Assembly (NCBI GenBank): GCA_002370555.1
Contig: AP014718.1
Span: 372,001 to 436,000, forward strand
Length of the DNA stretch: 64,000 bases
Source of the DNA: Arthrobacter sp. Hiyo4
GTDB lineage: Bacteria; Actinomycetota; Actinomycetes; Actinomycetales; Micrococcaceae
Direction of reading: 5' to 3'
How positions within the stretch are numbered: the first letter of the stretch is position 1; every line of letters begins with the position of its first letter. The translations under genes were made by a program, and so were the position numbers. Positions 1-64,000 of the stretch are shown here, one piece after another. Below the pieces are notes generated by a model that saw only the letters and a program-made list of their open reading frames with translations, was not told the DNA's origin and ran no database searches.

Positions 1-787
1 GGACGCCGTCCTCCACCACCACGTGGGCCGAAAACACCGGCACGCCGGACGTGATGGTCCAGATGTGGATGTCATGGACGTCAACCACTCCTTCAACGCT
101 GAGAATGTGCTCGCGGATCATCTGCACCTCCACGCCTTTGGGGGTTGCCTCCAGCAGGACATCCACCACATCCCGCAGCAGGCTCCAGGCCCGCGGCAGG
201 ATCATCAGGGCGATGAGCACGGAGGCGATCGTATCGGCGGCCTGGTAGCCGGTGAACATGATGACCAGGGCGGCCACGATGACGGCGGATGAGCCCAGCA
301 GGTCGCCCAGCACTTCAAGGTAGGCGCCCCGGACGTTCAGGCTGTCCTGGTGCGCGCCGCGCAGGATCAGCAGCGAAACGAGGTTTGCCACGGCGCCCAG
401 GATGGCGGCGAACAGCATGATGTCGGTGTGGACCTCGGGCGCGGAGCCGATCCTCCGGATGGCCTCGGTGAAGATGACCACCGAGATGACAATCAGGATC
501 AGCGCGTTGGCCATGGCGGCCAGGACCTCGGCACGCTGGTAGCCGTAGGTCCGCAGGTCACTCGCCGGGCGTCCGGCGATCCAGGCGGCAAGGAGCGCGA
601 TGGTCACGCCGGCCGCGTCGGAGAGCATGTGGCCGGCGTCCGCCAGCAGGGCCAATGATCCGGACAGTACCGCGCCGATCACCTGGACCACCACCACCGC
701 CAGGGTGATGGCCAGGACGGCGATGAGCCGTTTGCGATGCCGGCCTGTCGCCGTGATCCCGTGTGTGTGGCTGTGGTCGTGTCCCAT
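1..787 (-). CDS. CDF-family cation efflux protein (CzcD/ZitB type), 3' end cut by window
   Basis: Membrane exporter predicted to remove Zn2+ or similar divalent cations in exchange for protons. About 262 residues are visible from ATG at 787; the frame is open to the window edge, so the C-terminus lies outside. The start is His-rich (MGHDHSHTHG), followed by hydrophobic segments. TM2 carries the metal motif ADAGHMLSDA. TM5 reads EVLGD, with Glu where many homologues have His. The C-terminal cytoplasmic domain is recognisable (DVHDIHIWTI). It starts 11 bp from the stop of the metallopeptidase gene on the same strand. The family is clear; the metal is not. Confidence 0.93.
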   Translation of the reverse strand, partial: MGHDHSHTHGITATGRHRKRLIAVLAITLAVVVVQVIGAVLSGSLALLADAGHMLSDAAGVTIALLAAWIAGRPASDLRTYGYQRAEVLAAMANALILIVISVVIFTEAIRRIGSAPEVHTDIMLFAAILGAVANLVSLLILRGAHQDSLNVRGAYLEVLGDLLGSSAVIVAALVIMFTGYQAADTIASVLIALMILPRAWSLLRDVVDVLLEATPKGVEVQMIREHILSVEGVVDVHDIHIWTITSGVPVFSAHVVVEDGV

Positions 788-797
788 GCCTACAAGG

Positions 798-1226
798 CTA
801 GTCCCAGCCGAGCTCGTGCAGCCGCCGGTCATCGATGCCGAAGTGGTGGGCGATCTCGTGGACCACCGTCACGGCCACTTCCTGGATCACTTCGTCGCGG
901 GACCCACAGATGTCCAGGATGGGTTGGCGGAAGATGGTGATCCGGTCCGGCAGCGAACCGGCATCCCACCATGAATCCCGTTCCGTCAAGGGAACACCCT
1001 CATAGAGGCCCAGCAGAACGGCGTCCGGGTCCTCGCCCGGGCCGGGCACGTAGTCGTCCTCGACAAACACCGCCACGTTGTCCATGGCGGCCGCAAGCTT
1101 GGCGGGGATCAGGCCCAGGGCATCGGTGACGGCCGCCTCGAAATCGTCGGCGGACATCTCAAACGGACCAGACTCTTGCGGGCCATCCGGGATGATGGGC
1201 AGGCCGGGCGGCAGGTTGGCGGGCAT
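798..1226 (-). CDS. Small zincin-like metallopeptidase family protein
   Basis: A 142-residue intact protein with a C-terminal HEIAHHFGIDDRRLHELG signature. HExxH and a downstream His/Glu match the small 'metallopeptidase family' (formerly DUF1025) common in actinobacteria. No signal peptide or membrane segment, so it is probably cytoplasmic. Family members are about 120-150 residues, so the length is normal. The physiological substrate is unknown. It lies just upstream of the cation exporter on the same strand, so the two may be co-transcribed. Assignment rests on the motif and length. Confidence 0.85.
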   Translation of the reverse strand: MPANLPPGLPIIPDGPQESGPFEMSADDFEAAVTDALGLIPAKLAAAMDNVAVFVEDDYVPGPGEDPDAVLLGLYEGVPLTERDSWWDAGSLPDRITIFRQPILDICGSRDEVIQEVAVTVVHEIAHHFGIDDRRLHELGWD

Positions 1227-1298
1227 AAGCAGACTCTAGTCGGCAGCCCGGCCGGCGCGCATACTGAAACCCGTCCCTGACCGCCTGTGAGGAGCCTG

Positions 1299-1928
1299 AT
1301 GTCCGTCCGCCATCGCCTGTTTGCCGCCATGTACGACACATTGTCGGCCCCTGTGGAACGCCGGGAGCTCGCCCCTCGCCGGGCGCGGCTGCTTTCCGGG
1401 CTGACGGGAACCGTGGTGGACGTCGGCGCGGGCACCGGGGCCAACCTGCGGCATTTCCGCCACGCTGGGCGGGTAATCCTCGTAGAGCCGGACCGCTACA
1501 TGCGGGCCAGATTGAGCTCCCGGCTCGGGGAATCATCGGTTCCGGTGGAGGTTTCCGACGCCGATGCGGAGCACCTGCCGCTGCCGGACGGCGCGGCGGA
1601 CGCTGTGGTGTTCACCCTGGTTCTTTGTTCGGTGCCGGATCAGCGGCTTGCCCTGATGGAGGCCCGCAGGGTGCTCAAACCCGGCGGGACACTCGCGGTG
1701 CTGGAACATGTCCGCGGACAGGGCCGGGCGGCCCGCTGGCAGGACAGGCTGGACGGTCTGTGGGGCCGCTGCGTGGCGCCCGGGTGCCACATCAACCGGA
1801 ACACGGTGGCATCCATCGGCGAAGCCGGGTTCGAATTCACGGAAATCAGCAGGTTGGAAGCCCCGGCGTTTGCCCTGGCCACGCCCATCATCGTGGGTAC
1901 GGCAGTGCCGAGCCCGACGGGTCACTGA
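1299..1928 (+). CDS. Class I SAM-dependent methyltransferase
   Basis: About 209 residues. Motif I is VDVGAGTGANLRH, followed by an acidic residue closing beta-2 (LVEPDRYM), motif II DAVVFTLVLCSV and a post-motif LKPGGTLAVLEH: a complete Rossmann methyltransferase of the UbiE/METTL7-like type. The acceptor cannot be inferred. I prefer ATG 1299 (GGAG at 1291-1294) over an in-frame GTG at 1287. The stop overlaps the 3' end of the convergent DMT transporter gene by 7 bp. Confidence 0.85.
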   Translation: MSVRHRLFAAMYDTLSAPVERRELAPRRARLLSGLTGTVVDVGAGTGANLRHFRHAGRVILVEPDRYMRARLSSRLGESSVPVEVSDADAEHLPLPDGAADAVVFTLVLCSVPDQRLALMEARRVLKPGGTLAVLEHVRGQGRAARWQDRLDGLWGRCVAPGCHINRNTVASIGEAGFEFTEISRLEAPAFALATPIIVGTAVPSPTGH

Positions 1929-2882
1929 ATGTAGCGCCCCTTCCGGGACCTGCGGCGCGTCAGGCCCACGCCCACCAGGCACACCGCGCCGCCCACGAGG
2001 CCCAGCACGGCGGGGACTTCGCTGAGGACCAGCCAGGAGATCAGGATGGTGGTGCCTGGCACCAGGTAGGTGGTGGCCGCCAGTTTTCCCGCGTCAATCA
2101 GGGACAGTGCGTAGGCCCAGGTGGTGAACGCTATGGCGGTGGGGAAGACGCCCAGATACACCAGGCCCAGTGTTGCCGGCAGCGGGGCCGACTGCAGTTC
2201 GGACACCAGCTGGCCGCTGAAGGGCAGGCAGCAGACGGCCCCACCATGATGCCGAACCAGGTGGCCTGGCCTGCCGGGAACTTCCGCAACACCGGCTTCT
2301 GGATGATGACGCTGACGGCGGCGAGCACGGCGGCAAGGAGGCAGAGCAGCACGCCCGCCACATCCGCCGTCGAACGTTCCCCGGAACCTGAGCCGGATCC
2401 GAGCGCGATCAGCGCCACCCCGCTGAACGCCACCAGGCTGCCGATTATCAGCCAGCGCGGGAAGCCCTCCTTCAGGAAGAAGCCGGCCATGATGGCAACG
2501 AGGATGGGGTTGACGTTGATCAGCAGCGCGGCGGTCCCGGCGTCCAGCAGGTGTTCCGCCGCGTTCAGGGCCACGTTGTAGCCGCCGAACCACATCACGC
2601 CGTACCCCAGGATGGGCCACCATTCGCGGCCTTGCGGCAGCACTCGGCTTTTGGCCAGCTGCGGCAGCACCAGTGCACCGAGCACGACGGCGGCAACCGC
2701 CAGCCTGCCCAGGGTCAGGGATCCGGGGGAGAAGGTGGGCCGATGGCCCGGATCCCCACGAAGGCGGAGGCCCAGAGCACCACGGTGACCACCACGGCGG
2801 CGACGCCGAGCGCATTTGTTCGGCCAGGTGGTGGGCGAAGCGGCGTGGTTGTTGCGGCGCGGGGAGGGGTGCTTGAAGCCAT
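1922..2882 (-). CDS. DMT superfamily (EamA) transporter, two frame breaks
   Basis: Drug/metabolite-type exporter with about ten hydrophobic segments in two EamA repeats. The N-terminus from ATG 2882 (ALGVAAVVVTVVLWASAFVG) is one frame. Near 2738 the reading moves to a second frame (LVLPQLAKS...GIMVG), and near 2240 to a third (AVCCLPFSGQ...RRRSRKGRYIQ). Both breaks are repaired by one missing base beside GGCC/GGGG runs. With them repaired the length (about 320 residues) is normal for EamA proteins. The substrate is unknown. It converges on the methyltransferase gene. Sequence error is more likely than a true pseudogene. Confidence 0.85.
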
Positions 2883-2935
2883 GCTGCCAATCTATCCCCG
2901 CGGCGACGCCGGCAGCTGGCGGGAATCGGTCACGT

Positions 2936-3984
2936 CTAGTCGAGTTTCTGCCAATCCCCGGCCGCCCACTCCAGGAGCCGCTCCAGGGGCCAGGTGGTCA
3001 CAATGCGCTCCGCGGGAACGTTGTTGTGCGCGGCGCGGGCCGCACCGTACTGGAGGAAGTCGAGCTGGCCCGGAGCGTGGGCGTCGCTGTCGATCGAGAA
3101 CAGGCAACCGGCGTCGAGGGCCAGCTGGATCAGGTCGTCCGGCGGGTCCTGCCGCTCGGGGCGGGAGTTGATTTCCACCGCCACGTTGGATTCTGCGCAC
3201 GCCGCGAAGACCTTGCGGGCATCGAAGTCCGATTGCGGGCGCGTTCCGCGGGAACCCTCCACCAGGCGTCCGGTGCAGTGGCCCAGCACGTTGGTGCGGG
3301 GGTTCCGGATGCCCTGGAGCATCCGCCGGGTCATGGTGTCGCGGTCTGCCCGGAGCTTCGAATGGACACTGGCCACCACAATATCCAGCCGGTCCAGCAT
3401 CTCCGGTGACTGGTCCAGTTCGCCGGATTCCAGGATGTCCACCTCGATGCCGGTCAGGAGCCGGAATCCGTCCTCCTTGCCGTCAGCTGCGGAGGCGGCG
3501 TTGATGACGGCCACAACGCCGAGCTGTTCGGTCAGGCGCTCTGCGCTGAGCCCGTTGGCGATGGTCAGGTTCGGAGAGTGGTCTGTCAGGGCCAGGTACT
3601 CGCGGCCCAGAAGTCTGGCGGCGTTTGCCATGAGCTGGATGGGGGAGCCGCCGTCGGACCAATCGCTGTGGCTGTGGAGGTCGCCGCGGAGTGCCGCGTG
3701 GAGTTCGGCCCCGCCGTCCGCCAGAGGCGCCGCGCTGCGCTGGCGCAAGTCTTCAAGGTACTCGGGCACCTCGCCGTCCACTGCCTGCCGGACCACCTGG
3801 TAGGTCCTGTCACCGATGCCCTTCATGCTCTTGAGCCTGCCGTCCCGGGCCGGGCAGCCACCTCGGAAGGATCAAGCCCGGCGATGATCCCCGCCGCCTT
3901 CCGGAAAGCCTGGACTTTGAAGGTGGCAGCGCGTTCCCGTTCCAACCAGAAAGCAATTTCATTGAGTGCGGCGACGGCATCCAT
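2936..3984 (-). CDS. PHP domain phosphoesterase (PolX/HisK-like), one frame break
   Basis: The N-terminal part from ATG 3984 (MDAVAALNEIAFWLERERA) resembles the helix-hairpin-helix region seen before PHP domains in PolX-like proteins. The PHP domain follows with metal motifs RGDLHSHSDWSDG, LALTDHS, TGIEVDIL, ASVHSKL and IDSDAHAP. The frame breaks near 3843, where CGGCCCGGG should read CGGGCCCGGG. The repaired protein is about 350 residues. There is no polymerase catalytic domain, so it is a stand-alone metal-dependent phosphoesterase; its substrate is unknown. Confidence 0.85.
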
Positions 3985-4150
3985 CTGTCCATCTTCGCGT
4001 GGTCCGGCCGCTTCAGTCAGGTGTCTGGGAATCGATTTTGAGTTATTCCCGCCGAGGCCCTATAGTTTTAGAGTCCAGTTCGGAGCAACTGCAAAACGAA
4101 GACTGAGAGCCTCGGCTCGAAGCCTTTTATTTTGTGCCGAACGGGTTCTG

Positions 4151-4223
4151 GCCCCCATCGTCTAGCGGCCTAGGACACCGCCCTTTCACGGCGGCGGCAC
4201 GGGTTCGAATCCCGTTGGGGGTA
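4151..4223 (+). tRNA. tRNA-Glu (UUC)
   Basis: Cloverleaf with anticodon TTC in the loop CCTTTCACG, T-loop GGTTCGAATCC, and acceptor arms GCCCCCA and TGGGGGT (first pair G-U). CCA is not encoded. First of three tRNAs in the same direction. Confidence 0.97.
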
Positions 4224-4313
4224 CACAAGGAACTGGTCTGGCAGGCTGAAAACGTCTGGTAAGCTGGAAGCCTTGAAAAAAGCGGTAGCGATGCCGCACA
4301 GCAAGAAAATCAA

Positions 4314-4387
4314 GGCCCTGTAGCGCAGTTGGTTAGCGCGCCGCCCTGTCACGGCGGAGGTCGCGGGTTCAAGTCCCGTCAGGGTCG
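4314..4387 (+). tRNA. tRNA-Asp (GUC)
   Basis: Cloverleaf with anticodon GTC (CCTGTCACG), T-loop GGTTCAAGTCC, and acceptor arms GGCCCTG and CAGGGTC. The discriminator is G at 4387; CCA is not encoded. Confidence 0.97.
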
Positions 4388-4435
4388 CTCTGATTGCCGG
4401 AAGAAATTCCGGCGGTCAAGGTGACATGTCACCTA

Positions 4436-4511
4436 GGCTCTGTAGCTCAGTTGGTAGAGCGTTCGACTGAAAATCGAAAGGTCACCGGATCGACGCCGGT
4501 CGGAGCCACCA
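4436..4511 (+). tRNA. tRNA-Phe (GAA)
   Basis: Anticodon GAA in ACTGAAAATC, acceptor arms GGCTCTG and CGGAGCC, discriminator A and an encoded CCA at 4509-4511. Last gene of the tRNA cluster; a terminator follows at once. Confidence 0.97.
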
Positions 4512-4517
4512 CTGGGA

Positions 4518-4550
4518 AGCATCAGTTCTTCGGAACTGGTGCTTTTCTTC
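4518..4550 (+). terminator. Rho-independent terminator after the tRNA cluster
   Basis: Stem of 11 bp (AGCATCAGTTC with GAACTGGTGCT, one G-U pair) closed by a TTCG tetraloop and followed by TTTTCTTCTTT. It begins 6 bp after tRNA-Phe. Confidence 0.9.
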
Positions 4551-4857
4551 TTTAACCCCATCATCGATGACGAGGCTGCCTCCGGCCCGCGACGCGCACT
4601 TTCGCCTCCGACCCGCAAGCGGTCCTGTGACGCGCAGATGCTCCTTCGACGCGCATATTCGAGTGTCGTCATGGTTTTTGCGAGTCCGTGGCGAATTTGC
4701 GAGTCATGAGGATGCTCCGGGTGGGATGGTCACAACGGCGCCATCCCGTGGCGCCGCGTCAGGAGGGCTGCGGAAAGTTCTTCAAGACGTGTGCTCGTCT
4801 TCTCCGCGTGGACGACGGCGACCCCAGCACCCGCTGCACGGGACCGGGCGGTACGCG
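4551..4857. other. About 300 bp without a recognisable gene
   Basis: No reading frame here shows family similarity by eye. The stretch holds three spaced copies of GACGCGCA (about 4591, 4629 and 4648), each preceded by C or T. It separates the tRNA terminator from the truncated GH32 remnant and may be scar sequence from loss of the GH32 5' half. Confidence 0.5.
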
Positions 4858-5749
4858 GGAGATTCGTACACTGTGGGAGATGCCTGAAGTCCTGGAGGTT
4901 CCCGTGGAAGGGATGGACGGGCGGCGCTGGGTCAAGCTCCTCAGCATCAACCCAGGGGGCATAGCTGGCGGCTCAGGCCTGCAGTACTTCACGGGAGAGT
5001 TCGACGGCGTGACATTCCGTGCCCAGGGTGCCGCCGGCCCGGAGGCTCCGCTGCAGGACCACCAGTGGGTGGATTATGGCGCGGATTTCTACGCGGCCAC
5101 CACCATTTCCGGCGCCCCTGGCGGCAAGCCCGTCCTCTTCGGCTGGATGGGGAACTGGGACTACGCCCAGAAGATGCCCACCACTCCGTGGCGCCGCGCC
5201 ATGGCAATTCCCCGCGAGCTGACGCTCTCTGGTGGCAGCAGCAACGGTAACGACGACGGCGGCAGGCCCGCCTGGCGGTCGTCCATCGCCTCCGTGCCTG
5301 CTGGAGTTTTGTCCAGTGGCGCTGCCTCCGAGCGGCAACTGACCGTTGCCGATGAAAGCAAGCCGCTGGGCGAGGACTTCTCCTCCAGGTCCCGGCTCCT
5401 TGATGTTGAACTGACGCCGGACGGCGCTGCGGAGGCCGGAATCGAACTGCGCGGGCCCAAAATCCGTTACCAGGCACAGTCCGGCGCTCTGACGGTTGAC
5501 CGGTCCGCGGCAGGGACTTCAGACTTTTCGGACAAGTTCAGCCCTTACCACGAAGTGAGCGTCCCACTGGCGGACGAAAAACTGAAGCTGCGGCTCCTGA
5601 TCGCTACCTCCTCGGTGGTAGTGTTTCGCCCCCGCAAGCGGCACTGTTGTCACAGATCTCCTCCTGCCGACTGGTCCAACACTGACACGTCGGTGTTCAG
5701 TGAAGGCGGAAAGACCGGATTTACGCTGACCGGCCGGAAGCTGGCCTGA
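4858..5749 (+). pseudogene. Truncated GH32 beta-fructosidase (levanase/invertase) remnant
   Basis: The C-terminal half of a GH32 enzyme. Visible blocks: LWEMPEVLEVPVEG, matching the WECPDLF acid/base motif region with EC changed to EM; INPGGIAGGSGLQYFTGEFDG; DYGADFYAATT; GWMGNWDYAQ; PWRRAMAIPREL; and a beta-sandwich ending VFSEGGKTGFTLTG. The N-terminal catalytic part with the WMNDPNG nucleophile and RDPK motif is absent, and no start codon or ribosome-binding site is evident. Near 5625 the frame also slips and later returns. It cannot be a functional glycosidase. Its place directly after a tRNA cluster fits loss of DNA at an integration hotspot (inference). Confidence 0.82.
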
Positions 5750-5820
5750 CTCACCACGGATTCCCGTGCGTTCCCACACGCAGGGGATAGGGTTGGGAAC
5801 AACAGAAGGGGAAGTGTCTG

Positions 5821-6311
5821 ATGGAATACCAGAACCCACAACCCGATGCGGGCGTCGAGCGCCAGCATGCTGCCAGCCAGCCTGCTACCAGCCACCATGC
5901 CGCCAGCCAGGCGCTCGTGCCCGGTCATGGCCGCACCGTGATCGCTGAGACCGCCGTGGCAAAAGTTGCCGGCATCGCTGCCCGTGCCGTGCCCGGCGTC
6001 TATTCTTTGGGCTCGGCTCCGTCGCGTGCGCTGGGGCCATCCGGGACGCCGTCGGCAGTTCGGACCACGCTGCCGGCGTCCGTGCCGAGGTCGGTGAGAC
6101 GCAAGTGGCGGTGGACATCAGCCTGGTGGCCTCCTACGGGTCGCCGCTGCATTCGCTGGCCGATCAGGTCAGGGCAGCTGTCTACCGTGCGGTCGAGGAA
6201 CTCGTCGGCCTGCAGGTCATTGAAGTGAACGTCGAAATAACCGATGTCTATGTGGCGCCGCCGGTGAAGGCCGGAGCCCCTGCCGTCGCGGAGAGGGAGG
6301 CAATGCTGTGA
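5821..6311 (+). CDS. Asp23/Gls24-family envelope stress protein, one frame break
   Basis: First gene of a tight five-gene operon. A low-complexity Ala/His/Gln N-terminus precedes TVIAETAVAKVAGIAARAVPGVYSLG, the usual Asp23 start. Near 6034 one G is missing in CTGGGGCC; the reading then continues AIRDAVGSSDHAAGVRAEVG, followed by VAVDISLVASYGSPL and VNVEITDVYV. The repaired length is about 163 residues. Asp23-type proteins sit at the inner membrane surface through AmaP-like anchors and help with cell-envelope and alkaline stress. ATG 5821 is preceded by a GGGGAAG ribosome-binding site. The stop overlaps the next start. Confidence 0.88.
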
Positions 6312-6499
6312 ATCTGACCGTTGTGGGGATCGCCATGGGCGCCTTCGTAGCGTTTATGTCCTTCCAGTTCGGGCTGTGGGGCTTCCTGGTCTCGCTCCTG
6401 TTTATGGCCGTCGGCGCCCTCCTGGGCCGCGCAGCGGAAGGGAAACTGGACCTGCGCGGCGTCCTGGATGCCATCATCGGCCGGCGCTCCTCGTCATGA
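6308..6499 (+). CDS. Small membrane protein of the Asp23 operon (DUF2273-like)
   Basis: 63 residues starting at GTG 6308, which overlaps the preceding stop. Two hydrophobic segments (VVGIAMGAFVAFMSFQFGLW and GFLVSLLFMAVGALLGRAA) precede a short basic tail. Size, topology and position match the small DUF2273-type proteins found between Asp23 paralogues in Gram-positive genomes. It is probably a membrane partner for the Asp23 complex. Its ATGA overlap with the next gene implies translational coupling. Confidence 0.75.
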   Translation: MNLTVVGIAMGAFVAFMSFQFGLWGFLVSLLFMAVGALLGRAAEGKLDLRGVLDAIIGRRSSS

Positions 6500-6876
6500 C
6501 GTCAGGGGCGCGATCCATCCAGGGGCGGGTCCTGAGCGGACACAACCGCATCAGCACGCAGGCCCTGACCAGCCTTGCCAGGACAGCGGCCGCGGAGGCC
6601 CTCGGTGTTGAGCCCCATGATGTCCGGGCGGACTGGACGGACGACGACGGCCTGCTGGCGTTATCGCTGGTGTCACCTATCAGGATCCCGCCCCTGGCCA
6701 CCGTGCTGAGGGACGCAGGCCGGGTGGCCGCATTCGGTGGATCTATTTGGGACCGGACGGTCGATGCCAAATCCAGGATCCTTTCGACGGTCACGGCCCT
6801 CAGCGGCGCCAGCCTGAGCAGGGTGGATATCCGCATCAGCGGCGTTAAGCCGATCGAGGGAGGCCGGGTCCGGTGA
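6496..6876 (+). CDS. Second, divergent Asp23-like operon protein
   Basis: 126 residues from ATG 6496 (ATGA overlap). The sequence GHNRISTQALTSLARTAAAEALGVEPHDVRAD and the later VDIRISGV resemble the N-terminal helix and last beta strand of Asp23 proteins, but the middle is diverged. It has no signal peptide or membrane segment. Operon position supports a soluble component of the same envelope complex. Family assignment is tentative. Confidence 0.6.
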   Translation: MTSGARSIQGRVLSGHNRISTQALTSLARTAAAEALGVEPHDVRADWTDDDGLLALSLVSPIRIPPLATVLRDAGRVAAFGGSIWDRTVDAKSRILSTVTALSGASLSRVDIRISGVKPIEGGRVR

Positions 6877-7532
6877 GCGGAGGATCAGTGGACGGGGACC
6901 TCGATTCGAGGCAACCAAGCCGCGCCCGAGCCCAGCCGCAACCCTATATGCGCAGGGTCGTCTACCGGGAAACCCATTCCTCGCGGGCAGTGGTGGCAAC
7001 ATTGGCCGCGGTCCTGGTGATGGGGCTGGCAGGCTACGGTCTGCTCGAATCTGCCGTTCACGCCATTGGCCAGCCGGCCTGGCTGATCGAACCGCAGCTT
7101 GCGGCGGAGCGCATCGTTGCACTTCCGGCGGGTATCCCGCCATTGCTGCTCGGTGCCAGCGGCTCCGTAGTAGCCATGGTGGGGCTGTTCTTCCTGTTCA
7201 ACGCCGTCCTCCCGGGAAGACGCGCCCGGCATGTGCTGAACGGCAGCACGCTGAACGGCAGCGGAATTTCGTCCGCCGTGGTGGTCGATGACGAGGTCAT
7301 AGCCTCCGCCCTGGCACGCAGCGCACGGCTCGCTGCCAATGTCACCCCGGAGCAGGTCATGGTGGTGGTGTCCCGACGGCAGATTATCGTCAACGTGCGC
7401 CCTACCTCAGGGGTTCCAGTAGCGGAAGCGGCGGTGCTGGCCGCGGTCCAGTACGAACTCAGCGGGATGTCACTGGTCCCGGTACCTGACGTCCGCGTAA
7501 ACATTTCCACCGTAGGAGTGATTGGAGCATGA
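6873..7532 (+). CDS. DUF6286-like membrane protein of the Asp23 operon
   Basis: 219 residues from GTG 6873 (GTGA overlap). A basic cytoplasmic N-terminus precedes two transmembrane segments (VVATLAAVLVMGLAGYGLL and LLLGASGSVVAMVGLFFLFN). The C-terminal domain, about 100 residues, ends DVRVNISTVGV, again Asp23-like beta structure. This arrangement matches the alkaline-shock-operon membrane proteins annotated DUF6286 in actinobacteria. It probably anchors the soluble Asp23 proteins. Its stop overlaps the next start. Confidence 0.7.
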   Translation: MSGGSVDGDLDSRQPSRARAQPQPYMRRVVYRETHSSRAVVATLAAVLVMGLAGYGLLESAVHAIGQPAWLIEPQLAAERIVALPAGIPPLLLGASGSVVAMVGLFFLFNAVLPGRRARHVLNGSTLNGSGISSAVVVDDEVIASALARSARLAANVTPEQVMVVVSRRQIIVNVRPTSGVPVAEAAVLAAVQYELSGMSLVPVPDVRVNISTVGVIGA

Positions 7533-8140
7533 CGGCCACACCCTCGCTCCTCAACCGGATCCTGCTCGGCATTCTCGGACTCAAGCTGCTCGCCGTGGGC
7601 ATCCTGCTCGTCCTGCTGGCCACGGTTCCACCAGTGGCAACCTGGTGGCATGCCTGGTCCGGATCGGCCTGGCGCAGCGTCAAACAATCCTTCGACAACA
7701 CCCGCTTTCCGGGACGTCCGGAAAGCTGGCTCTGGATTGTGACGGCGTTCGCCCTGCTGCTTCTGATTGGCCTGATGGTTGCCTGGATTGCGCAGCAGGG
7801 CAAAGGCCGGAGCCATTTGCTGGTGGCCGAGTACGATCCCGGGACAGTAGCCGGAGACGTCCGGATCAGCGGGGGAGTCGCGGAGCAAGCGTTGAAGCAC
7901 GCCTTGGCTGAACGGCCGGATCTGGCCGGTGCCACGGTGGCAACATACGATGTCCAGGGCAGCCCTGCCTTGAAAATCCGGCTCCAGCCGCGCCAGGGTG
8001 TGGCGCCGCATCTTCTTGCGGCCGAGGTCTCTGCCCTGGTGAACGCCTTGGACCAAGTGGTGGGAAAACAGACACCCGTCCTGATTCACATTGGTGCCGG
8101 GGCCAGGACGCGGTTCAGCCGCGCTGAGCGCGTCCGTTAG
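7529..8140 (+). CDS. amaP: AmaP-like alkaline shock membrane anchor protein
   Basis: 203 residues from ATG 7529 (ATGA overlap). Two transmembrane helices (ILLGILGLKLLAVGILLVLL and WLWIVTAFALLLLIGLMVAW) precede a cytoplasmic domain with VRISGGVAEQALKHALAE and a final VLIHIGAG. Two TM segments plus an Asp23-related tail is the AmaP layout. It is the last of five genes joined by 4-bp overlaps, so all five are probably made in fixed ratio. The name is by architecture and context. Confidence 0.72.
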   Translation: MTATPSLLNRILLGILGLKLLAVGILLVLLATVPPVATWWHAWSGSAWRSVKQSFDNTRFPGRPESWLWIVTAFALLLLIGLMVAWIAQQGKGRSHLLVAEYDPGTVAGDVRISGGVAEQALKHALAERPDLAGATVATYDVQGSPALKIRLQPRQGVAPHLLAAEVSALVNALDQVVGKQTPVLIHIGAGARTRFSRAERVR

Positions 8141-8244
8141 TGTGATCCGGGGGACGTCGGTTCGTGCCGATGCCGGCGAACATCACCAGGCAACGGGCCA
8201 CACCACTGTCCGGATGGAATAAGCGGGGAATCAAGGAGAACACC

Positions 8245-8517
8245 ATGAGCGAGCAAGTAACTGGCAGCGGAGCGGCAAGCGAAGGCGCGGCAAAAAAGGC
8301 CAAGGAATTCGCTGGCGAGGCTGCCGGGAACGTGAAGGAGTTCGCCGGCGAAGCTGCAGAAAACGTCAAGGAGTTCCTCGACGGCGACGTGGCTGAGAAT
8401 GCCAAGGAACTTGCTGGCGATGTTGCTGAAAACGCCAAGGAACTGGCCGGCAGCGTGACCGAGAACGTGAAGGGCTTTGGCGCGAAGATCGCCGGTCTGT
8501 TCAAGGGCGGCAAATAG
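8245..8517 (+). CDS. LEA-like amphipathic repeat protein
   Basis: 90 residues from ATG 8245 with ribosome-binding site AAGGAGA. Almost the whole protein is an 11-residue repeat (KEFAGEAAGNV, KEFAGEAAENV, KELAGDVAENA, KELAGSVTENV), rich in Lys, Glu and Ala and lacking Cys and Trp. It ends with a short GAKIAGLFKGGK. Such repeats form amphipathic helices on drying or on membranes, as in group 3 LEA proteins. It lies 104 bp after the AmaP-like gene and before a strong terminator, so it may belong to the same stress response. The specific role is inferred. Confidence 0.72.
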   Translation: MSEQVTGSGAASEGAAKKAKEFAGEAAGNVKEFAGEAAENVKEFLDGDVAENAKELAGDVAENAKELAGSVTENVKGFGAKIAGLFKGGK

Positions 8518-8548
8518 GCCCAACCTTGGGGTATGCCCCACTTTGCCT

Positions 8549-8587
8549 AAAGGGCGCCGCGCTCCCCGGGGGAGCGCGGCGCCCTTT
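8549..8587. terminator. Strong GC hairpin after the LEA-like gene
   Basis: Perfect inverted repeat of about 19 bp per arm (AAAGGGCGCCGCGCTCCCC and its complement), starting 31 bp after the stop. There is only a short T-run (TTT), typical of high-GC actinobacterial terminators. Confidence 0.85.
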
Positions 8588-8706
8588 CCATTGTGCGGCC
8601 TGTGCGCATGGCCCCATGTCCACGGCGGCCCGCAGCCACGCACAGCCTCGCTGAGGCGCCCAAACCACCTGGGCAGGGCCTAGATATCCTTTCGGACACA
8701 ACCGCG

Positions 8707-8720
8707 TGTAAACGCTTGCA
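8707..8720. promoter_or_regulatory. LacI-family operator upstream of the alpha-glucoside importer
   Basis: TGTAAACGCTTGCA fits the LacI/CcpA-type palindrome TGNAANCGNTTNCA. It lies 105 bp before the substrate-binding protein start, in the only promoter-sized gap of this operon. The LacI gene at 12306 is the obvious candidate to bind it (inference). Confidence 0.75.
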
Positions 8721-8824
8721 TTCATTGCGCCGACTTGATTAGTGTGTGGTTCACACCACGTGAAGATGTCGGTCACCCTAGTCTCACCTGTTGAAGTTCT
8801 TTAACTCACCGAGGAGTCCTCAGC

Positions 8825-10164
8825 ATGAAAAACCGCAAATACCTGCTTCCGGTTGCTGCCACCGGAATTCTGGCACTGTCCCTGACTGCATGTAGCTCCG
8901 GCGGTGGCGGTGGCGGCACCACCACCGGCAGCGACTGCTCTGCCTACTCAAGCTACGGCAAACACGACGGCAAGACCGTCTCCGTCTACGCCAGCATCAC
9001 GGCTGACGAGGGCACGAACCTGGAAACCGCGTTCAAGCCCTTTGAGGACTGCACCGGAGCCACCATCAAGTACGAGGGCAGCAAGGAGTTCGAGACCCAG
9101 ATCGGTGTCCGGGCAAAGGCAGGCAATGCCCCGGACGTTGCCATCTTCCCCCAGCCGGGACTGTTGGCCGATCAGGTCAAGGCAGGCGGCCTGAAGCCTG
9201 CGCCGAAGGCAGTCTCGGATCTGGTGGACAAAAACTGGTCCGCTGACTGGAAGAAGTACGGCACGGTGAACGGGACCTTCTATGCGGCACCGATGCTGGC
9301 GAACGTCAAGGGCTACATCTGGTACGCCCGAAGACGTTCAAGGACAAGGGCTGGCAAGTTCCCAAGACCTGGGACGAGATGATGACGCTGTCCACGAAGA
9401 TCGCCGATGACGGCGCCATGAAACCGTGGTGTGCAGGCTTTGAGTCCGGCGAGGCCACCGGCTGGCCGGGCACCGACTGGGTGGAGGATGTAGTCCTTCG
9501 CGACCAGGGCCCCGAAGTCTATGACCAGTGGGTGAGCCACGAAATCCCCTTTAACGATCCCAAGATTGTGGATGCATTTAACAAGACCGGCGAAATTCTC
9601 CTGAACAACGATTATGTCAACGGTGGATTCGGCGACGCACGCTCCATCCTGACCACGGGATTCGCTCAGGCAGGACAGCCTGTCCTTGATGGCCAGTGCG
9701 CCATGCACCACCAGGCCAACTTCCAGGCAGCCAACTGGCCGGAAGGCACCGCTGTTGCCCCTGACGGCGATGTGTGGGCCTTCATGGCGCCGCCCATTGA
9801 CGCCAGCAAGGGCCAAGCCATCACCGGCGGCGGCGAGATGGTGGGCGCTTACAAGGACACCCCAGAGGTCCAGGCGTTCCTGACCTACATGGCCAGTGCC
9901 GACTTCGCCAACAACCGCGTCAAGCTCGGCGGGGCGATCAGCGCCAACAAGGGACTGGACCCGGCCAGCGCCCAGACGGAACTCGACAAGCAGTCCATCG
10001 CGCTGCTGCAGGATCCGAAGACGGTCTTCCGCTTCGACGGCTCCGACCTGATGCCCGGTGCTGTAGGTTCCAACTCCTTCTGGAAGGGCATTGTCGCCTG
10101 GATCAACGGCACCCCTGCCCAGCAGGTTGCCGACAGCATCGAAGGCAGCTGGCCCAAGAGCTGA
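8825..10164 (+). CDS. aglE: Alpha-glucoside-type ABC transporter substrate-binding lipoprotein, one frame break
   Basis: Lipoprotein signal (LPVAATGILALSLTACSSGG, lipobox LTAC) followed by a family 1 sugar-binding fold close to the AglE/alpha-glucoside binding proteins (TVSVYASITADEGTNLETAF; YEGSKEFETQIGVR; GTDWVEDVVLR; GGGEMVGAYKDTPEVQAFLT). Near 9330 GCCC should read GCCCC; the frame then resumes as PKTFKDKGWQVPKTWDEM. The repaired length is about 446 residues. Two permease genes follow after a stem-loop. No ATPase gene is present, so a shared MsiK-type ATPase is expected. Symbol by similarity of type. Confidence 0.87.
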
Positions 10165-10173
10165 CCTCCTTCG

Positions 10174-10212
10174 CACCGCGCCCTTGGGACTTAAAGTCCC
10201 AAGGGCGCGGTG
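10174..10212. terminator. Intra-operon hairpin between binding-protein and permease genes
   Basis: 19-bp perfect arms (CACCGCGCCCTTGGGACTT and its complement) with an AT-only tip and no T-run. It lies 10 bp after the binding-protein stop and 45 bp before the permease start. A hairpin here can protect the 5' mRNA or terminate part of the transcripts, giving more binding protein than permease. Confidence 0.8.
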
Positions 10213-10257
10213 TCGATCCCGAACGAATTGATCCACGCACACCACGGAGGTTGGGCA

Positions 10258-11223
10258 ATGGAGTTCCTTGGAGGAAAGTTTCTTCAAGTTTTTATCGCCT
10301 TAGCGGTTTTTGCCGCGCTAATTGGGCTGATTATGCTGATTGTGGACAGGGCTCCCAAATCAGTCAAAGACAAACTGACGATCGCTGGCTTTTTGGCGCC
10401 AGCGGCAATCCTGATGCTGGTCGGCCTGGTCTATCCAGCCGTGCAGACGTCGATCCTGGCATTCACGAATGCCTCCGGCCAACCAAACGGAGTCGATAAC
10501 TTCGTCTGGATGTTCACGCAGCCCGAGGCACTGGTAACGCTGCGCAACACCGTCATTTGGACGGTACTGGTGCCGTTCCTCTCCACCGGTTTCGGCCTCG
10601 CTTACGCGGTGTTCATCGACAAAGCCCGCGGCGAAAAGGTGCTCAAAGCCCTGGTCTTTATGCCGATGGCCATCTCATTCGTTGGCGCCGGCATCATCTG
10701 GAAGCTCGTCTACGACTACCGTGGCCCCGGCATCGAACAGACGGGCGTTATTAACGCCCTGCGCGTCATGCTGGGAATGGATCCCAAGCAGTTCCTCCTC
10801 GACGCTCCGGAAAACACGATTTTCCTCATCATCGTGATGGTTTGGATCCAAACAGGCTTTGCCATGGTGATCCTTTCTGCTGCCATCAAGGGTGTTCCGA
10901 TGGAACTGGTTGAGGCAGCGCGCCTGGACGGCGCCAATGCCTGGGAGCAGTTCCGCAATGTGACCCTTCCCGGCATTCGGGGCGCCTTGGTGGTCGTGCT
11001 TACAACCATCACCATTGCCACCCTGAAAGTCTTCGACATTGTCCGCACCATGACGGCGGGCAACTACGACACCTCAGTGGTCGCCAACGAGATGTACACA
11101 CAGGCCTTCCGTGCCGGCGAACCGGGAAGGGGCGCGGCTCTTGCCCTCATCCTGTTCCTCCTCGTCCTGCCAATCGTGGTCTACAACGCCCGCGTACTCC
11201 GTCAGCAAAGGGAAATCCGATGA
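10258..11223 (+). CDS. aglF: ABC sugar permease, alpha-glucoside type, subunit 1
   Basis: 321 residues from ATG 10258; ribosome-binding site ACGGAGG. The N-terminal helix VFIALAVFAALIGLIMLIVD is followed by about six MalF-type segments. The EAA loop is ELVEAARLDGANAWEQFRNV, which contacts the ATPase. It forms the importer channel with the next gene, whose ATG overlaps this stop. Intact frame. Confidence 0.88.
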   Translation: MEFLGGKFLQVFIALAVFAALIGLIMLIVDRAPKSVKDKLTIAGFLAPAAILMLVGLVYPAVQTSILAFTNASGQPNGVDNFVWMFTQPEALVTLRNTVIWTVLVPFLSTGFGLAYAVFIDKARGEKVLKALVFMPMAISFVGAGIIWKLVYDYRGPGIEQTGVINALRVMLGMDPKQFLLDAPENTIFLIIVMVWIQTGFAMVILSAAIKGVPMELVEAARLDGANAWEQFRNVTLPGIRGALVVVLTTITIATLKVFDIVRTMTAGNYDTSVVANEMYTQAFRAGEPGRGAALALILFLLVLPIVVYNARVLRQQREIR

Positions 11224-12197
11224 CCGTCATGCCAGCGCCGGATGAGGCGGCCAACACTTCCCGGACCCAGTCGCGCAAGGACAAGGCCCGTCCCGCCACC
11301 CCGGAGGATTCCCAGCCGATCATGCGGCGCGTCAAGACCCGGCTGACCTCACGGTGGGCCACCGCGGCCGCCGTGATCATTGCAACGATCTGGACGGTGC
11401 CCACCTTCGGTCTCCTGGTGTCCTCCATCCGTCCGGCGGCCAAGCAGGTGGGCCCGCGTTCGGATGGCTGGTGGAACTTTTTTGCGGACTGGGATTTCAC
11501 CTTCAAGAATTACGTCGATGTCACCGCAGCGGCGGGATCGCAGTCGGCAAACCTTTCGCAGTACTTCGTTAACTCCCTGGCGATCGTTATCCCGGTAACC
11601 GTCTTTGTCCTGGTGCTCGCCTCCATGGCGGCCTACATGTTCGCATGGGGCAACTTCAAGGGCCGCGAATGGGCGTTCATCATTGTGTTCGCGTTGCAGA
11701 TCATCCCGCTGCAGATGGCCCTCATTCCGCTGCTGACGCTGTTCACACAGGTGCTTCAGATTCCGCCGGGGTCCTATACCCAACTCTGGATCGCCCACAC
11801 GATGTTCGGGCTCCCGTTGGGCATCTTCCTGCTGCATAACTTCATCTCGGAGATCCCGGGCGAAGTCATCGAGGCCGCTAAGGTGGACGGGGCGGGCCAC
11901 ACCACCATTTTCTGGCGGATCATCCTGCCGTTGTCCGTGCCGGCTTTGGCGTCGCTGGCCATCTTCCAGTTCCTGTGGGTCTGGAATGACCTGCTCGTGG
12001 CGTTGGTGTTCTCCGGTGGAACAGCGGACGTAGCGCCCATCACCCAACGGCTTGCTGAGATCTCGGGTACCCGTGGCAACAGGGACTACCTGAACCCTGC
12101 GGCCGCGTTCGTCTCCATCATCGTGCCGCTGGCTGTGTTCTTCGGCCTGCAGCGCTACTTTGTCCGTGGTCTCCTGGCCGGCGGCCTCAAGGGCTGA
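11220..12197 (+). CDS. aglG: ABC sugar permease, alpha-glucoside type, subunit 2
   Basis: 325 residues from ATG 11220 (ATGA overlap). A long hydrophilic N-terminus of about 45 residues precedes the first helix (AAAVIIATIWTVPTFGLLVS). The EAA loop is EVIEAAKVDGAGHTTIFWRI. It ends FVRGLLAGGLKG, the usual MalG-type C-terminus. Partner of aglF. The operon ends here; the LacI gene starts 109 bp downstream. Confidence 0.88.
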   Translation: MTVMPAPDEAANTSRTQSRKDKARPATPEDSQPIMRRVKTRLTSRWATAAAVIIATIWTVPTFGLLVSSIRPAAKQVGPRSDGWWNFFADWDFTFKNYVDVTAAAGSQSANLSQYFVNSLAIVIPVTVFVLVLASMAAYMFAWGNFKGREWAFIIVFALQIIPLQMALIPLLTLFTQVLQIPPGSYTQLWIAHTMFGLPLGIFLLHNFISEIPGEVIEAAKVDGAGHTTIFWRIILPLSVPALASLAIFQFLWVWNDLLVALVFSGGTADVAPITQRLAEISGTRGNRDYLNPAAAFVSIIVPLAVFFGLQRYFVRGLLAGGLKG

Positions 12198-12305
12198 CCG
12201 CAAGGGGAGGCAGGCAGGTAACACTGTGACGTCGGACGGCCCGCAACCTAGCATGGCTTGGGGGCAAATGCTATAGCGAAAATTAAAGTTTGAGCCCATG
12301 AGGGA

Positions 12306-13360
12306 ATGGTGGCGCGCATGGCCGAGAGGTCTCAACGGGGTGGCCACAGCGGCGTCAGCATTGAGGACGTTGCCGCGGCCGCCGGTGTCTCCACCGCCAC
12401 CGTTTCCCGGCCGTGCGCGGGCTGCCCAGGGTTTCGCCCGCCACCAGGGAGAAGATCCTCGAGGTGGCGGGTGCTTTGGGTTATGTGGCGTCGTCGTCGG
12501 CGTCAGGTTTGGCCACCGGCCGCACCAAGACCATTGGCGTCCTGGCACCGTTCGTGAGCCGCTGGTTTTTCTCCAAGGCCATTGAGGGTGCGGACCGCGA
12601 ACTTCATGCCCGCCACTACAACCTTTCCCTCTTCAACCTGGGCGGTCACGGCAGCAACCGGGAACGCCTGTTCAGCAAGACCATGGTCTACAAGCAGATT
12701 GACGCCCTGCTTGTCCTTTGTATGGCGCTCAGCCACGAGGAACTGGACCATCTCCAAAAGATTGATATCCCGCTGATCGTGGTGGGCGGCCATGTGGAAG
12801 AGTGCGCGTACATCGGCATCGACGATTACGCCGCAGCGACCACCGCCGTACGCCACCTGATCGACCTCGGCCACCGGGATATTGCGCTCCTGCACGGCGA
12901 CGACGAAACGGACCTTAACTTCGACGTTCCCCGCGTGCGCATCCTGGCTTTCAAGGACGTTATGGCAGGAGCGGAGCTGCCCACCCGCCCCGAGTGGGAC
13001 GAATGGGGCGATTTCACGGTCCGCAGCGGCCAAGAGGCATTCCGCCGCCTCTGGGCCCAGCCCGGCCCGAAGCCGACCGCCATCTTTTGCGCCTCCGACG
13101 AAATGGCCATGGGAGTCATCTTCGAAGCAGCACGCGTGGGCGTTCGGGTCCCTGAGGACCTCTCGGTGGTGGGGATCGATGACCACGATTTCGCCGACGC
13201 CATGGGCCTGACCACCGTGGGACAAAGGCCTGACGAACAAGCCGAGCTGGCTACCAAGATGCTCATCGACGAACTGGACGGCACGGTCGGCGCGGTCCGA
13301 TCCGCCGTCGCGCCCCACCAGCTCATCATCAGGCGTACGACGGCGCCGCCTCCTTCCTGA
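12306..13360 (+). CDS. LacI-family transcriptional regulator, one frame break
   Basis: Helix-turn-helix SIEDVAAAAGVSTATVSR, then near 12408 CCCGGCCGTG should read CCCGGGCCGTG (one G missing); the reading continues AVRGLPRVSPATREKILEVAG and the periplasmic-binding-like sugar domain (IGVLAPFVSRWFFSKAIEG ... VVGIDDHDFADAMGLTTVGQ). The repaired length is about 350 residues. The start may be ATG 12306 or 12318. Its place behind the agl genes and the TGTAAACGCTTGCA site upstream of aglE suggest it represses that operon in the absence of an alpha-glucoside inducer. Confidence 0.85.
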
Positions 13361-13397
13361 GGAGGCTCGGCGTGGCATTTGCTCCCTGAAGGCCCGG

Positions 13398-14407
13398 TCA
13401 GGACGCGCGGGCGAGCTGCCGGATGGGAATCCAGCGGGAAGCCAGCCTGCGGTAGGCCGCAGCGGCGCCCGTCATGTCGCCCTCTGCCAGGCATTCGATG
13501 CCCAGCCGGATGTCCATGGGCGACTCGTCCGGGTACACTTTGTCCGCCACGGCGCCGTAGTCGAGTTCCACCATGGAATTGACGTGGAACAGCTCCAGCC
13601 ATTCGGTCAGCTGCGCGAGGTCGTCCAGCATGTCCAGGTCCGGGGCCGCCAACGCCAGGTGGGCCACGGCGTACCGTGCCCGCTCCATGGCTTCGGTGAT
13701 GGGAGCCCACACCCTGACAGTGAGGATGCGCCCGCCCGATTCCACCACGTCCTTGTGGTCGCCTTCCATAAACAGCGAGAACCAGCTGAAGGGGATGCCC
13801 CACGTGGAGGCGCGGGTATGGACACGGATGGCGCCGTCACGGGCCTTAACCTGGTCAATGCGTTCCTGGTGCTTGTCCCGCTGCTCTTCCGGAATCAGCA
13901 TTTCGGCCAGCGGGCCGTGGATGCCTTCCATGAGGGCATTGGCGGCGAGGCCGGCGCGCAGGACCAGCTGGCTGGGGCAGTACAGCAGGACGCGCCCGGA
14001 CCCAGCGTCACGCCCACCGTCGCCCCGTCAGGCCCAAGGCCGGAACCGGCGCCTATCCCGGTACCCAAGCCGGACTCGGCACCCGGGCCGGCAGCGCCAC
14101 CCGGGCCCGCGGCAGCAGCGGCGTCGGACGTTCCTGGCTGCGGGGTCCGCCCGGGGGTACACCGGGAATGCTGGTGACCCGGACGAGGTCCGTCCGCCGG
14201 TGGGGAAGGGGTCCCCGCCGGAGCGGGTGATCCGGCCCAGCGAGGCCAGCAGTTCGGCGTTTTCGACGGCGGCCCGCGAGGCTGTGCGGGCACCGGCAGC
14301 CCGGATGGCCTCCCGCTGTCCTTCCGGGAAGGCTTCCAGCGGTTCGTAAACGCGCAGGGTGGAGGAGAACGGCAGCCCGGCCTGGCCCGGTAGAGGTTTC
14401 CCGTCAT
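13398..14407 (-). CDS. Conserved actinobacterial protein of unknown function (DUF8083-like), four frame breaks
   Basis: Not firmly recognised. The N-terminus from ATG 14407, after a missing G near 14384, reads LPFSSTLRVYEPLEAFPEGQ, like a group of unannotated Streptomyces/Arthrobacter proteins. Further breaks lie near 14205, 14060 and 13990. The C-terminal 180 residues are clean (MEGIHGPLAEMLIPEEQRDK ... HVNSMVELDYGAV ... AAAYRRLASRWIPIRQLARAS), acidic and helical, with no membrane segment. All four breaks have the sign of one missing base. The middle is Pro/Gly/Ala-rich. It lies 34 bp downstream of xthA on the same strand. Confidence 0.55.
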
Positions 14408-14441
14408 TACAGTCTCCCTTCCTGGGCCCCGGCTGCAGCCA

Positions 14442-15248
14442 TCAGTCCGCCAGATCCACCAGCACCGGCGCGTGGTCCGAGGCGCCCTTGCCCTTGCGTT
14501 CCTCCCGGTCGATCGACGCGCCCGTGACGCGGGCCGCCAACGCGGGGGAGCCAAGGACAAAGTCAATGCGCATCCCCTCCTTTTTGGGGAAGCGCAGCTG
14601 GGTGTAATCCCAATACGTGTACACGCCGGGACCAGGGGTGTACTCGCGTGCCACATCCTTGAATCCGGCCTCTTCGAACGCGTGGAACGCAGCGCGTTCC
14701 GGCGGGCTGACATGGGTGTACTTGTTATTGACGAAAAGGTCGATGTCCCAGACGTCGTCGTCGAACGGCGCAATGTTCCAGTCGCCCATGAGGGCCACCT
14801 GGGCTGTCGGGTCGGCGGCCACCAGGCCCTGGGCGTGGGTCTTCAGGGACTCAAGCCACTTGATCTTGTACGGCATGTGTTCGTCGTCCAGGGAGCGGCC
14901 GTTGGGCACGTAAAGACTCCAGACCCGGACGCCGCCGCAGGTCGCGGCCATGGCGCGAGCTTCCTGCACGGGGTCCTTGCCTTCTTTCCCGAACGGAGGC
15001 TGGTCCAGGAAGGTGCGCTCAACGTCTTCCAAGCCTACCCGGGACGCGATGGCCACGCCGTTCCACTGGCTCACACCGAAGTGGGCCACCTCGTAGCCCA
15101 TGCGTTCGAAAAGTTCCCACGGGAAGTTCTCGTCCTTGCATTTGGTCTCCTGGATGGCCAGGATGTCGCAATCACTGCGCTGCAGCCAGGCCTCCACACG
15201 GTCGGCGCGGGCACGGAGGGAGTTCACATTCCAGGTAGCAATCTTCAC
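14442..15248 (-). CDS. xthA: Exodeoxyribonuclease III (AP endonuclease)
   Basis: 268 residues from GTG 15248, chosen because IATWNVNSLRAR is the conserved N-terminus; longer readings add unrelated sequence. Motifs: IQETK (metal-binding Glu), GDWNIAP, RIDFVLGSP and the catalytic SDHAPV at the end. It cuts the backbone at abasic sites and removes 3' blocks in base-excision repair. Intact frame and normal length. Confidence 0.95.
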   Translation of the reverse strand: MKIATWNVNSLRARADRVEAWLQRSDCDILAIQETKCKDENFPWELFERMGYEVAHFGVSQWNGVAIASRVGLEDVERTFLDQPPFGKEGKDPVQEARAMAATCGGVRVWSLYVPNGRSLDDEHMPYKIKWLESLKTHAQGLVAADPTAQVALMGDWNIAPFDDDVWDIDLFVNNKYTHVSPPERAAFHAFEEAGFKDVAREYTPGPGVYTYWDYTQLRFPKKEGMRIDFVLGSPALAARVTGASIDREERKGKGASDHAPVLVDLAD

Positions 15249-15411
15249 AGTCCCTAACTTACCGAACTTGTTGCCCGGCGGCGTTGCCTCGGCGGGAAAG
15301 CCCGCGCAGGCCCTTGTCCACCGTTGCAGGGACAGTCTGGAATTTAGTAGGAAGTCCGAGTATATTCGCTTGCAGAGATGGCCTGGATCACATGCGAAGG
15401 AGCATTGCATC

Positions 15412-16910
15412 ATGGTGCGCGAACTATCCCATTACGTAGACGGCCAGCGGGTGACGGGGACCTCCGGCCGCTTCAGTGACGTTTTTGACCCCTGCACGGG
15501 CCAAGTCCAGGCGCGCCTGCCCCTGGCCAGCGGGGAGGAGGTCCGGAACGTGGTGGCCGCCGCGGAGAAAGCGCAGGTCCAGTGGGGCGCCATGAACCCG
15601 CAGCGCCGCGGCCGGATCCTGCTTAAGTTCGTTGACCTTGTCAACGAGAACATGGATGAACTCGCCACGCTGCTGTCCTCCGAACACGGGAAGACCTTCG
15701 CCGATTCCAAGGGCGATATCCAGCGCGGCATTGAAGTGGTGGAGTTCTCGGCGGGTGCCCCGCACCTGCTCAAGGGCGAGTTCTCCGACGACGCCGGTGC
15801 GGGCATCGACGTCCACTCGCTGCGCCAGCCGCTCGGGGTGGTCGCGGGCATCACCCCGTTCAACTTCCCGGCCATGATCCCCTGTGGAAGTCGGGCCCGG
15901 CCCTCGCCGCCGGCAACGCCTTTATCCTCAAGCCTTCCGAGAGGGACCCCTCGGTTCCGCTGCGCCTGGCCGAACTGTTCACCGAAGCGGGGTTGCCGGA
16001 CGGTGTGTTCAACGTGGTCAACGGGGACAAGGAAGCCGTTGACGCGCTGCTGGAAGATCCCCGCGTGAAGGCCATCGGCTTTGTGGGTTCAACGCCCATA
16101 GCCCAGTACATCTACGCCACCGCGGCCGCCCACGGGAAGCGGGCCCAGTGCTTCGGCGGGGCCAAGAACCACATGGTGATCATGCCGGACGCGGACCTGG
16201 ACATGGCAGCCGACGCCCTGATCGGCGCCGGCTTCGGCTCCGCCGGCGAGCGCTGCATGGCCATTTCCGTGGCCGTCCCGGTGGGGGAGAAGACAGCGGA
16301 CGCCCTGGTGTCCAAGCTGGCCGAGCGGGTCAAGCACCTGCGCGTGGGCCACAGCCTGGACAAGGACTCGGACTTCGGGCCCGTGGTGGCCGCGAGTGCC
16401 AAGGAGCGGATCGAGGGCTACATCCAGTCCGGCGTGGAGGAGGGTGCCACCCTGCTGGCCGACGGGCGCGGCCTCACGGTGGAAGGCTATGACGACGGCT
16501 TCTGGGTAGGCCCCACGCTCTTCGACCACGTCACCAAGGACATGAAGATCTACCAGGAGGAAATCTTCGGTCCGGTCCTCAGCGTGCTCCGCGCTGCCGA
16601 TTACGACGAAGCCCTCCGGCTGTGTTCCGAGCACGAATTCGGCAACGGCGTGGCCATCTTCACCCGCGACGGCGATGCCGCCCGGGACTTCGCCAGCCGG
16701 GTGGAGGTGGGCATGGTGGGCATCAACGTGCCCATTCCGGTTCCGATTGCGTACTACACCTTTGGCGGCTGGAAAGCGTCCGGCTTCGGCGACCTGAACC
16801 AGCACGGCGCCGATGCGTTCCGTTTCTACACCAAGACCAAAACGGTCACCACGCGCTGGCCGTCCGGGATCCGCCAGGGCGCCAGCTTCATCATGCCGGA
16901 AGGCAGCTGA
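15412..16910 (+). CDS. mmsA: CoA-acylating methylmalonate-semialdehyde dehydrogenase, one frame break
   Basis: Oxidises methylmalonate semialdehyde to propionyl-CoA at the end of valine degradation. From ATG 15412 (ribosome-binding site GAAGGAG): HYVDGQRVTGTSGRFSDVFD, GVVAGITPFNFPAMIP, a frame break near 15887 (CCCC should be CCCCC), then LWKSGPALAAGNAFILKPSE, FVGSTPIAQYIY and the catalytic Cys in GSAGERCMA. GINVPIPVPIAYYTFGGWK is typical of MmsA. About 499 residues after repair. Its stop overlaps the start of the hydrolase gene. Confidence 0.93.
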
Positions 16911-17990
16911 TGACGGAGGTTCTGTTCGGGAAGCGCGGCCACCTGGGCGTCATCACGCTCAACCGGCCAAGGCCGTCAACGCCCTGAACGCCGGCATGGT
17001 GGACGCCATGCTGGCGCAGCTCACCGCTTGGGCGGAGGACGACAGCGTGGCCACCGTCCTGGTGCGGGGCGCCGGTGAGCGTGGCCTCTGCGCCGGAGGC
17101 GACATTGTGGCGATCTACCGGGACATCCTCGGCGGCGGTACGGAAACTGCTGACTTTTGGCAGACCGAATACCGGCTGAACTCCCTCATTGCCGCCTACC
17201 CCAAGCCCTACGTGGCCTTTATGGACGGCCTGGTGCTGGGCGGCGGTGTGGGAATCTCCGCGCATGGCTCCGTGCGCGTGGTCACCGAACGGACCCGGAC
17301 GGGAATGCCGGAGACCACCATCGGGTTTGTGCCGACGTCGGCGGGACCTGGCTGCTGGCCAAGTCACCCGGAGAGACCGGCACCCATGCCGCGCTGACCG
17401 GAGCCCACCTGGCCGGGGCGGATGCGCTGTTCCTGGGCCTCGCGGACCACTTTGTCCCGTCGGGGAGCCTGCCGGAGCTGGCGGCCGCGCTCGAGCACGA
17501 AAGTGCGGAAGCCGCCGTCGTACGTTTCGCCCGGAATCCGCCGCCCTCCGGGCTGGAGGCGCAGCGCGACTGGATCGATGGGGCCTACGCCAGTGATGAC
17601 GTGGAGGACATTGTCCGGCGGCTGCGGACGCTGGATGAGGCCTCGGGCGGCGCGTCGGGCGGGGAGCCTGCGGCCGAAGCGGCCGAGGCCGCCACCACCA
17701 TCGAAGCGAAGTCGCCGACGGCTGTGAAGGTGACACTGGAGTCCCTCCGCCGGGCCAAAGGACTGACGTTGGACGAGGCGCTGGCGCAGGAATACCGCGT
17801 GGGGCTTCGGTTCCTGGTTGCGCCCGACTTCCGCGAAGGGATCCGGGCGCAGGTGGTGGACAAGGACCGAATTCCGCATTGGAAGCCGGCCACCCTGCAC
17901 GAGGTGCACGAGGCAGACGTGGAACGGTTCTTCGCGCCGCTGGGGGACCGGGAACTCAACCTGCACACAAAGGAGCCGGACAATGCCTGA
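16910..17990 (+). CDS. 3-hydroxyisobutyryl-CoA hydrolase (crotonase fold), two frame breaks
   Basis: Releases 3-hydroxyisobutyrate from its CoA ester in valine catabolism. Blocks: GHLGVITLNRPKAVNALN (C missing near 16966), LCAGGDIVAIYRD, FMDGLVLGGGVGISAHGSVR, TGMPETTIGFVPDVGGTWLL (G missing near 17338) and the C-terminal EYRVGLRFLVAPDFREGIRA extension that separates these hydrolases from hydratases. About 359 residues. It carries a Gly/Ala-rich insert (GGASGGEPAAEAAEAAT). It overlaps mmsA and mmsB by a few bases, one operon. Confidence 0.88.
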
Positions 17991-18897
17991 ACAAACCACC
18001 GTCGCGTTCCTGGGCCTGGGCCACATGGGCGGGCCCATGGCAGTGAACCTGGTCCGTGCCGGCTACACCGTGGCGGGCTTCGACGTGGTCCCCGCCGCGC
18101 TGGACGCCGCCCAAACCCACGGTGTCCCCACGGTGGCCAGTCCGCTGGACGCCATTGCCGGTGCCGACGTTGTGCTGACCATGTTCCCCAGCGGACAGCA
18201 TGTGCTGGATGCCTACCGCGGCGCGGACGGACAGCCGGGCCTGCTGGCCGAGGCCAAGCCGGGGACCATGTTCCTGGACTGCTCCACCATCAACGTTGAC
18301 GAGGCACGCGAAGCCTCCGCGCTCGCCATTGCGGCCGGCCACCGTTGCGTGGATGCCCCGGTCTCGGGCGGTGTGGTGGGTGCGGAAGCCGGCACGCTGA
18401 CCTTTATGGTGGGCGGCGAAACGGAGGACTTCGAGGCGGTCCGGCCGCTGCTCGAGGTGATGGGCAAGCGCGTGGTCCACTGCGGCGGGCACGGCGGCGG
18501 CCAGGCCGCGAAGATCTGCAACAACCTGATCCTGGGGGTCTCCATGATCGCGGTCAGCGAGGCCTTTGTGCTGGGTGAGAAGCTCGGCCTGACGCACCAG
18601 GCGCTGTTCGACGTCGCCTCCAACGCCTCCGGGCAGTGCTGGGCCCTGACCACCAACTGCCCTGTGCCCGGACCGGTCCCCACCAGCCCCGCCAACCGTG
18701 ACTACCAGCCGGGCTTCGCCGGGGCACTGATGGCCAAGGACCTGCGGCTGGCGCTGAACGCGTTGGAAAGCACGGGCGTGGCCGCCCGGTTGGGAGCGCT
18801 CGCCTCGGAAATCTACGATACGTTTGCCGCTGAAGGCGGAGCGGGCCGGGACTTCTCCGGAATCATCACCGATATCCGCGACAAATCGCAACACTAG
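17983..18897 (+). CDS. mmsB: 3-hydroxyisobutyrate dehydrogenase
   Basis: 304 residues, intact. The NAD-binding start FLGLGHMGGPMAVNLVRAGY, substrate motif DAPVSGGVVGAEAGTLTFMV and catalytic Lys in GGGQAAKICNNLILG define the family. It oxidises 3-hydroxyisobutyrate to methylmalonate semialdehyde, the substrate of MmsA encoded upstream. Its ATG lies within the end of the hydrolase gene, so translation is coupled. Confidence 0.94.
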   Translation: MPEQTTVAFLGLGHMGGPMAVNLVRAGYTVAGFDVVPAALDAAQTHGVPTVASPLDAIAGADVVLTMFPSGQHVLDAYRGADGQPGLLAEAKPGTMFLDCSTINVDEAREASALAIAAGHRCVDAPVSGGVVGAEAGTLTFMVGGETEDFEAVRPLLEVMGKRVVHCGGHGGGQAAKICNNLILGVSMIAVSEAFVLGEKLGLTHQALFDVASNASGQCWALTTNCPVPGPVPTSPANRDYQPGFAGALMAKDLRLALNALESTGVAARLGALASEIYDTFAAEGGAGRDFSGIITDIRDKSQH

Positions 18898-18945
18898 CGC
18901 CATCTGCAGCACCCGTAACAACCACAAACAGCTGAAAGGTCAGCC

Positions 18946-19722
18946 ATGACGGAGTACACGAACATCGCGGTGGAACAGCGCGGCCGGGTAGGGCTGGTCA
19001 CGCTCAACCGGCCGGAGGCGCTCAACGCCCTGGATAAGGCCACCATGGACCAGCTCGTGGCAGCCGTCACCGCCATGGACGCCGACCCCGGCGTGGGCGC
19101 GGTGGTGATCACCGGCTCGACCAAGGCGTTCGCCGCGGGTGCCGACATCAAGGAAATGGCCTCGCAGGGCTACATGGACATGTACGCCGCAGACTGGTTC
19201 CGGGGCTGGGAGGACTTCACCCGGCTGCGCATCCCTGTCATCGCGGCCGTGTCCGGCTTCGCCCTGGGCGGCGGCTGCGAGCTGGCCATGATGTGCGATT
19301 TCATCATCGCCGGGGACAACGCCAAGTTCGGCCAGCCGGAGATCAACCTCGGCGTGCTGCCGGGCATGGGCGGCTCCCAGCGGCTCACGCGCGCCGTGGG
19401 CAAGGCCAAGGCCATGGACATGATCCTCACCGGGCGCTTCATCGGCGCTGAGGAGGCTGAACGCGCCGGCCTCGTCTCGCGCGTGGTGCCCGCGGAGAAC
19501 GTGGTGGAGGAGGCGCTCAAGGCCGCGGACGTCATCGCGTCCAAGTCCAAGCCCGTGGCCATGCTCGCGAAGGAAGCCGTCAACGCAGCCTTCGAAACGG
19601 GACTCGCCCAGGGTGTCCTGTTCGAACGCCGGATCTTCCACTCGCTGTTCGCCAGCGAGGACCAGAAGGAAGGTATGGCCGCCTTTACGGAGAAGCGACA
19701 GCCCGAATTCACCCACCGCTGA
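18946..19722 (+). CDS. Enoyl-CoA hydratase
   Basis: 258 residues from ATG 18946. Crotonase fold with [20 protein letters not shown], oxyanion-hole segments [12 protein letters not shown] and [20 protein letters not shown], the catalytic Glu in [21 protein letters not shown], and the C-terminal [12 protein letters not shown]. In this operon it probably hydrates methacrylyl-CoA. It lies 48 bp after mmsB. Confidence 0.93.
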
Positions 19723-19729
19723 CCGGTAA

Positions 19730-20187
19730 CTACCAGGCAGCCGGCAGGGATTCCCGGTGGGCGGCAACGTCTGCGGCCAGTTCCTCGGCCATCAGATGGT
19801 TGTTGATGAGGACGGCGGTCCACGCGCCAGCCGCCGCGGAGGCCAGGACCTGCGCACACCTGGGGTCCCACCACCACCGCGTCCACGGCGATCTCGGGTC
19901 CGCCGGCCCAGGGCCCGTTGCCCAGGACGCCGATGGCCTGGTCCTGCACATCCCAGCCGTGACAGAACGGGCAGTGCGGCACGTCCTTGCCCCAGCGCTC
20001 GCGGAGCCCGGCAATCCCCGGCAATTCGTCCACCAGCCCGGTGGTGATCAGCAGGCGGCGCCCGCGGATCACGCTGCCGTCCGCCAGGGGCACGGAAAAA
20101 CCGTCGGCCGGATTGCCCGCAGCGGCAACAGCCTCGCCCTTCACAATCCGTGCGCCGTAGTGCTCAGCGCTCCTCCTAGACCCGTTG
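19730..20187 (-). pseudogene. Deleted remnant of a thioredoxin-reductase-like flavoprotein
   Basis: Pieces of an NAD(P)/FAD oxidoreductase survive: VPLADGSVIRGRRLLITTGL, then VPHCPFCHGWDV with its CPFC-type redox pair, then after a direct jump VDAVVVGPQ and a C-terminal helix ending ESLPAAW in another frame. The N-terminal FAD-binding GxGxxG domain and most of the NADPH domain are missing, and a stop precedes the first block. It cannot encode a working reductase. It lies behind marR on the same strand. Confidence 0.75.
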
Positions 20188-20213
20188 GGCCACCAAAACG
20201 CTATCGGACAACC

Positions 20214-20720
20214 TTAGTCCGTGAAGTCCCCGGCGTTCCGGCGGAAAGTACCCAGGATGCGGATCAGCTGGTCCACGTCGGCCGCGCCGAAACCTGACTG
20301 GCCAAACACCTCGGTGTTGAGCACCGCCGTCGCCCGTTTGGCAACGATTCGCCCCTCCGCGGTGAGCTCGATCAGGGTGGTGCGGCCGTCCGTAGGATGC
20401 GGCGAACGTGTCAACAGTCCGGAGCCTTCCAAACGGTCGACGGCGTTTGTCACCGAGGTGGGATGGACCTGGAGCAGGGCGCTCGCCTTGTTCATGGGCA
20501 GCGCGCCGCTGCGGGCGAAGCTGAGCAGCGCGAGCAGTTCGTAGCGGGCGAAGGTCAGCCCGAACGGCTTCAGGGCGCCCTCGATCCGGGCCAGCAGGAT
20601 CTGCTGGGTGCGCATGATCGCGGTGATCGCGGCCATGGGGGCGGCGACGTCGGCCCAGCCGTGCTCCTCCCAGTTCCGTTGGGCGTCGGCGATGGGGTCC
20701 CGAGGAAGCGGCGCGGCCAT
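20214..20720 (-). CDS. MarR-family transcriptional regulator
   Basis: 168 residues, intact. Winged helix ARYELLALLSFARSGALPMN, recognition helix LQVHPTSVTNAVDRLEGSGL, wing LTRSPHPTDGRTTLIELTAEG. It starts 2 bp after the acyl-CoA synthetase stop, so it is the second gene of that operon. The AGTGATGCGCATCACT palindrome at the divergent promoter upstream is its most likely operator. The ligand may be an acyl-CoA (inference). Confidence 0.9.
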   Translation of the reverse strand: MAAPLPRDPIADAQRNWEEHGWADVAAPMAAITAIMRTQQILLARIEGALKPFGLTFARYELLALLSFARSGALPMNKASALLQVHPTSVTNAVDRLEGSGLLTRSPHPTDGRTTLIELTAEGRIVAKRATAVLNTEVFGQSGFGAADVDQLIRILGTFRRNAGDFTD

Positions 20721-20722
20721 CC

Positions 20723-22448
20723 TCAGCCCCTCAGCCCTGGGAAATCCGCCTCGGAGTACTCCATGCCGAATCCGTCTGGATGCGTGCCCCCGCCATGCCG
20801 GAGCTCCTCATTGTGCCGCAGCTCCACACGGCGGATTTTGCCCGAGATGGTCTTGGGCAGCGCCGCGAATTCCAGCCGCCGGATCCGCTTGAACGGTGCC
20901 AGATGTTCGCGGCAGTACCGCAGGATGTCCTCGGCCAGCTCCGGCCCCGGCTCCAGCCCGGACACCAGAACAACATAGGCCTTGGGGACGGAAAGCTTGA
21001 CCGCATCCGGCGACGGAACCACGGCTGCCTCGGCCACGGCCGGGTGTTCCAGCAGCACGCTCTCCAGTTCGAACGGCGAGAGCCGGTAGTCGGAGGATTT
21101 GAAGACGTCGTCGTCGCGGCCCACGTAGGTGATGACGCCGTGTTTGTCCCGGCTGGCCATGTCGCCCGTGTGGTAATAGCCGCCGCGGAACGCTTCGGCG
21201 GTCCGTTCCGCGTCCCCGTAGTAGCCCTTCATCAGCCCCACCGGCCGGGGGTCCAGGCGGAGGCAAAGCTCGCCGTCTTCGGCTTCTTGCCCCGTGTTCG
21301 GGTCCACCAGCACAACGTCGTAGCCGGGAAGCGGCCGCCCCATGGCGCCGATGGTGACCGGCTGGCTGGGCGTGTTGGCCACCTGGACGGTGGTTTCGGT
21401 CTGGCCGAAGCCGTCCCTGATGGTCTGGCCCCAGGCGCGCTGGACCTGTTCGATCACTTCGGCGTTCAGCGGTTCGCCTGCGGAGACCACCTTGGTGGGC
21501 GGGTCTTCAGCAGTTTCAGGTCCGCCTGGATCAGCATCCGCCAGACCGTGGGAGGGCGCAGAAGCTGGTGACGCGCTCGCGGTCCATCTGCTTCATCAGG
21601 GCACGGGCGTCGAACCGTGCGTAGTTGTAGACAAACACGCACGCCTCCGCGATCCACGGGGCGAAGAAATTGGACCACGCGTGTTTTGCCCAGCCCGGCG
21701 ATGCCACGTTCAGGTGCACGTCGCCGGGCTCCAGGCCGATCCAGTACATCGTGGAGAGGTGCCCCAAGGGGTACGACGTGTGCGTGTGTTCCACCAGCTT
21801 GGCCTTCGACGTGGTTCCGGAGGTGAAATACAGCAGCAGCGTCTCGTCCGCGTGGGTGGGTGCGTCGGCTGTGAAGGTGACTGCCGCCGTCGTCGAATCC
21901 GTGTACTGGAGGGCGCCGGGGGTGCCGGCTGAACCGCCGCCGGCGCCGATTTCGATCAAGCGGTAATCGCCGGGGACGCCGGCAAACTTACCGATGTTGG
22001 AACGTCCGACGGCGGCCCAGCCCGCCTCGCCACGCTCCACGCGTTCGGCCAGGTCCTCCGGACCCATCAGTGTGGTGGTGGGGATCAGGACAATGCCCAG
22101 CTTGATGCCGGCCAGCATCAGCTCCCAGAGCTCCACCTGGTTGCCCAGCATAACGATTATGCGGTCTCCGCGGCGCATGCCCTGGCTTCTCAGCCAGTTG
22201 GCCACCTGGTTGGAACGGGCGGCCAGGTCCGCGAAACTCCGGCGGGTGGCCGATCCGTCCTGCTCCACGATGACCAGGGCAGGATTGCCGGCCTTCTCAG
22301 GATCGGCCGCGACCTGATCGAACCAGTCGAGGGCAAAGTTGAATTCCGTGAAGCGCGGCCACACGAACTCGCGCCTGGCCTGGTGGTAGTCGGAATGCAG
22401 GGTCAGCAGGCGGTCGCGTGCCTCGCGGAATTCATCGGTGACTGACAT
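20723..22448 (-). CDS. Acyl-CoA synthetase (AMP-forming), two frame breaks
   Basis: Activates a short or branched carboxylic acid to its CoA thioester. From ATG 22448. P-loop LLLYFTSGTTSKAKLVEHTH; TVWRMLIQADLKLLK; DGFGQTETTV; GYYHTGDMASRD; GRDDDVFKSSDYRLSPFELE; final Lys in LPKTISGKIRRVELR. Breaks near 21554 and 21502 each lack one C in CCC runs. The repaired protein is about 575 residues, normal for medium-chain/acetyl-type enzymes. Divergent from the acyl-CoA dehydrogenase and followed by marR, so a locally controlled acyl-CoA module. Confidence 0.9.
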
Positions 22449-22465
22449 GGGGACACCTTTCGTCC

Positions 22466-22481
22466 AGTGATGCGCATCACT
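22466..22481. promoter_or_regulatory. Perfect 16-bp operator palindrome in the divergent promoter
   Basis: AGTGATGCGCATCACT reads the same on both strands. It lies between the divergent acyl-CoA synthetase and dehydrogenase genes, 18 bp from the former start. A TATACT -10 candidate for the rightward gene is at 22502-22507, so the palindrome covers the -35 position, as expected for a repressor site. MarR encoded at 20214 is the likely ligand. Confidence 0.78.
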
Positions 22482-22547
22482 AAGGATCCATCCCTGTGCA
22501 ATATACTAGGACATCCAAGGGTTTGGAAGACCGAAGGGATATGAAGC

Positions 22548-23744
22548 GTGCAGCCACAAGGACGTGAGCGTGTTGTGACCGAAGCCCCGCCCTTTCCAGA
22601 GGCAGACCTGATGCACATCGTGGACCTGCTGCCCGCGGCGGAGCGCGAGCGCTACCTGGAGATCCGGGCGTTCCTGCAGTCCACCGTGCGGCAGGCCTCC
22701 ATTGACTACTGGAACCGCGAGGAATTCCCGTTCGGGCTGCTGGCGGAGATGGGCAAGCACGGGCTTGGCACGTTGCAGACGGACGGCACGTCCAAGCTCT
22801 TCAAGGGCCTGATGTACGTCGAGGTGGCCAGAGCGGATGTTTCGCTGTCTGCCCTGGTGGGGATCCACAACGAACTGATCGTGGGGATGATCGACGCCCT
22901 CGGGTCCGAGGAACAGAAGCAGCGGTGGCTGCCTGGCCTGAAGAACTTTACCCAGCTGGGCGCCTTCGCCCTGACCGAACCGGAGCACGGCTCGGACATC
23001 GCCGGCGGGCTGGAAACATCCGCGCGGCTGGAGGGCGGTGAGTGGGTGATCAACGGCGCGAAACGCTGGATCGGCTCCGGGACCATCGCGGACTTTGCCC
23101 TGGTGTGGGCGCGCGATGCTGCGGACGGGCACATCAAGGGCTTCATTGTGGAGACGGACCGCGCTGGCTACCGGGCAACCAAGATTGCCAACAAGATCGG
23201 CCTGCGGATCATGCAGAACGCGGACATTGTGCTGGACAACGTCAGGATCCCGGCGTCCAACATGCTGCCAGGCGCCACGGACTTCTCCAAAGCCAACGAC
23301 CTCCTGCGGGATTCGCGCGCCTGGGTTGGCTGGCAAGGTGCCGGGATCCAGCTGGCCGCGTTCGACGTCGCCCGTTCCTACTCCTTGGAACGCAAGCAAT
23401 TCGGCAAGGAACTGGCATGCTTCCAGCTGGTCCAGCAGCAACTGGCGGAGATCCTGGGCAATGCCTCCGCGTCACTGGCGTTGATGGCCCAGCTCGCCCG
23501 GATCCAGACGGACGGCAAGCTGGAGATGGCGCAGGCGGCCATGGCAAAGTCCACGTGCACCCGGCTGGCCCGCGCGTCGGTGGCGATGGGACGGTCGCTG
23601 CTGGGCGGCAACGGGATCAGCTCGGACTTTGAAATGGGCAAGCTGTTTGGTGATGCCGAAATCCTCTATACCTACGAGGGTAGCTACGAAATCAATTCGC
23701 TGATTGTTGGCCGGGCCGTTACCGGAAAATCGGCCTTCGTCTAG
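22548..23744 (+). CDS. Acyl-CoA dehydrogenase (glutaryl-CoA dehydrogenase-like)
   Basis: 398 residues from GTG 22548; an in-frame GTG at 22575 (MTEAPPFPEAD) is also possible. FAD/substrate motifs GAFALTEPEHGSDIAGGLET and GAKRWIGSGTIADFALVWAR, C-terminal ERKQFGKELACFQLVQQQLA, and the catalytic Glu in the ILYTYEGSYEINSLIVGR block, placed as in glutaryl-CoA dehydrogenases. It introduces the alpha-beta double bond into an acyl-CoA. It is divergent from the acyl-CoA synthetase and shares its palindrome operator. Intact. Confidence 0.9.
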   Translation: MQPQGRERVVTEAPPFPEADLMHIVDLLPAAERERYLEIRAFLQSTVRQASIDYWNREEFPFGLLAEMGKHGLGTLQTDGTSKLFKGLMYVEVARADVSLSALVGIHNELIVGMIDALGSEEQKQRWLPGLKNFTQLGAFALTEPEHGSDIAGGLETSARLEGGEWVINGAKRWIGSGTIADFALVWARDAADGHIKGFIVETDRAGYRATKIANKIGLRIMQNADIVLDNVRIPASNMLPGATDFSKANDLLRDSRAWVGWQGAGIQLAAFDVARSYSLERKQFGKELACFQLVQQQLAEILGNASASLALMAQLARIQTDGKLEMAQAAMAKSTCTRLARASVAMGRSLLGGNGISSDFEMGKLFGDAEILYTYEGSYEINSLIVGRAVTGKSAFV

Positions 23745-23769
23745 CAATTCACGGGAAAAGATCTTAAGA

Positions 23770-23812
23770 AAAACTGCCCCGGCCATGCTTTGCAGCACGG
23801 TCAGGGCAGTTG
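23770..23812. terminator. Hairpin between acyl-CoA dehydrogenase and cold-shock genes
   Basis: Arms AACTGCCC and GGGCAGTT enclose a second short stem (CCGG..TGC / GCA..CGG). An A-run on its left makes a T-run for the leftward cold-shock transcript. It probably serves both convergent genes. Confidence 0.75.
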
Positions 23813-23821
23813 ATCAGAACC

Positions 23822-24024
23822 TTAGAGCGGGCGAATATTCTCTGCCTGCGGCCCTTGGGCCCCTGGGTCACATCGAATTCGACTTTCTGGTTCTCATCCA
23901 GCGAGCGGTAGCCGCTGCTGGCGATTGCGGAATAGTGCGCGAAAACATCGGCGGATCCGTCGTCCGGAGCGATGAAACCAAAGCCCTTTTCAGCGTTGAA
24001 CCATTTAACTGTGCCTGTTGCCAT
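23822..24024 (-). CDS. cspA: Cold-shock protein (CspA family), one frame break
   Basis: Single OB-fold RNA-binding protein: [20 protein letters not shown] (RNP1 KGFGFI), DVFAHYSAI (RNP2-like), then [11 protein letters not shown]. Near 23847 GGGCCGC should read GGGCCCGC, restoring the normal ending PQAENIRPL at a TAA at 23822. About 67 residues. As read, the frame runs on by mistake. RNA chaperone in the cytoplasm, usually induced on cooling. Confidence 0.93.
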
Positions 24025-24194
24025 TGCTAACTTCCTTTGTAACCCTTTTCTGGTCCTGCTCGGGCGGCAGGCAGACGCGGAGTCTGTAGTCCGCTGTCTC
24101 AAACCTAGGGGCTGCGCGGTGGGCGTGCAATAGCTGCAGTCATCAAGTGTCACCGCTGTTACAGAAGTGGTACACGGGAATTGACCGCTGCGGG

Positions 24195-24821
24195 CTAGCG
24201 CATGCCCTCCCGGCGGATGGCCGTGGCGATCGCCGCAGCGCGGGTCTCCACCCCGAGCTTGGCGTAGATATGCGCCAGATGGGTCTTGACGGTGGCCTCG
24301 GAGATGAAGAGCCGCTGGCCCAGTTCCCGGTTGCTGAGCCCCTCGGTCAAGAGGCTCAGCAGCTCCGCCTCCCGGGGCGTCAGGACCTCGTCGGGATTGC
24401 GCAGCTGCTGGAAGAGCCGGGAGGCCACAGGGGCGCTCATGACGCTCTTCCCTTGCACGGCACCGCGGATGGCGGCGAAGATTTCGTCCGGGGCGGCGTC
24501 CTTGAGGAGGTAGCCCATGGCGCCGGCGTCGACCGCCCGGACAATGTCCGCGTCGGAATCGTAGGTGGTGAACACCAGGATGGCCTGCCGGCTGTTGCGC
24601 TGCCGCAGCTGCCTGATGGCCTCGATCCCGTCCATTCCGGCGCCCATGGCCAGGTCCATCACCACGACGTCAGGGGAGTGGTGTTCCACCAGCCCCAGCG
24701 CTTCCTCGCCGGAGGCGGCCTCGGCCACCACGTCAAAGTCAGGCTGCGTACCCAGCAGCGCCCTCAGTCCGCTCCGGACCACCAGATGGTCGTCCGCCAG
24801 GAGGACCGTGATGGTAGTCAT
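24195..24821 (-). CDS. NarL/LuxR-family response regulator
   Basis: 208 residues from ATG 24821. Receiver domain: VLLADDH acidic pair, phosphoacceptor Asp in [27 protein letters not shown] and the switch Lys in GYLLKDA. C-terminal LuxR helix-turn-helix [20 protein letters not shown], then [20 protein letters not shown]. It starts close behind the histidine-kinase gene, so the two form a two-component system. Target genes are not evident. Confidence 0.93.
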
Positions 24822-24834
24822 GCGTCCTCCGGTG

Positions 24835-26076
24835 TCATCTGCTGGCCAGGTGGCGCTGAATGCACCCGGCCGGCACCTGTGCGGCCACGATGGTCCCTTC
24901 GCCGGGGAACTTTCCACCGAGAATACCCCGCCAGCTGCTCCACCCGTTGGCGCATGGCCCGCAGCCCGTAGCCTCCGGCGTCCGACGGCGGTGCTGCCGC
25001 CGACGGGTCAAAGCCCGTCCCGTCGTCGTAGATGTCAAGGGTGACCGAGCCGGGAAGGAACCCCAGCGTCAGGGTTGTGGTGGCGGCGTTTGCGTGCTGC
25101 TGGATGTTCGCGGCCGCGCTCTGGACCACCCGCAGCAGGGTGTGCCGGACGTCCGCCGGACGTCCCTCGGTTCGCCGGTGACCAGGAGCCGGGCGTGCGG
25201 GACGTACTGGGCGGCCGCCTGCTGCAGGGCTTCCGGAAGCGGCGATGCGTCGAGGCCCGGGGAGGCGAGCTCGTGGACCAGATTGCGCGTCTCGGAGAGA
25301 TTCCGGCGCAGCAGGTCCGTAGCCTGGGTGAGCTCCTGGCGCGATGCCTGGCCTGCCCACGAACGGTCAGCGGCCTCCAGGAGCAGGAGGCTGCTGGCCA
25401 GTCCCTGCGTCACGGTGTCGTGGATCTCCCGCGATACGCGCTCGCGTTCGGCGATGGTGCCGGCCAGGCGCTCGCTGGCCGCCAGCTGCCCGTGTGCCAG
25501 CGATACCTCCGCATGGAGACGGCGCTGCTCCGCGGCGTCGTGCTCGATCCGGTCATAGATCAGCGTCAGCATCACGCCGACGGCCAGCGGCCCCAGCAGC
25601 ATCGCGAGGTCTGTCCCGTCGCTGAGCCGGAACAGCCCGACGGCGGTGGCGGCCGCCGTCGCACCTGCCGCCACGTAACCCACGGCGCCCGTAAAGGCCG
25701 TCCGGCACAGGAAGAGGATCGCAAAGGAACACCAGGCGAAGCTGGGTGCGGCGATGACCAGTGCTGCCCAGACGGCCACAAACACGAGCATCCAGACCGC
25801 CCATCGGCGTCTCTGCCGGGCCAGTACGGCGATGACGGCGTAGAGCGCGCACACCGTTCCAGCCAGGCCGAGGACCAGGAGGTTGTCCTGCAGGCTGTGC
25901 CGCATGGCATAGCGGACGGCCGAAGCGACGAGTAGGACCGCGAAGCCAAGGTGGACGGCGGTGTCGATCCGGCCGAACCGGCCAGGGGCGGCGGCCGGTC
26001 CGGGAGGCAGGGCGCGTCCGGTGGTCAGCGAGGATCCGTGCGTCAGGGTTCTACGGGGAGTGGCTGGGGATGGCAT
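24835..26076 (-). CDS. NarL/DesK-type sensor histidine kinase, three frame breaks
   Basis: The N-terminus carries about five hydrophobic segments (VHLGFAVLLVASAVRYA ... AVGVMLTLIYDRIEH) without a large outer loop, suggesting a membrane-embedded sensor. A coiled segment leads to the HisKA_3 motif VSREIHDTVTQGLASSLLLL (phosphoaccepting His). After a break near 25175: NIQQHANA N-box, DIYDDGTGFDPS and GGYGLRAMRQRVEQLAG G-boxes. Two more breaks near 24930 and 24905 affect the last 40 residues. All have the one-base-missing sign. Signal unknown; pairs with the adjacent regulator. Confidence 0.87.
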
Positions 26077-26322
26077 GGGGTCCGGTTCAGGTCAGGGGCG
26101 TTCCTATCCCATGCTATTGCCCGCGCCGTTGCTGGTCTCTCCGCCTTTTGGCTGATGCTGCTGGCCATCCGGGGGAGCGGGGCGCCGCCAAAGGCCCGAT
26201 GTTTGTTCCGGCGCGGCCGGACAGGATAGATGAAGCCGATGCCCGCTCCAATGGATTCCACCAGCGTGAGTCCAGCAACGGGCGTCCAGCAACGTCAGTC
26301 CATCAACCCAAGGAGAAACACC

Positions 26323-26906
26323 GTGAAGAAGTCCAACAAGATTGCCGCCGCCGCTGCTGCCGCAGGAGCTTTGCTGCTGACAGGAGGGCTAACCGCTGCA
26401 GCCAACGCCGGGACCAGCCAGGCGGCCGCTCCTGCCGCTGTACCCGCCGTCGATATCCCGCAGGCGCCGGAGACCGTGGTGGCGCAGAACCGCATCACCG
26501 CGGGTGCCTCGGCCGATGCGGTCCGGGCAGCCCTTGCGAAATGCCAGGCTGACAAGCTGCCGTTCGTTGCGGTGGCCCTGGTGGACAGGTTCGGCACCGT
26601 CCAGGCGCTCCTGCGCGGGGACAACGCCGCCGAACACACGATCGAAGCAGCCCAGCAGAAGGCCTACACCGCGGCCGCTTTCGGTGCGCCGACGAGCGAG
26701 CTGGCCAAGCGCGTCAACGGCAACGGGCCCAGCATCGCGGACCTCCCCGGCACCCTGTTCCTGCCGGGCGGCGTCCCGCTCAAGGTCAATGGGGTGTCCG
26801 TGGCAGGCATCGGCGTGGGCGGTGCCCCGACGGCAACCTGGACGAAGCCTGCGCCACCGCCGGCGCCGAGTCCATCGCCGCTGCAGCTGCAGTCTCAGGT
26901 AAGTAG
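26323..26906 (+). CDS. Secreted GlcG/HbpS-family (heme-degrading-domain) protein, one frame break
   Basis: GTG 26323 follows a good AAGGAG site. Signal peptide KKSNKIAAAAAAAGALLLTG ending near ANAG. The GlcG/HbpS fold is clear: DAVRAALAKCQADKLPFVAV, LVDRFGTVQALLRGDNAAEH, QQKAYTAAAFG and LFLPGGVPLKVNGVSVAGIG. Near 26848 GCCCC should read GCCCCC; the true end is PDGNLDEACATAGAESIAAA and a TAG at 26904. About 194 residues, exported. HbpS relatives bind heme and assist redox sensing; here no cognate SenS/SenR pair is obvious, though a two-component system is adjacent. Confidence 0.85.
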
Positions 26907-26916
26907 GCTCGGCTCC

Positions 26917-27591
26917 ATGAGGCGGTTCAGGACCTGGCGCCGGGCACGCAGGGCGGCCGCAATTCTCTTTCTGGCGGGCTGTGTATCAGCTTGCCTGGCC
27001 GCCTGCCAGGAGGGACCCGGCGAGCCGCAACGGCAGGAGTCGCCGCCTGCTTCCACCGCAACCGCAGCCACCAAATCACCAGCCCTGTCCGTCGAGGCCC
27101 AGACCCGGCTCGGCCAGGAGCTTATCGCCGCCGCGAAGGCTAACAATGTGGCGCTGGTCGGTGAGCTGATTGGACGCGGCGCCAACGTGAACGCCAAGGA
27201 CGCCATCCAGGATTCCTCGTTCCTCTATGCCGGGGCCGAGGGGTTCAACGAGGTGCTCCAGCTGACGCTGGCTGCCGGTGCGGACGTTTCCAGCACCAAC
27301 CGCTATGGCGGGACGGCACTGATTCCCGCCAGCGAACACGGCCATGTGGAAACCGTGCGCATCCTCCTGGCTGCTGGAGTGCCCGTGAACCATGTGAACA
27401 ACCTGGGGTGGACCGCCATGCAGGAGGCCATCCTGCTCAACAACGGCGGCCCCAGGCAACAGGACGTGGTCCGGCAGCTCCTCGAGGCCGGTGCGGACCC
27501 GGGCATCCGGGATCCTCAAGGCCGCACGGCGCTGGAGAATGCGGAGCGGCTGGGCTTCGGCGAGATCGCTGCCCTGATCCGTGCCCGCTGA
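26917..27591 (+). CDS. Ankyrin-repeat lipoprotein
   Basis: 224 residues from ATG 26917, 10 bp after the previous stop. Basic N-terminus and hydrophobic run with a lipobox-like ACLAAC give a predicted exported lipoprotein. A Ser/Pro/Thr-rich linker leads to four ankyrin-type repeats (ANNVALVGELIGRGANVNAK, EVLQLTLAAGADVSSTNRYG, VETVRILLAAGVPVNHVNNL, VRQLLEAGADPGIRDPQGRT). It probably binds a protein partner at the cell surface. As sequenced it reads through from the upstream gene as one ORF, which is an artefact of the missing base there. Confidence 0.85.
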   Translation: MRRFRTWRRARRAAAILFLAGCVSACLAACQEGPGEPQRQESPPASTATAATKSPALSVEAQTRLGQELIAAAKANNVALVGELIGRGANVNAKDAIQDSSFLYAGAEGFNEVLQLTLAAGADVSSTNRYGGTALIPASEHGHVETVRILLAAGVPVNHVNNLGWTAMQEAILLNNGGPRQQDVVRQLLEAGADPGIRDPQGRTALENAERLGFGEIAALIRAR

Positions 27592-27598
27592 CCCAGGG

Positions 27599-28608
27599 CT
27601 AAAGCACGTCCTCGAACAACTCCACGTATTTTCGCGTCATCGCCTCCGCGCTGAATCGGGTTTCGACGGCGGACCGGCAGTCATGCCGGTCCAGGCCGGA
27701 CGCACGCTGCAGGCAGCTGGCCAGTGCATCGGTACCCGAGGCGAGGAAACCGGTGACTCCGTGCTCGATGATTTCCGGTGCAGAGCCCCGCGGAGTGGCC
27801 AGAACGGGTGTGCCGGCGGCCAGCGCCTCGATCATGACCATTCCAAAGGGTTCGTCCCACTGCACAGGGCTGAGCAGCGCGACGGCATTCCCAGCAGGGC
27901 GAACTTTCCGTCGGCGTCCAGTTCTCCGAGGAACTCTTCATCAGGCCCGAGCAGGGGAGCAACCACGGAGCGGAAATAGTCCACTTCCATCGGGTCGCTC
28001 ATTTTTGCGGCGATCTTGAGCTGGATTCCCGCTTTGCGGGCCACCCCTATGGCCTCAGCGATGCCTTTGCACGGCGCCATTCGGCCCAGAAAACACGCGT
28101 AGCCGCCGGCTCCGGCCCCGGGTGGAACAGACTCGGGATCGATGCCGTGGTGGATGACGCGCCGGATTTTCACGTCCGGGGCGCTGTTGGCCTGGTGCTG
28201 CGAGATGGCCACCAGTGACACGTCCCGGCTGAAGGCTTCATATACCCGGCACAGCGCCGGCGTCATGTCCGAATGAATGGTGCTGACCACTGGAATCCCG
28301 GGTGGGCGGTGCCGGTACAACGGTCCCGCCAGGGTGTGGTCATGGATAATATCGACGTCGTCGAGTCCGGCGTAGGCCCTGATCACGTGCGGCAACTCTG
28401 TGCTTGTGGTACCCATGGCGGCACGCTCCGCCGGGGCGAAGCCGTCCAGCAGTTCGACTGGGCAGGTGCTGTCCGCCGCGGCCGCCAGCACCACGCTGTG
28501 CCCTGCCGCCGCCAGCGTGGTGGCCAGCGTGTGGATGACCGCCTCCGTTCCGCCGTAGCCCAGGGGCGGGACGGGGAGCCATGGCGGAGCTATCAGTCCT
28601 ATCCGCAA
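27599..28608 (-). CDS. Glycosyltransferase family 4, one frame break
   Basis: Retaining GT-B glycosyltransferase. N-terminal RIGLIAPPWLPVPPLGYGGT with the Gly-rich loop, DIIHDHTLAGPL, SRDVSLVAISQHQA, ACFLGRMAPCKGIAEAI; after a break near 27885 (GGG should be GGGG) comes NAVALLSPVQWDEPFGMVMI with the family's ExFGxxxxEA signature, then LATPRGSAPEIIEHGVTGFL. About 336 residues. It lies 21 bp after the debranching-type enzyme on the same strand. Donor and acceptor are unknown. Confidence 0.87.
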
Positions 28609-28629
28609 GATGCACGCTCCTGCTCGGGT

Positions 28630-30736
28630 TTAGCCTGTCCTGTCCAGCATCTCGGCGAGTTCAACCAGATCGGCAAGGGGAGGACGTGTCCCGCGGTGGA
28701 ACGTCATGCCCGGCGGGAGCCCGTCGATCGTGGCCTGGCTGCCGGTCACGTCGATGGTGATCCGGCCGTCGCCTATGGGGCAGTTGGTGATGTGGACCCG
28801 GCCCCAGGACTCCGGCAGCACCGGGTCCATCCACATGCCGTTCATGGAGACGTGGGGGTCATACCGCAGCAGTGTGCGCAGCAGATGCACCGGGGTGGTG
28901 GCAGCCCAGGCCTGGGGCGAGCAAGCCGTCGGGTAAGGCACCGGTTCCGGGAAATCAGTGCGGTCAAATCCGCAGAACAATTCAGGCAAGCGGTGGTCCG
29001 TGAAATCCGCCGCCTCAATAAGCCCGAGGGAAATCCGCCGGGCCTCGTCCACAAATCCGTACCTCATCAGGCCGTAGCAATCATCGCGTTGTCATGCGGC
29101 CACACGGATCCGTTGTGGTAGCTCGCAGGGTTGTAGGCGCCCATATCCGTGGCCAGGGTGCGGATCCCCCAGCCGCTGAACATTTCCGGGGACATCAGCC
29201 GGGCCGCCACCAGGGGCGCCTTGTCGGCGTCGATTATCCCGTTCCACAGGCAGTGCCCCATGTTGGAGGCGCAGGCATCCACAGGTCTCTTGTCCCGGTC
29301 CAGTGCAATGGCGTAGTAGCCTCTGGCCGGCAGCCAGAACTGTTCGTTGAACTGCTTCTTAAGCCGCGCCGCGCGTTCCCGCAGCTCCCGCGCCAGGGCC
29401 AAGTCCCCGGCGTCGTACGCCATCCACGCCCGGGCGATATAGGCGCCGTAAACGTAACCCTGCACTTCGCAGAGGGCAATCGGCGGTTCTGCCATGCGGC
29501 CGTCCGCGAAGTTTACGCCGTCCCAGGAATCCTTCCATCCCTGGTTGATCAGCCCCTGGTCGTTAAGCCGCTGATACTCCACAAAGCCGTCGCCGTCGCG
29601 GTCGCCGTAATCCCTGATCCAGTCCAGCGCCCTGTCCGCGTTGGGCAGCAGCGCGGCCACCTGGTCCGCGGCGAGGCCCAACGACTGACTTCGCCGAGCA
29701 GTGTGACGAACAACGGCGTGGCATCGGCGGTGCCGTAGTAGGTGGATTTGCCGCCAAGTGCCAGGCCCGTGCTGACGCCCAGCCGGACCTCATGGAGGAT
29801 CCGGCCGGGCTGCTCTTCGGTCAGCGCGTCCACCGCGTTGCCCTGCCTTTCGGCCAGTGTCTGCAGGGTGTCCAGGGCCAAGGACGGGTCCACGGGCAGC
29901 GCCATGTAGGACGAGAGAAGCGAATCGCGGCCGAAGAGGGCCATGAACCATGGGGCACCCGCCGCAATGACGGTCCGGTCGGGATGCAGCGGATCCTCGA
30001 TCTGGAGGGCGCCGATGTCATCATGGCTGCGCTGCATGGTGCGGGCAAACGACACGTTGCTGATGTGCGGCGCGGGGATCTTCCGGATCCACTCCTGGCG
30101 CCGTATTTCCGCAGGCGACGTGCCGGTTTCCTGGCGCTGGAAGGGTGCGGGCGTTTCGGCTGCATCCAGGAGAGGCGACACCGTGACCTTCGTGCGCCAC
30201 TGGCCGTGGGGCGGCACCACGGTGCGGTAGCCCAGGCCTTCGTGACTGAAGGTCGCGTCGGGAGCCTGCAGGACAACACCCTTTTGCCTTCCCCGCCAGA
30301 CGCCCTTGATGGTGAGGGAGTCGTCTTCCAGGTGCCGGGACCGGTCCCAGTGCCGGATGATCCGGGCGTCCTTCACCTCAAAGAGGTCCGCGAAGTCCGC
30401 GTCCATCGCCAGTTCCACCACGCACACGGCAGGCTCGCGGGAATGGTTCCGGACGGTGATCTCCTCCTGGATGCCCGAGCCCACCTCGCGGTTTCGTTCC
30501 ACCATCAAAGGGCTGTCCGCATGGCCGGCTGCCCGGGCCGGACGGCCTATGAATACGGCCCGGTAGGGTTCGAGGGCACGGGCTGCCAGCGGCTCCAAAG
30601 TCACATCATTGACCGTCAGTCTCCAGCGGGAGACGATGCGGGTGTCTTCATTGAACACGCCATGGGGGCGGTCGGAGTACATGTCGCCGGCAAGACCTGA
30701 AATGCAGAAGTTCGAGCCATCCACAAGTGTCACCAT
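28630..30736 (-). CDS. Amylo-alpha-1,6-glucosidase / glycogen-debranching-type protein, two frame breaks
   Basis: The N-terminal GDE_N domain begins GSNFCISGLAGDMYSDRPHG, then NEDTRIVSRWRLTVND. The (alpha/alpha)6 barrel has GAPWFMALFGRDSLLSSYMA, GWKDSWDGVNFADGRMAEPP, EVQGYVYGAYIARAWMA and SVWPHDNAMIATALMRYGF. Breaks near 29692 (TGGGCC should be TGGGGCC) and 29078 (GGCC should be GGCCC). About 701 residues after repair. Relatives act on alpha-glucosides or glycogen-like polymers. No glycogen synthesis genes are nearby; pairing with GT4 suggests a specific glucoside or surface glycan. Confidence 0.85.
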
Positions 30737-31025
30737 GGCCCCAGGGGGCCAGCCGCGGTGTCAACATTCCATCCAGCCATCCCTGGCTCCTTTGATGCTC
30801 ATCCGGTAAGCAACGCTGCGGGGCCCGTTCCTGCGGACCCGCGGTGGATCAGAAGGGCTGCCACCGCGGATCGTTCAGTCGTGGGATCTTCGTCCCCACC
30901 GGGCCTCCAGCGGAGCCCGGTGGGCAGCGAATCCATCATGGCGGATCTCCACCCGGAGCACGATGGTTCTTTGACCCTACGCTTGTGGTTCTGCGGACGC
31001 TAGATGTGGAACCCACGTCAGAGCT
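30737..31025. other. Intergenic gap between debranching enzyme and thiolase
   Basis: No gene recognised in 289 bp. Short partial inverted repeats (for example CCGCGGTGG near 30839 with CCACCGCGG near 30870) could form a weak hairpin. It separates the thiolase 3' end from the debranching-enzyme promoter, both leftward. Confidence 0.5.
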
Positions 31026-32220
31026 CTATACGGCTTCGAGGACGCTGACGTAATTGGCGATGCCCACACCGCCCATGTTCTGGACGGCGGCGCGGCGGGG
31101 GTTGGCGAGCTGCATGTCGCCGGCGGTCCCGGTGAGCTGCATGGCGGCGATGACGTGCTGGGATACGCCGGTGGCGCCGACGGGATGGCCTTTGGCCTTG
31201 AGCCCGCCGGAGACGTTGACGGGCAGCTTCCCGTCCTTGAAGACCCAGCCTTCCTCCACGGCGCGGGCGCCCTGGCCCGGTTCGGTCAGGCCCATGGCCT
31301 CGTACATCAGCAGCTCGGCGATGGTGAAGCAGTCGTGGACCTCAGCGAAGTCCAGCTCAACAAGTCCGACGCCGGCCATCCCGAGCGCGCGCTGCCAGGA
31401 CATGCGCGTGGCGGCGAAAGCCGTTGGATCCCGGCGTTCGGCCGGGAAGAAGTCGTTCGCCTGGCCGAAGCCGGCGAGCCGCACCGGCGCAGTGGCCCGC
31501 CGGTTGGTGAGACGGAGAGTACGACGGCGGCGGCGCCGTCGGACACGGGGAGCAGTCGGTGCGGCGCAGCGGATCGGCCACCATGGGGTTCTTGTCCGAA
31601 ACGGTGCGGCAGAACTCCTCGCCGAGGTCCTTGCGAAGCTGGGCATAGGGGTTGTCGACGCCGTTGCGGTGGTTCTTGGCCGCGATGGAGCCCAGCACGT
31701 CGCCCAGCTGTCCGTCGCCGCGACCGTAGCGCTTTTCGTAGTGCTTGGCGACGTCCGCGAACAGGCCCGTAAAGCCGGTGGTGGACGTCTGGCCGGCCAT
31801 GTCGTAATCGGCGCCCAGCAGGGCAGCCCCGACCACGTCGGCGCCGGCGTGGGTCATCTTCTCGGCGCCGATCACCAGCACGGTCTTCGCCGTCCCGGCC
31901 AGCAGCGACTTGGTTCCCTGCTGGAACGCGGCCGACCCGGAGGCGCACGCGTTCTCCACACGCGTGGCGGCGACGTTGGCCAGCTGGTCCGAGACCTGCA
32001 ATGCCAGCGAGGACGGGAACGCCAGCGGCATCATGCCGGAGTTGAACTGGCCCAGGTAGATCTCATCGATCTGGCCGGGCTCGATCCTGGCGTTGCTGAT
32101 TGCCTCCGTGGCCACCTGGACGATCAGGGACTCGAGGGTCTCGTCCGTGAGTTTGCCGAACCGGCTGTGGCCCCAGCCGGTGAGCAGGACATCCTTGCCG
32201 AACTGTTCCTTCAGGCTCAT
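31026..32220 (-). CDS. SCP2-type thiolase (acetyl-CoA acetyltransferase family), two frame breaks
   Basis: N-terminal [20 protein letters not shown], acylation Cys in [38 protein letters not shown], then after breaks near 31545 and 31505 [17 protein letters not shown] and [19 protein letters not shown], and the end [15 protein letters not shown]. This is the SCP-x/FadA5-like thiolase group rather than PcaF/PhaA. About 398 residues. Its ATG overlaps the CoA-transferase B stop, so the three genes form one operon for cleaving a 3-oxoacyl-CoA. Confidence 0.88.
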
Positions 32221-32890
32221 GCTGTGGCTCCTGCGGTTTCAAGCTGGACGTCGAATGCGGCTCCGGTCTTTTCGTGAATTTCCTCCACTGTGACCCCGGC
32301 GCAAGGCGGGTCAGCGTGAGCTGCCGGCCGCCGTCGTCGTACGATTTCACGATGTCGAAAACGGCGAGGTCGCTGATGATCCGGTCCACGCAACGCAGGC
32401 CGGTGAGCGGAAGGGTGCACTCGGTGACGATCTTGGCCGTGCCGTCCTTGGCGTTGTGCTCGGTCAGGACTACCACGCGCGGCGTGCCGGCCACGAGGTC
32501 CATGGCGCCGCCCATGCCCTTGACCATCTTGCCGGGGATGGTCCAGTTGGCGAGGTCGCCGTTGCCGGAGACCTGCATGGCGCCCAGGATGGCCACCTTC
32601 ACGTGGCCGCCGCGGATCATCCCGAAGGACATGGCGGAGTCGAAGATGCTGCCGCCGGGCAGGACCGTGACGGTCTGCTTGCCGGCGTTGATGAGGTCCG
32701 CGTCTTCCTCGCCCTCATGGGGGAACGGGCCCATGCCGAGCAGGCCGTTTTCGCTCTGCAGGATCACGCGGACGCCGTCGGGCAGGTTGTTGGCCACCAG
32801 CGTGGGAATGCCGATGCCTAAGTTCACGTAGTCGCCGTCGTTCAGTTCCTCGGCCGCGATGGCAGCCATTTCATCCCTGGTCCAGGCCAT
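32217..32890 (-). CDS. scoB: 3-oxoacid CoA-transferase subunit B, one frame break
   Basis: From ATG 32890 (ribosome-binding site AAGGAGA). Subunit B signatures: [20 protein letters not shown], the SENG active-site Glu in [34 protein letters not shown] and [16 protein letters not shown]. Near 32302 one G is missing; the end is [20 protein letters not shown]. About 224 residues. With subunit A it transfers CoA, usually from succinyl-CoA, to acetoacetate or another 3-oxoacid. Confidence 0.92.
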
Positions 32891-32961
32891 GGGGTTCTCC
32901 TTGGGGTTCAAAGTTTGCGGGGTTTGAGTGTTTCGTTCGCGCTGCGGGGTGGGGCAGGCGT

Positions 32962-33680
32962 TCAGGCGGGGACTGTTGCCGATTCTTGGGAGCGGACGGT
33001 GCGCTGTTCAATGTCCTTGACCCGGCCGCTCGCCTGGACCAGGTGCTGGACGTATACGCCCGGGGTGACGATATGGTTGGGATCCAGTGCGCCAGGCTCC
33101 ACGATGACTTCGGCTTCGGCGATGGTCACCAGGCCGGCGGTGGCCACTACGGGTTGAAGTTCCGGGCCGTGTAGCGGTAGATCAGGTTCCCGTCCGTGTC
33201 AGCCGTGTGGGCGTGGACCAGTGCCACGTCGGCGCGGATGGCGCGCTCCTGGACGTACGTTTCGCCGTCGAACTCTGCCAGCGGCTTGCCTTCGGCCACC
33301 AGCGTTCCCACACCGGTCTTGGTGTAGAAGGCGGGGATGCCGGCGCCGCCGGCACGGAGGCGTTCGGCCAGCGTGCCCTGCGGGGTGAACTCCACCTCAA
33401 GCAGGCCCGCGAGGTACTGCTCGGCGAAGAGCTTGTTCTCGCCCACATACGAGGCGATGACCTTGCGGACCTGGCCGGCTTCGATCAGCACGCCCAGGCC
33501 TTTCCCGTCCACGCCCATGTTGTTCGACACCACGGTCAGGCCGCGCACACCGGAATCACGCACGGCCTCGATGAGGTCCGCCGGGATGCCGCTCAGGCCA
33601 AAACCGCCGACGGCGAGCGTCATGCCGTCCTGGAGCACTTCCGCCAGGGCCGCGGCGGCGTTGGATTTCAGTTTGGACAT
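32962..33680 (-). CDS. scoA: 3-oxoacid CoA-transferase subunit A, one frame break
   Basis: From ATG 33680: [85 protein letters not shown]. One base is missing near 33151; the frame then continues [20 protein letters not shown] to ESATVPA. About 240 residues. The product resembles succinyl-CoA:3-ketoacid transferases; similarity to PcaI means a 3-oxoadipate substrate cannot be excluded. First gene of the operon. Confidence 0.92.
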
Positions 33681-33721
33681 TCCGTCTCCTCATCATCGAG
33701 CGTGCAGAGCCATTCGAGGTA

Positions 33722-33734
33722 TCCACTTTGTGGA
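33722..33734. promoter_or_regulatory. IclR-type operator 1 (TCCAC-TTT-GTGGA)
   Basis: TCCACTTTGTGGA is a 13-bp palindrome with 5-bp arms, 42 bp upstream of the CoA-transferase A start. A near copy lies 119 bp away beside the iclR start. Confidence 0.75.
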
Positions 33735-33840
33735 CATTTGGCCTGAAGAAGGAGCCTAGGGTGCTCAAGGAAGTTGGTCAACGGCGTAATCCTGCCCGCA
33801 AGGCGGATATCTCACAGCATGGACGCTAAGCTTTGAGCTG

Positions 33841-33853
33841 TCCACATTGTGGA
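33841..33853. promoter_or_regulatory. IclR-type operator 2 (TCCAC-ATT-GTGGA)
   Basis: TCCACATTGTGGA, the second copy of the palindrome, 28 bp before the iclR ATG. Repression or autoregulation by IclR at both divergent promoters is the simplest reading. Confidence 0.75.
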
Positions 33854-33880
33854 GAATTTCTTGAAAGTTTGGTGAGTTGA

Positions 33881-34663
33881 ATGAAGAATCCAGTCCAAGG
33901 GGCGCAGGTGGTGGGCCGCGTGGCATCATTGCTCCGGCTTGTCGGCCGGAAGCCGGAGGGCAGCTCGATTGCCGGGCTGGTCCGGGAGTCCGGGCTGACC
34001 CGCCCCACCGTCCACCGGCTCCTGGCTTCCCTTGCCGCGGAGGGTCTCCTGGACCACGATGCCCGCAGCGGAAACTGGATCCTGGGCCCGGAGATTTTCC
34101 TGCTGGGGTCAGTGGCCGCGGCCCGCTTCCCGTTTGAAGACCTGGCGCGGCCAAGCCTCCGCCGCCTGGCGGAAGAGACCGGCGAAAGTGCGTTCTACTC
34201 CATCCGCCGGGGCCAGGAGACGGTCTGCGTGCTGCGGGAAGAAGGCAGCTTCCCGGTACGCTCCTTCGTGCTGCATGAGGGAGTCCGTTTTCCGCTGGGT
34301 GTGGCCTCGGCCGGGACCGCCATCATGGCCTTCCTCCCGGACGAGGAACAGGAGGCCATCCTGTCCGGCTGGGACCAGCACGCCGGCAGCTTCGCGGCAG
34401 GCCACAGCATGGACGTGGTGCGCAGGAACCTGGAACGGACCCGGCTGCATGGATTCGCAGTGAATCCTGGCCTCGTGCTGGAAGGCAGCTGGGGAATGGG
34501 GACGGCCGTGTTCGACCAGCTGGGCAAACCCGTGGGCGCGCTTTCACTCACCGGCATCGAACCCCGGTTCCGGCCGGAACGGCAGGAGTTCCTCGGCAAA
34601 CTGCTGATGGAGGAAGCCCACCGGATCAGCTCCATACTGAGTTCAACACTGACCGGCCGCTGA
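33881..34663 (+). CDS. IclR-family transcriptional regulator
   Basis: 260 residues from ATG 33881, intact. N-terminal winged helix SSIAGLVRESGLTRPTVHRL, then LLASLAAEGLLDHDARSGNW. The C-terminal effector domain has SVAAARFPFEDLARPSLRRL, FYSIRRGQETVCVLREEGSF, GVRFPLGVASAGTAIMAFLP and VGALSLTGIEPRF. Divergent from the CoA-transferase/thiolase operon with paired operators in between, so it most likely controls that operon in response to its substrate. Confidence 0.92.
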   Translation: MKNPVQGAQVVGRVASLLRLVGRKPEGSSIAGLVRESGLTRPTVHRLLASLAAEGLLDHDARSGNWILGPEIFLLGSVAAARFPFEDLARPSLRRLAEETGESAFYSIRRGQETVCVLREEGSFPVRSFVLHEGVRFPLGVASAGTAIMAFLPDEEQEAILSGWDQHAGSFAAGHSMDVVRRNLERTRLHGFAVNPGLVLEGSWGMGTAVFDQLGKPVGALSLTGIEPRFRPERQEFLGKLLMEEAHRISSILSSTLTGR

Positions 34664-34709
34664 ATCCACGGTCGTCGCCGCTGAGTTTCCCCAGCTTAGG
34701 GAAGGAACG

Positions 34710-34751
34710 ACGACGGCGCGCCGCGTTTTCGGGGCGACGCGCCGCCGTCGT
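34710..34751. terminator. Bidirectional hairpin between iclR and nadE
   Basis: Arms ACGACGGCGCG and its near complement CGCGCCGCCGTCGT, with one bulged base, around a loop containing TTTTCGGGG. It sits between two convergent gene ends (34663 and 34789) and probably ends both transcripts. Confidence 0.65.
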
Positions 34752-34788
34752 GCCCAAAAGTGGGGAATTCCAGCGTTGTGTGGAGCGC

Positions 34789-35610
34789 CTATTTCCACCA
34801 CGTGTCGAAGATGGTGACCGGCACTGTGCGCTTGTGGCGCGTGCGGAGGTACTTCTCTTCGATCAGCTCGGCCGCCGCTTCGGGGATCTCCCTGCCTTCG
34901 AGGTAGTCATCGATCTGGTCGTAGGTGATTCCCAGTTCGTCCTCGTCGGTGCGTCCGGGCCTGCCGTCCAGGAGGTCGGCGGTGGGCACTTTTTCCCAGA
35001 CCCGGGCAGGGGCGCCCAGTTCGGCCAGCAGTTCACGGTTCTGGCGCTTGTTGAGGCCGAACAGCGGCAGGATGTCCGCGCCGCCGTCGCCGAATTTTGT
35101 GAAGAACCCTGTGACGGACTCTGCGCCGTGGTCGGTGCCGATCACGAGGTAGTTGTGCTCGCCGGCCAAGGCGTACTGCGCGATCATCCGGGTGCGTGCC
35201 TTGGTGTTTCCCTTGTGGAAATCGGAGATGCCGTTCCCCACGGTCTTCTCGAATTCGTCCTCGAAGCCATCCACGGCCGCCGAGATGTTGAAGGTCCATT
35301 CCGTCTTGGCCTGGATGAAGTCCAGGGCGGCCTGGGCATCGGCCTCGTCGTGCTGGACGCCGTACGGCAGACGGACCGCCACGAAGTTGGCCTCCACGCC
35401 TTCGGCCTCAAGCTCCTGCACGGCCAGCTGGGCCAGCCTGCCGGCGAGGGAGGAGTCCAACCCGCCCGAGATGCCCAGGACAAAGCCCCTGGTATGGGTT
35501 GCCCGGAGGTAATCCTTCAGGAAATCCACCCGCTTGCGCACCTCCCCGAGGGGGTCGATCCGGGGCTGCACGCCCATTTCTTCGATGATGGTGGCCTGGA
35601 GTTCGCGCAT
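34789..35610 (-). CDS. nadE: Ammonia-dependent NAD+ synthetase
   Basis: 273 residues from ATG 35610 ([14 protein letters not shown]). PP-loop [60 protein letters not shown] and [16 protein letters not shown]. It has no glutaminase domain, so it uses free ammonia to amidate deamido-NAD. Intact and normal length. Confidence 0.95.
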
Positions 35611-35674
35611 GTGATCCAGCCTAGTCAGCGCTGTCAACAACGCTCAACTGTGTCCACCCGAACCACCCACGTTT

Positions 35675-35714
35675 CAGCGCGAACGGACTCTTGGGCACCC
35701 CCAGCGCGAACGGA
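35675..35714. repeat. Two 13-bp direct repeats upstream of nadE
   Basis: CAGCGCGAACGGA occurs at 35675-35687 and 35702-35714, 27 bp apart, in the short gap between nadE and the end of the LacI gene. No function assigned. Confidence 0.6.
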
Positions 35715-35731
35715 TACTTCGGGCCCCGGAG

Positions 35732-36754
35732 CTACAGCGCTGCCGGTGCCGCTCCCGTTGAACCGCGGACGGTGAGATGCGTAGGCATCAGCGACCGGCT
35801 GCGGCTGCCACCGCCCGCCAGCGGATTGAGCTGTGCCAGGAGCATGGACACGGCCACGCGGCCAGCCTGTTCGATCGGCGACGTCATAGTGGTCAGCGGG
35901 GGATTGCAGAAGTCCGCGCCAAAGATGTCGTCGCAGCCCACCACGCTGAAGTCCTCCGGGACCCGGATGCCGCGTTCGCGCAGCCGCTGAAGCATGCCGA
36001 TGGCGATGAGGTCGTTGAAGGCGATGCAGGCGGTGACGCCGGAGTGGACGGCCGCGTCTGCTGCGGCGGCACCTGATTGTGTCTTGGGGGCGAACGGGCC
36101 CAGCCTGCGCACGTCCACGCCGCGGTCCTCGGCGGCGGCCGCCAGAGCTGTCCAGCGAAGGGTGCTGGATTGGGACGTGAGTGGACCGGCCATGTAGGCG
36201 ATGCGGGTGTGGCCGAGGGAAATCAAATGATCCAGCGCCTGGCTGGTGGCGGACGGCGTGTCAATCACGACGGCGGGAACGCCGGCTACGTCGCGGTTGA
36301 CGGCCACCATGGGAACCTTGGCGGCCGCGGCCAGCAGTGCCTCATCGCTGAGCCTGGACGCGGCGACGATGATTCCGTCAGCGCTCTTGCGCAGCTGCTC
36401 CATGGTGGAGGCCTCCACTTCGTCGGACTCTTCGGTGTCCACGAGCAGCTGCGTGTAGCCGGCTGCCTTGAGCTGCAGCTGGGTGCCCCGGATTAGATCG
36501 AAATAGAAGGGGTTGGTGATGTCGGGCACCAGGACTCCGACGGCGCCGGTGCGGCCGGAGCTCAGGGCTTTTGCTTGGCTGTTCGGCGTGTAGTTCAGCT
36601 CGGCCGCCGCCGCTTCGATGCGGGCACGCGTGCGGATGTTGACCCGGTCCGGAGTGGAAAGTGCGCGGGACACGGTGGATGCGGCCACGCCGCAGATCGC
36701 GGCGATGTCGTGGATGGTGGCAGGACGGTCTGTTCCGGCGGCTTGCATCGCCAT
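35732..36754 (-). CDS. LacI-family regulator of the uronate/glycoside island
   Basis: 340 residues, intact. Helix-turn-helix TIHDIAAICGVAASTVSRAL, hinge ELNYTPNSQAKALSSGRTGA, effector domain VLVPDITNPFYFDLIRGTQL and VVGCDDIFGADFCNPPLTTM. It is divergent from the TIM-barrel isomerase gene with the TGGCAATCGGTTGTCA operator between them. A close paralogue lies at 46487; their C-terminal sugar-binding blocks are almost alike, so they may sense related ligands. Confidence 0.92.
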   Translation of the reverse strand: MAMQAAGTDRPATIHDIAAICGVAASTVSRALSTPDRVNIRTRARIEAAAAELNYTPNSQAKALSSGRTGAVGVLVPDITNPFYFDLIRGTQLQLKAAGYTQLLVDTEESDEVEASTMEQLRKSADGIIVAASRLSDEALLAAAAKVPMVAVNRDVAGVPAVVIDTPSATSQALDHLISLGHTRIAYMAGPLTSQSSTLRWTALAAAAEDRGVDVRRLGPFAPKTQSGAAAADAAVHSGVTACIAFNDLIAIGMLQRLRERGIRVPEDFSVVGCDDIFGADFCNPPLTTMTSPIEQAGRVAVSMLLAQLNPLAGGGSRSRSLMPTHLTVRGSTGAAPAAL

Positions 36755-36843
36755 GGCGCGCTCCTCACTGAACGGGATGACTGGGGGCTTGTGAAGGTTG
36801 CCACAGCCCTATAGCTCCTAGATTGCCACAGCCTGCAATCATT

Positions 36844-36859
36844 TGGCAATCGGTTGTCA
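36844..36859. promoter_or_regulatory. LacI operator, island copy 1
   Basis: TGGCAATCGGTTGTCA lies between the divergent lacI and isomerase genes, 90 bp from one and 112 bp from the other. One of four similar sites in the island. Confidence 0.8.
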
Positions 36860-36970
36860 TTGACAGTTGACGTGTCTAGACTTAGGGGAGCACTTTGTGT
36901 GAACTGAGTCACCCGCGCGCCGGAGCGGCACCTAGGCTGTCCCGTCGCGGGCATACCTAAGGAGATTCCC

Positions 36971-37831
36971 GTGACCGAAGCAACAACCGCAGCAACAAGC
37001 ACTGCCTGGACGCTCTCAGGATTCGGCGACGAGGTGGATACGGACCCCGCCATCCAGGCTGCTGTCCTGCTGGCGCTCGGCGCGAACTACATCGAAGTTC
37101 GCAGCGCCTGGGGCGTCAACGTCTCAGAAATGACGCCTGAGCAGGTAGCCGACCTCAAGGAACTCTTGGACACCAAGGGCCTGAAGGTCTCAGCCGTGGC
37201 CAGCCCCATCGGCAAGGTGGACATCAGCCTGCCCGTGGAGCACGAGGTGGAGCGCCTTCGCCAGATCATCTCCGTGGCCAAGGGCCTGGACACCCAGTAC
37301 ATCCGGATCTTCTCCTTCTTCCGGAGTGAAGCCCAGACGCCGGAGGAAATCCGCGACGACGTCCTCACGCGCATGCGGGCACTGGCCGCTGAAGCCGAAA
37401 GCGCCGGCGTCGTACTCCTGCACGAGAACGAAAAGGACATTTACGGCGATACGCCGAAGCGCGTCCTGGACATCATGGAGTCCGTGGACTCCCCCGCACT
37501 GAGGATCGCCTGGGATAATGCCAACTTCGTCCAGGTAGGCGTCCGCCCCTACACCGATGGCTACGCCATACTCCGCCCCTACCTCGAGTACCTCCAGGTC
37601 AAGGACGCCATCATGGCTACGGGTGAGGTTGTGCCTTCCGGCCACGGCGACGGCGAGCTGGACGCCACCATTGCTGCCCTGAAGTCGGACGGTTACGCGG
37701 GCTTTGCCTCACTCGAACCCCACCTCGCCAGCCACCACAAGCTGGGCGGCTTCTCCGGTCCGGTTGCCTTCGGCATGGCCGCGCGCGCCTTCGCGGTCCT
37801 TGCTGCCAAGAACGGAATCGAACTTTCGTGA
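36971..37831 (+). CDS. Sugar phosphate isomerase/epimerase-type TIM barrel, copy 1
   Basis: 286 residues from GTG 36971 (ribosome-binding site AAGGAG). Xylose-isomerase-like barrel: SGFGDEVDTDPAIQAAVLLA, IRIFSFFRSEAQTPEEIRDD, Glu in VLLHENEKDIYG, Asp in LRIAWDNANFVQVG, LQVKDA, GHGDGELD and Glu/His in ASLEPH give a complete metal site. Relatives include isomerases, epimerases, inosose dehydratases and 3-keto-glycoside eliminases. It overlaps the following dehydrogenase gene by 4 bp (GTGA), so the two are translationally paired. Substrate unknown. Confidence 0.85.
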   Translation: MTEATTAATSTAWTLSGFGDEVDTDPAIQAAVLLALGANYIEVRSAWGVNVSEMTPEQVADLKELLDTKGLKVSAVASPIGKVDISLPVEHEVERLRQIISVAKGLDTQYIRIFSFFRSEAQTPEEIRDDVLTRMRALAAEAESAGVVLLHENEKDIYGDTPKRVLDIMESVDSPALRIAWDNANFVQVGVRPYTDGYAILRPYLEYLQVKDAIMATGEVVPSGHGDGELDATIAALKSDGYAGFASLEPHLASHHKLGGFSGPVAFGMAARAFAVLAAKNGIELS

Positions 37832-38839
37832 CCGGCCTCAAGGCCGCGGTGATTGGCTGCGGTGATGTGTCGGCAGTGCACTTTGAGGCCATCGCAAAGC
37901 TCGACGGCGCGCGGCTGGCCGGGGTCTGCGACTCGGATCCCGGCCGCCTTGCGGCAGCCGTGGCCGCTTACGGCGTCCCGGGTTTCCCCGATCATCTCAG
38001 CCTGATCGAAGCCGTCGGACCGGATGTTGTGCACATTACGACGCCGCACAACATGCACGCCACCATCGCCGTGGACTGCCTTGAACGCGGCGTGAATGTA
38101 ATTGTGGAAAAGCCGCTGGCGCACACGCTCAAGGAGGGCCGCCGGCTCGTGGCGGCTGCCGAAGGGTCCGATGCCAAGATCGCCGTCTGCTTCCAAAACC
38201 GCTACAACGCCACCTCGCAGGCCATGCACGCCCTGCTTTCCTCCGGCGAACTGGGCGCGGTGGTTGGGGCTTCAGCAACGGTGCTGTGGCACCGTGACGC
38301 AGACTATTACCTCAGCCGGCCGTGGCGCGGAACCTGGACGGGGGCGGTGGCGGGCTCATGATGAACCAGGCCATCCATACCGTTGACCTGCTGCAGTGGC
38401 TGGTGGGCGACGTCGTTTCGTTGTCCGGCAACGCGGCCACCAGGTTCCTGGGCGAAACCATCGAGGTGGAGGACACCGCGGAGTTTGTTGCCGAACACGC
38501 CAACGGTGCGCGCAGCGCCTTTTATGCCACCCTGGCCAACGCCGTCAACGCGCCGGTCACGCTGGACATCGTCACGGAAAAAGCGGCTCTAAGCCTTCGT
38601 GGGGACTTGACCGTCACCTATGCGGACGGCCGCGTGGATGTGGTCCCCGAGCGCGTGGTGGAGTCCGGCGGGCGCGCCTACTGGGGCGTCTCGCATGAGC
38701 TGCTCATCAGCGACTTCTATGCCCGGCTTGGTGACGAGCGCCCGTTCTGGATCAGCCCGAAGAGGCCGAGAAGTCTCTGAAAATCGTCAAGGAGATCTAC
38801 CGCCAGAGCTACCAGGACGCCGTGGCCGCGGTCTCGTGA
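37828..38839 (+). CDS. Gfo/Idh/MocA-family NAD(P) oxidoreductase, copy 1, two frame breaks
   Basis: From GTG 37828: LKAAVIGCGDVSAVHFEAIA (Rossmann GxGxxS), HITTPHNMHATIAVDCLERG, VIVEKPLAHTLKEGRRLVAA (EKP active-site Lys), CFQNRYNATSQAM. Near 38341 one G of a G run is missing; then GGGLMMNQAIHTVDLLQWLV (catalytic His region). Near 38766 one G is missing; true end EAEKSLKIVKEIYRQSYQDA to TGA 38837. About 337 residues. Coupled to the TIM-barrel gene; probably oxidises or reduces a sugar ring hydroxyl or keto group. Confidence 0.87.
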
Positions 38840-38914
38840 CCTGCATGTGGCAACCGGCTGAAAGCCCTTAAATTGTTTCATTTGCGGCCATTCTCGCTAA
38901 GATTGCAACAATAT

Positions 38915-38930
38915 TGACAATCGGTTGCCA
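38915..38930. promoter_or_regulatory. LacI operator, island copy 2
   Basis: TGACAATCGGTTGCCA, 103 bp before the importer binding-protein start, inside the promoter gap 38840-39032. Extra half-sites GGCAA flank it. Confidence 0.8.
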
Positions 38931-39032
38931 AAGCTGGCAATTATGCGTATTCTGAATCTCGAAAGCCGGTGTGGTCCACGCCACATCGGCTGAATTCGCA
39001 ACTCTCACGTTCCACAGATTCAGGAGCCAACA

Positions 39033-40556
39033 ATGAAGTTAGGTCCCAAGGCGGCAGCAGCCGCCATTCTCGTCAGCGCAGGACTGGCGATGACCGCCTG
39101 CGGCGGCGGCGCAGGCACCGGCACGGCAGCAGCCAAGACAACGTCCCTGACTTTGGGCGCCGTTTCGGAAATCCGCTCCTGGGACCCGGCACAGGCCCAC
39201 GTTGGGCACGTCCTGCAGCCGTACCAGGCAGCGTATGACTCCCTGCTCCTGCGGCAGCCGGACGGCAAGCTCAGCCCCATGCTGGCCACCGAGTGGAAGT
39301 ACAACGAGACCAACACCAAGCTCACCGTTGAACTCCGCACGGACGTGACCTTCAGCGACGGCGCCAAGTTCGACGCCGAAGCGGCCAAGGCGAACCTGGA
39401 CCACTTCAAAAAGGCCAACGGTCCGCAGATGGCCCAGCTGACCGCGGTCGCCGACGTCGCAGTAGTGGACGCTGACACCATCGAACTGAACCTTAAGAGC
39501 CCGGACCCCTCGCTGGAGTTCTACCTCAGCCAGGCCGCCGGCCTGATGGGCAGCCCCAAGGCGCTGGGCACCGAAGCCATTAAGACCGAGCCCGTAGGCA
39601 GCGGCCCGTACGTCATGGACAAGGCCGCCACCGTCAAGGACTCGCAGTCTGTGTTCACCGCCCGCAAGGACTACTGGAACAAGGACCTCCAGAAGTTCCA
39701 GAAGGTCACCTTCAAGACCCTTATTGACCTGACCGCCCGCACCAACGCCCTGGTTTCGGGACAGATTGACGCCACCCTCCTGGATCCCAAGACCGGCAAG
39801 CAGGCCGAAGGCGCCAAGATGAAGTTGGTAGCCACCGAGGTGGACTGGCAGGGCCTCCTGTTGCTGGACCGAGACGGTACCAAGAACCCCGCACTGGCGA
39901 ACGTCAAGGTCCGCCAGGCCATCAACTACGCCTTTGACCGCAAGACAATTGTGGAACAGGTCCTCCTCGGCCAGGGCACCCCGACGTCGCAGCCGTTCGG
40001 CAAGGCCAGCGGGGCCTGGACCGAAGAGCTGGAGAACTACTACAGCTACGATCCGGCCAAGGCCAAGTCGCTCCTGAAGGAAGCCGGCTACGAGACCGGC
40101 GTCGTCCTCGACATCCCGTCGGTTCCGGGCTGGGAAACCCAGCTCGCAGTGATCAAGCAGCAGCTCGCGGACGTTGGAATCACCGTGAACATTGGTGCGG
40201 CCATCACCAACACCTTCACCACCGATGTCGCCGCCCAGAAGTTCACCACCATGTTCTTCTCCCTCTTCCAGGGTGAGCCGTGGGTTGCCACCAACCAGAT
40301 CATCTCCACGAAGGCCCTCTACAACCCGTTCAAGAACACCACGCCCGAGCTGCAGACGAAGATCGATGCCGTTGAGAAGGGCGGCAAGGACGCTGGCAAG
40401 CTGGCCCAGGAAGTGAACAAGTACGTGGTGGAGCAGGCCTGGTTCGCCCCGATGTTCCGCGTGAACCAGATGTACTACCACAACGCCAAGGTCACGGTGG
40501 AACCCCAGGTCCAGCAGGCCGTTCCCTCGATCTACAACTACTCGCCCGCCAAGTAA
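39033..40556 (+). CDS. Family 5 (peptide/oligosaccharide type) ABC substrate-binding lipoprotein
   Basis: 507 residues, intact. Lipoprotein signal AAAAAILVSAGLAMTACGGG. SBP_bac_5 blocks: SLTLGAVSEIRSWDPAQAHV, YDSLLLRQPDGKLSPMLATE, LRTDVTFSDGAKFDAEAAKA, EPVGSGPYVMDKAATVKD, VRQAINYAFDRKTIVEQVLL, PFGKASGAWTEELENYYSYD. The family binds peptides but also oligosaccharides and glycosides in soil bacteria. Placed inside a sugar-acid island under a LacI site, a glycoside ligand is likelier than a peptide (inference). Confidence 0.9.
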   Translation: MKLGPKAAAAAILVSAGLAMTACGGGAGTGTAAAKTTSLTLGAVSEIRSWDPAQAHVGHVLQPYQAAYDSLLLRQPDGKLSPMLATEWKYNETNTKLTVELRTDVTFSDGAKFDAEAAKANLDHFKKANGPQMAQLTAVADVAVVDADTIELNLKSPDPSLEFYLSQAAGLMGSPKALGTEAIKTEPVGSGPYVMDKAATVKDSQSVFTARKDYWNKDLQKFQKVTFKTLIDLTARTNALVSGQIDATLLDPKTGKQAEGAKMKLVATEVDWQGLLLLDRDGTKNPALANVKVRQAINYAFDRKTIVEQVLLGQGTPTSQPFGKASGAWTEELENYYSYDPAKAKSLLKEAGYETGVVLDIPSVPGWETQLAVIKQQLADVGITVNIGAAITNTFTTDVAAQKFTTMFFSLFQGEPWVATNQIISTKALYNPFKNTTPELQTKIDAVEKGGKDAGKLAQEVNKYVVEQAWFAPMFRVNQMYYHNAKVTVEPQVQQAVPSIYNYSPAK

Positions 40557-40562
40557 CCAGCA

Positions 40563-41502
40563 ATGATCACATTCATCCTTAAACGCCTCGGCAGCGGACT
40601 CGTAGTCCTGTTCGCCGTCTCGATCCTCGTCTTTTCCCTGCTCTATGTATCGAGCGGCAGCATTGCGCGGAACATCCTGGGCGACCAGGCCACGCCGGAC
40701 CAGCTGGCCGTGAAGGAAGCCGAATTGGGGCTCGACCAGCCCATCATCACCCGCTACTTCAGCTGGCTCACGGGCGCCCTGCAGGGGGACCTGGGCACAT
40801 CCTGGTTCACCTCTGAACCTGTCTCCAACGCCCTCGCCACGCGCATTCCGGTGACCATGACCATGGTGATTGCGGCCATGCTCCTGATCTCCGTCATCGC
40901 CACCCTCATCGGCGTCGCCGCGGCAGTAAAGCGCGGCTGGGTGGACCGTGTGGTCCAGATCGGTGCCATCATCGGCGATTCCGTCCCGGCTTTGTCATCG
41001 GCATCATCCTGGTGACCATACTTGCCATCCAGATGGGCATGTTCCCCGCCACCAGCACCATTTCCCCGGTGTCGGCGCGGACGACTGGGTCCTTTCCCTG
41101 ACCCTTCCGGTGATCGCTTTGCTGATCAACGGAGTGACCGGCGGTGCCCAGCAGATCCGTAGCGCCGTCATCAAGCAGCTCGAACGCGATTACGTGCGCA
41201 CACTGCGCAGCCGCGGCATCGGTGAGCGCGAGGTCCTGTTCAAGCACGTCCTTCGCAGCGCCGCTCCGGCCGGCCTGACCGTGCTCAGCCTTCAGCTGAT
41301 CGGAATGCTCGGCGGTGTGGTCATCATCGAGCAGATCTTTGCCCTACCCGGCATGGGGCCGCTGGCCGTAGCCGCCACCAGCCAGAGTGACCAGCCAGTG
41401 GTCATGGGCGTTGTTATGTACACCGTCGCCGTTGTCATTGTGGTCAACCTCATCGTTGACCTGCTCAACGGCTGGCTTAACCCGAAGGTGCGTGCCTCGT
41501 GA
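40563..41502 (+). CDS. ABC permease, DppB type, two frame breaks
   Basis: From ATG 40563: FILKRLGSGLVVLFAVSILV, the typical DppB start, then LSYVSS-like first loop and VTMTMVIAAMLLISVIATLI. Breaks near 40988 (GGC lacking a G) and 41069 split the middle; GFVIGIILVTILAIQMGMFP and GVGADDWVLSLTLPVIALLI resume. The EAA loop follows (RDYVRTLRSRGIGEREVLFK). It ends [17 protein letters not shown]. About 313 residues. It lies 6 bp after the binding-protein gene; the stop overlaps the next start. Confidence 0.88.
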
Positions 41503-43392
41503 CCGAGTCCGTCGAAACCTCAGCCCTGACACGCGCACCCGGTACGCCGGCACCGGGACGTTAGGCCAGACCGGAGCTGTCGTCCGGTCAACAGTCCTCA
41601 AACGGCTGTTCAAGAATCCAATGGGCATCATCTCCATTGCCATCCTTCTGGCAATGGCCAGCATGACCCTCTTCGCCGATGTCCTGGCCCCGTTCGATGA
41701 AAACTTCGCCAACATCTCCAAGACTCTCGCAGCCCCGGACGGGTTTAACATCCTGGGCACTGACAGCTCAGGCCGAGACGTCTGGAGCCGGTTGCTCTTC
41801 GGGGCGCAGCTGACGCTCAGCTCCGCGCTCCTTTGCGCCGCCGTCGCCATCGCGATCGGCCTGCCCGCCGGCCTCGTGGCCGGCTACTACGCCGGCAAGT
41901 TCGAAGCCGTCTCCAACTGGGTTGTCAGCATCCTCATGAGCCTCCCCGGCCTGATCGTCCTGCTGACCATCCGGGCCGCTTTCGGTCCGTCAGTGTGGAT
42001 TGCCATGATCGCGTTCGGTGTGCTGATCAGCCCGTCCTACTTCCGCCTGACGCGCTCAGCGGTCCAGTCGGTCCGCAACGAGCTCTACGTTGATGCCGCG
42101 CGGGTCTCCGGGCTCTCAGACCTCAGCATCATCACCCGCCACATCTTCTCCGTGGTCCGCGCGCCCATCATCATCCAAACGGCCGCGATCGCCGGCGTCG
42201 CCATCGCCATCCAGTCCGGACTCGAGTTCCTGGGCCTGGGCGATCCGGCCAAAGCCACCTGGGGTGTGATGCTCAGCGAAGGATTCAAGAACGTCTACCT
42301 CACCCCGACGCTGCTCTTCTGGCCTGCATTGGCCATGGCTCTGACCATCGGTGCCCTTGTCCTCCTGGGCAACGCCATCCGCGACGCCCTGGAAGACGGC
42401 GAAAAGATCAAGCACCGTAGGAAGGTCCGGACGAAAAGCACGACGGCGGCACCCGCCGTTGGTGCCGCAGCCACGCGGGCAGCACGAAAGACTGCCGCCG
42501 CCGTCGAAGCCGGAACCGAACACCATCTCGTCAAGGTGACCAATCTCGGCGTCGGCTACCCCAGGCAGACGGCACCATCAAGAAAGTGGTGGACGACGTC
42601 TCCTTCCACGTTGACCGCGGCGAAATCCTCGGCATCGTGGGCGAATCCGGCTCGGGTAAATCCCAGACCGCCTTCTCCATCCTGGGCCTGCTGCCGGACA
42701 CTGCACGCATCGTGGGCGGGGCCATCCAGTTCGATGGCAACTACACCGTCGCTCCAGGCGACGAAAAGGTCAGCCAGGAACGCCTGTCCAAGCTGCGCGG
42801 CAAGCGGATTTCCTATATCCCGCAGGAACCCATGAGCAACCTTGACCCGGCGTTCACCATCGGCTATCAGCTGGTCACGCCCATGGTGCGGGTCCTGGGC
42901 ATCTCCAAGGCCGAAGCCACCACGCGGGCCATGAAACTGCTCTCCGACGTCGGCATTGTCAGCCCGGACCGGACCTTCAAGGCCTACCCGCACGAGGTCT
43001 CCGGCGGCATGGCCCAGCGCGTGCTGATCGCCGGTGCCATCAGCTGCGAACCGGACCTGATCATTGCCGATGAGCCCACCACGGCTCTGGACGTCACGGT
43101 CCAGGCCGATGTCCTGGACCTCATCCGTGACCTTCAGCGCCGGCTCGGCGTCGGCGTCATCCTGGTGACCCACAACTTCGGCGTGGTGGCTGACCTATGC
43201 GACCGTGTTGTGGTCATGCAGAACGGCCGGCTGGTGGAGGAAGGGCCCATGCGGGAGATCCTGCGCGAACCGAAGGAACGCTATACCCAGACCCTGCTGG
43301 CTTCGATGCTGGAAGGCAAGGAACCCATGACCATGCTGGTGTCCACTGCGTCATCAACGGCGCCATCAACTGCCAAGGAGAACGTACTGTGA
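41499..43392 (+). CDS. Fused ABC permease (DppC) and ATPase (DppD), two frame breaks
   Basis: One reading encodes both subunits. Residues about 1-300: DppC permease ([43 protein letters not shown] loop [37 protein letters not shown]). A linker of about 45 residues rich in Lys, Arg, Thr and Ala runs in the same frame into [12 protein letters not shown]. The ATPase has Walker [17 protein letters not shown]-loop [12 protein letters not shown], signature VSGGMAQRV, Walker [14 protein letters not shown] and [10 protein letters not shown]. Breaks near 41562 and 42563 lack one base each; neither lies at the domain joint, so the fusion appears real. Confidence 0.88.
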
Positions 43393-44292
43393 CCGAAACT
43401 GCAGCCTTGCGCGCCGCGGAATCAGCGCCGGCACGCCAAGAACTTCTTCGGGTGGATCACCTGGTGGTGGAGTACGCCGGCAAAGGGTTCCGGGCACGGA
43501 AATTCCGTGCCCTGACGGACATCAACATCAGCATCGGCCAGGGCGAGACCCTGGGCCTGGTGGGGGAGTCGGGCTCCGGCAAGACCACCCTGGGCCGGGC
43601 CGTGCTGGGGCTCGCCCCGGTGAGCGGCGGCACGATCACCTTCGAAGGCCAGGACATCAGCCAGGCCACCCGCAAGGAGCGCCGTGTCCTCAGCCGCGAC
43701 ATGCAGGTGGTCTTCCAGGATCCGTACACCTCCTTGAACCCCGCCCTGGAGATCGGTGACATCCTTGCCGAACCGCTGGGCGTCCAGGGCATGGAGCAGG
43801 CAGCAGCCAAGAAGCGTGTCAAAGAACTCCTGGACCAGGTCGGCTTGCCGTCGGACGCCATCCACCGTCTCCCGCGGGAGTTCAGCGGCGGCCAGCGCCA
43901 ACGCGTGGCCATCGCCCGTGCACTGGCACTGTCCCCGAAGCTCATCGTCTGTGATGAGCCTGTCAGTGCCCTGGACCTCTCCACCCAGGCCCGTGTCCTG
44001 GATCTGTTCCTGCAGATCCAGAAGGACACCGGCGTGTCCTACCTTTTTGTCTCCCACGACCTTGACGTGGTCCGCCACATCAGCCACCGTGTAGCCGTCA
44101 TGTACCGTGGAGAAATTGTGGAGCAGGGCCGGCCGACGTCGTCACCCGCGCCCCGAACACCCCTACACCCAGCGGCTGCTCCTCGCTTCCCCGGTGCCGG
44201 ACCCGGACCGCCAGGAGAAGCGCCGTGCTGACCGTCACCGGCTGATGGAAGAGCAGCACATGCAGGCCGAACAGGCTGGCGTCCCCTCCTAA
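43389..44292 (+). CDS. ABC ATPase, DppF type, two frame breaks near the end
   Basis: From GTG 43389 (GTGA overlap). Walker [22 protein letters not shown]-loop VVFQDPYTSLNPALEIGDI, signature EFSGGQRQRVAIARALAL, Walker B LIVCDEPVSALDLSTQARVL, switch His FVSHDLDVVRHIS. Breaks near 44130 (GGGCCGGCC should be GGGCCCGGCC) and 44152 hide the oligopeptide-type tail PEHPYTQRLLLASPVPDPDR. About 301 residues. Second ATPase of the importer, paired with the fused ATPase upstream. Confidence 0.9.
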
Positions 44293-44338
44293 GGCCGGAC
44301 CAGACTTTATACAACAGCGAACAATCCATGGAGGAAAA

Positions 44339-45199
44339 GTGGCCAAAATTGGCGTACAGGCAATGATGCTGAAGGACAGCTTCACCGAGATCGGGGCGTT
44401 CGAAACGCTCCGTAAGGTCAGCGGCATCGGCTACAACGCCGTCGAGATCTCCCAGATCCCGATGACACCGGAGAACGTCGCTGAGTTGGACCGATCCCGC
44501 AGCGAGCTGGGCATGGATATCGCGGCCTTGTCCGTGGCCATGGAGACCCCCAAAGGCCGGCCCGGCGACTCCCTGGCGGAGCACTTCGACAAGATCGTCG
44601 AGGACGCTAAGCGCCTGGATTCAAGGCTGCTGCGGATCGGCATGCTGCCGTTCGCCGCGATGAAGTCGATCGGCGCCGTCGTTGACTTCGCCAAGCAGGC
44701 CAACGAATACGCCGAACGGCTGCAGGAGCAGGGCCTGGGCCTGTATTACCACAACCACCACATCGAGTTCGCGAAGTTCGATGGCAAGTACATGCTGGAC
44801 ATTATCGCCGAGAACTCCCCGGCCATGGGCATGGAAATCGACGTGCACTGGGTGCAGCGCGGCGGCCTGGATCCGGTCCGTACGCTCGAAAAGTACGCAG
44901 GCCGGACAGCCATGGTCCACCTTAAGGACTACCGCATCGGCGAACTGCCCGAGTCCGCCTTCGGGATGCTGGACTCAGGGGACGTCGCCGGATTCATGGC
45001 GGAGTTCAAGAACGTCGTCCAGTTCGCCGAGGTGGGCGAAGGCAACCTCGATTTCGCCTCCATCATCCTTGCCGCGCAGGCTGCCGGCGCGCAGTACCTG
45101 CTGGTGGAGCAGGATGAACTCTATGGCCGCACGGTTTGGGAAGCGCTGCAGACCTCCTACGACAACCTGGTTGCACTAGGACAGTCCGAACTCTTCTAA
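44339..45199 (+). CDS. Sugar phosphate isomerase/epimerase-type TIM barrel, copy 2
   Basis: 286 residues from GTG 44339 (ribosome-binding site GGAGG). Inosose-dehydratase-like barrel: KIGVQAMMLKDSFTEIGAFE, YNAVEISQIPMTPENVAELD, YYHNHHIEFAKFDGKYMLD (HNHHIEF metal/base loop), MGMEIDVHWVQRGGLDPVRT (metal Asp), MVHLKDYRIGELPES (His) and VEQDELYGRT (Glu). It is a different subfamily from copy 1. It lies 46 bp after the importer ATPase and 61 bp before a second Gfo/Idh gene, repeating the pairing seen at 37-38.8 kb. Confidence 0.85.
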   Translation: MAKIGVQAMMLKDSFTEIGAFETLRKVSGIGYNAVEISQIPMTPENVAELDRSRSELGMDIAALSVAMETPKGRPGDSLAEHFDKIVEDAKRLDSRLLRIGMLPFAAMKSIGAVVDFAKQANEYAERLQEQGLGLYYHNHHIEFAKFDGKYMLDIIAENSPAMGMEIDVHWVQRGGLDPVRTLEKYAGRTAMVHLKDYRIGELPESAFGMLDSGDVAGFMAEFKNVVQFAEVGEGNLDFASIILAAQAAGAQYLLVEQDELYGRTVWEALQTSYDNLVALGQSELF

Positions 45200-45260
45200 G
45201 CGGACCCATTTCCACCATCTGGTTTCGACAAGCTCAACCAACGAAAAAGGACTAATAACT

Positions 45261-46425
45261 GTGAGCAAGAAAGTACGCCTCGGCATCATCGGCCTGGGCC
45301 AGCAGGGCGGCGCCTACGCCAAGTTCATCACGGACGGCATGGTCCCCAACATGATGATCGGAGCCATCTGCGACACCGATCCGGCCAAGAAGGAACTTGC
45401 CTCCTCCACATACCCCGACGCCCCTTCTATGACGACTACATCGCCATGCTCGAAAGCGGCGACGTTGACGCCGTTGTGACCTGCGTTCCGCACTTCCTGC
45501 ACCCCGAGATGGGCATCGAGACCCTCAAGCGCAACATCCACGCGCTGGTGGAGAAGCCTGCGGGCGTCTACACCAAGCAGGTCAAGGAACTGAACGAATT
45601 CGCCGCCTCCAAGCCCGAGCTTTCCTTCGGCATCATGTTCAACCAGCGCAACAACCCGCTGTACAAGAAGCTCAAGGAAATCGTCGAAAACGGTGAGATC
45701 GGGAAGATCCGCCGCAGCAACTGGATCATCACCAACTGGTGGCGTCCGCAGGGCTACTACAACTCCAGCGAATGGCGTGCGACGTGGGGCGGCGAAGGCG
45801 GCGGCGTCCTGGTCAACCAGGCGCCGCACCAGCTGGACCTGTGGCAGTGGATCTGCGGCGTGCCGAAGTCCGTCTACGCGAAGGTGGCTTTCGGCTTCCG
45901 CCGCGACATCGCCGTCGAAGATGAAGTAACCGCGGTGGTTGACTACGGAGACGGCGTCACCGGCGTTTTTGTCACCGCCACGCACGACCTGACCGGGACC
46001 GACCGCTTCGAGATCCTCGGCGACCAGGGCAAGATCGTCGTCGAGGGCAGCAAGACCGCCACCGTGACGCGCCTGCACAAGCCCGAGCGAGAACTCAGCG
46101 ACGGCATGGGCATGGACGATGTCCGCAAGCTCTTTATGGGCCAGCTGAACCCGGAGCAGTACTACACCTCCGAGGTCATTGAGTTCGAGTCCGCTTGGGG
46201 TGCCCAGCACTCCGGTGTCCTGGAGAACTTCGCCGCCAACATCCTGGACGGCACACCGCTGCTGGCCCGGGCTCGGACGGCATCAACGGAGTCCGCCTGG
46301 CCAACGCCATCCACCTCTCCGCCTGGACCGGCAAGGAAGTTGGACTGGACTTCGACGAGAACGAGTTCCTCGCCGAGCTCAACAAGCGCATCGCCGAAGA
46401 GGGCAAGTTCCCGCAGCGCGCGTAG
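45261..46425 (+). CDS. Gfo/Idh/MocA-family oxidoreductase, copy 2, two frame breaks
   Basis: Starts at GTG 45261: LGIIGLGQQGGAYAKFITDG, AICDTDPAKKE; one C missing near 45425 then FYDDYIAMLESGDVDAVVTC, HALVEKPAGVYTKQVKELNE (EKP Lys), MFNQRNNPLYKKLKEIVENG, WRPQGYYNSSEWRATWGGEG, GGVLVNQAPHQLDLWQWICG (active-site His). One G missing near 46273; end GSDGINGVRLANAIHLSAWT to PQRA, TAG 46423. About 388 residues, the longer subfamily that acts on glycosides or inositols. Coupled with TIM-barrel copy 2. Confidence 0.88.
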
Positions 46426-46486
46426 CGTCCGGAGTGAGTAGCGGAGCTGAGACCCGCTTAGGGAGTTTCCTCGTTAGGATGGGGCG

Positions 46487-47546
46487 GTGACTGAACCCCA
46501 AGCGCCGGACACTGCCCATCAACGGGTTCGGTCAAAAAGCATGGCCGTGACGGCAAATCCAACGCGACCATCTACGACATCGCCAAGCTGGCCGGCGTCA
46601 ACGCGTCCACGGTTTCCCGGGCGCTCAGCAAGCCGGGCAGGGTCAGCTCCAAAACACAGAAGCTCATCGAAGATGCGGCCGCCGAGCTGAACTACCAGGT
46701 CAATCCGTTCGCGCGCGCCCTTCCCACGGGCAAGACCAATACGTTCGGCCTCATCGTCGCGGACATTACCAACCCCACCTTCTTTGACATCATCCGCGGC
46801 GCCGAGACCACCGCAACCAGCCGGGACTACACCCTGGTGCTCGCCGAGTCGGCGGAGTCCTCCGCAACTGAACTGACTGCCGCCCGGCGGCTCATGGCCA
46901 CCGTGGACGGCCTTATTCTGGCGAGTCCGCGCATGGACGATGACAACATCCGCGCCCTGGCCCAGGACAAACCCGTGGTGGTCATCAACCGCGAAGTCGA
47001 CGGCGTGCCGTGCGTGGTGCCGGACGTTAACAAGGGGATCAGCGAGGCGGTCCGCAGCCTGGCCGCCAACGGCCACACGAAGGTTGCCTATGTGGCGGGG
47101 CCCCGGAATCCTGGATGTCCGAACGCCGGTGGGAAGGTGTGCAGGCAGCCTGCGAATGGTCCCGGCTCGAGGCGGTGCGGCTTGAATCCAGCAAACCAAC
47201 GGTCGACGGCGGCCGGAAGACTGCGCGTGATGTCCGCGCCAGCGGTGCCACCGCGGTCCTGACGTACAACGACCTGCTGGCCATCGGGCTCATGCAGGAG
47301 CTCCAGGCCGCCGGCGTGGTGGTGCCCGATGACATCAGCATCGTCGGCTTCGACGACATCTTCGGCGCGGATTTCACCACACCGCCGCTGACCACAGTGC
47401 GTTCGCCGCTGGGGGAGTGCGGCGAGGCAGCCGCGAAACGCCTGCTGGACTTTCTTCACGGAAGCGGGGAACAGGCCGGCACCTTGAGCGTCGAGACTGA
47501 GCTGGTGCTGCGCGGGTCCAGCGGTCGGATCCTGCCCGCGAAGTGA
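46487..47546 (+). CDS. LacI-family regulator, second island copy, two frame breaks
   Basis: GTG 46487. After a missing G near 46552 the helix-turn-helix reads ATIYDIAKLAGVNASTVSRA, then VADITNPTFFDIIRGAETTA and GHTKVAYVAGPRNP; one base missing near 47111, then WMSERRWEGVQAACEWSRLE and IVGFDDIFGADFTTPPLTTV. About 353 residues. Paralogue of the regulator at 35732. It lies 81 bp before uxaC, with the operator TGGCAACCGGTTGACA between, so it may regulate the uronate genes and the island jointly. Confidence 0.88.
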
Positions 47547-47582
47547 GTCCTGGCATGGCCGAGCCAAGCATTTGGCAAATCA

Positions 47583-47598
47583 TGGCAACCGGTTGACA
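47583..47598. promoter_or_regulatory. LacI operator, island copy 3
   Basis: TGGCAACCGGTTGACA, 30 bp before the uxaC start and 37 bp after the LacI stop; half-sites TTGGCAA and GTTGCC flank it. Position suits repression of uxaC-uxuB. Confidence 0.82.
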
Positions 47599-47627
47599 AA
47601 ACCCGTTGCCGGGCAGATTATTGATTT

Positions 47628-49034
47628 ATGTCACAGTCGATTGCTGCCAACCCAGACAGGCTCCTGCCCGCCGACCCAGGAACCCGCAGCATTGCGCGGG
47701 ATCTCCTGGCGCACGTACAGGACCTCCCCATCATCTCCCCGCATGGCCACGTTGACGCCGCCGTCATCGAGCACAACACGCCGTTTCCTGACCCGGCAGC
47801 GCTGCTTGTCAGCCCGGACCACTACGTCACACGCCTGATCCACGCCAACGGCGCCCCCTTAGACAAGCTGCGGGCCGGCGGTCCCACTACGCCCGAGTCA
47901 CGCGAAATCTGGCGCACGTTCGTGGATGCCTGGCCGCTATTCGAGGGCACGGCCTCCGGTTACTGGCTGCGGAATCAGTTCGACAATGTCTTCAACCTGG
48001 GCGCAGACCTGGGCGAGATGTCCGCTGATGCCAGCTATGACGCCATCGCCGCCAAGCTCGTGGAGCCCGGCTTCCGTCCCCGCCAGCTTTTCAAGGACTT
48101 CAACATCGAGGTCCTGGCCACCACGGACGATCCCCTGGACAACCTCGCCAGCCACAAGGTCATCGCCGAGGACGCCACCTTCAACGGCCGCGTCCTGCCG
48201 ACGTTCCGCCCGGACGCCTACCTCAATATCGCGCACCCCACCTGGAGCGCCAACGTTGACCGCCTGATCGAAGCCGCCGGTGACGGCGCCAACGGCTACG
48301 CGGGCTACGTTACGGCCTTGGAAAACCGCCGCCGCTACTTCGTGGAGCACGGCGCAGTCTCGGCGGACCACGGTGTGGCCACCCCGGCAACGCTCAAGCT
48401 GGACCGCGCCGAAGCCGAGCGCATCTTCGAGCTCGCCCGCGCCGGCAAGGCTACCGCCGAGGACCGCAACACCTTCGAAGCCCACATGATGTACCAGATG
48501 GGCCGTATGTCGGTAGAGGACGGGCTGGTCATGACCATCCACCCGGGCTCGTTCCGGAACCACCACACGCCCACGTTCGAGGCCTTCGGCGCGGACACCG
48601 GCCACGACATCCCGTTCGCCACCAACTACACCGAGGCCATCCGGCCGCTGCTGCAGGACTTCGGCACAGCCAAGGACTTCCACCTGGTGCTGTTTACCCT
48701 GGACGAGACCGTGTTTTCCCGCGAGCTGGCGCCGCTGGCCGGTTTCTACCCATCCGTCTACCTCGGCGCACCCTGGTGGTTCCTGGACGCCCCGGATGCC
48801 ATGCTCCGGTTCCGCTCCGCAGTGACCGAAACGGCCGGCTTCTCCCGTTCCTCCGGTTTCATCGACGACACCAGGGCCTTCTGCTCCATCCCCGCCCGCC
48901 ACGATGCGTCCCGCCGGATCGAAGCTTCCTTCCTGGCCCGCCTCGTGGCCGAGCACCGAGTCAGTGAGGACCGCGCCCACGAGATCATCGTGGATACCGT
49001 CGATTCCTCCCCGCGAAGGGTTTTCAAACTGTGA
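47628..49034 (+). CDS. uxaC: Glucuronate isomerase
   Basis: 468 residues, intact. UxaC fold of the amidohydrolase superfamily: metal His pair in IISPHGHVDAAV (residues 39 and 41), LFKDFNIEVLATTDDPLDNL, MTIHPGSFRNHHTPTFEAFG with TGHDIPFATNYTEAIRPLLQ, and GAPWWFLDAPDAMLRFRSAV. Converts D-glucuronate to D-fructuronate or galacturonate to tagaturonate. First gene behind the operator; its stop overlaps the GTG of uxuB. Confidence 0.95.
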   Translation: MSQSIAANPDRLLPADPGTRSIARDLLAHVQDLPIISPHGHVDAAVIEHNTPFPDPAALLVSPDHYVTRLIHANGAPLDKLRAGGPTTPESREIWRTFVDAWPLFEGTASGYWLRNQFDNVFNLGADLGEMSADASYDAIAAKLVEPGFRPRQLFKDFNIEVLATTDDPLDNLASHKVIAEDATFNGRVLPTFRPDAYLNIAHPTWSANVDRLIEAAGDGANGYAGYVTALENRRRYFVEHGAVSADHGVATPATLKLDRAEAERIFELARAGKATAEDRNTFEAHMMYQMGRMSVEDGLVMTIHPGSFRNHHTPTFEAFGADTGHDIPFATNYTEAIRPLLQDFGTAKDFHLVLFTLDETVFSRELAPLAGFYPSVYLGAPWWFLDAPDAMLRFRSAVTETAGFSRSSGFIDDTRAFCSIPARHDASRRIEASFLARLVAEHRVSEDRAHEIIVDTVDSSPRRVFKL

Positions 49035-50458
49035 GTATCGAACAGGCCGGCACCACAGGCAAGGCTGCGGAATCCCTGCCGCAGCTGAACCGGACCGTCC
49101 ACGCTGCCGCCAAGCCGCCGGTGCGGATCGTCCACCTCGGACTCGGCGCCTTCCACCGCTCGCACCAGGCCTGGTTCACCAGCCAGGCCGGCGACGCCGC
49201 GGAGTGGGGCATCGCCGCTTTCACCGGCCGCCGCCCGGACGCGGCCCTGGCTCTTGCCGAGCAGGACGGCCTCTTCACGCTCGTGGAGCGCGCTGACAGC
49301 GGCGACTCGTTCGCCGTCGTCGGCAGCATGGTGGAAGCGGTGGACGGCGCGGACGTGCAGCGGCTCGCAGAGCTCGTTTCGGCGCCCGCCACCGCCATGG
49401 TCACCCTGACGGTCACCGAAGCGGCGTACCGGCTCGGTGCCGATGGGCAGCTGGACACTACAGCGTCCGACGTCGCCGGCGACCTTGCGCTGCTGGCTTC
49501 CGGCAGTGGAAGCCCGTCGACGCCGTTGGGCCGCCTTGTGTTCGCGCTCGCCGCACGCCGGGCTGCCGGAGCCGGGCCGCTCGCCGTTGTCTGCTGCGAC
49601 AACCTTGCCAACAACGGCACAGTAGCCCGCAACGCCGTGGCGGGCCTGGCCCAGGCCTGGGACGCGGAGCTCGCGGCCTGGGTCGAGGCAAACGTCAGCT
49701 TTGTCAGCACGTCCGTGGACCGCATCACGCCGCGCACCACGGAAGCGGACATCGCCGCCGTCGAGGCCGCCTGCGGCTACCGCGACAACTCGCCCGTCGT
49801 GGCTGAGCCGTTCAGCAACTGGGTGCTCAGCGGAGATTTCCCGGCCGGCCGTCCGCGCTGGGAGGACGCCGGCGCTGTCTTCGTTAACCACATCGAGCCT
49901 TACGAGAACCGCAAGCTGTGGCTCCTGAACGGCGCGCATTCCCTGCTGGCCTACGCCGGCCAGCTCCGCGGACACACCACGGTGGCGCAGGCCCTCGCGG
50001 ACGCGCAGTGCCTGACCGCCGTCGAAACCTTTTGGGACGAAGCCGAGGCGAACCTGTCCGGTGACGCGGCCGGTGGCGCAGACCTGCAGATCCCGGCGTA
50101 CCGCGCTGCACTGCTGGCCCGCTTCAGCAATGCGCGCATTGCCCACCACCTGGCCCAGATTGCCATGGACGGGAGCACCAAGCTACGCATGCGGGCCGTG
50201 CCCGTCCTCCTGGCCGAACGGGCCCAGGGCAGATCTGGTGCCGCTGCGGCACTGATGATCGCGGCCTGGATTGACTACAGCGCAGCTGCGGAGACGTTCC
50301 ACGATCCGCTGGCAGATGAAGTGGCCGCGGCCAACCGGCTGGACGGCGCAGAGCGTGTGCGGGCGGTCCTGGCGCTGGTGGATCCTGCCGTCGCAGCGGA
50401 CGACGCCGTCGTGGAACTCGTTTCCGGCCTGCTCGGCACATGCGCGGCAGGCTCCTAA
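49031..50458 (+). CDS. uxuB: Fructuronate reductase / mannitol-dehydrogenase family
   Basis: 475 residues, intact, GTG 49031 with GTGA overlap. Dinucleotide-binding VRIVHLGLGAFHRSHQAWFT, VTLTVTEAAYRL, VVCCDNLANNGTVARNAV, and the KxxxxNxxH catalytic pattern in RKLWLLNGAHSLLAYAG. Coupled with uxaC, it most likely reduces D-fructuronate to D-mannonate, the substrate of ManD encoded downstream. Mannitol or tagaturonate activity is possible for the family but less fitting here. Confidence 0.92.
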   Translation: MSIEQAGTTGKAAESLPQLNRTVHAAAKPPVRIVHLGLGAFHRSHQAWFTSQAGDAAEWGIAAFTGRRPDAALALAEQDGLFTLVERADSGDSFAVVGSMVEAVDGADVQRLAELVSAPATAMVTLTVTEAAYRLGADGQLDTTASDVAGDLALLASGSGSPSTPLGRLVFALAARRAAGAGPLAVVCCDNLANNGTVARNAVAGLAQAWDAELAAWVEANVSFVSTSVDRITPRTTEADIAAVEAACGYRDNSPVVAEPFSNWVLSGDFPAGRPRWEDAGAVFVNHIEPYENRKLWLLNGAHSLLAYAGQLRGHTTVAQALADAQCLTAVETFWDEAEANLSGDAAGGADLQIPAYRAALLARFSNARIAHHLAQIAMDGSTKLRMRAVPVLLAERAQGRSGAAAALMIAAWIDYSAAAETFHDPLADEVAAANRLDGAERVRAVLALVDPAVAADDAVVELVSGLLGTCAAGS

Positions 50459-50491
50459 ACACCAGGCCCGACTAGCATCTCTGCTTCATGA

Positions 50492-50537
50492 AAACGGCAC
50501 TGCCCGGTCCAGGGTCCTGGACCGGGCAGTGCCGTTT
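50492..50537. terminator. Terminator after uxaC-uxuB
   Basis: 22-bp perfect arms beginning AAACGGCACTGCCCGG with a 2-nt centre, followed by TTTCG. It begins 34 bp after the uxuB stop, separating it from the transporter unit. Confidence 0.9.
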
Positions 50538-50577
50538 CGATGGCGTTTCAGTTCCGTGAAGCTTCAATAGAAATATG

Positions 50578-50593
50578 TGGCAATCGCTTGCCA
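50578..50593. promoter_or_regulatory. LacI operator, island copy 4
   Basis: TGGCAATCGCTTGCCA with perfect 6-bp arms, 166 bp before the symporter start. The remaining leader to 50758 shows no other element I can name; the ribosome-binding site AAAGGAG is at about 50744. Confidence 0.82.
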
Positions 50594-50758
50594 TTTTATT
50601 GCCAAGTGACTAGGATTACAGGCAACGAGAAACACGGTGCGGTACGCCCGCGGGGTGCGGATTCTCCCCACTTCAGCATCGCCAAAGATTTACCGCTTCA
50701 TAGCATTTCAATAATTTTCGCCGGCCAACACGGCGGCAAGGGTAAAGGAGCCCAATTC

Positions 50759-52191
50759 ATGAAAAAGCTAAACAAGCTCAGCATCATCGGCTACGGCGCC
50801 GGCGATGCAGCTAACAACCTCGCATTCACCACCGCAACCATGTTCCTGTTGGTGTACTACACGGATGTTGCCGGCATCTCCGCAGCGGCTGCCGGAACCC
50901 TGCTGCTCGTGGTCAGGCTCTTTGACGCTTTCGCTGACGTCTTTGCCGGCCGGATCGTTGACCGGACCTACAGCAAGCGCTTCGGCAAGTTCCGTCCCTT
51001 CATCATGTTCGGCTCCATCCCGCTGCTGCTCCTGAGCGTGGCAACGTTCTCCGTTCCGCAGCTGGGCGAATCCGGCACACTGCTGTATGCCTACGTCACC
51101 TATGCGGCCCTCGGCCTTGCCTACAGCCTCGTGAACATTCCGTACGGCTCGCTGGCCGGCGCCATGACGCAGGATCCGGGAGAGCGCGCCAAGCTGGGCT
51201 CGGCCCGCATGGTGGGCGCCCTGCTGGTGGGCTCTTCGCTGGGTATCTTCGTTGCGCCGCTGATCAAGCCCGGTGCCGATCTCCAGTCGACGTTCACCAC
51301 CATTACCCTGTTGTTTGTGGTCATCGGGGCGGCGCTGTACTTCTTCACCGCATTGACCGCCAAGGAACGCGTGCACCGCGCCGTCCCCAAGGTGACGTTC
51401 AAGCAGAGCGTGGACACACTCAAAGGCAACAAGCCCCTCCTGATGCTGTGCCTGAGCTCCTTCTTCTTCCTCTCCGGCTACCTCGCACTGACCTCCGTGC
51501 AGCTGTACTACCTGCGCGACGTCCTGGGCCGCCTGGACCTGTACCCCGTCCTGTCCATCATCCAGCTGGCGCTCACCTTCTTCCTGGCCGCCTATATGCC
51601 CAAACTTGTCCGTAACGTCGGCAAGAAGAGCGTCTACATCTACTCTTCGCTGGTCACTGTCCTCGGCGGTGCGATCATATTCTTCGCCCGGCCGGCCAGG
51701 TCTGGATGGGCTTTACCGGGCTCGTGGTCAGCCTCGTGGGTGTCCTGGCCGTCAACATCGTGGTGTGGGCCCTGGAAGCCGACACGGTGGAGTACGGCGA
51801 ATGGCGGACCGGTGTCCGCACCGAGGGCATCACGTACGCGCTGTTCTCCTTCACCCGCAAGTCCGGCCAGGCCGTGGGCGGTGCGCTGGCGGCATACGCC
51901 CTGGCACTGGGGGGCTACAAGTCCGGAGCAGCGCAGACCGCGGACGCCCTGTTCGGCATTCAGATTGCGGCCGGTGCCATCCCTGCCGTGCTGACTATCC
52001 TTGCCGTATTAGTAATGTCCAAGTACACGCTGACCGACGCCAAGCACGCGGAGATCCTCCAGGAGATCCAGGAACGCCGGACCAAAACTGTGGGCGCCGG
52101 CGAAGCCGCTGACGCCAGCACAACAACTGATGCCAGCACCACCGCTGACGCCGGCACGCTGGTTGATGCCGGCAAAACTGCCAGCCACTAA
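50759..52191 (+). CDS. GPH-family sugar:cation symporter (glucuronide/uronate type), one frame break
   Basis: Twelve-helix MFS-fold transporter of the GusB/UidB/MelB type: SIIGYGAGDAANNLAFTTAT, RLFDAFADVFAGRIVDRTYS (GPH loop motif D-x-x-x-x-D), FGKFRPFIMFGSIPLLLLSV, LVNIPYGSLAGAMTQDPGER. Near 51692 GGCCGGCC should be GGCCCGGCC; then GQVWMGFTGLVVSLVGVLAV, TVEYGEWRTGVRTEGITYAL. A repeated Thr/Ala/Asp tail (ADASTTTDASTTADAG) ends the protein, about 477 residues. Probably imports glucuronate or glucuronides for the adjacent enzymes. Confidence 0.88.
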
Positions 52192-52236
52192 CTCCCAGCA
52201 CCACAAACCGACCAGAAGTCCCCGAAAGGATCTGCC

Positions 52237-53466
52237 GTGAAAATCATTGCCGCTGAAGTTTTCGTGACAAGCCCGTCACGTAACTTCGTGACCCTGCGCA
52301 TCACTACGGACGACGGGGTCACCGGCATCGGTGACGCCACGCTGAACGGCCGCGAACTGGCTGTTGCCGCCTACCTCAAAGAGCACGTGGCCCAGCTGCT
52401 GATCGGCAAGGATCCGCACAAGATCGAGGACACCTGGCAGTTCCTGTACCGCAGCTCGTACTGGCGCCGCGGGCCGGTCACCATGGCCGCAATCGCCGCC
52501 GTGGACATGGCCCTGTGGGACATCAAGGGCAAGATGGCGAACATGCCGGTCTACCAGCTCCTGGGCGGCGCGTCACGCAACGGCCTGCGCGCTTACGGCC
52601 ACGCTTCCGGCGCCGACCTCGAGTCGCTGTTCGACTCAGTCCGGGAGCACCTGGAACTGGGTTACAAGTCCATCCGCATCCAGACCGCTGTCCCCGGCAT
52701 TAAGGCCGTCTACGGTGTGGCCGCGCAGGCCCAGGCCTCGGGCGAACGCTACGACTACGAGCCCGCCGGCCGCGGCGCCTTCCCGCAGGAAGAGGACTGG
52801 GACACGCGCGCCTACCTGCGCCACCTGCCGTCCGTGTTCGAGGCCGTGCGCAACGAGTTCGGCCCGGAAATCCCGCTGCTGCACGACGGCCACCACCGTA
52901 TGACGCCCATCCAGGCCGCGAAGCTCGGCAAAGCCCTGGAACCGTACGACCTGTTCTGGCTCGAGGACTGCACCCCGGCCGAAAACCAGGAGGGCCTGCG
53001 GCTGGTCCGCCAGCACACCACCACCCCGTTGGCCATCGGTGAAATCTTCAACACCGTGTGGGACTACCAGACGCTCATCAAGGAACAGCTGATCGACTAC
53101 GTCCGCGCAGCCTCCACCCACTTCGGCGGCATCTCCCCGCTGAAGAAGGTCATGGACTTCGCCGCCCAGTACCAGATCAAGTCCGGCTTCCACGGCCCCA
53201 CGGACATCTCCCCGGTGGGCTTCGCCGCCCAGCTGCACGTGGGCCTGGCCATCCACAACTACGGCATCCAGGAATACATGCAGCACTCGGACAAGACCAA
53301 CGAGGTCTTCGAGCAGTCCATGACCTTCAAGGACGGCTACCTGCACCCGGGCGACAAGCCCGGCATCGGCGTTGAATTCAACGAGGAAGCCGCGGCAGCG
53401 TACCCGTACCAGCAGGCCTACCTGCCGTACAACCGCCTGGTAGACGGAACGGTGCACGACTGGTGA
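52237..53466 (+). CDS. manD: D-mannonate dehydratase, enolase superfamily (ManD/RspA)
   Basis: 409 residues from GTG 52237 (ribosome-binding site GAAAGGA), intact. Enolase-superfamily start [40 protein letters not shown]; metal Asp217 and catalytic His219 in [10 protein letters not shown]; Glu243 (WLEDC) and Glu269 (AIGEIF); [14 protein letters not shown]; the ManD-type [12 protein letters not shown] with His319. Dehydrates D-mannonate to 2-keto-3-deoxygluconate. Relatives include low-activity gluconate dehydratases. Its TGA overlaps the next GTG. Confidence 0.93.
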
Positions 53467-55796
53467 CCGCCGCGACATCGCCCGCCCCAGCAGGAGGAGC
53501 CGGTCCCCGCGTCATTGTTATGGGCGTCTCCGGCTGCGGCAAGACCACTATCGGTGACCTGGTGGCCCGCGAGCTGGGCGTTCAGTTCCTCGACGGCGAT
53601 TCCCTCCACCCGGTGGAGAACGTCGCCAAGATGGCAGCGGGCACTCCGCTGACCGACGAGGACCGCTGGCCGTGGCTCGCCACGGTGGGCAATGAATTGG
53701 CAGCTGCCACAGGCGGCCTGGTTCTGGCCTGCTCGGCTCTTCGCCGCAGTTACCGCGACGCCATCCGTGCCAAGGCGCCGGATACGGTGTTCCTCCACCT
53801 GCACGGCAGCAAAGAGGTTCTTCGGGCACGGACTGAAGGCCGCTCCGGGCACTTTATGCCGCCCGCGCTGCTCGAATCCCAGTTGGCCACCCTCGAACCC
53901 CTGGAATCCGATGAGCCAGGTGTGGTGGTGGACATCGCGGCTCCGGTGGACCAGGTGGTGGCCGACGCGTTGGCGGGCATCGCCGCTGCGGTGAGTGCCG
54001 CCGTCGGAAATGCCGCCGAGTCAGCGACTGGTGCCACCGGCACCCCGGGGCGACAGTTCGACGTCGACCTTCAGGCCGCGCCGTTCAACCTCGACGACGA
54101 CGCCGTGGCGTGGGTGGAATCCACCCTCGCCGGGATGAGCCTCGAGGAAAAGATCGGGCAGCTGTTCATCAACCACAACAACGACTACTCCCCGGAATAT
54201 CTCGACGGCGTCCTGGACACGTACCACGTGGGAGGCATGCGCTACCGGCCGGGACCGTCCGCGGCCGTTCAGGAACACATCCGGCACGCGCAGTCGAAGT
54301 CCAAGGTGCCGCTGCTGGTGGCGTCCAACCCGGAAATGGGCGGGGCCGGAAGCTGCGACGACGGCACGTTTGTATCGACGCACCTGCAGGCAGGCTCGCA
54401 CCCTGACAAGGCCATCGCACGCCGGATGGGCCAGGTAGCCGGCCTGGAAACCGCGGCCCTGGGATGCAACTGGGCCTTCGCCCCCATCGTGGACATCCAC
54501 TACAACTGGCGGAACACAGTCATCTCCACGCGGGCCTTCGGCAACACGCCGGAGATCGTGGTGGAGCGAGCCAAGGAGTACTTCGACGGCATTAGCGAGT
54601 CCCCCACGGTGTGCGCCATGAAGCACTTCCCGGGCGACGGCATGGACGAGCGCGACCAGCACGTGGTCACGTCCTACAACACCCTCGGCTACGACGAGTG
54701 GAACACAACGTACGGCCACGTGTACCGCGAAATGATCGGGCACGGCGTGCAGTCCATCATGATCGGGCACATCGGCGCGCCGGAGCTTTCCCGGCACTTC
54801 CGCCCGGGCCTCGCGGACAAGGACATCCGTCCCGCCACCCTGGCCCCGGAGCTGCTCCAGGACCTGCTGCGCGGCGAACTCGGCTTCAACGGGCTCATCC
54901 TCACGGACGCCTCGCAGATGATCGGGCTCACCCAGGCCATGAAGCGCAAGGACCTGGTGCCGGCGACCATTGCCGCCGGCTGCGACATGTTCCTGTTCTT
55001 CCGCAACGCCGGCGAAGACTTCCAGTACATGCTGGACGGCTACAAGTCCGGCGTCATCACGGAGCAGCGCCTGCATGACGCCCTGCGCCGCATCCTGGCC
55101 CTCAAGGCCTCGCTGGGGCTGCACCTGAAGGCGCGCAACGAACTGGTTCCGCCCGTGGAGGCACTGGCCGTGATCGGCAGCGCGGCGCACCGCGCCATCG
55201 CCGCGGAGATCGCGGACAAGACCGTCACCCTGGTCAAGGACACCGCGAACAACCTGCCCATCACGCCGGAGACGCACAAGCGGATCCGCCTGTACGGCAT
55301 CTCCGGCGGCCCGGACTTCACCATGGCGGACCCGCTGGCCTACCTGGACACGGTCAAGGAGGAGCTCGAAAAGGCCGGCTTCGAGGTGCACGTGTTCAAG
55401 ACTGCCGATCAGCGCAAAGCGGCGGGGGAGACGGGCATCAACTTCATGTCCATCATCTCCGAGGAAGCCACCGGCGACTACGCGGACAAGTACGACGCCG
55501 CGTTTGTCTTCGCGAACGTCAAGGGCTTTGCCCAGGAGGCCGCGATCCGGATCAAGTGGTCCACCCCGATGGCCGCGGAAATCCCGTGGTACGTCACCGA
55601 GGTTCCCACGGTTTTGGTGTCGCTGAACCAGCCCAACCACCTCATCGACGTGCCGATGGTCAAGACCGCCATCCACGCCCATGCGGGAACTGTGGAGGCC
55701 ATCCGGGCCACGATCGAGAAGATCATGGGCAAGTCTGAGTTCCAGGGGACGTACAACGAGAACGTCTTCTGCGATTCTTTCGACACACGGCTCTAG
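53463..55796 (+). CDS. Bifunctional fusion: gluconokinase domain plus NagZ-type GH3 glycosidase
   Basis: 777 residues in one open frame from GTG 53463. Residues about 15-176: GntK-type kinase (Walker [10 protein letters not shown] at 21-29; [48 protein letters not shown]). After a 25-residue Ala/Gly/Thr linker, residues about 200-555 form a GH3 barrel: [18 protein letters not shown] (387-393), an Asp-x-His pair at 398-400 like NagZ acid/base dyads, and nucleophile Asp482 in LTDASQM. About 555-777 resembles a GH3 C-terminal domain. GTG 53991 at the joint could restart a separate GH3. No single missing base would create a stop at the joint. Substrates are inferred only. Confidence 0.85.
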
Positions 55797-55837
55797 GGTT
55801 ATCGCTGCGGTTTTAGGCTGACGACTCGCAGATGGAT

Positions 55838-55865
55838 TGGCGCTACGCGGATACGCGTAGCGCCA
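55838..55865. repeat. Hairpin after the island: 12-bp perfect inverted repeat
   Basis: TGGCGCTACGCG and CGCGTAGCGCCA around a GATA loop. Outer bases (CAGATGG on the left, CCAT..CTG on the right) extend it imperfectly to about 55829-55876. It lies 42 bp after the fusion-gene stop, with no T-run. Confidence 0.7.
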
Positions 55866-55947
55866 TTCCATTTCTGCGTCACAGGGCCATTTCCGCGTCC
55901 CAAACCGGGCGAGTGCGGCCGGTCCCCGGGCGGCGTAGCGTTAGTGC

Positions 55948-57234
55948 ATGGAGCGAACGGGGTGCGCCGTTGTGGGCGGCGGCCGGCGGGCATGATGCTG
56001 GGGCTGCTGCTGGCCCGGGCAGGCGTGAAGGTCACGGTCCTGGAAAAGCATGGCGACTTCCTGCGGGATTTCCGCGGCGACACCGTGCATGCCTCCACCA
56101 TCAGGCTGATCGACGAACTGGGACTGGGCGCCAGCTTCCGCCAGCTCCCGCAGAGCAGGCTGAACAACGTTGCCATCCCCATCCCGGGCGCCGGTTTGGT
56201 CACTTTCGGGGATTTCGCGTCCCTGAAGCCCCCGTACAACTACATTGCCATGATGCCGCAGTGGGACTTCCTGAACTTCCTGGCCACAGAGGCGGCGCGC
56301 GAACCCACCTTCACGCTCCTGATGCAACACGAAGCAACGTCGCTAATGTTCGACGGCGGACGCGTCGCGGGCGTCCGCTACCGCACGCCCGACGGCCGCG
56401 AAGGTGCACTCCGTGCAGACCTCGTGGTGGCCACTGATGGGCGCCATTCAGTGCTGCGGCGGGCCGCCGGGCTGAAGCCGCGGAGCTACCCCGTCCCCTT
56501 CGACACATGGTGGTTCAGGCTTCCGCGCCATGCGTCGGAGAAGGGCGCCGTGGCGGGCATCGTCCCGGCATTCCGAGACCGGGAAGCCATGATCTCCCTG
56601 TTCCGCGACGACTACTACCAAATGGGGTACATCGCCGCCAAGGGAGACAGCGCCAGGATCCGTTCTGAAGGGGTGGAACGATTCCGGGAACGCGTGGCCG
56701 CGCTGCGCCCGGACCTGGCGGACCGCGTTGCGTCCATAAGTTCGCTCGGTGACCTTCACTGGCTGGATGTGCGGTTGGACCGGCTGCGGCGCTGGTATGT
56801 GGACGGGCTGTTATGCATCGGCGACGCCGCCCATGCCATGTCCCGGTGGGCGGCGTGGGCATCAACCTGGCCATCCAGGACGCGGTGGCGGCGGCGACTC
56901 TGCTGGCACCGGCACTTCTGCGCGGGCACGTCAGCGTGCAGGAACTCGCCGCGGTGGAACGGCGGCGCCGGATGCCCACCGTGATTGTCCAGACGGTGCA
57001 GCGGATCATGCACCGCGCAGTGTTCGTCCCATTGTTCGCCGGAAGGAGGGCGGAGCCCCCGCGGGCCCTGCTGTTTGTGGTCCGGCACGCCCGATGGTCC
57101 GGCGGCTGATGCCGCGGCTGATCGCGTTCGGACCCCGGCCGGAACATGCGCCTTCCTTCGCCTGCCGCGTTCAGCCGCGGCAAGCAGCAAAGCCGCCCGG
57201 TTTGGCGCGCCGTCACAAATCGGGGAACCACTAA
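55948..57234 (+). CDS. FAD-dependent aromatic-type monooxygenase, three frame breaks
   Basis: From ATG 55948: MERTGCAVVGGGPAGMMLGL (FAD GxGxxG, C missing near 55982), then LARAGVKVTVLEKHGDF, DFRGDTVHASTIRLIDELGL, FTLLMQHEATSLMFDGGRVA, RADLVVATDGRHSVLRRAAG (DG motif), GLLCIGDAAHAMSPVGGVGI (C missing near 56838, GD motif). A third break near 57091 gives the true end MVRRLMPRLIAFGPRPEHAP to TAA 57232. About 430 residues, PHBH/UbiH-like flavoprotein hydroxylase. Ends 10 bp before pyrE. Substrate unknown. Confidence 0.87.
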
Positions 57235-57244
57235 ACTGGACACC

Positions 57245-57817
57245 ATGACTTCCCCTCTTGACGCTGCCGCTGCCCGTGCCCGCCTGCTGGAACTGATCAA
57301 GGAACTTGCCGTAGTCCGCGGCAAGGTAATCCTCTCCAGCGGCGCCGAGGCCGACTACTACATCGACCTGCGCCGCATCACTCTGCACCATGAGGCCTCC
57401 AAGCTGGTGGGCCAGGTCATGCTGGCGCTGACGGACGACGCCGGGATCGACTTTGAGTGCGCCGGTGGCCTGACCATGGGTGCTGACCCCGTTGGCACCG
57501 CCGTTATGCACGCCGCGGTGGACGCCGGCCGCACCGTGGACGCGTTTGTGGTCCGCAAGGCCCAGAAGTCCTACGGCATGGGCCGCCAGGTTGAGGGTCC
57601 CTCCGTTGAGGGCCGCAAGGTCCTGGTGCTGGAGGACACGTCCACCACCGGCGGCTCCGCCCTCACCGCCGTTGAGGGTGTCCGGAAGGCCGGCGGCAAC
57701 GTGGTTGCCGTGGCCGTCATCGTGGACCGGGACACCGGCTCCAAGGAAAGAATCGAAGCCGAGACCGGCGTGCCCTACCTGTTCGCCTTCGGCAAGGACG
57801 AGCTGGGCCTCTCCTAG
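57245..57817 (+). CDS. pyrE: Orotate phosphoribosyltransferase
   Basis: 190 residues from ATG 57245, intact. GKVILSSGAEADYYIDLRRI (orotate site), GGLTMGADPVGTAVMHAAVD, FVVRKAQKSYGMGRQVEGPS flexible loop, and the PRPP motif VLVLEDTSTTGGSALTAVEG. Joins orotate and PRPP to give OMP in pyrimidine synthesis. No other pyr genes are in view, the usual actinobacterial situation. Confidence 0.95.
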   Translation: MTSPLDAAAARARLLELIKELAVVRGKVILSSGAEADYYIDLRRITLHHEASKLVGQVMLALTDDAGIDFECAGGLTMGADPVGTAVMHAAVDAGRTVDAFVVRKAQKSYGMGRQVEGPSVEGRKVLVLEDTSTTGGSALTAVEGVRKAGGNVVAVAVIVDRDTGSKERIEAETGVPYLFAFGKDELGLS

Positions 57818-57929
57818 CGGGTTCGGCCCCTCTTTGCGGACACAGTAGCCGCCCGCGCCCAGGGTTACCCGGGGCCGTGGCCGGCGCCGGGGTTGCAGCG
57901 GCGGCTTCCACTGTGGCTACGGTAGAGGT

Positions 57930-58970
57930 GTGCCTTATAAGGGGGAAGCAGAACCGCAGGAACAGCCAGGAGCCCATCAGGCCCGGCTGCTGGCCAATGC
58001 CGCCGCTCTCAAGCGGTTTTCGCGCCGCGGGTTCCTGGCCGGCACGGGCGCCTCGGCCCTGCTGGCGGCGGACATGCTGGTTACCCGCCGCGTCCAGGCG
58101 GAGCGGCGGGTCAACAGGATCCTGCAGGTCGCGGACGACTTCGCCGACGCCTACTACCCGAACGCCAGCTGGTTCCTCTTCCCCGGCTACAAGACCAGCT
58201 GGGAAGAGGCGCTCTGGATCCTGAACGCGATGCGTGGTGCGCTGAACAAGCGCGGCCAGCTCGCCGCCGTCGGCTATTCCAACCAAGGGCTGGACATCGA
58301 CGAGGTGGTAATCGCCGTCATCGAACATGTCCGGGCGAAAAAGCTGACCAAGCTTTTCTTCTACGGCCACAGTTTCGGCGGCATGGTGGCCACCCAGGTG
58401 GCCGCGCGGCTCAGGGAATTCCATGGCGTGGAGGTTGACTTTATCCTGCTGGACTCCAGCCCCTACAGCCGGAGCGACGTGCTGGACGAGAGCTGGTTCG
58501 ACGGCGTGGTGTTCCTGTATGAGAGCGGCTTCCGGGTCCCGTCCGTGGTCCGCGGCAGCTACGAACTGGGGGAGCGCGTCATCCACAAGGACGAGCGGAC
58601 CTGGCGGCAGATCCTGGACCAGACCATGGAGCAGCTGTCCCCGATCGCCCCGTCCAGTGTGCTCATCCAGTCCGAGTCGGCGTACATCTACCATTTCGAC
58701 GGAAACCGGTTTGTGGACAAGCTCGGCGCCACGCGGATGGCGTACATCGGCAACCCGAAAGACCGCACGGTCCGGTACCAGACGGCCAAGGACGCGTGGT
58801 CGGCAGCGTTCCAACCCCATATGGTCTCCATGGACCTGCAGACGGAGGGGGCCCTTCCGGCGCACGCGAGTCCGGGCTGGAATCCGCTCATCTACCGGCC
58901 CATCGTGGAGCGGCTCATGGACGACTTTTTTCCGCTGCCCCGCGGCGGCTCGAAGGTGACGGTTTTCTAG
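57930..58970 (+). CDS. Tat-exported alpha/beta hydrolase-like protein
   Basis: 346 residues from GTG 57930. A twin-arginine signal starts near residue 30 (FSRRGFLAGTGASALLAADM). The hydrolase fold shows FLFPGYKTSWEEALW, the nucleophile elbow FFYGHSFGGMVATQVAARL and FILLDSSPYSRSDVLDESWF. The final third has no clear acid or His assignment by eye. Exported, possibly cell-wall-associated esterase; substrate unknown. Its stop overlaps the 3' end of the convergent HAD gene. Confidence 0.75.
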   Translation: MPYKGEAEPQEQPGAHQARLLANAAALKRFSRRGFLAGTGASALLAADMLVTRRVQAERRVNRILQVADDFADAYYPNASWFLFPGYKTSWEEALWILNAMRGALNKRGQLAAVGYSNQGLDIDEVVIAVIEHVRAKKLTKLFFYGHSFGGMVATQVAARLREFHGVEVDFILLDSSPYSRSDVLDESWFDGVVFLYESGFRVPSVVRGSYELGERVIHKDERTWRQILDQTMEQLSPIAPSSVLIQSESAYIYHFDGNRFVDKLGATRMAYIGNPKDRTVRYQTAKDAWSAAFQPHMVSMDLQTEGALPAHASPGWNPLIYRPIVERLMDDFFPLPRGGSKVTVF

Positions 58971-59795
58971 ATCTGGTTCTTCAGGTCGGCCACGGAGTCC
59001 AGCACCTGGTTGGGCCGGAACGGGTAGGCGGCAATGTCTTCGCGCTGCGTAATGCCGCTGAGGACCAGGACCGTGTGCAGGCCTGCCTCCATGCCGGCGA
59101 TGATGTCGGTGTCCATCCGGTCCCCGATCATGGCCGTGGTCTCCGAGTGCGCATCGATCTGGTTCATGGCGGACCGGAACATCATGGGATTAGGCTTGCC
59201 CACAATGTACGGTTCCCGGCCGGTGGCCTTCGTGATGAGCGCGGCGATGGCGCCCGTCGCGGGCATCGGGCCGTCCTTGGACGGGCCGGTGGCGTCCGGG
59301 TTAGTGGCAATAAAGCGGGCCCCGGCCAGGATCAGGCGGATGGCCATGGTGATGGCCTCAAAGGAGTACGTACGGGTTTCGCCGAGCACCACATAGTCCG
59401 GGTCCTGGTCGGTGAGGATGAAGCCTGCCTCGTGCAGCGCCGTCGTCAGCCCTGCCTCGCCGATAGTGTAGGCGCGGTTCCCGGAGCCGGAACCCGCACC
59501 TGGTCCTTCAGGAAGGTGGCGGTGGCCAGCGCGGACGTCCAGATGTTCTCCTCTGGGATCTCCAGCCGGAGGCCCGGAGCCTGGCGGCCAGGTCGCGGGG
59601 CGTGAAGATCGAGTTGTTCGTCAGCACCAGGAACCGCTTGGACGTGTCCACCCAGCGCTGGATCAGTTCGGCGGCCCCTGGGACGGCTTGGTTTTCGTGG
59701 ACGAGCACGCCGTCCATGTCTGTCAGCCAGCATTCGATCTCCTGGCCGCTGCGGTAAACCGCCGGTGAACCCTGTACCTGGTCTGCTTCTGCCAC
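58967..59795 (-). CDS. HAD-IIA family phosphatase (NagD-like), two frame breaks
   Basis: ATG 59795: ECWLTDMDGVLVHENQAVPG (nucleophile DxD motif), FLVLTNNSIFTPRDLAARLR; after a break near 59580 (GGC lacking a G) LEIPEENIWTSALATATFLK; after another near 59488 NRAYTIGEAGLTTALHEAGF, YVVLGETRTYSFEAITMAIR, FIATNPDATGPS, KPNPMMFRSAMNQIDA, AMIGDRMDTDIIAGMEAGLH. About 275 residues. Cytoplasmic phosphatase, probably for nucleotide monophosphates or phosphoglycolate-like substrates. Confidence 0.88.
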
Positions 59796-59847
59796 GCTTA
59801 CCTCCGACGGTGATGAATGCTCCAGTGGTCCAGTCTAGTGTTGAAGG

Positions 59848-60540
59848 GTGAAACAAACGTCCGGAAACCCAGTCGAACCTCATCCGATTCCAGCGGAGGA
59901 GCCAGCGCCCCAGGAGGCGCCGGAGCCAAAGGCGGAGGTCGGCGTCGGGCCCTGGGAGGGTTCGTGGCCGGAAGGTGACCACTGGGATCCGGAATTGCTC
60001 GCCGACGGCGACCGGCGCAACGTGGTGGACCAGTACCGCTTCTGGAAGCATGACGCGATCGTGGCGGACCTCGATTCCAAGCGGCACAACTTCCACATCG
60101 CCATCGAAAACTGGCAGCACGACCTCAACATCGGCACCGTGGTGCGCACCGCCAACGCGTTCCTCGCTAAGGAAGTCCACATCATCGGACGACGCCGGTG
60201 GAACAGGCGCGGGGCGATGGTCACCGACCGTTACCAGCACGTCCGCCATCACCCCACCGTGGAGGACTTTGTGGTGTGGGCGCAGGGGGAGGGGCTCGCG
60301 ATCATCGGGATCGACATCTTCCCCGACTCCGTGCCCCTGGAGACGTATGAGCTGCCCAAGGACTGCGTCCTGGTGTTCGGCCAGGAAGGGCCCGGGCTGA
60401 CGCCGGAGGTCCACGAGGCGGCCCTGGCCACACTGTCCATCGAGCAGTTCGGCTCCACGCGCTCCATCAATGCCGCCTCCGCCGCTGCGATCGCCATGCA
60501 CGCCTGGATCCGCCGGCACGTTTTCAGCCAGCCCGTCTGA
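59848..60540 (+). CDS. TrmH/SpoU-family RNA 2'-O-methyltransferase
   Basis: 230 residues from GTG 59848, intact. A Pro/Glu-rich N-terminus of about 45 residues, then HNFHIAIENWQHDLNIGTVV with motif 1 (NIGTVVRTANAF), HIIGRRRWNRRGAMVTDRYQ, motif 2 VLVFGQEGPGLTPEV and motif 3 IEQFGSTRSINAASAAAIAM, which forms the SAM-binding knot. Modifies a tRNA or rRNA ribose; target not inferable. Confidence 0.92.
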   Translation: MKQTSGNPVEPHPIPAEEPAPQEAPEPKAEVGVGPWEGSWPEGDHWDPELLADGDRRNVVDQYRFWKHDAIVADLDSKRHNFHIAIENWQHDLNIGTVVRTANAFLAKEVHIIGRRRWNRRGAMVTDRYQHVRHHPTVEDFVVWAQGEGLAIIGIDIFPDSVPLETYELPKDCVLVFGQEGPGLTPEVHEAALATLSIEQFGSTRSINAASAAAIAMHAWIRRHVFSQPV

Positions 60541-60562
60541 CCGGCGCTACTTCTGGCCCCGC

Positions 60563-60619
60563 CCAGATGGCATTTCACGGCAGTCCCGGGCTCCGGCATT
60601 GCCGTGAAATGCCATCTGG
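60563..60619. repeat. 57-bp palindromic element, copy 1
   Basis: Perfect 20-bp arms (CCAGATGGCATTTCACGGCA and its complement) around a 17-nt loop (GTCCCGGGCTCCGGCAT). It starts 23 bp after the TrmH stop. Two further copies at 61194 and 62254 have exactly the same 20-17-20 geometry and matching arm and loop sequence. Confidence 0.9.
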
Positions 60620-60659
60620 ATGCAGGCGCGGCGGGCCCCGGGGGTGGAATCCGAGACGA

Positions 60660-61184
60660 AATGCGCTGGCCGGCTACTCCCAGGGCGGCGGCGCCTCGGC
60701 AGCCGCCGTCGAGCTTGCACCCCAATACGCTCCGGAGCTGAACCTCAATGGCGCGTACGCGGGGCGGTCCCCGCAGACCTTCCCGCCTCGGACGAAACCT
60801 CGACGGCGGCCTGTACACCGGGTTCCTTCTCTACGCGGTATCCTCAAAACGTCCCAACTCACAGTGTCCGGGCAGAAGCTGAGCTCCCTCTTGGATCTCC
60901 CCGAGGTCAATCCCGTCCTCGCAGAACAGAAAATCGGCAACAGCCGGGCACCCGCGGTCCCCGTGCTGCTCTCGCACAGCCTGCTCGACGACGTGATCCC
61001 CTTTGACCAGGGCAGGCAGCTGGCCAAGCGCTGGTCCACCGCGGGATCGTCCGTCTATTTCGACGTCACGGCCGGGGCCACCCACGTTGGCGGCTACGCG
61101 GCCGCCATTCCGCAGGCGTTCATCTTCCTGGAGCGCCGATTCTCCAGCCGGACCGCAGTGAGCAACTGCTGGCTGTACGGCTAG
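60660..61184 (+). pseudogene. 5'-truncated secretory-lipase-like gene fragment
   Basis: C-terminal part of a LIP-type secretory lipase: NALAGYSQGGGASAAAVELA (nucleophile GYSQG elbow), LNLNGAYAGAVPADLPA, LDGGLYTGFLLYAV, SQLTVSGQKLSSLLDLPEVN, PVLLSHSLLDDVIPFDQGRQ and THVGGYAAAIPQAFIFLERR. Three frame breaks occur, all of the missing-base kind. The true loss is the N-terminal half with signal peptide: copy 1 of the palindromic element lies about 40 bp upstream where coding sequence should be, and copy 2 follows the stop by 9 bp. Confidence 0.78.
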
Positions 61185-61193
61185 ACCCCTGCG

Positions 61194-61250
61194 CGAGATG
61201 GCACTTTGCGGCAGTCGCGGGCTCCGACACTGCCGTGTACTGCCATCTCG
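61194..61250. repeat. 57-bp palindromic element, copy 2
   Basis: Arms 61194-61213 (CGAGATGGCACTTTGCGGCA) and 61231-61250 (TGCCGTGTACTGCCATCTCG) with four mismatches, loop GTCGCGGGCTCCGACAC (17 nt). The right end CTCGGTGC is shared with copy 3. Confidence 0.88.
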
Positions 61251-61317
61251 GTGCGTGGCAGGACGCCAACCTGTGGATAACCCTCCGCGGCCTTGCCGGA
61301 TCGGCAAGAATTTGGGG

Positions 61318-62247
61318 ATGCACAGGGCCCCGCTTCCCGAACACCTGACCGCTGGTTCGTTCTCGCTCCGTATGTCCGACAAAGCCGGCGTCACCAGGAC
61401 GCGCACGGCCGCCAGGGACCTGGCCACCGTTTCCCGCGGTATCCGCGTCCACCTGGGCTCAGAGGCCAGCGGTGCTGCGGCGTTGCGGGCCTACACGGAA
61501 CTGGACGACTCGTCCGCCCTGACCCATGTCTCAGCCGCCCGGGTTTGGCGTGCTGCCCTTGGGCGGACGCTTGAGTTTGACTGGCGGGTCCACCTATCCC
61601 GCCGCCCGGGGTTCAGCATGCCGCGCAGGGCCAACGTGGTGGGGCACCTGTTGACTTTCCTTCCCGGGGAGCTCGTGGAGTACGACGGCGTCCGTCTCAC
61701 CTCGCCTGGCCGGACCTGGCTGGATTTGGCATCAATGGCCGGCGTGGATGAACTTGTCATCGCGGGGGACTCGCTGGTCTGCTCCCACGGCCCGGAGTTC
61801 CCTGTGCCACGTGAACCGCTGTGCACGGTGGAGGACCTGCATGCCATGGTCGCGGCGCATCCCGGAATCAGGGGAGCCAGGTTGGCCAGGGCGGCGTTGG
61901 ACCTGATCCGGGTCGGTGCCGATTCAAGGCCCGAAACCGAGATGCGCCTGGCTTTGGTCCATGCGGGCCTGCCCGAGACAGAACTGAACCACGTCCTGTG
62001 GGGAGTGCAGGGCTCCCCGGTGTTGTGGCCTGACGCGGCCTACCCTGAGTGGCGGATCTCCATCCAGTACGACGGTGTGGGCCACGGTGACGCCGAGCAG
62101 TATCGGCGGGACATCCGGCGGGAAGCCCTGACACGCGAGCTCGGCTGGCTTGAGGTGCGCATTTCCAAAGACGACCTTGCTGGGGAGCGTCCCGCCGTCG
62201 TGCGTAAAGTCCGGGCCGCACTGGAAGGCCGCGGCTGGCGCCGGTGA
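61318..62247 (+). CDS. Hypothetical protein with C-terminal DUF559/Vsr-like endonuclease fold
   Basis: 309 residues from ATG 61318. The N-terminal two thirds (RTRTAARDLATVSRGIRVHL, SALTHVSAARVWRAALG, LLTFLPGELVEYDGVRLTSP GRTWLDLA) resemble the winged-helix region of AbiEi-like antitoxin or DUF559 neighbours in actinobacteria. The C-terminus WRISIQYDGVGHGDAEQYRR DIRREALTRELGW matches the D-x(n)-Q/E...D nuclease-like motif of DUF559. It lies between palindromic elements 2 and 3. No partner toxin gene is adjacent. Function unknown. Confidence 0.65.
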   Translation: MHRAPLPEHLTAGSFSLRMSDKAGVTRTRTAARDLATVSRGIRVHLGSEASGAAALRAYTELDDSSALTHVSAARVWRAALGRTLEFDWRVHLSRRPGFSMPRRANVVGHLLTFLPGELVEYDGVRLTSPGRTWLDLASMAGVDELVIAGDSLVCSHGPEFPVPREPLCTVEDLHAMVAAHPGIRGARLARAALDLIRVGADSRPETEMRLALVHAGLPETELNHVLWGVQGSPVLWPDAAYPEWRISIQYDGVGHGDAEQYRRDIRREALTRELGWLEVRISKDDLAGERPAVVRKVRAALEGRGWRR

Positions 62248-62253
62248 CCACGC

Positions 62254-62310
62254 CGAAATGACAGATCACGGCAGTGCGGGCGCGCGGCACTGCCGCGAAA
62301 TGCCATCTCG
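62254..62310. repeat. 57-bp palindromic element, copy 3
   Basis: Left arm CGAAATGACAGATCACGGCA, loop GTGCGGGCGCGCGGCAC (17 nt), right arm TGCCGCGAAATGCCATCTCG. It begins 7 bp after the preceding stop. Its right arm is nearly identical to that of copy 1. Confidence 0.88.
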
Positions 62311-62455
62311 GTGCGGCATGTGAGCGTAAGTGTTACCGGCCCGCGTGACCCGAAACACTGCCCCTGCACAGAAATGGCTAGGATGGTGGCTAGCCGTAAG
62401 AGGTCTACTCTCCAGGGTCACAACCCATAGACGAAAACTCAGCATAGGAGTCACC

Positions 62456-63474
<1,019 letters not shown>

Positions 63475-63476
63475 GA

Positions 63477-63898
63477 ATGTCCGACGAGTTCCGCAAGAAC
63501 CTCATGGGCCCGGAGCCAACGCTCCTGCCTGCCGAGACGGACGTCTACGCGCAGCTGGACTCCGGCGCCGAAGCCCTGGACCTGGTGGAAAAGCACCCCA
63601 CGTCGTCGCTGTTGTGGGCTGTGCTGGCGGAGGAGGCGTGGGCCGAGGGCCGCACCATCGATTCCTACGCCTACTCGCGCGTGGGCTACCACCGCGGGCT
63701 GGACTCGCTGCGCCGCAACGGCTGGCGCGGCGTGGGCCCCATCCCGTGGGAGCACGAACCCAACCGCGGCTTCCTGCGGTCTCTCTACTCGCTGGGCCGC
63801 GCGTCCGCGGCTATCGGCGAAGCCGAGGAACCGGAACGCATCGAGAAGTTCCTCAACGACTCAGACCGGCAGCCAAGGCAGCCATCGAGGGCAAGTAG
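63477..63898 (+). CDS. DUF3151 family protein, one frame break near the end
   Basis: ATG 63477, two bases after the aldolase stop. MSDEFRKNLMGPEPTLLPAE, VEKHPTSSLLWAVLAEEAWA, DSYAYSRVGYHRGLDSLRRN GW and PIPWEHEPNRGFLRSLYSLG are typical of actinobacterial DUF3151, commonly encoded next to fba. One G missing near 63868; true end RAAKAAIEGK at a TAG 63896. About 141 residues, soluble. Function unknown. Confidence 0.9.
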
Positions 63899-63905
63899 CG
63901 CAAGA

Positions 63906-63970
63906 GCAACGCGGGGTCACTTCCTGCCCAATAAACCACCGTCTTCGGGCAGGAAGTGACCCCGCGTTGC
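63906..63970. terminator. Perfect 24-bp inverted repeat after DUF3151
   Basis: Arms 63906-63929 and 63947-63970 are fully complementary over 24 bp (core GGGGTCACTTCCTGCCC), with a 17-nt AT-richer loop AATAAACCACCGTCTTC. It begins 8 bp after the DUF3151 stop. It may act as a terminator, although arm length exceeds that need. Nothing else is seen to the window end. Confidence 0.82.
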
Positions 63971-64000
63971 TTGTTAACGAACGACGGCGGGCGGTCACCT

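Follow-up and report, generated by a model that had tools for sequence, protein, structure and literature searches.

An 11-residue-repeat helix protein linked to an ordinary Asp23/AmaP operon in Arthrobacter sp. Hiyo4 and its relatives

In the soil actinobacterium Arthrobacter sp. Hiyo4, five overlapping plus-strand genes (positions 5821–8140 of the window, the whole 64,000-nucleotide stretch of DNA analyzed) form an ordinary, widespread Asp23/AmaP envelope-stress operon of the actinobacterial form. Behind it lies a gene (8245–8517, plus strand, 90 amino acids) for an amphipathic helix protein of 11-residue repeats, recognized by its periodicity, helical moment, and linkage. This protein is little described, and its linkage to the operon is real. 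Asp23 ranks among the most abundant S. aureus proteins according to a passage of PMC5437119, and its molecular function is termed unclear in a passage of PMC6954212. We propose, with moderate confidence, that the locus as a whole is best explained as an actinobacterial Asp23/AmaP operon with an optional sixth gene for a membrane-surface stabilizing helix.

Linkage of the repeat gene to the operon

A repeat-protein match was found in 60 of 206 genomes of the genus (E ≤ 0.001), and in 55 of these 60 the repeat gene followed the AmaP-like gene in the same orientation, at a distance of 48–335 bp (three of the linked matches, in G162, G068, and G124, being weak, with E of 1.9e-5 to 2.1e-4). The others comprised four weak matches elsewhere in the genome (G203, G155, G017, and G154; E 1.5e-4 to 9.7e-4) and G196, where the AmaP position was not placed, so that it counts as neither linked nor unlinked. 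Family-wide, 35 genomes had a match; the loci read were those of the window and 19 others, with 15 weaker ones left out. Among these 19 loci from other genera of the family, 17 carried the repeat gene directly after an AmaP-like gene. Two other-genus copies (L100 and L105) had no operon gene in the 1500 bases read upstream. The original prediction had staked the association on linkage in relatives, and linkage is what both surveys show. The repeat protein is optional, because 146/206 genomes of the genus lacked a match (very short versions may have escaped the search) while 205/206 matched AmaP at E ≤ 1e-5 (one of them, G027, with the distant type only).

This distribution bears on the reading that the gene is a bystander, a fast-evolving repeat gene whose place was kept by chance while the region around it rearranged slowly. 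Most of the genus has no match, and the protein changes faster than its neighbor: between the window and its relative L034, the repeat gene has 7 non-synonymous codons out of 90, and the AmaP-like gene 6 out of 203. Presence is also largely inherited with the lineage, because on a 98-row AmaP tree it needs 7 changes vs 32.9 in shuffles. That tree was partly picked for gene-bearing rows and is unrooted, gain and loss not being separable in it; both it and the 61-locus set hold some species twice, under number and name. However, the sequences 5′ and 3′ of the operon both vary among close relatives, yet operon and repeat gene stand together across five other genus groups and on one named Arthrobacter replicon. 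We consider chance retention improbable.

Signals around the genes point to a shared message. The gap between the AmaP-like stop (8140) and the repeat-gene ATG (8245) is 104 bp, as had been claimed, and its RNA fold is ordinary (z −0.30). Downstream, a terminator-like strong hairpin (8551–8585, plus strand) has a perfect 14-bp stem with a loop of 7, which the RNA fold lengthens to 18 pairs, shrinking the loop to 3; at z = −4.8, with 0/200 shuffles as stable, it bears out the strong terminator predicted there. Across 48 loci (near-copies and the window itself included; null of 180 shuffles), a strong hairpin followed the repeat gene in 31 and was missing there in 17, and none of the 48 had one between the AmaP-like gene and the repeat gene. 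The absence of hairpins between the genes and their presence after the repeat gene suggest read-through from the operon, and the repeat gene is probably read from the same message. Synteny and terminator placement both support a tie of the repeat protein to the operon.

Conservation marks a promoter-like element, GATAGGGTTGG, followed by a short leader with a ribosome-binding site, immediately before gene 1 (5786–5820, plus strand). GATAGGGTTGG occurs at two places genome-wide and contains TAGGGT, which we take to be a candidate −10 hexamer of the TAnnnT type. TAGGGT lay within 80 bp of the gene 1 start in 32/33 loci, and GATAGG[GA]T was found in 27/33. The gap before the repeat gene contained TAGGGT in only 1/48 loci, and an alignment of 10 sequences of this gap showed no obvious shared promoter element. 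A promoter of the repeat gene's own was dropped as a candidate on these grounds, other promoter types being possible.

The five-gene core

The products follow in the order Asp23 protein, small membrane protein, divergent second Asp23-like protein, DUF6286 membrane protein, and AmaP-like protein, their genes joined by stop–start overlaps (GTGA at 6308, ATGA at 6496, GTGA at 6873, and ATGA at 7529). Among 33 relatives (loci L034–L066), a 4-bp overlap was kept in 130 of 131 readable junctions; per junction the counts were 33/33, 33/33, 33/33, and 31/32, so the overlaps are not due to chance. One exception is the more distant Arthrobacter sp. ERGS1:01, whose annotation shows no overlap between genes 2 and 3. 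Of the claim that five genes are joined by 4-bp overlaps, all four overlaps stand, but gene 1 is not an intact open reading frame.

Gene 1 (5821–6311, plus strand), assigned to the Asp23 family by Pfam Asp23 and by alignment with four close relatives, carries a one-base deletion near 6033–6036, where the relatives align with one more base in a G-run. The open reading frame at 5821–6228 accordingly runs out of the Asp23 frame, with the C-terminal half encoded in the frame of 6105–6311. The missing base is probably a long-read error. Pfam Asp23 matched the two halves at E 0.0014 and 6e-10, the C-terminal half exceeding the cut-off (39.9 vs 28 bits), and matched the whole of the intact gene 1 of L034 at E 1e-23; the L034 gene also matched DUF6286 weakly (E 0.0079). 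The gene 1 profile had no match at E ≤ 1 among Protein Data Bank chains. The adjoining solute-binding-protein gene has a like one-base loss, in a C-run near 9327–9329, relative to three relatives.

The remaining four genes all lie on the plus strand. Gene 2 (6308–6499, 63 amino acids) encodes a small DUF2273-like membrane protein (Pfam DUF2273 E 0.001, 19.5 bits, under the cut-off of 25.4) and was found in 33/33 loci L034–L066. Gene 3 (6496–6876, 126 amino acids) encodes the second, divergent Asp23-like protein. Its own match to Pfam Asp23 is weak (E 0.015, 16.1 bits vs a cut-off of 28, profile positions 4–108); Asp23 was matched by 10/17 members of its alignment, window included (best E 0.002), and the position-equivalent gene in nine loci of three other families matched the gene 1 profile at E 0.0039 to 6e-8. 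Gene 4 (6873–7532, 219 amino acids) encodes a membrane protein that matches DUF6286 (Pfam PF19803) at the borderline, with 34.0 bits as protein and 35.3 by genome search against a cut-off of 35. Its AlphaFold model comprises two long helices, both of which would span the membrane, and a soluble β-α-β-β-α-β domain (mean pLDDT 67 overall, about 88 in the soluble domain). Foldseek with this model returned nothing at E ≤ 0.001, the best being DUF59 (3lno) and OsmY at 0.037. VIA-align candidates were rejected: the best (OhrB and the PrgK ring domain, Z 7.5) lay within the usual background, as did MamM, EscJ, and FliF. Gene 5 (7529–8140, 203 amino acids) encodes the AmaP-like membrane protein, matching NCBIfam AmaP at E 1.7e-6 with 27.9 bits vs a cut-off of 55, aligned over positions 4–128 of 166.

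The idea that genes 1 and 3, DUF6286, and the AmaP-like protein all share an Asp23 fold was dropped because the profile comparisons were too shallow (effective sequence numbers 1.4 to 2.4). In these comparisons gene 1 vs gene 3 gave a probability of 13.7 (E 0.002), gene 1 vs DUF6286 0.5 and vs AmaP-like 0.2, gene 3 vs AmaP-like 0.6, and DUF6286 vs AmaP-like 8.3, the last in the membrane part. Five alignments were used, of 8 sequences (A1), of 16 of the 33 loci L034–L066 alone (A2), of 16 such loci plus the window (A3), and of 18 plus the window (A4 and A5).

The core is ordinary because three further families of Actinomycetales share this gene order. In nine loci from these families, Asp23, a second Asp23-type gene, and DUF6286 are arranged as in Hiyo4; a small two-stretch membrane ORF lies between the Asp23 genes in 8/9 and a membrane ORF of 197–240 amino acids after DUF6286 in 8/9, whereas the AmaP-like profile was matched in only 2/9. 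The staphylococcal asp23-amaP operon combines a soluble Asp23 with an AmaP anchor, and a DUF2273-type gene is present in it. Compared with it, the Hiyo4 operon has two Asp23-type proteins, an extra DUF6286 membrane protein, and strict 4-bp overlaps, with the 11-residue-repeat gene behind it; its AmaP and DUF2273 matches fall under the curated cut-offs. In S. aureus, according to a passage of PMC6954212, Asp23 is attached to the membrane via AmaP and forms filaments. A parallel with csbD of staphylococci was rejected, since both csbD genes in a passage of PMC5027550 bear locus tags far from asp23.

The repeat-protein profile had no match in 25 DUF6286 loci, each scanned only some 1500 bases past the DUF6286 match. 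Thirteen of these loci had two Asp23-type genes (nine from other families, four from the window's own family but other genera), and in the other 12 the second Asp23-type gene was not separable from the first or not seen. Open-access literature, surveyed by titles and abstract openings, contained among the matches listed no description of this operon with the repeat protein; nor, among the matches listed, was a report of the expression, localization, or binding of the protein found there. The composition, especially with regard to the second Asp23-like protein and the LEA-like protein, had been called poorly described, an assessment that fits the repeat protein but not the five-gene core.

Sequence and shape of the repeat protein

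The predicted 11-residue periodicity is real: identity at lag 11 was 0.43 vs a shuffle maximum of 0.317 (maximum across lags 5–33, 10,000 shuffles). The helical moment was 0.38 vs a shuffle mean of 0.146, with 0/5000 shuffles as high, and its peak in the longest relative fell at 98.0 degrees, as for an 11/3 helix. Length varies from 52 to about 270 residues (longest 268), while the ends are conserved. The structure model consists of two long helices at low confidence (pLDDT 57).

Tandem 11-residue repeats with an amphipathic helix are a trait of group 3 LEA proteins (Pfam LEA_4; Deinococcus DR_1172), with which the repeat protein also shares its charge and predicted helicity. As a true group 3 LEA it would be a soluble shield guarding proteins in drying cells, tied to the operon by shared regulation only. 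Its repeat AAENVKEFAGE agrees with the group 3 motif TAQAAKEKAGE, given in a passage of PMC6559209, at 6/11 places by hand count, and the low-confidence helical model is compatible with folding that sets in only when the protein dries. LEA motifs, according to a passage of PMC8670023, raised desiccation survival in E. coli. However, the 'LEA-like' label of the original prediction is not secure, because the window protein scored 10.7 bits against LEA_4, far under the cut-off of 51.1. The best score among seven relatives scanned was 17.3 bits, and for the longest relative, scanned as a frame of 292 amino acids, LEA_4 was not among the matches listed at E ≤ 1. At place 8 of the motif it has Phe or Leu rather than Lys, giving a wider oily face, and the protein is much shorter than group 3 LEA proteins and operon-linked, whereas a soluble shield needs no tight synteny with membrane anchors. 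We regard this reading as possible but doubtful.

Other helical families scored higher. In 8/8 members scanned the best Pfam match was YtxH, apolipoprotein, or ApoLp-III, and the YtxH score of the window protein exceeded its LEA_4 score, although neither the YtxH nor the ApoLp-III cut-off was reached (17.2 vs 37.5 and 16.6 vs 36.3 bits). The longest relative matched the apolipoprotein and ApoLp-III models at E 3e-13 and 1.6e-9, and exceeded the cut-offs of Phasin_2 (35.5 vs 24.9 bits) and ApoLp-III (38.5 vs 36.3 bits). Such scores would suit a protein that coats lipid or polyester granules in the manner of a phasin or apolipoprotein and adjoins the operon by chance, and a passage of PMC5437119 credits the Asp23-family protein YqhY of B. 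subtilis with an influence on lipid synthesis. However, the likeness, which consists of amphipathic helical repeats, is repeat-driven and does not imply common descent; for the window protein, ApoLp-III reached E 0.0088, and Phasin_2 was not among the matches listed. Moreover, its identified neighbors in the window, the operon and a sugar-transporter gene, are not storage genes, and a granule coat sits poorly with a position behind an envelope operon in 55/60 genomes. We consider a granule coat quite improbable. Repeat-rich helices match many unrelated models.

A possible stabilizer at the membrane surface

We read the repeat protein as a membrane-surface helix protein that belongs to the operon and for which a role in desiccation is plausible. 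The apolipoprotein and ApoLp-III matches of the longest relative, though repeat-driven, speak for this reading. Against it weigh the genomes without a match, the two copies with no operon gene in the bases read upstream, the faster protein change, the low-confidence structure model, and the 17 loci lacking a strong hairpin after the gene. A passage of PMC12029717 reports two upregulated Asp23/Gls24 genes in a desiccated actinobacterium of the genus Curtobacterium. The soluble Asp23-type products of genes 1 and 3 would line the membrane on its inner side, held there by the DUF6286, AmaP-like, and small membrane proteins. The product of the sixth gene, short, highly charged, and probably loose in solution, would form a long 11/3 amphipathic helix on meeting a membrane surface or at water shortage. 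Lying along the inner membrane face or the Asp23 layer, and perhaps in contact with Asp23 or AmaP, this helix may act as a flexible stabilizer, its reach set by the count of 11-residue repeats, under drying, osmotic, or other envelope stress. The scaffold part of the originally proposed membrane-scaffold and desiccation or osmotic-stress module fits what is known of Asp23 and AmaP; the proposal as a whole, which is partly supported, is weakened by the many genomes of the genus in which the repeat gene had no match and by the insecure LEA label.

A bolder version, which we advance tentatively and think rather unlikely, casts the repeat protein as specific to the Asp23/AmaP layer, a partner of adjustable length. 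As a bacterial analog of synuclein- or apolipoprotein-like helices, it would lie on the inner side of the membrane next to Asp23 filaments and hold membrane and scaffold in drying or shrinking cells, with the number of repeats tuned by lineage. For the membrane-surface helix reading in general, a linked amphipathic helix of variable length offers a concrete, testable hint that the Asp23 layer acts at the membrane surface, and natural strains with versions of 52, 90, or about 270 residues, or without the gene, provide a ready-made comparison.

A widespread five-gene operon

The five-gene operon (5821–8140, forward strand) encodes an Asp23 protein, a DUF2273-like protein, a second Asp23-like protein, a DUF6286 protein and an AmaP-like protein. 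As originally predicted, neighboring genes overlap by 4 bp at all four junctions (6308, 6496, 6873 and 7529), and these overlaps were kept in 33/33, 33/33, 33/33 and 31/32 loci from relatives (L034–L066). Pseudarthrobacter and Arthrobacter were the origin of the closest named loci found. The Arthrobacter sp. ERGS1:01 record (754-kb replicon) annotates genes 2 and 3 without overlap and names only genes 1 and 4; the other products, including the repeat protein encoded downstream, are labelled "hypothetical protein".

An intact relative of gene 1 (L034) matched the Asp23 family at E 1e-23. Gene 2 encodes a 63-aa membrane protein, and gene 3 a divergent Asp23-like protein (weak match in the window, E 0.015; Asp23 matched by 10/17 members of its alignment). 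Gene 4 (6873–7532) scores at the DUF6286 cut-off, and its structure model comprises two long helices, read as putative membrane helices, and a well-predicted β-α-β-β-α-β domain (residues 136–211). This soluble domain aligned weakly with the ring-building domains PrgK, EscJ and FliF (Z about 7, the background level). The AmaP match of gene 5 falls below the cut-off. An AmaP-like match (E ≤ 1e-5) was present in 205/206 genus genomes; at least five (G011, G023, G030, G033 and G034) encode a second, distant AmaP-like protein (34–38% identical) at another place in the genome, which hints at a further operon of this type.

The original prediction regarded the composition, especially the second Asp23-like protein and the LEA-like protein, as poorly documented. 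DUF6286 was found in 64/149 genomes sampled from the order. Two Asp23-type genes preceded it in 13 of the 25 loci fetched from matching genomes, nine of them in three other families. Across these nine, the second Asp23-type gene matched the gene 1 profile (E 0.0039 to 6e-8); eight had, between the two Asp23-type genes, a short ORF encoding two hydrophobic stretches, eight an ORF of 197–240 aa with two or more hydrophobic stretches 3′ of DUF6286, and two an AmaP-like profile match. The recurrence of this layout in three other families indicates that the five-gene plan predates Micrococcaceae and normally includes a second Asp23-like protein. The operon core is ordinary.

Genomic surroundings and frame integrity

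The source assembly is a single 3.78-Mb contig (completeness 92.3%, contamination 5.0%; window at 372001–436000). Genes for tRNA-Glu, tRNA-Asp and tRNA-Phe (4151–4511) lie upstream of the operon; among 20 relatives scanned, 14 had all three, one short locus tRNA-Phe alone and five none. The intervening stretch varies among relatives. In the window it holds a glycoside hydrolase family 32 gene (4688–5749), apparently truncated on the N-terminal side (profile match from position 183 of 307), and a match at that place was confined to L034 and L035 among L034–L066.

Gene 1 is one base short in a G-run near 6033–6036 (versus four close relatives), and a sugar-type ABC transporter solute-binding-protein gene 3′ of the operon (8825–10164) is one base short in a C-run near 9327–9329 (versus three relatives), breaking both frames. 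Because both homopolymer losses fall within 3.3 kb and the genes are intact in relatives, they look like long-read assembly errors.

An optional sixth gene in a nearly constant position

The repeat gene (8245–8517, forward strand) was predicted to be linked to the operon, and its co-occurrence in Micrococcaceae bears this out. Its product was matched in 60/206 genus genomes; in 55 the gene shares the orientation of the AmaP-like gene and lies 48–335 bp 3′ of it, the remainder being four weak matches elsewhere and one without a placeable position. In the wider family, 35/149 genomes and 13/32 genera had a match, and the AmaP-like gene was immediately upstream in 17/19 loci read from other genera (five genus groups); L100 and L105 lacked operon genes across the 1500 bases upstream. 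Among 61 loci with a readable AmaP-like gene (L005–L066, picked irrespective of the repeat gene, some species counted twice), 13 carried it. The repeat gene is therefore optional, yet where present almost always follows the AmaP-like gene. The association is real, with more support than the sequence alone could have given the original prediction.

In 48 loci with the gene (including near-copies and the window itself), the preceding gap contained no hairpin above the 95% level of shuffled sequence, whereas hairpins above that level occurred within 120 bases after it in 31/48. Of 48 loci lacking the gene, 10 had such a hairpin no more than 120 bases past the stop codon of the AmaP-like gene. The promoter-like hexamer TAGGGT preceded gene 1 in 32/33 loci and was missing from 47/48 gaps before the repeat gene. 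Since strong hairpins follow the repeat gene in most of these loci and precede it in none, and TAGGGT is rare in the gap, read-through from the operon promoter is favored. The sequence GATAGGGTTGG (5786–5796) occurs twice in the whole genome, the other copy being at G000:C1:602953–602963 (minus strand).

Amphipathic repeats and a possible membrane layer

The main rival reading is that the sixth protein is a soluble LEA protein. The 11-residue periodicity claimed for the 90-aa product did exceed chance. At place 8 its repeat has Phe or Leu, against Lys in the published group 3 LEA motif, TAQAAKEKAGE (PMC6559209). The protein missed the LEA_4 cut-off by a wide margin, and YtxH, ApoLp-III and Apolipoprotein all outscored LEA_4 in 7/8 members scanned (YtxH alone in L058). 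The LEA label is unproven; "amphipathic 11-residue-repeat protein" is the safer name. When the repeat AAENVKEFAGE is mapped by hand onto an 11/3 helix, at 98.18 degrees for each residue, Phe8, Ala1, Val5, Ala9 and Ala2 share an arc of about 131 degrees, acidic residues opposite. The helical moment of the repeat core was 0.38 versus 0.146 in shuffles (0/5000 as high), and that of the longest relative peaked at 98.0 degrees. AlphaFold modeled helices at 9–46 and 53–87 (pLDDT 57).

The protein evolves faster than the neighboring gene products and ranges from 52 to 268 aa (the latter in a 292-aa frame), with conserved ends (residues invariant in eight sequences: E3, T6, G7; V75, K76, G79, A83–K87, G89, K90). 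Two pattern counts gave 3–5 repeat units in the window and 0–1 in L035/L036. The 268-aa protein (L133, genome G066) had 17–20 by the same counts.

In Staphylococcus aureus, filament-forming Asp23 is held at the membrane through AmaP, and deletion of asp23 or amaP induces the cell-wall stress response (PMC6954212). Two Asp23/Gls24 genes were upregulated in Curtobacterium under desiccation (PMC12029717); a desiccation role for the repeat protein is unproven. By homology, the operon products may assemble a membrane-attached layer; synteny and physical character suggest that the sixth protein would fold onto the same membrane face during stress. The simplest and most likely reading is such a layer joined by a stress-folded sixth protein.
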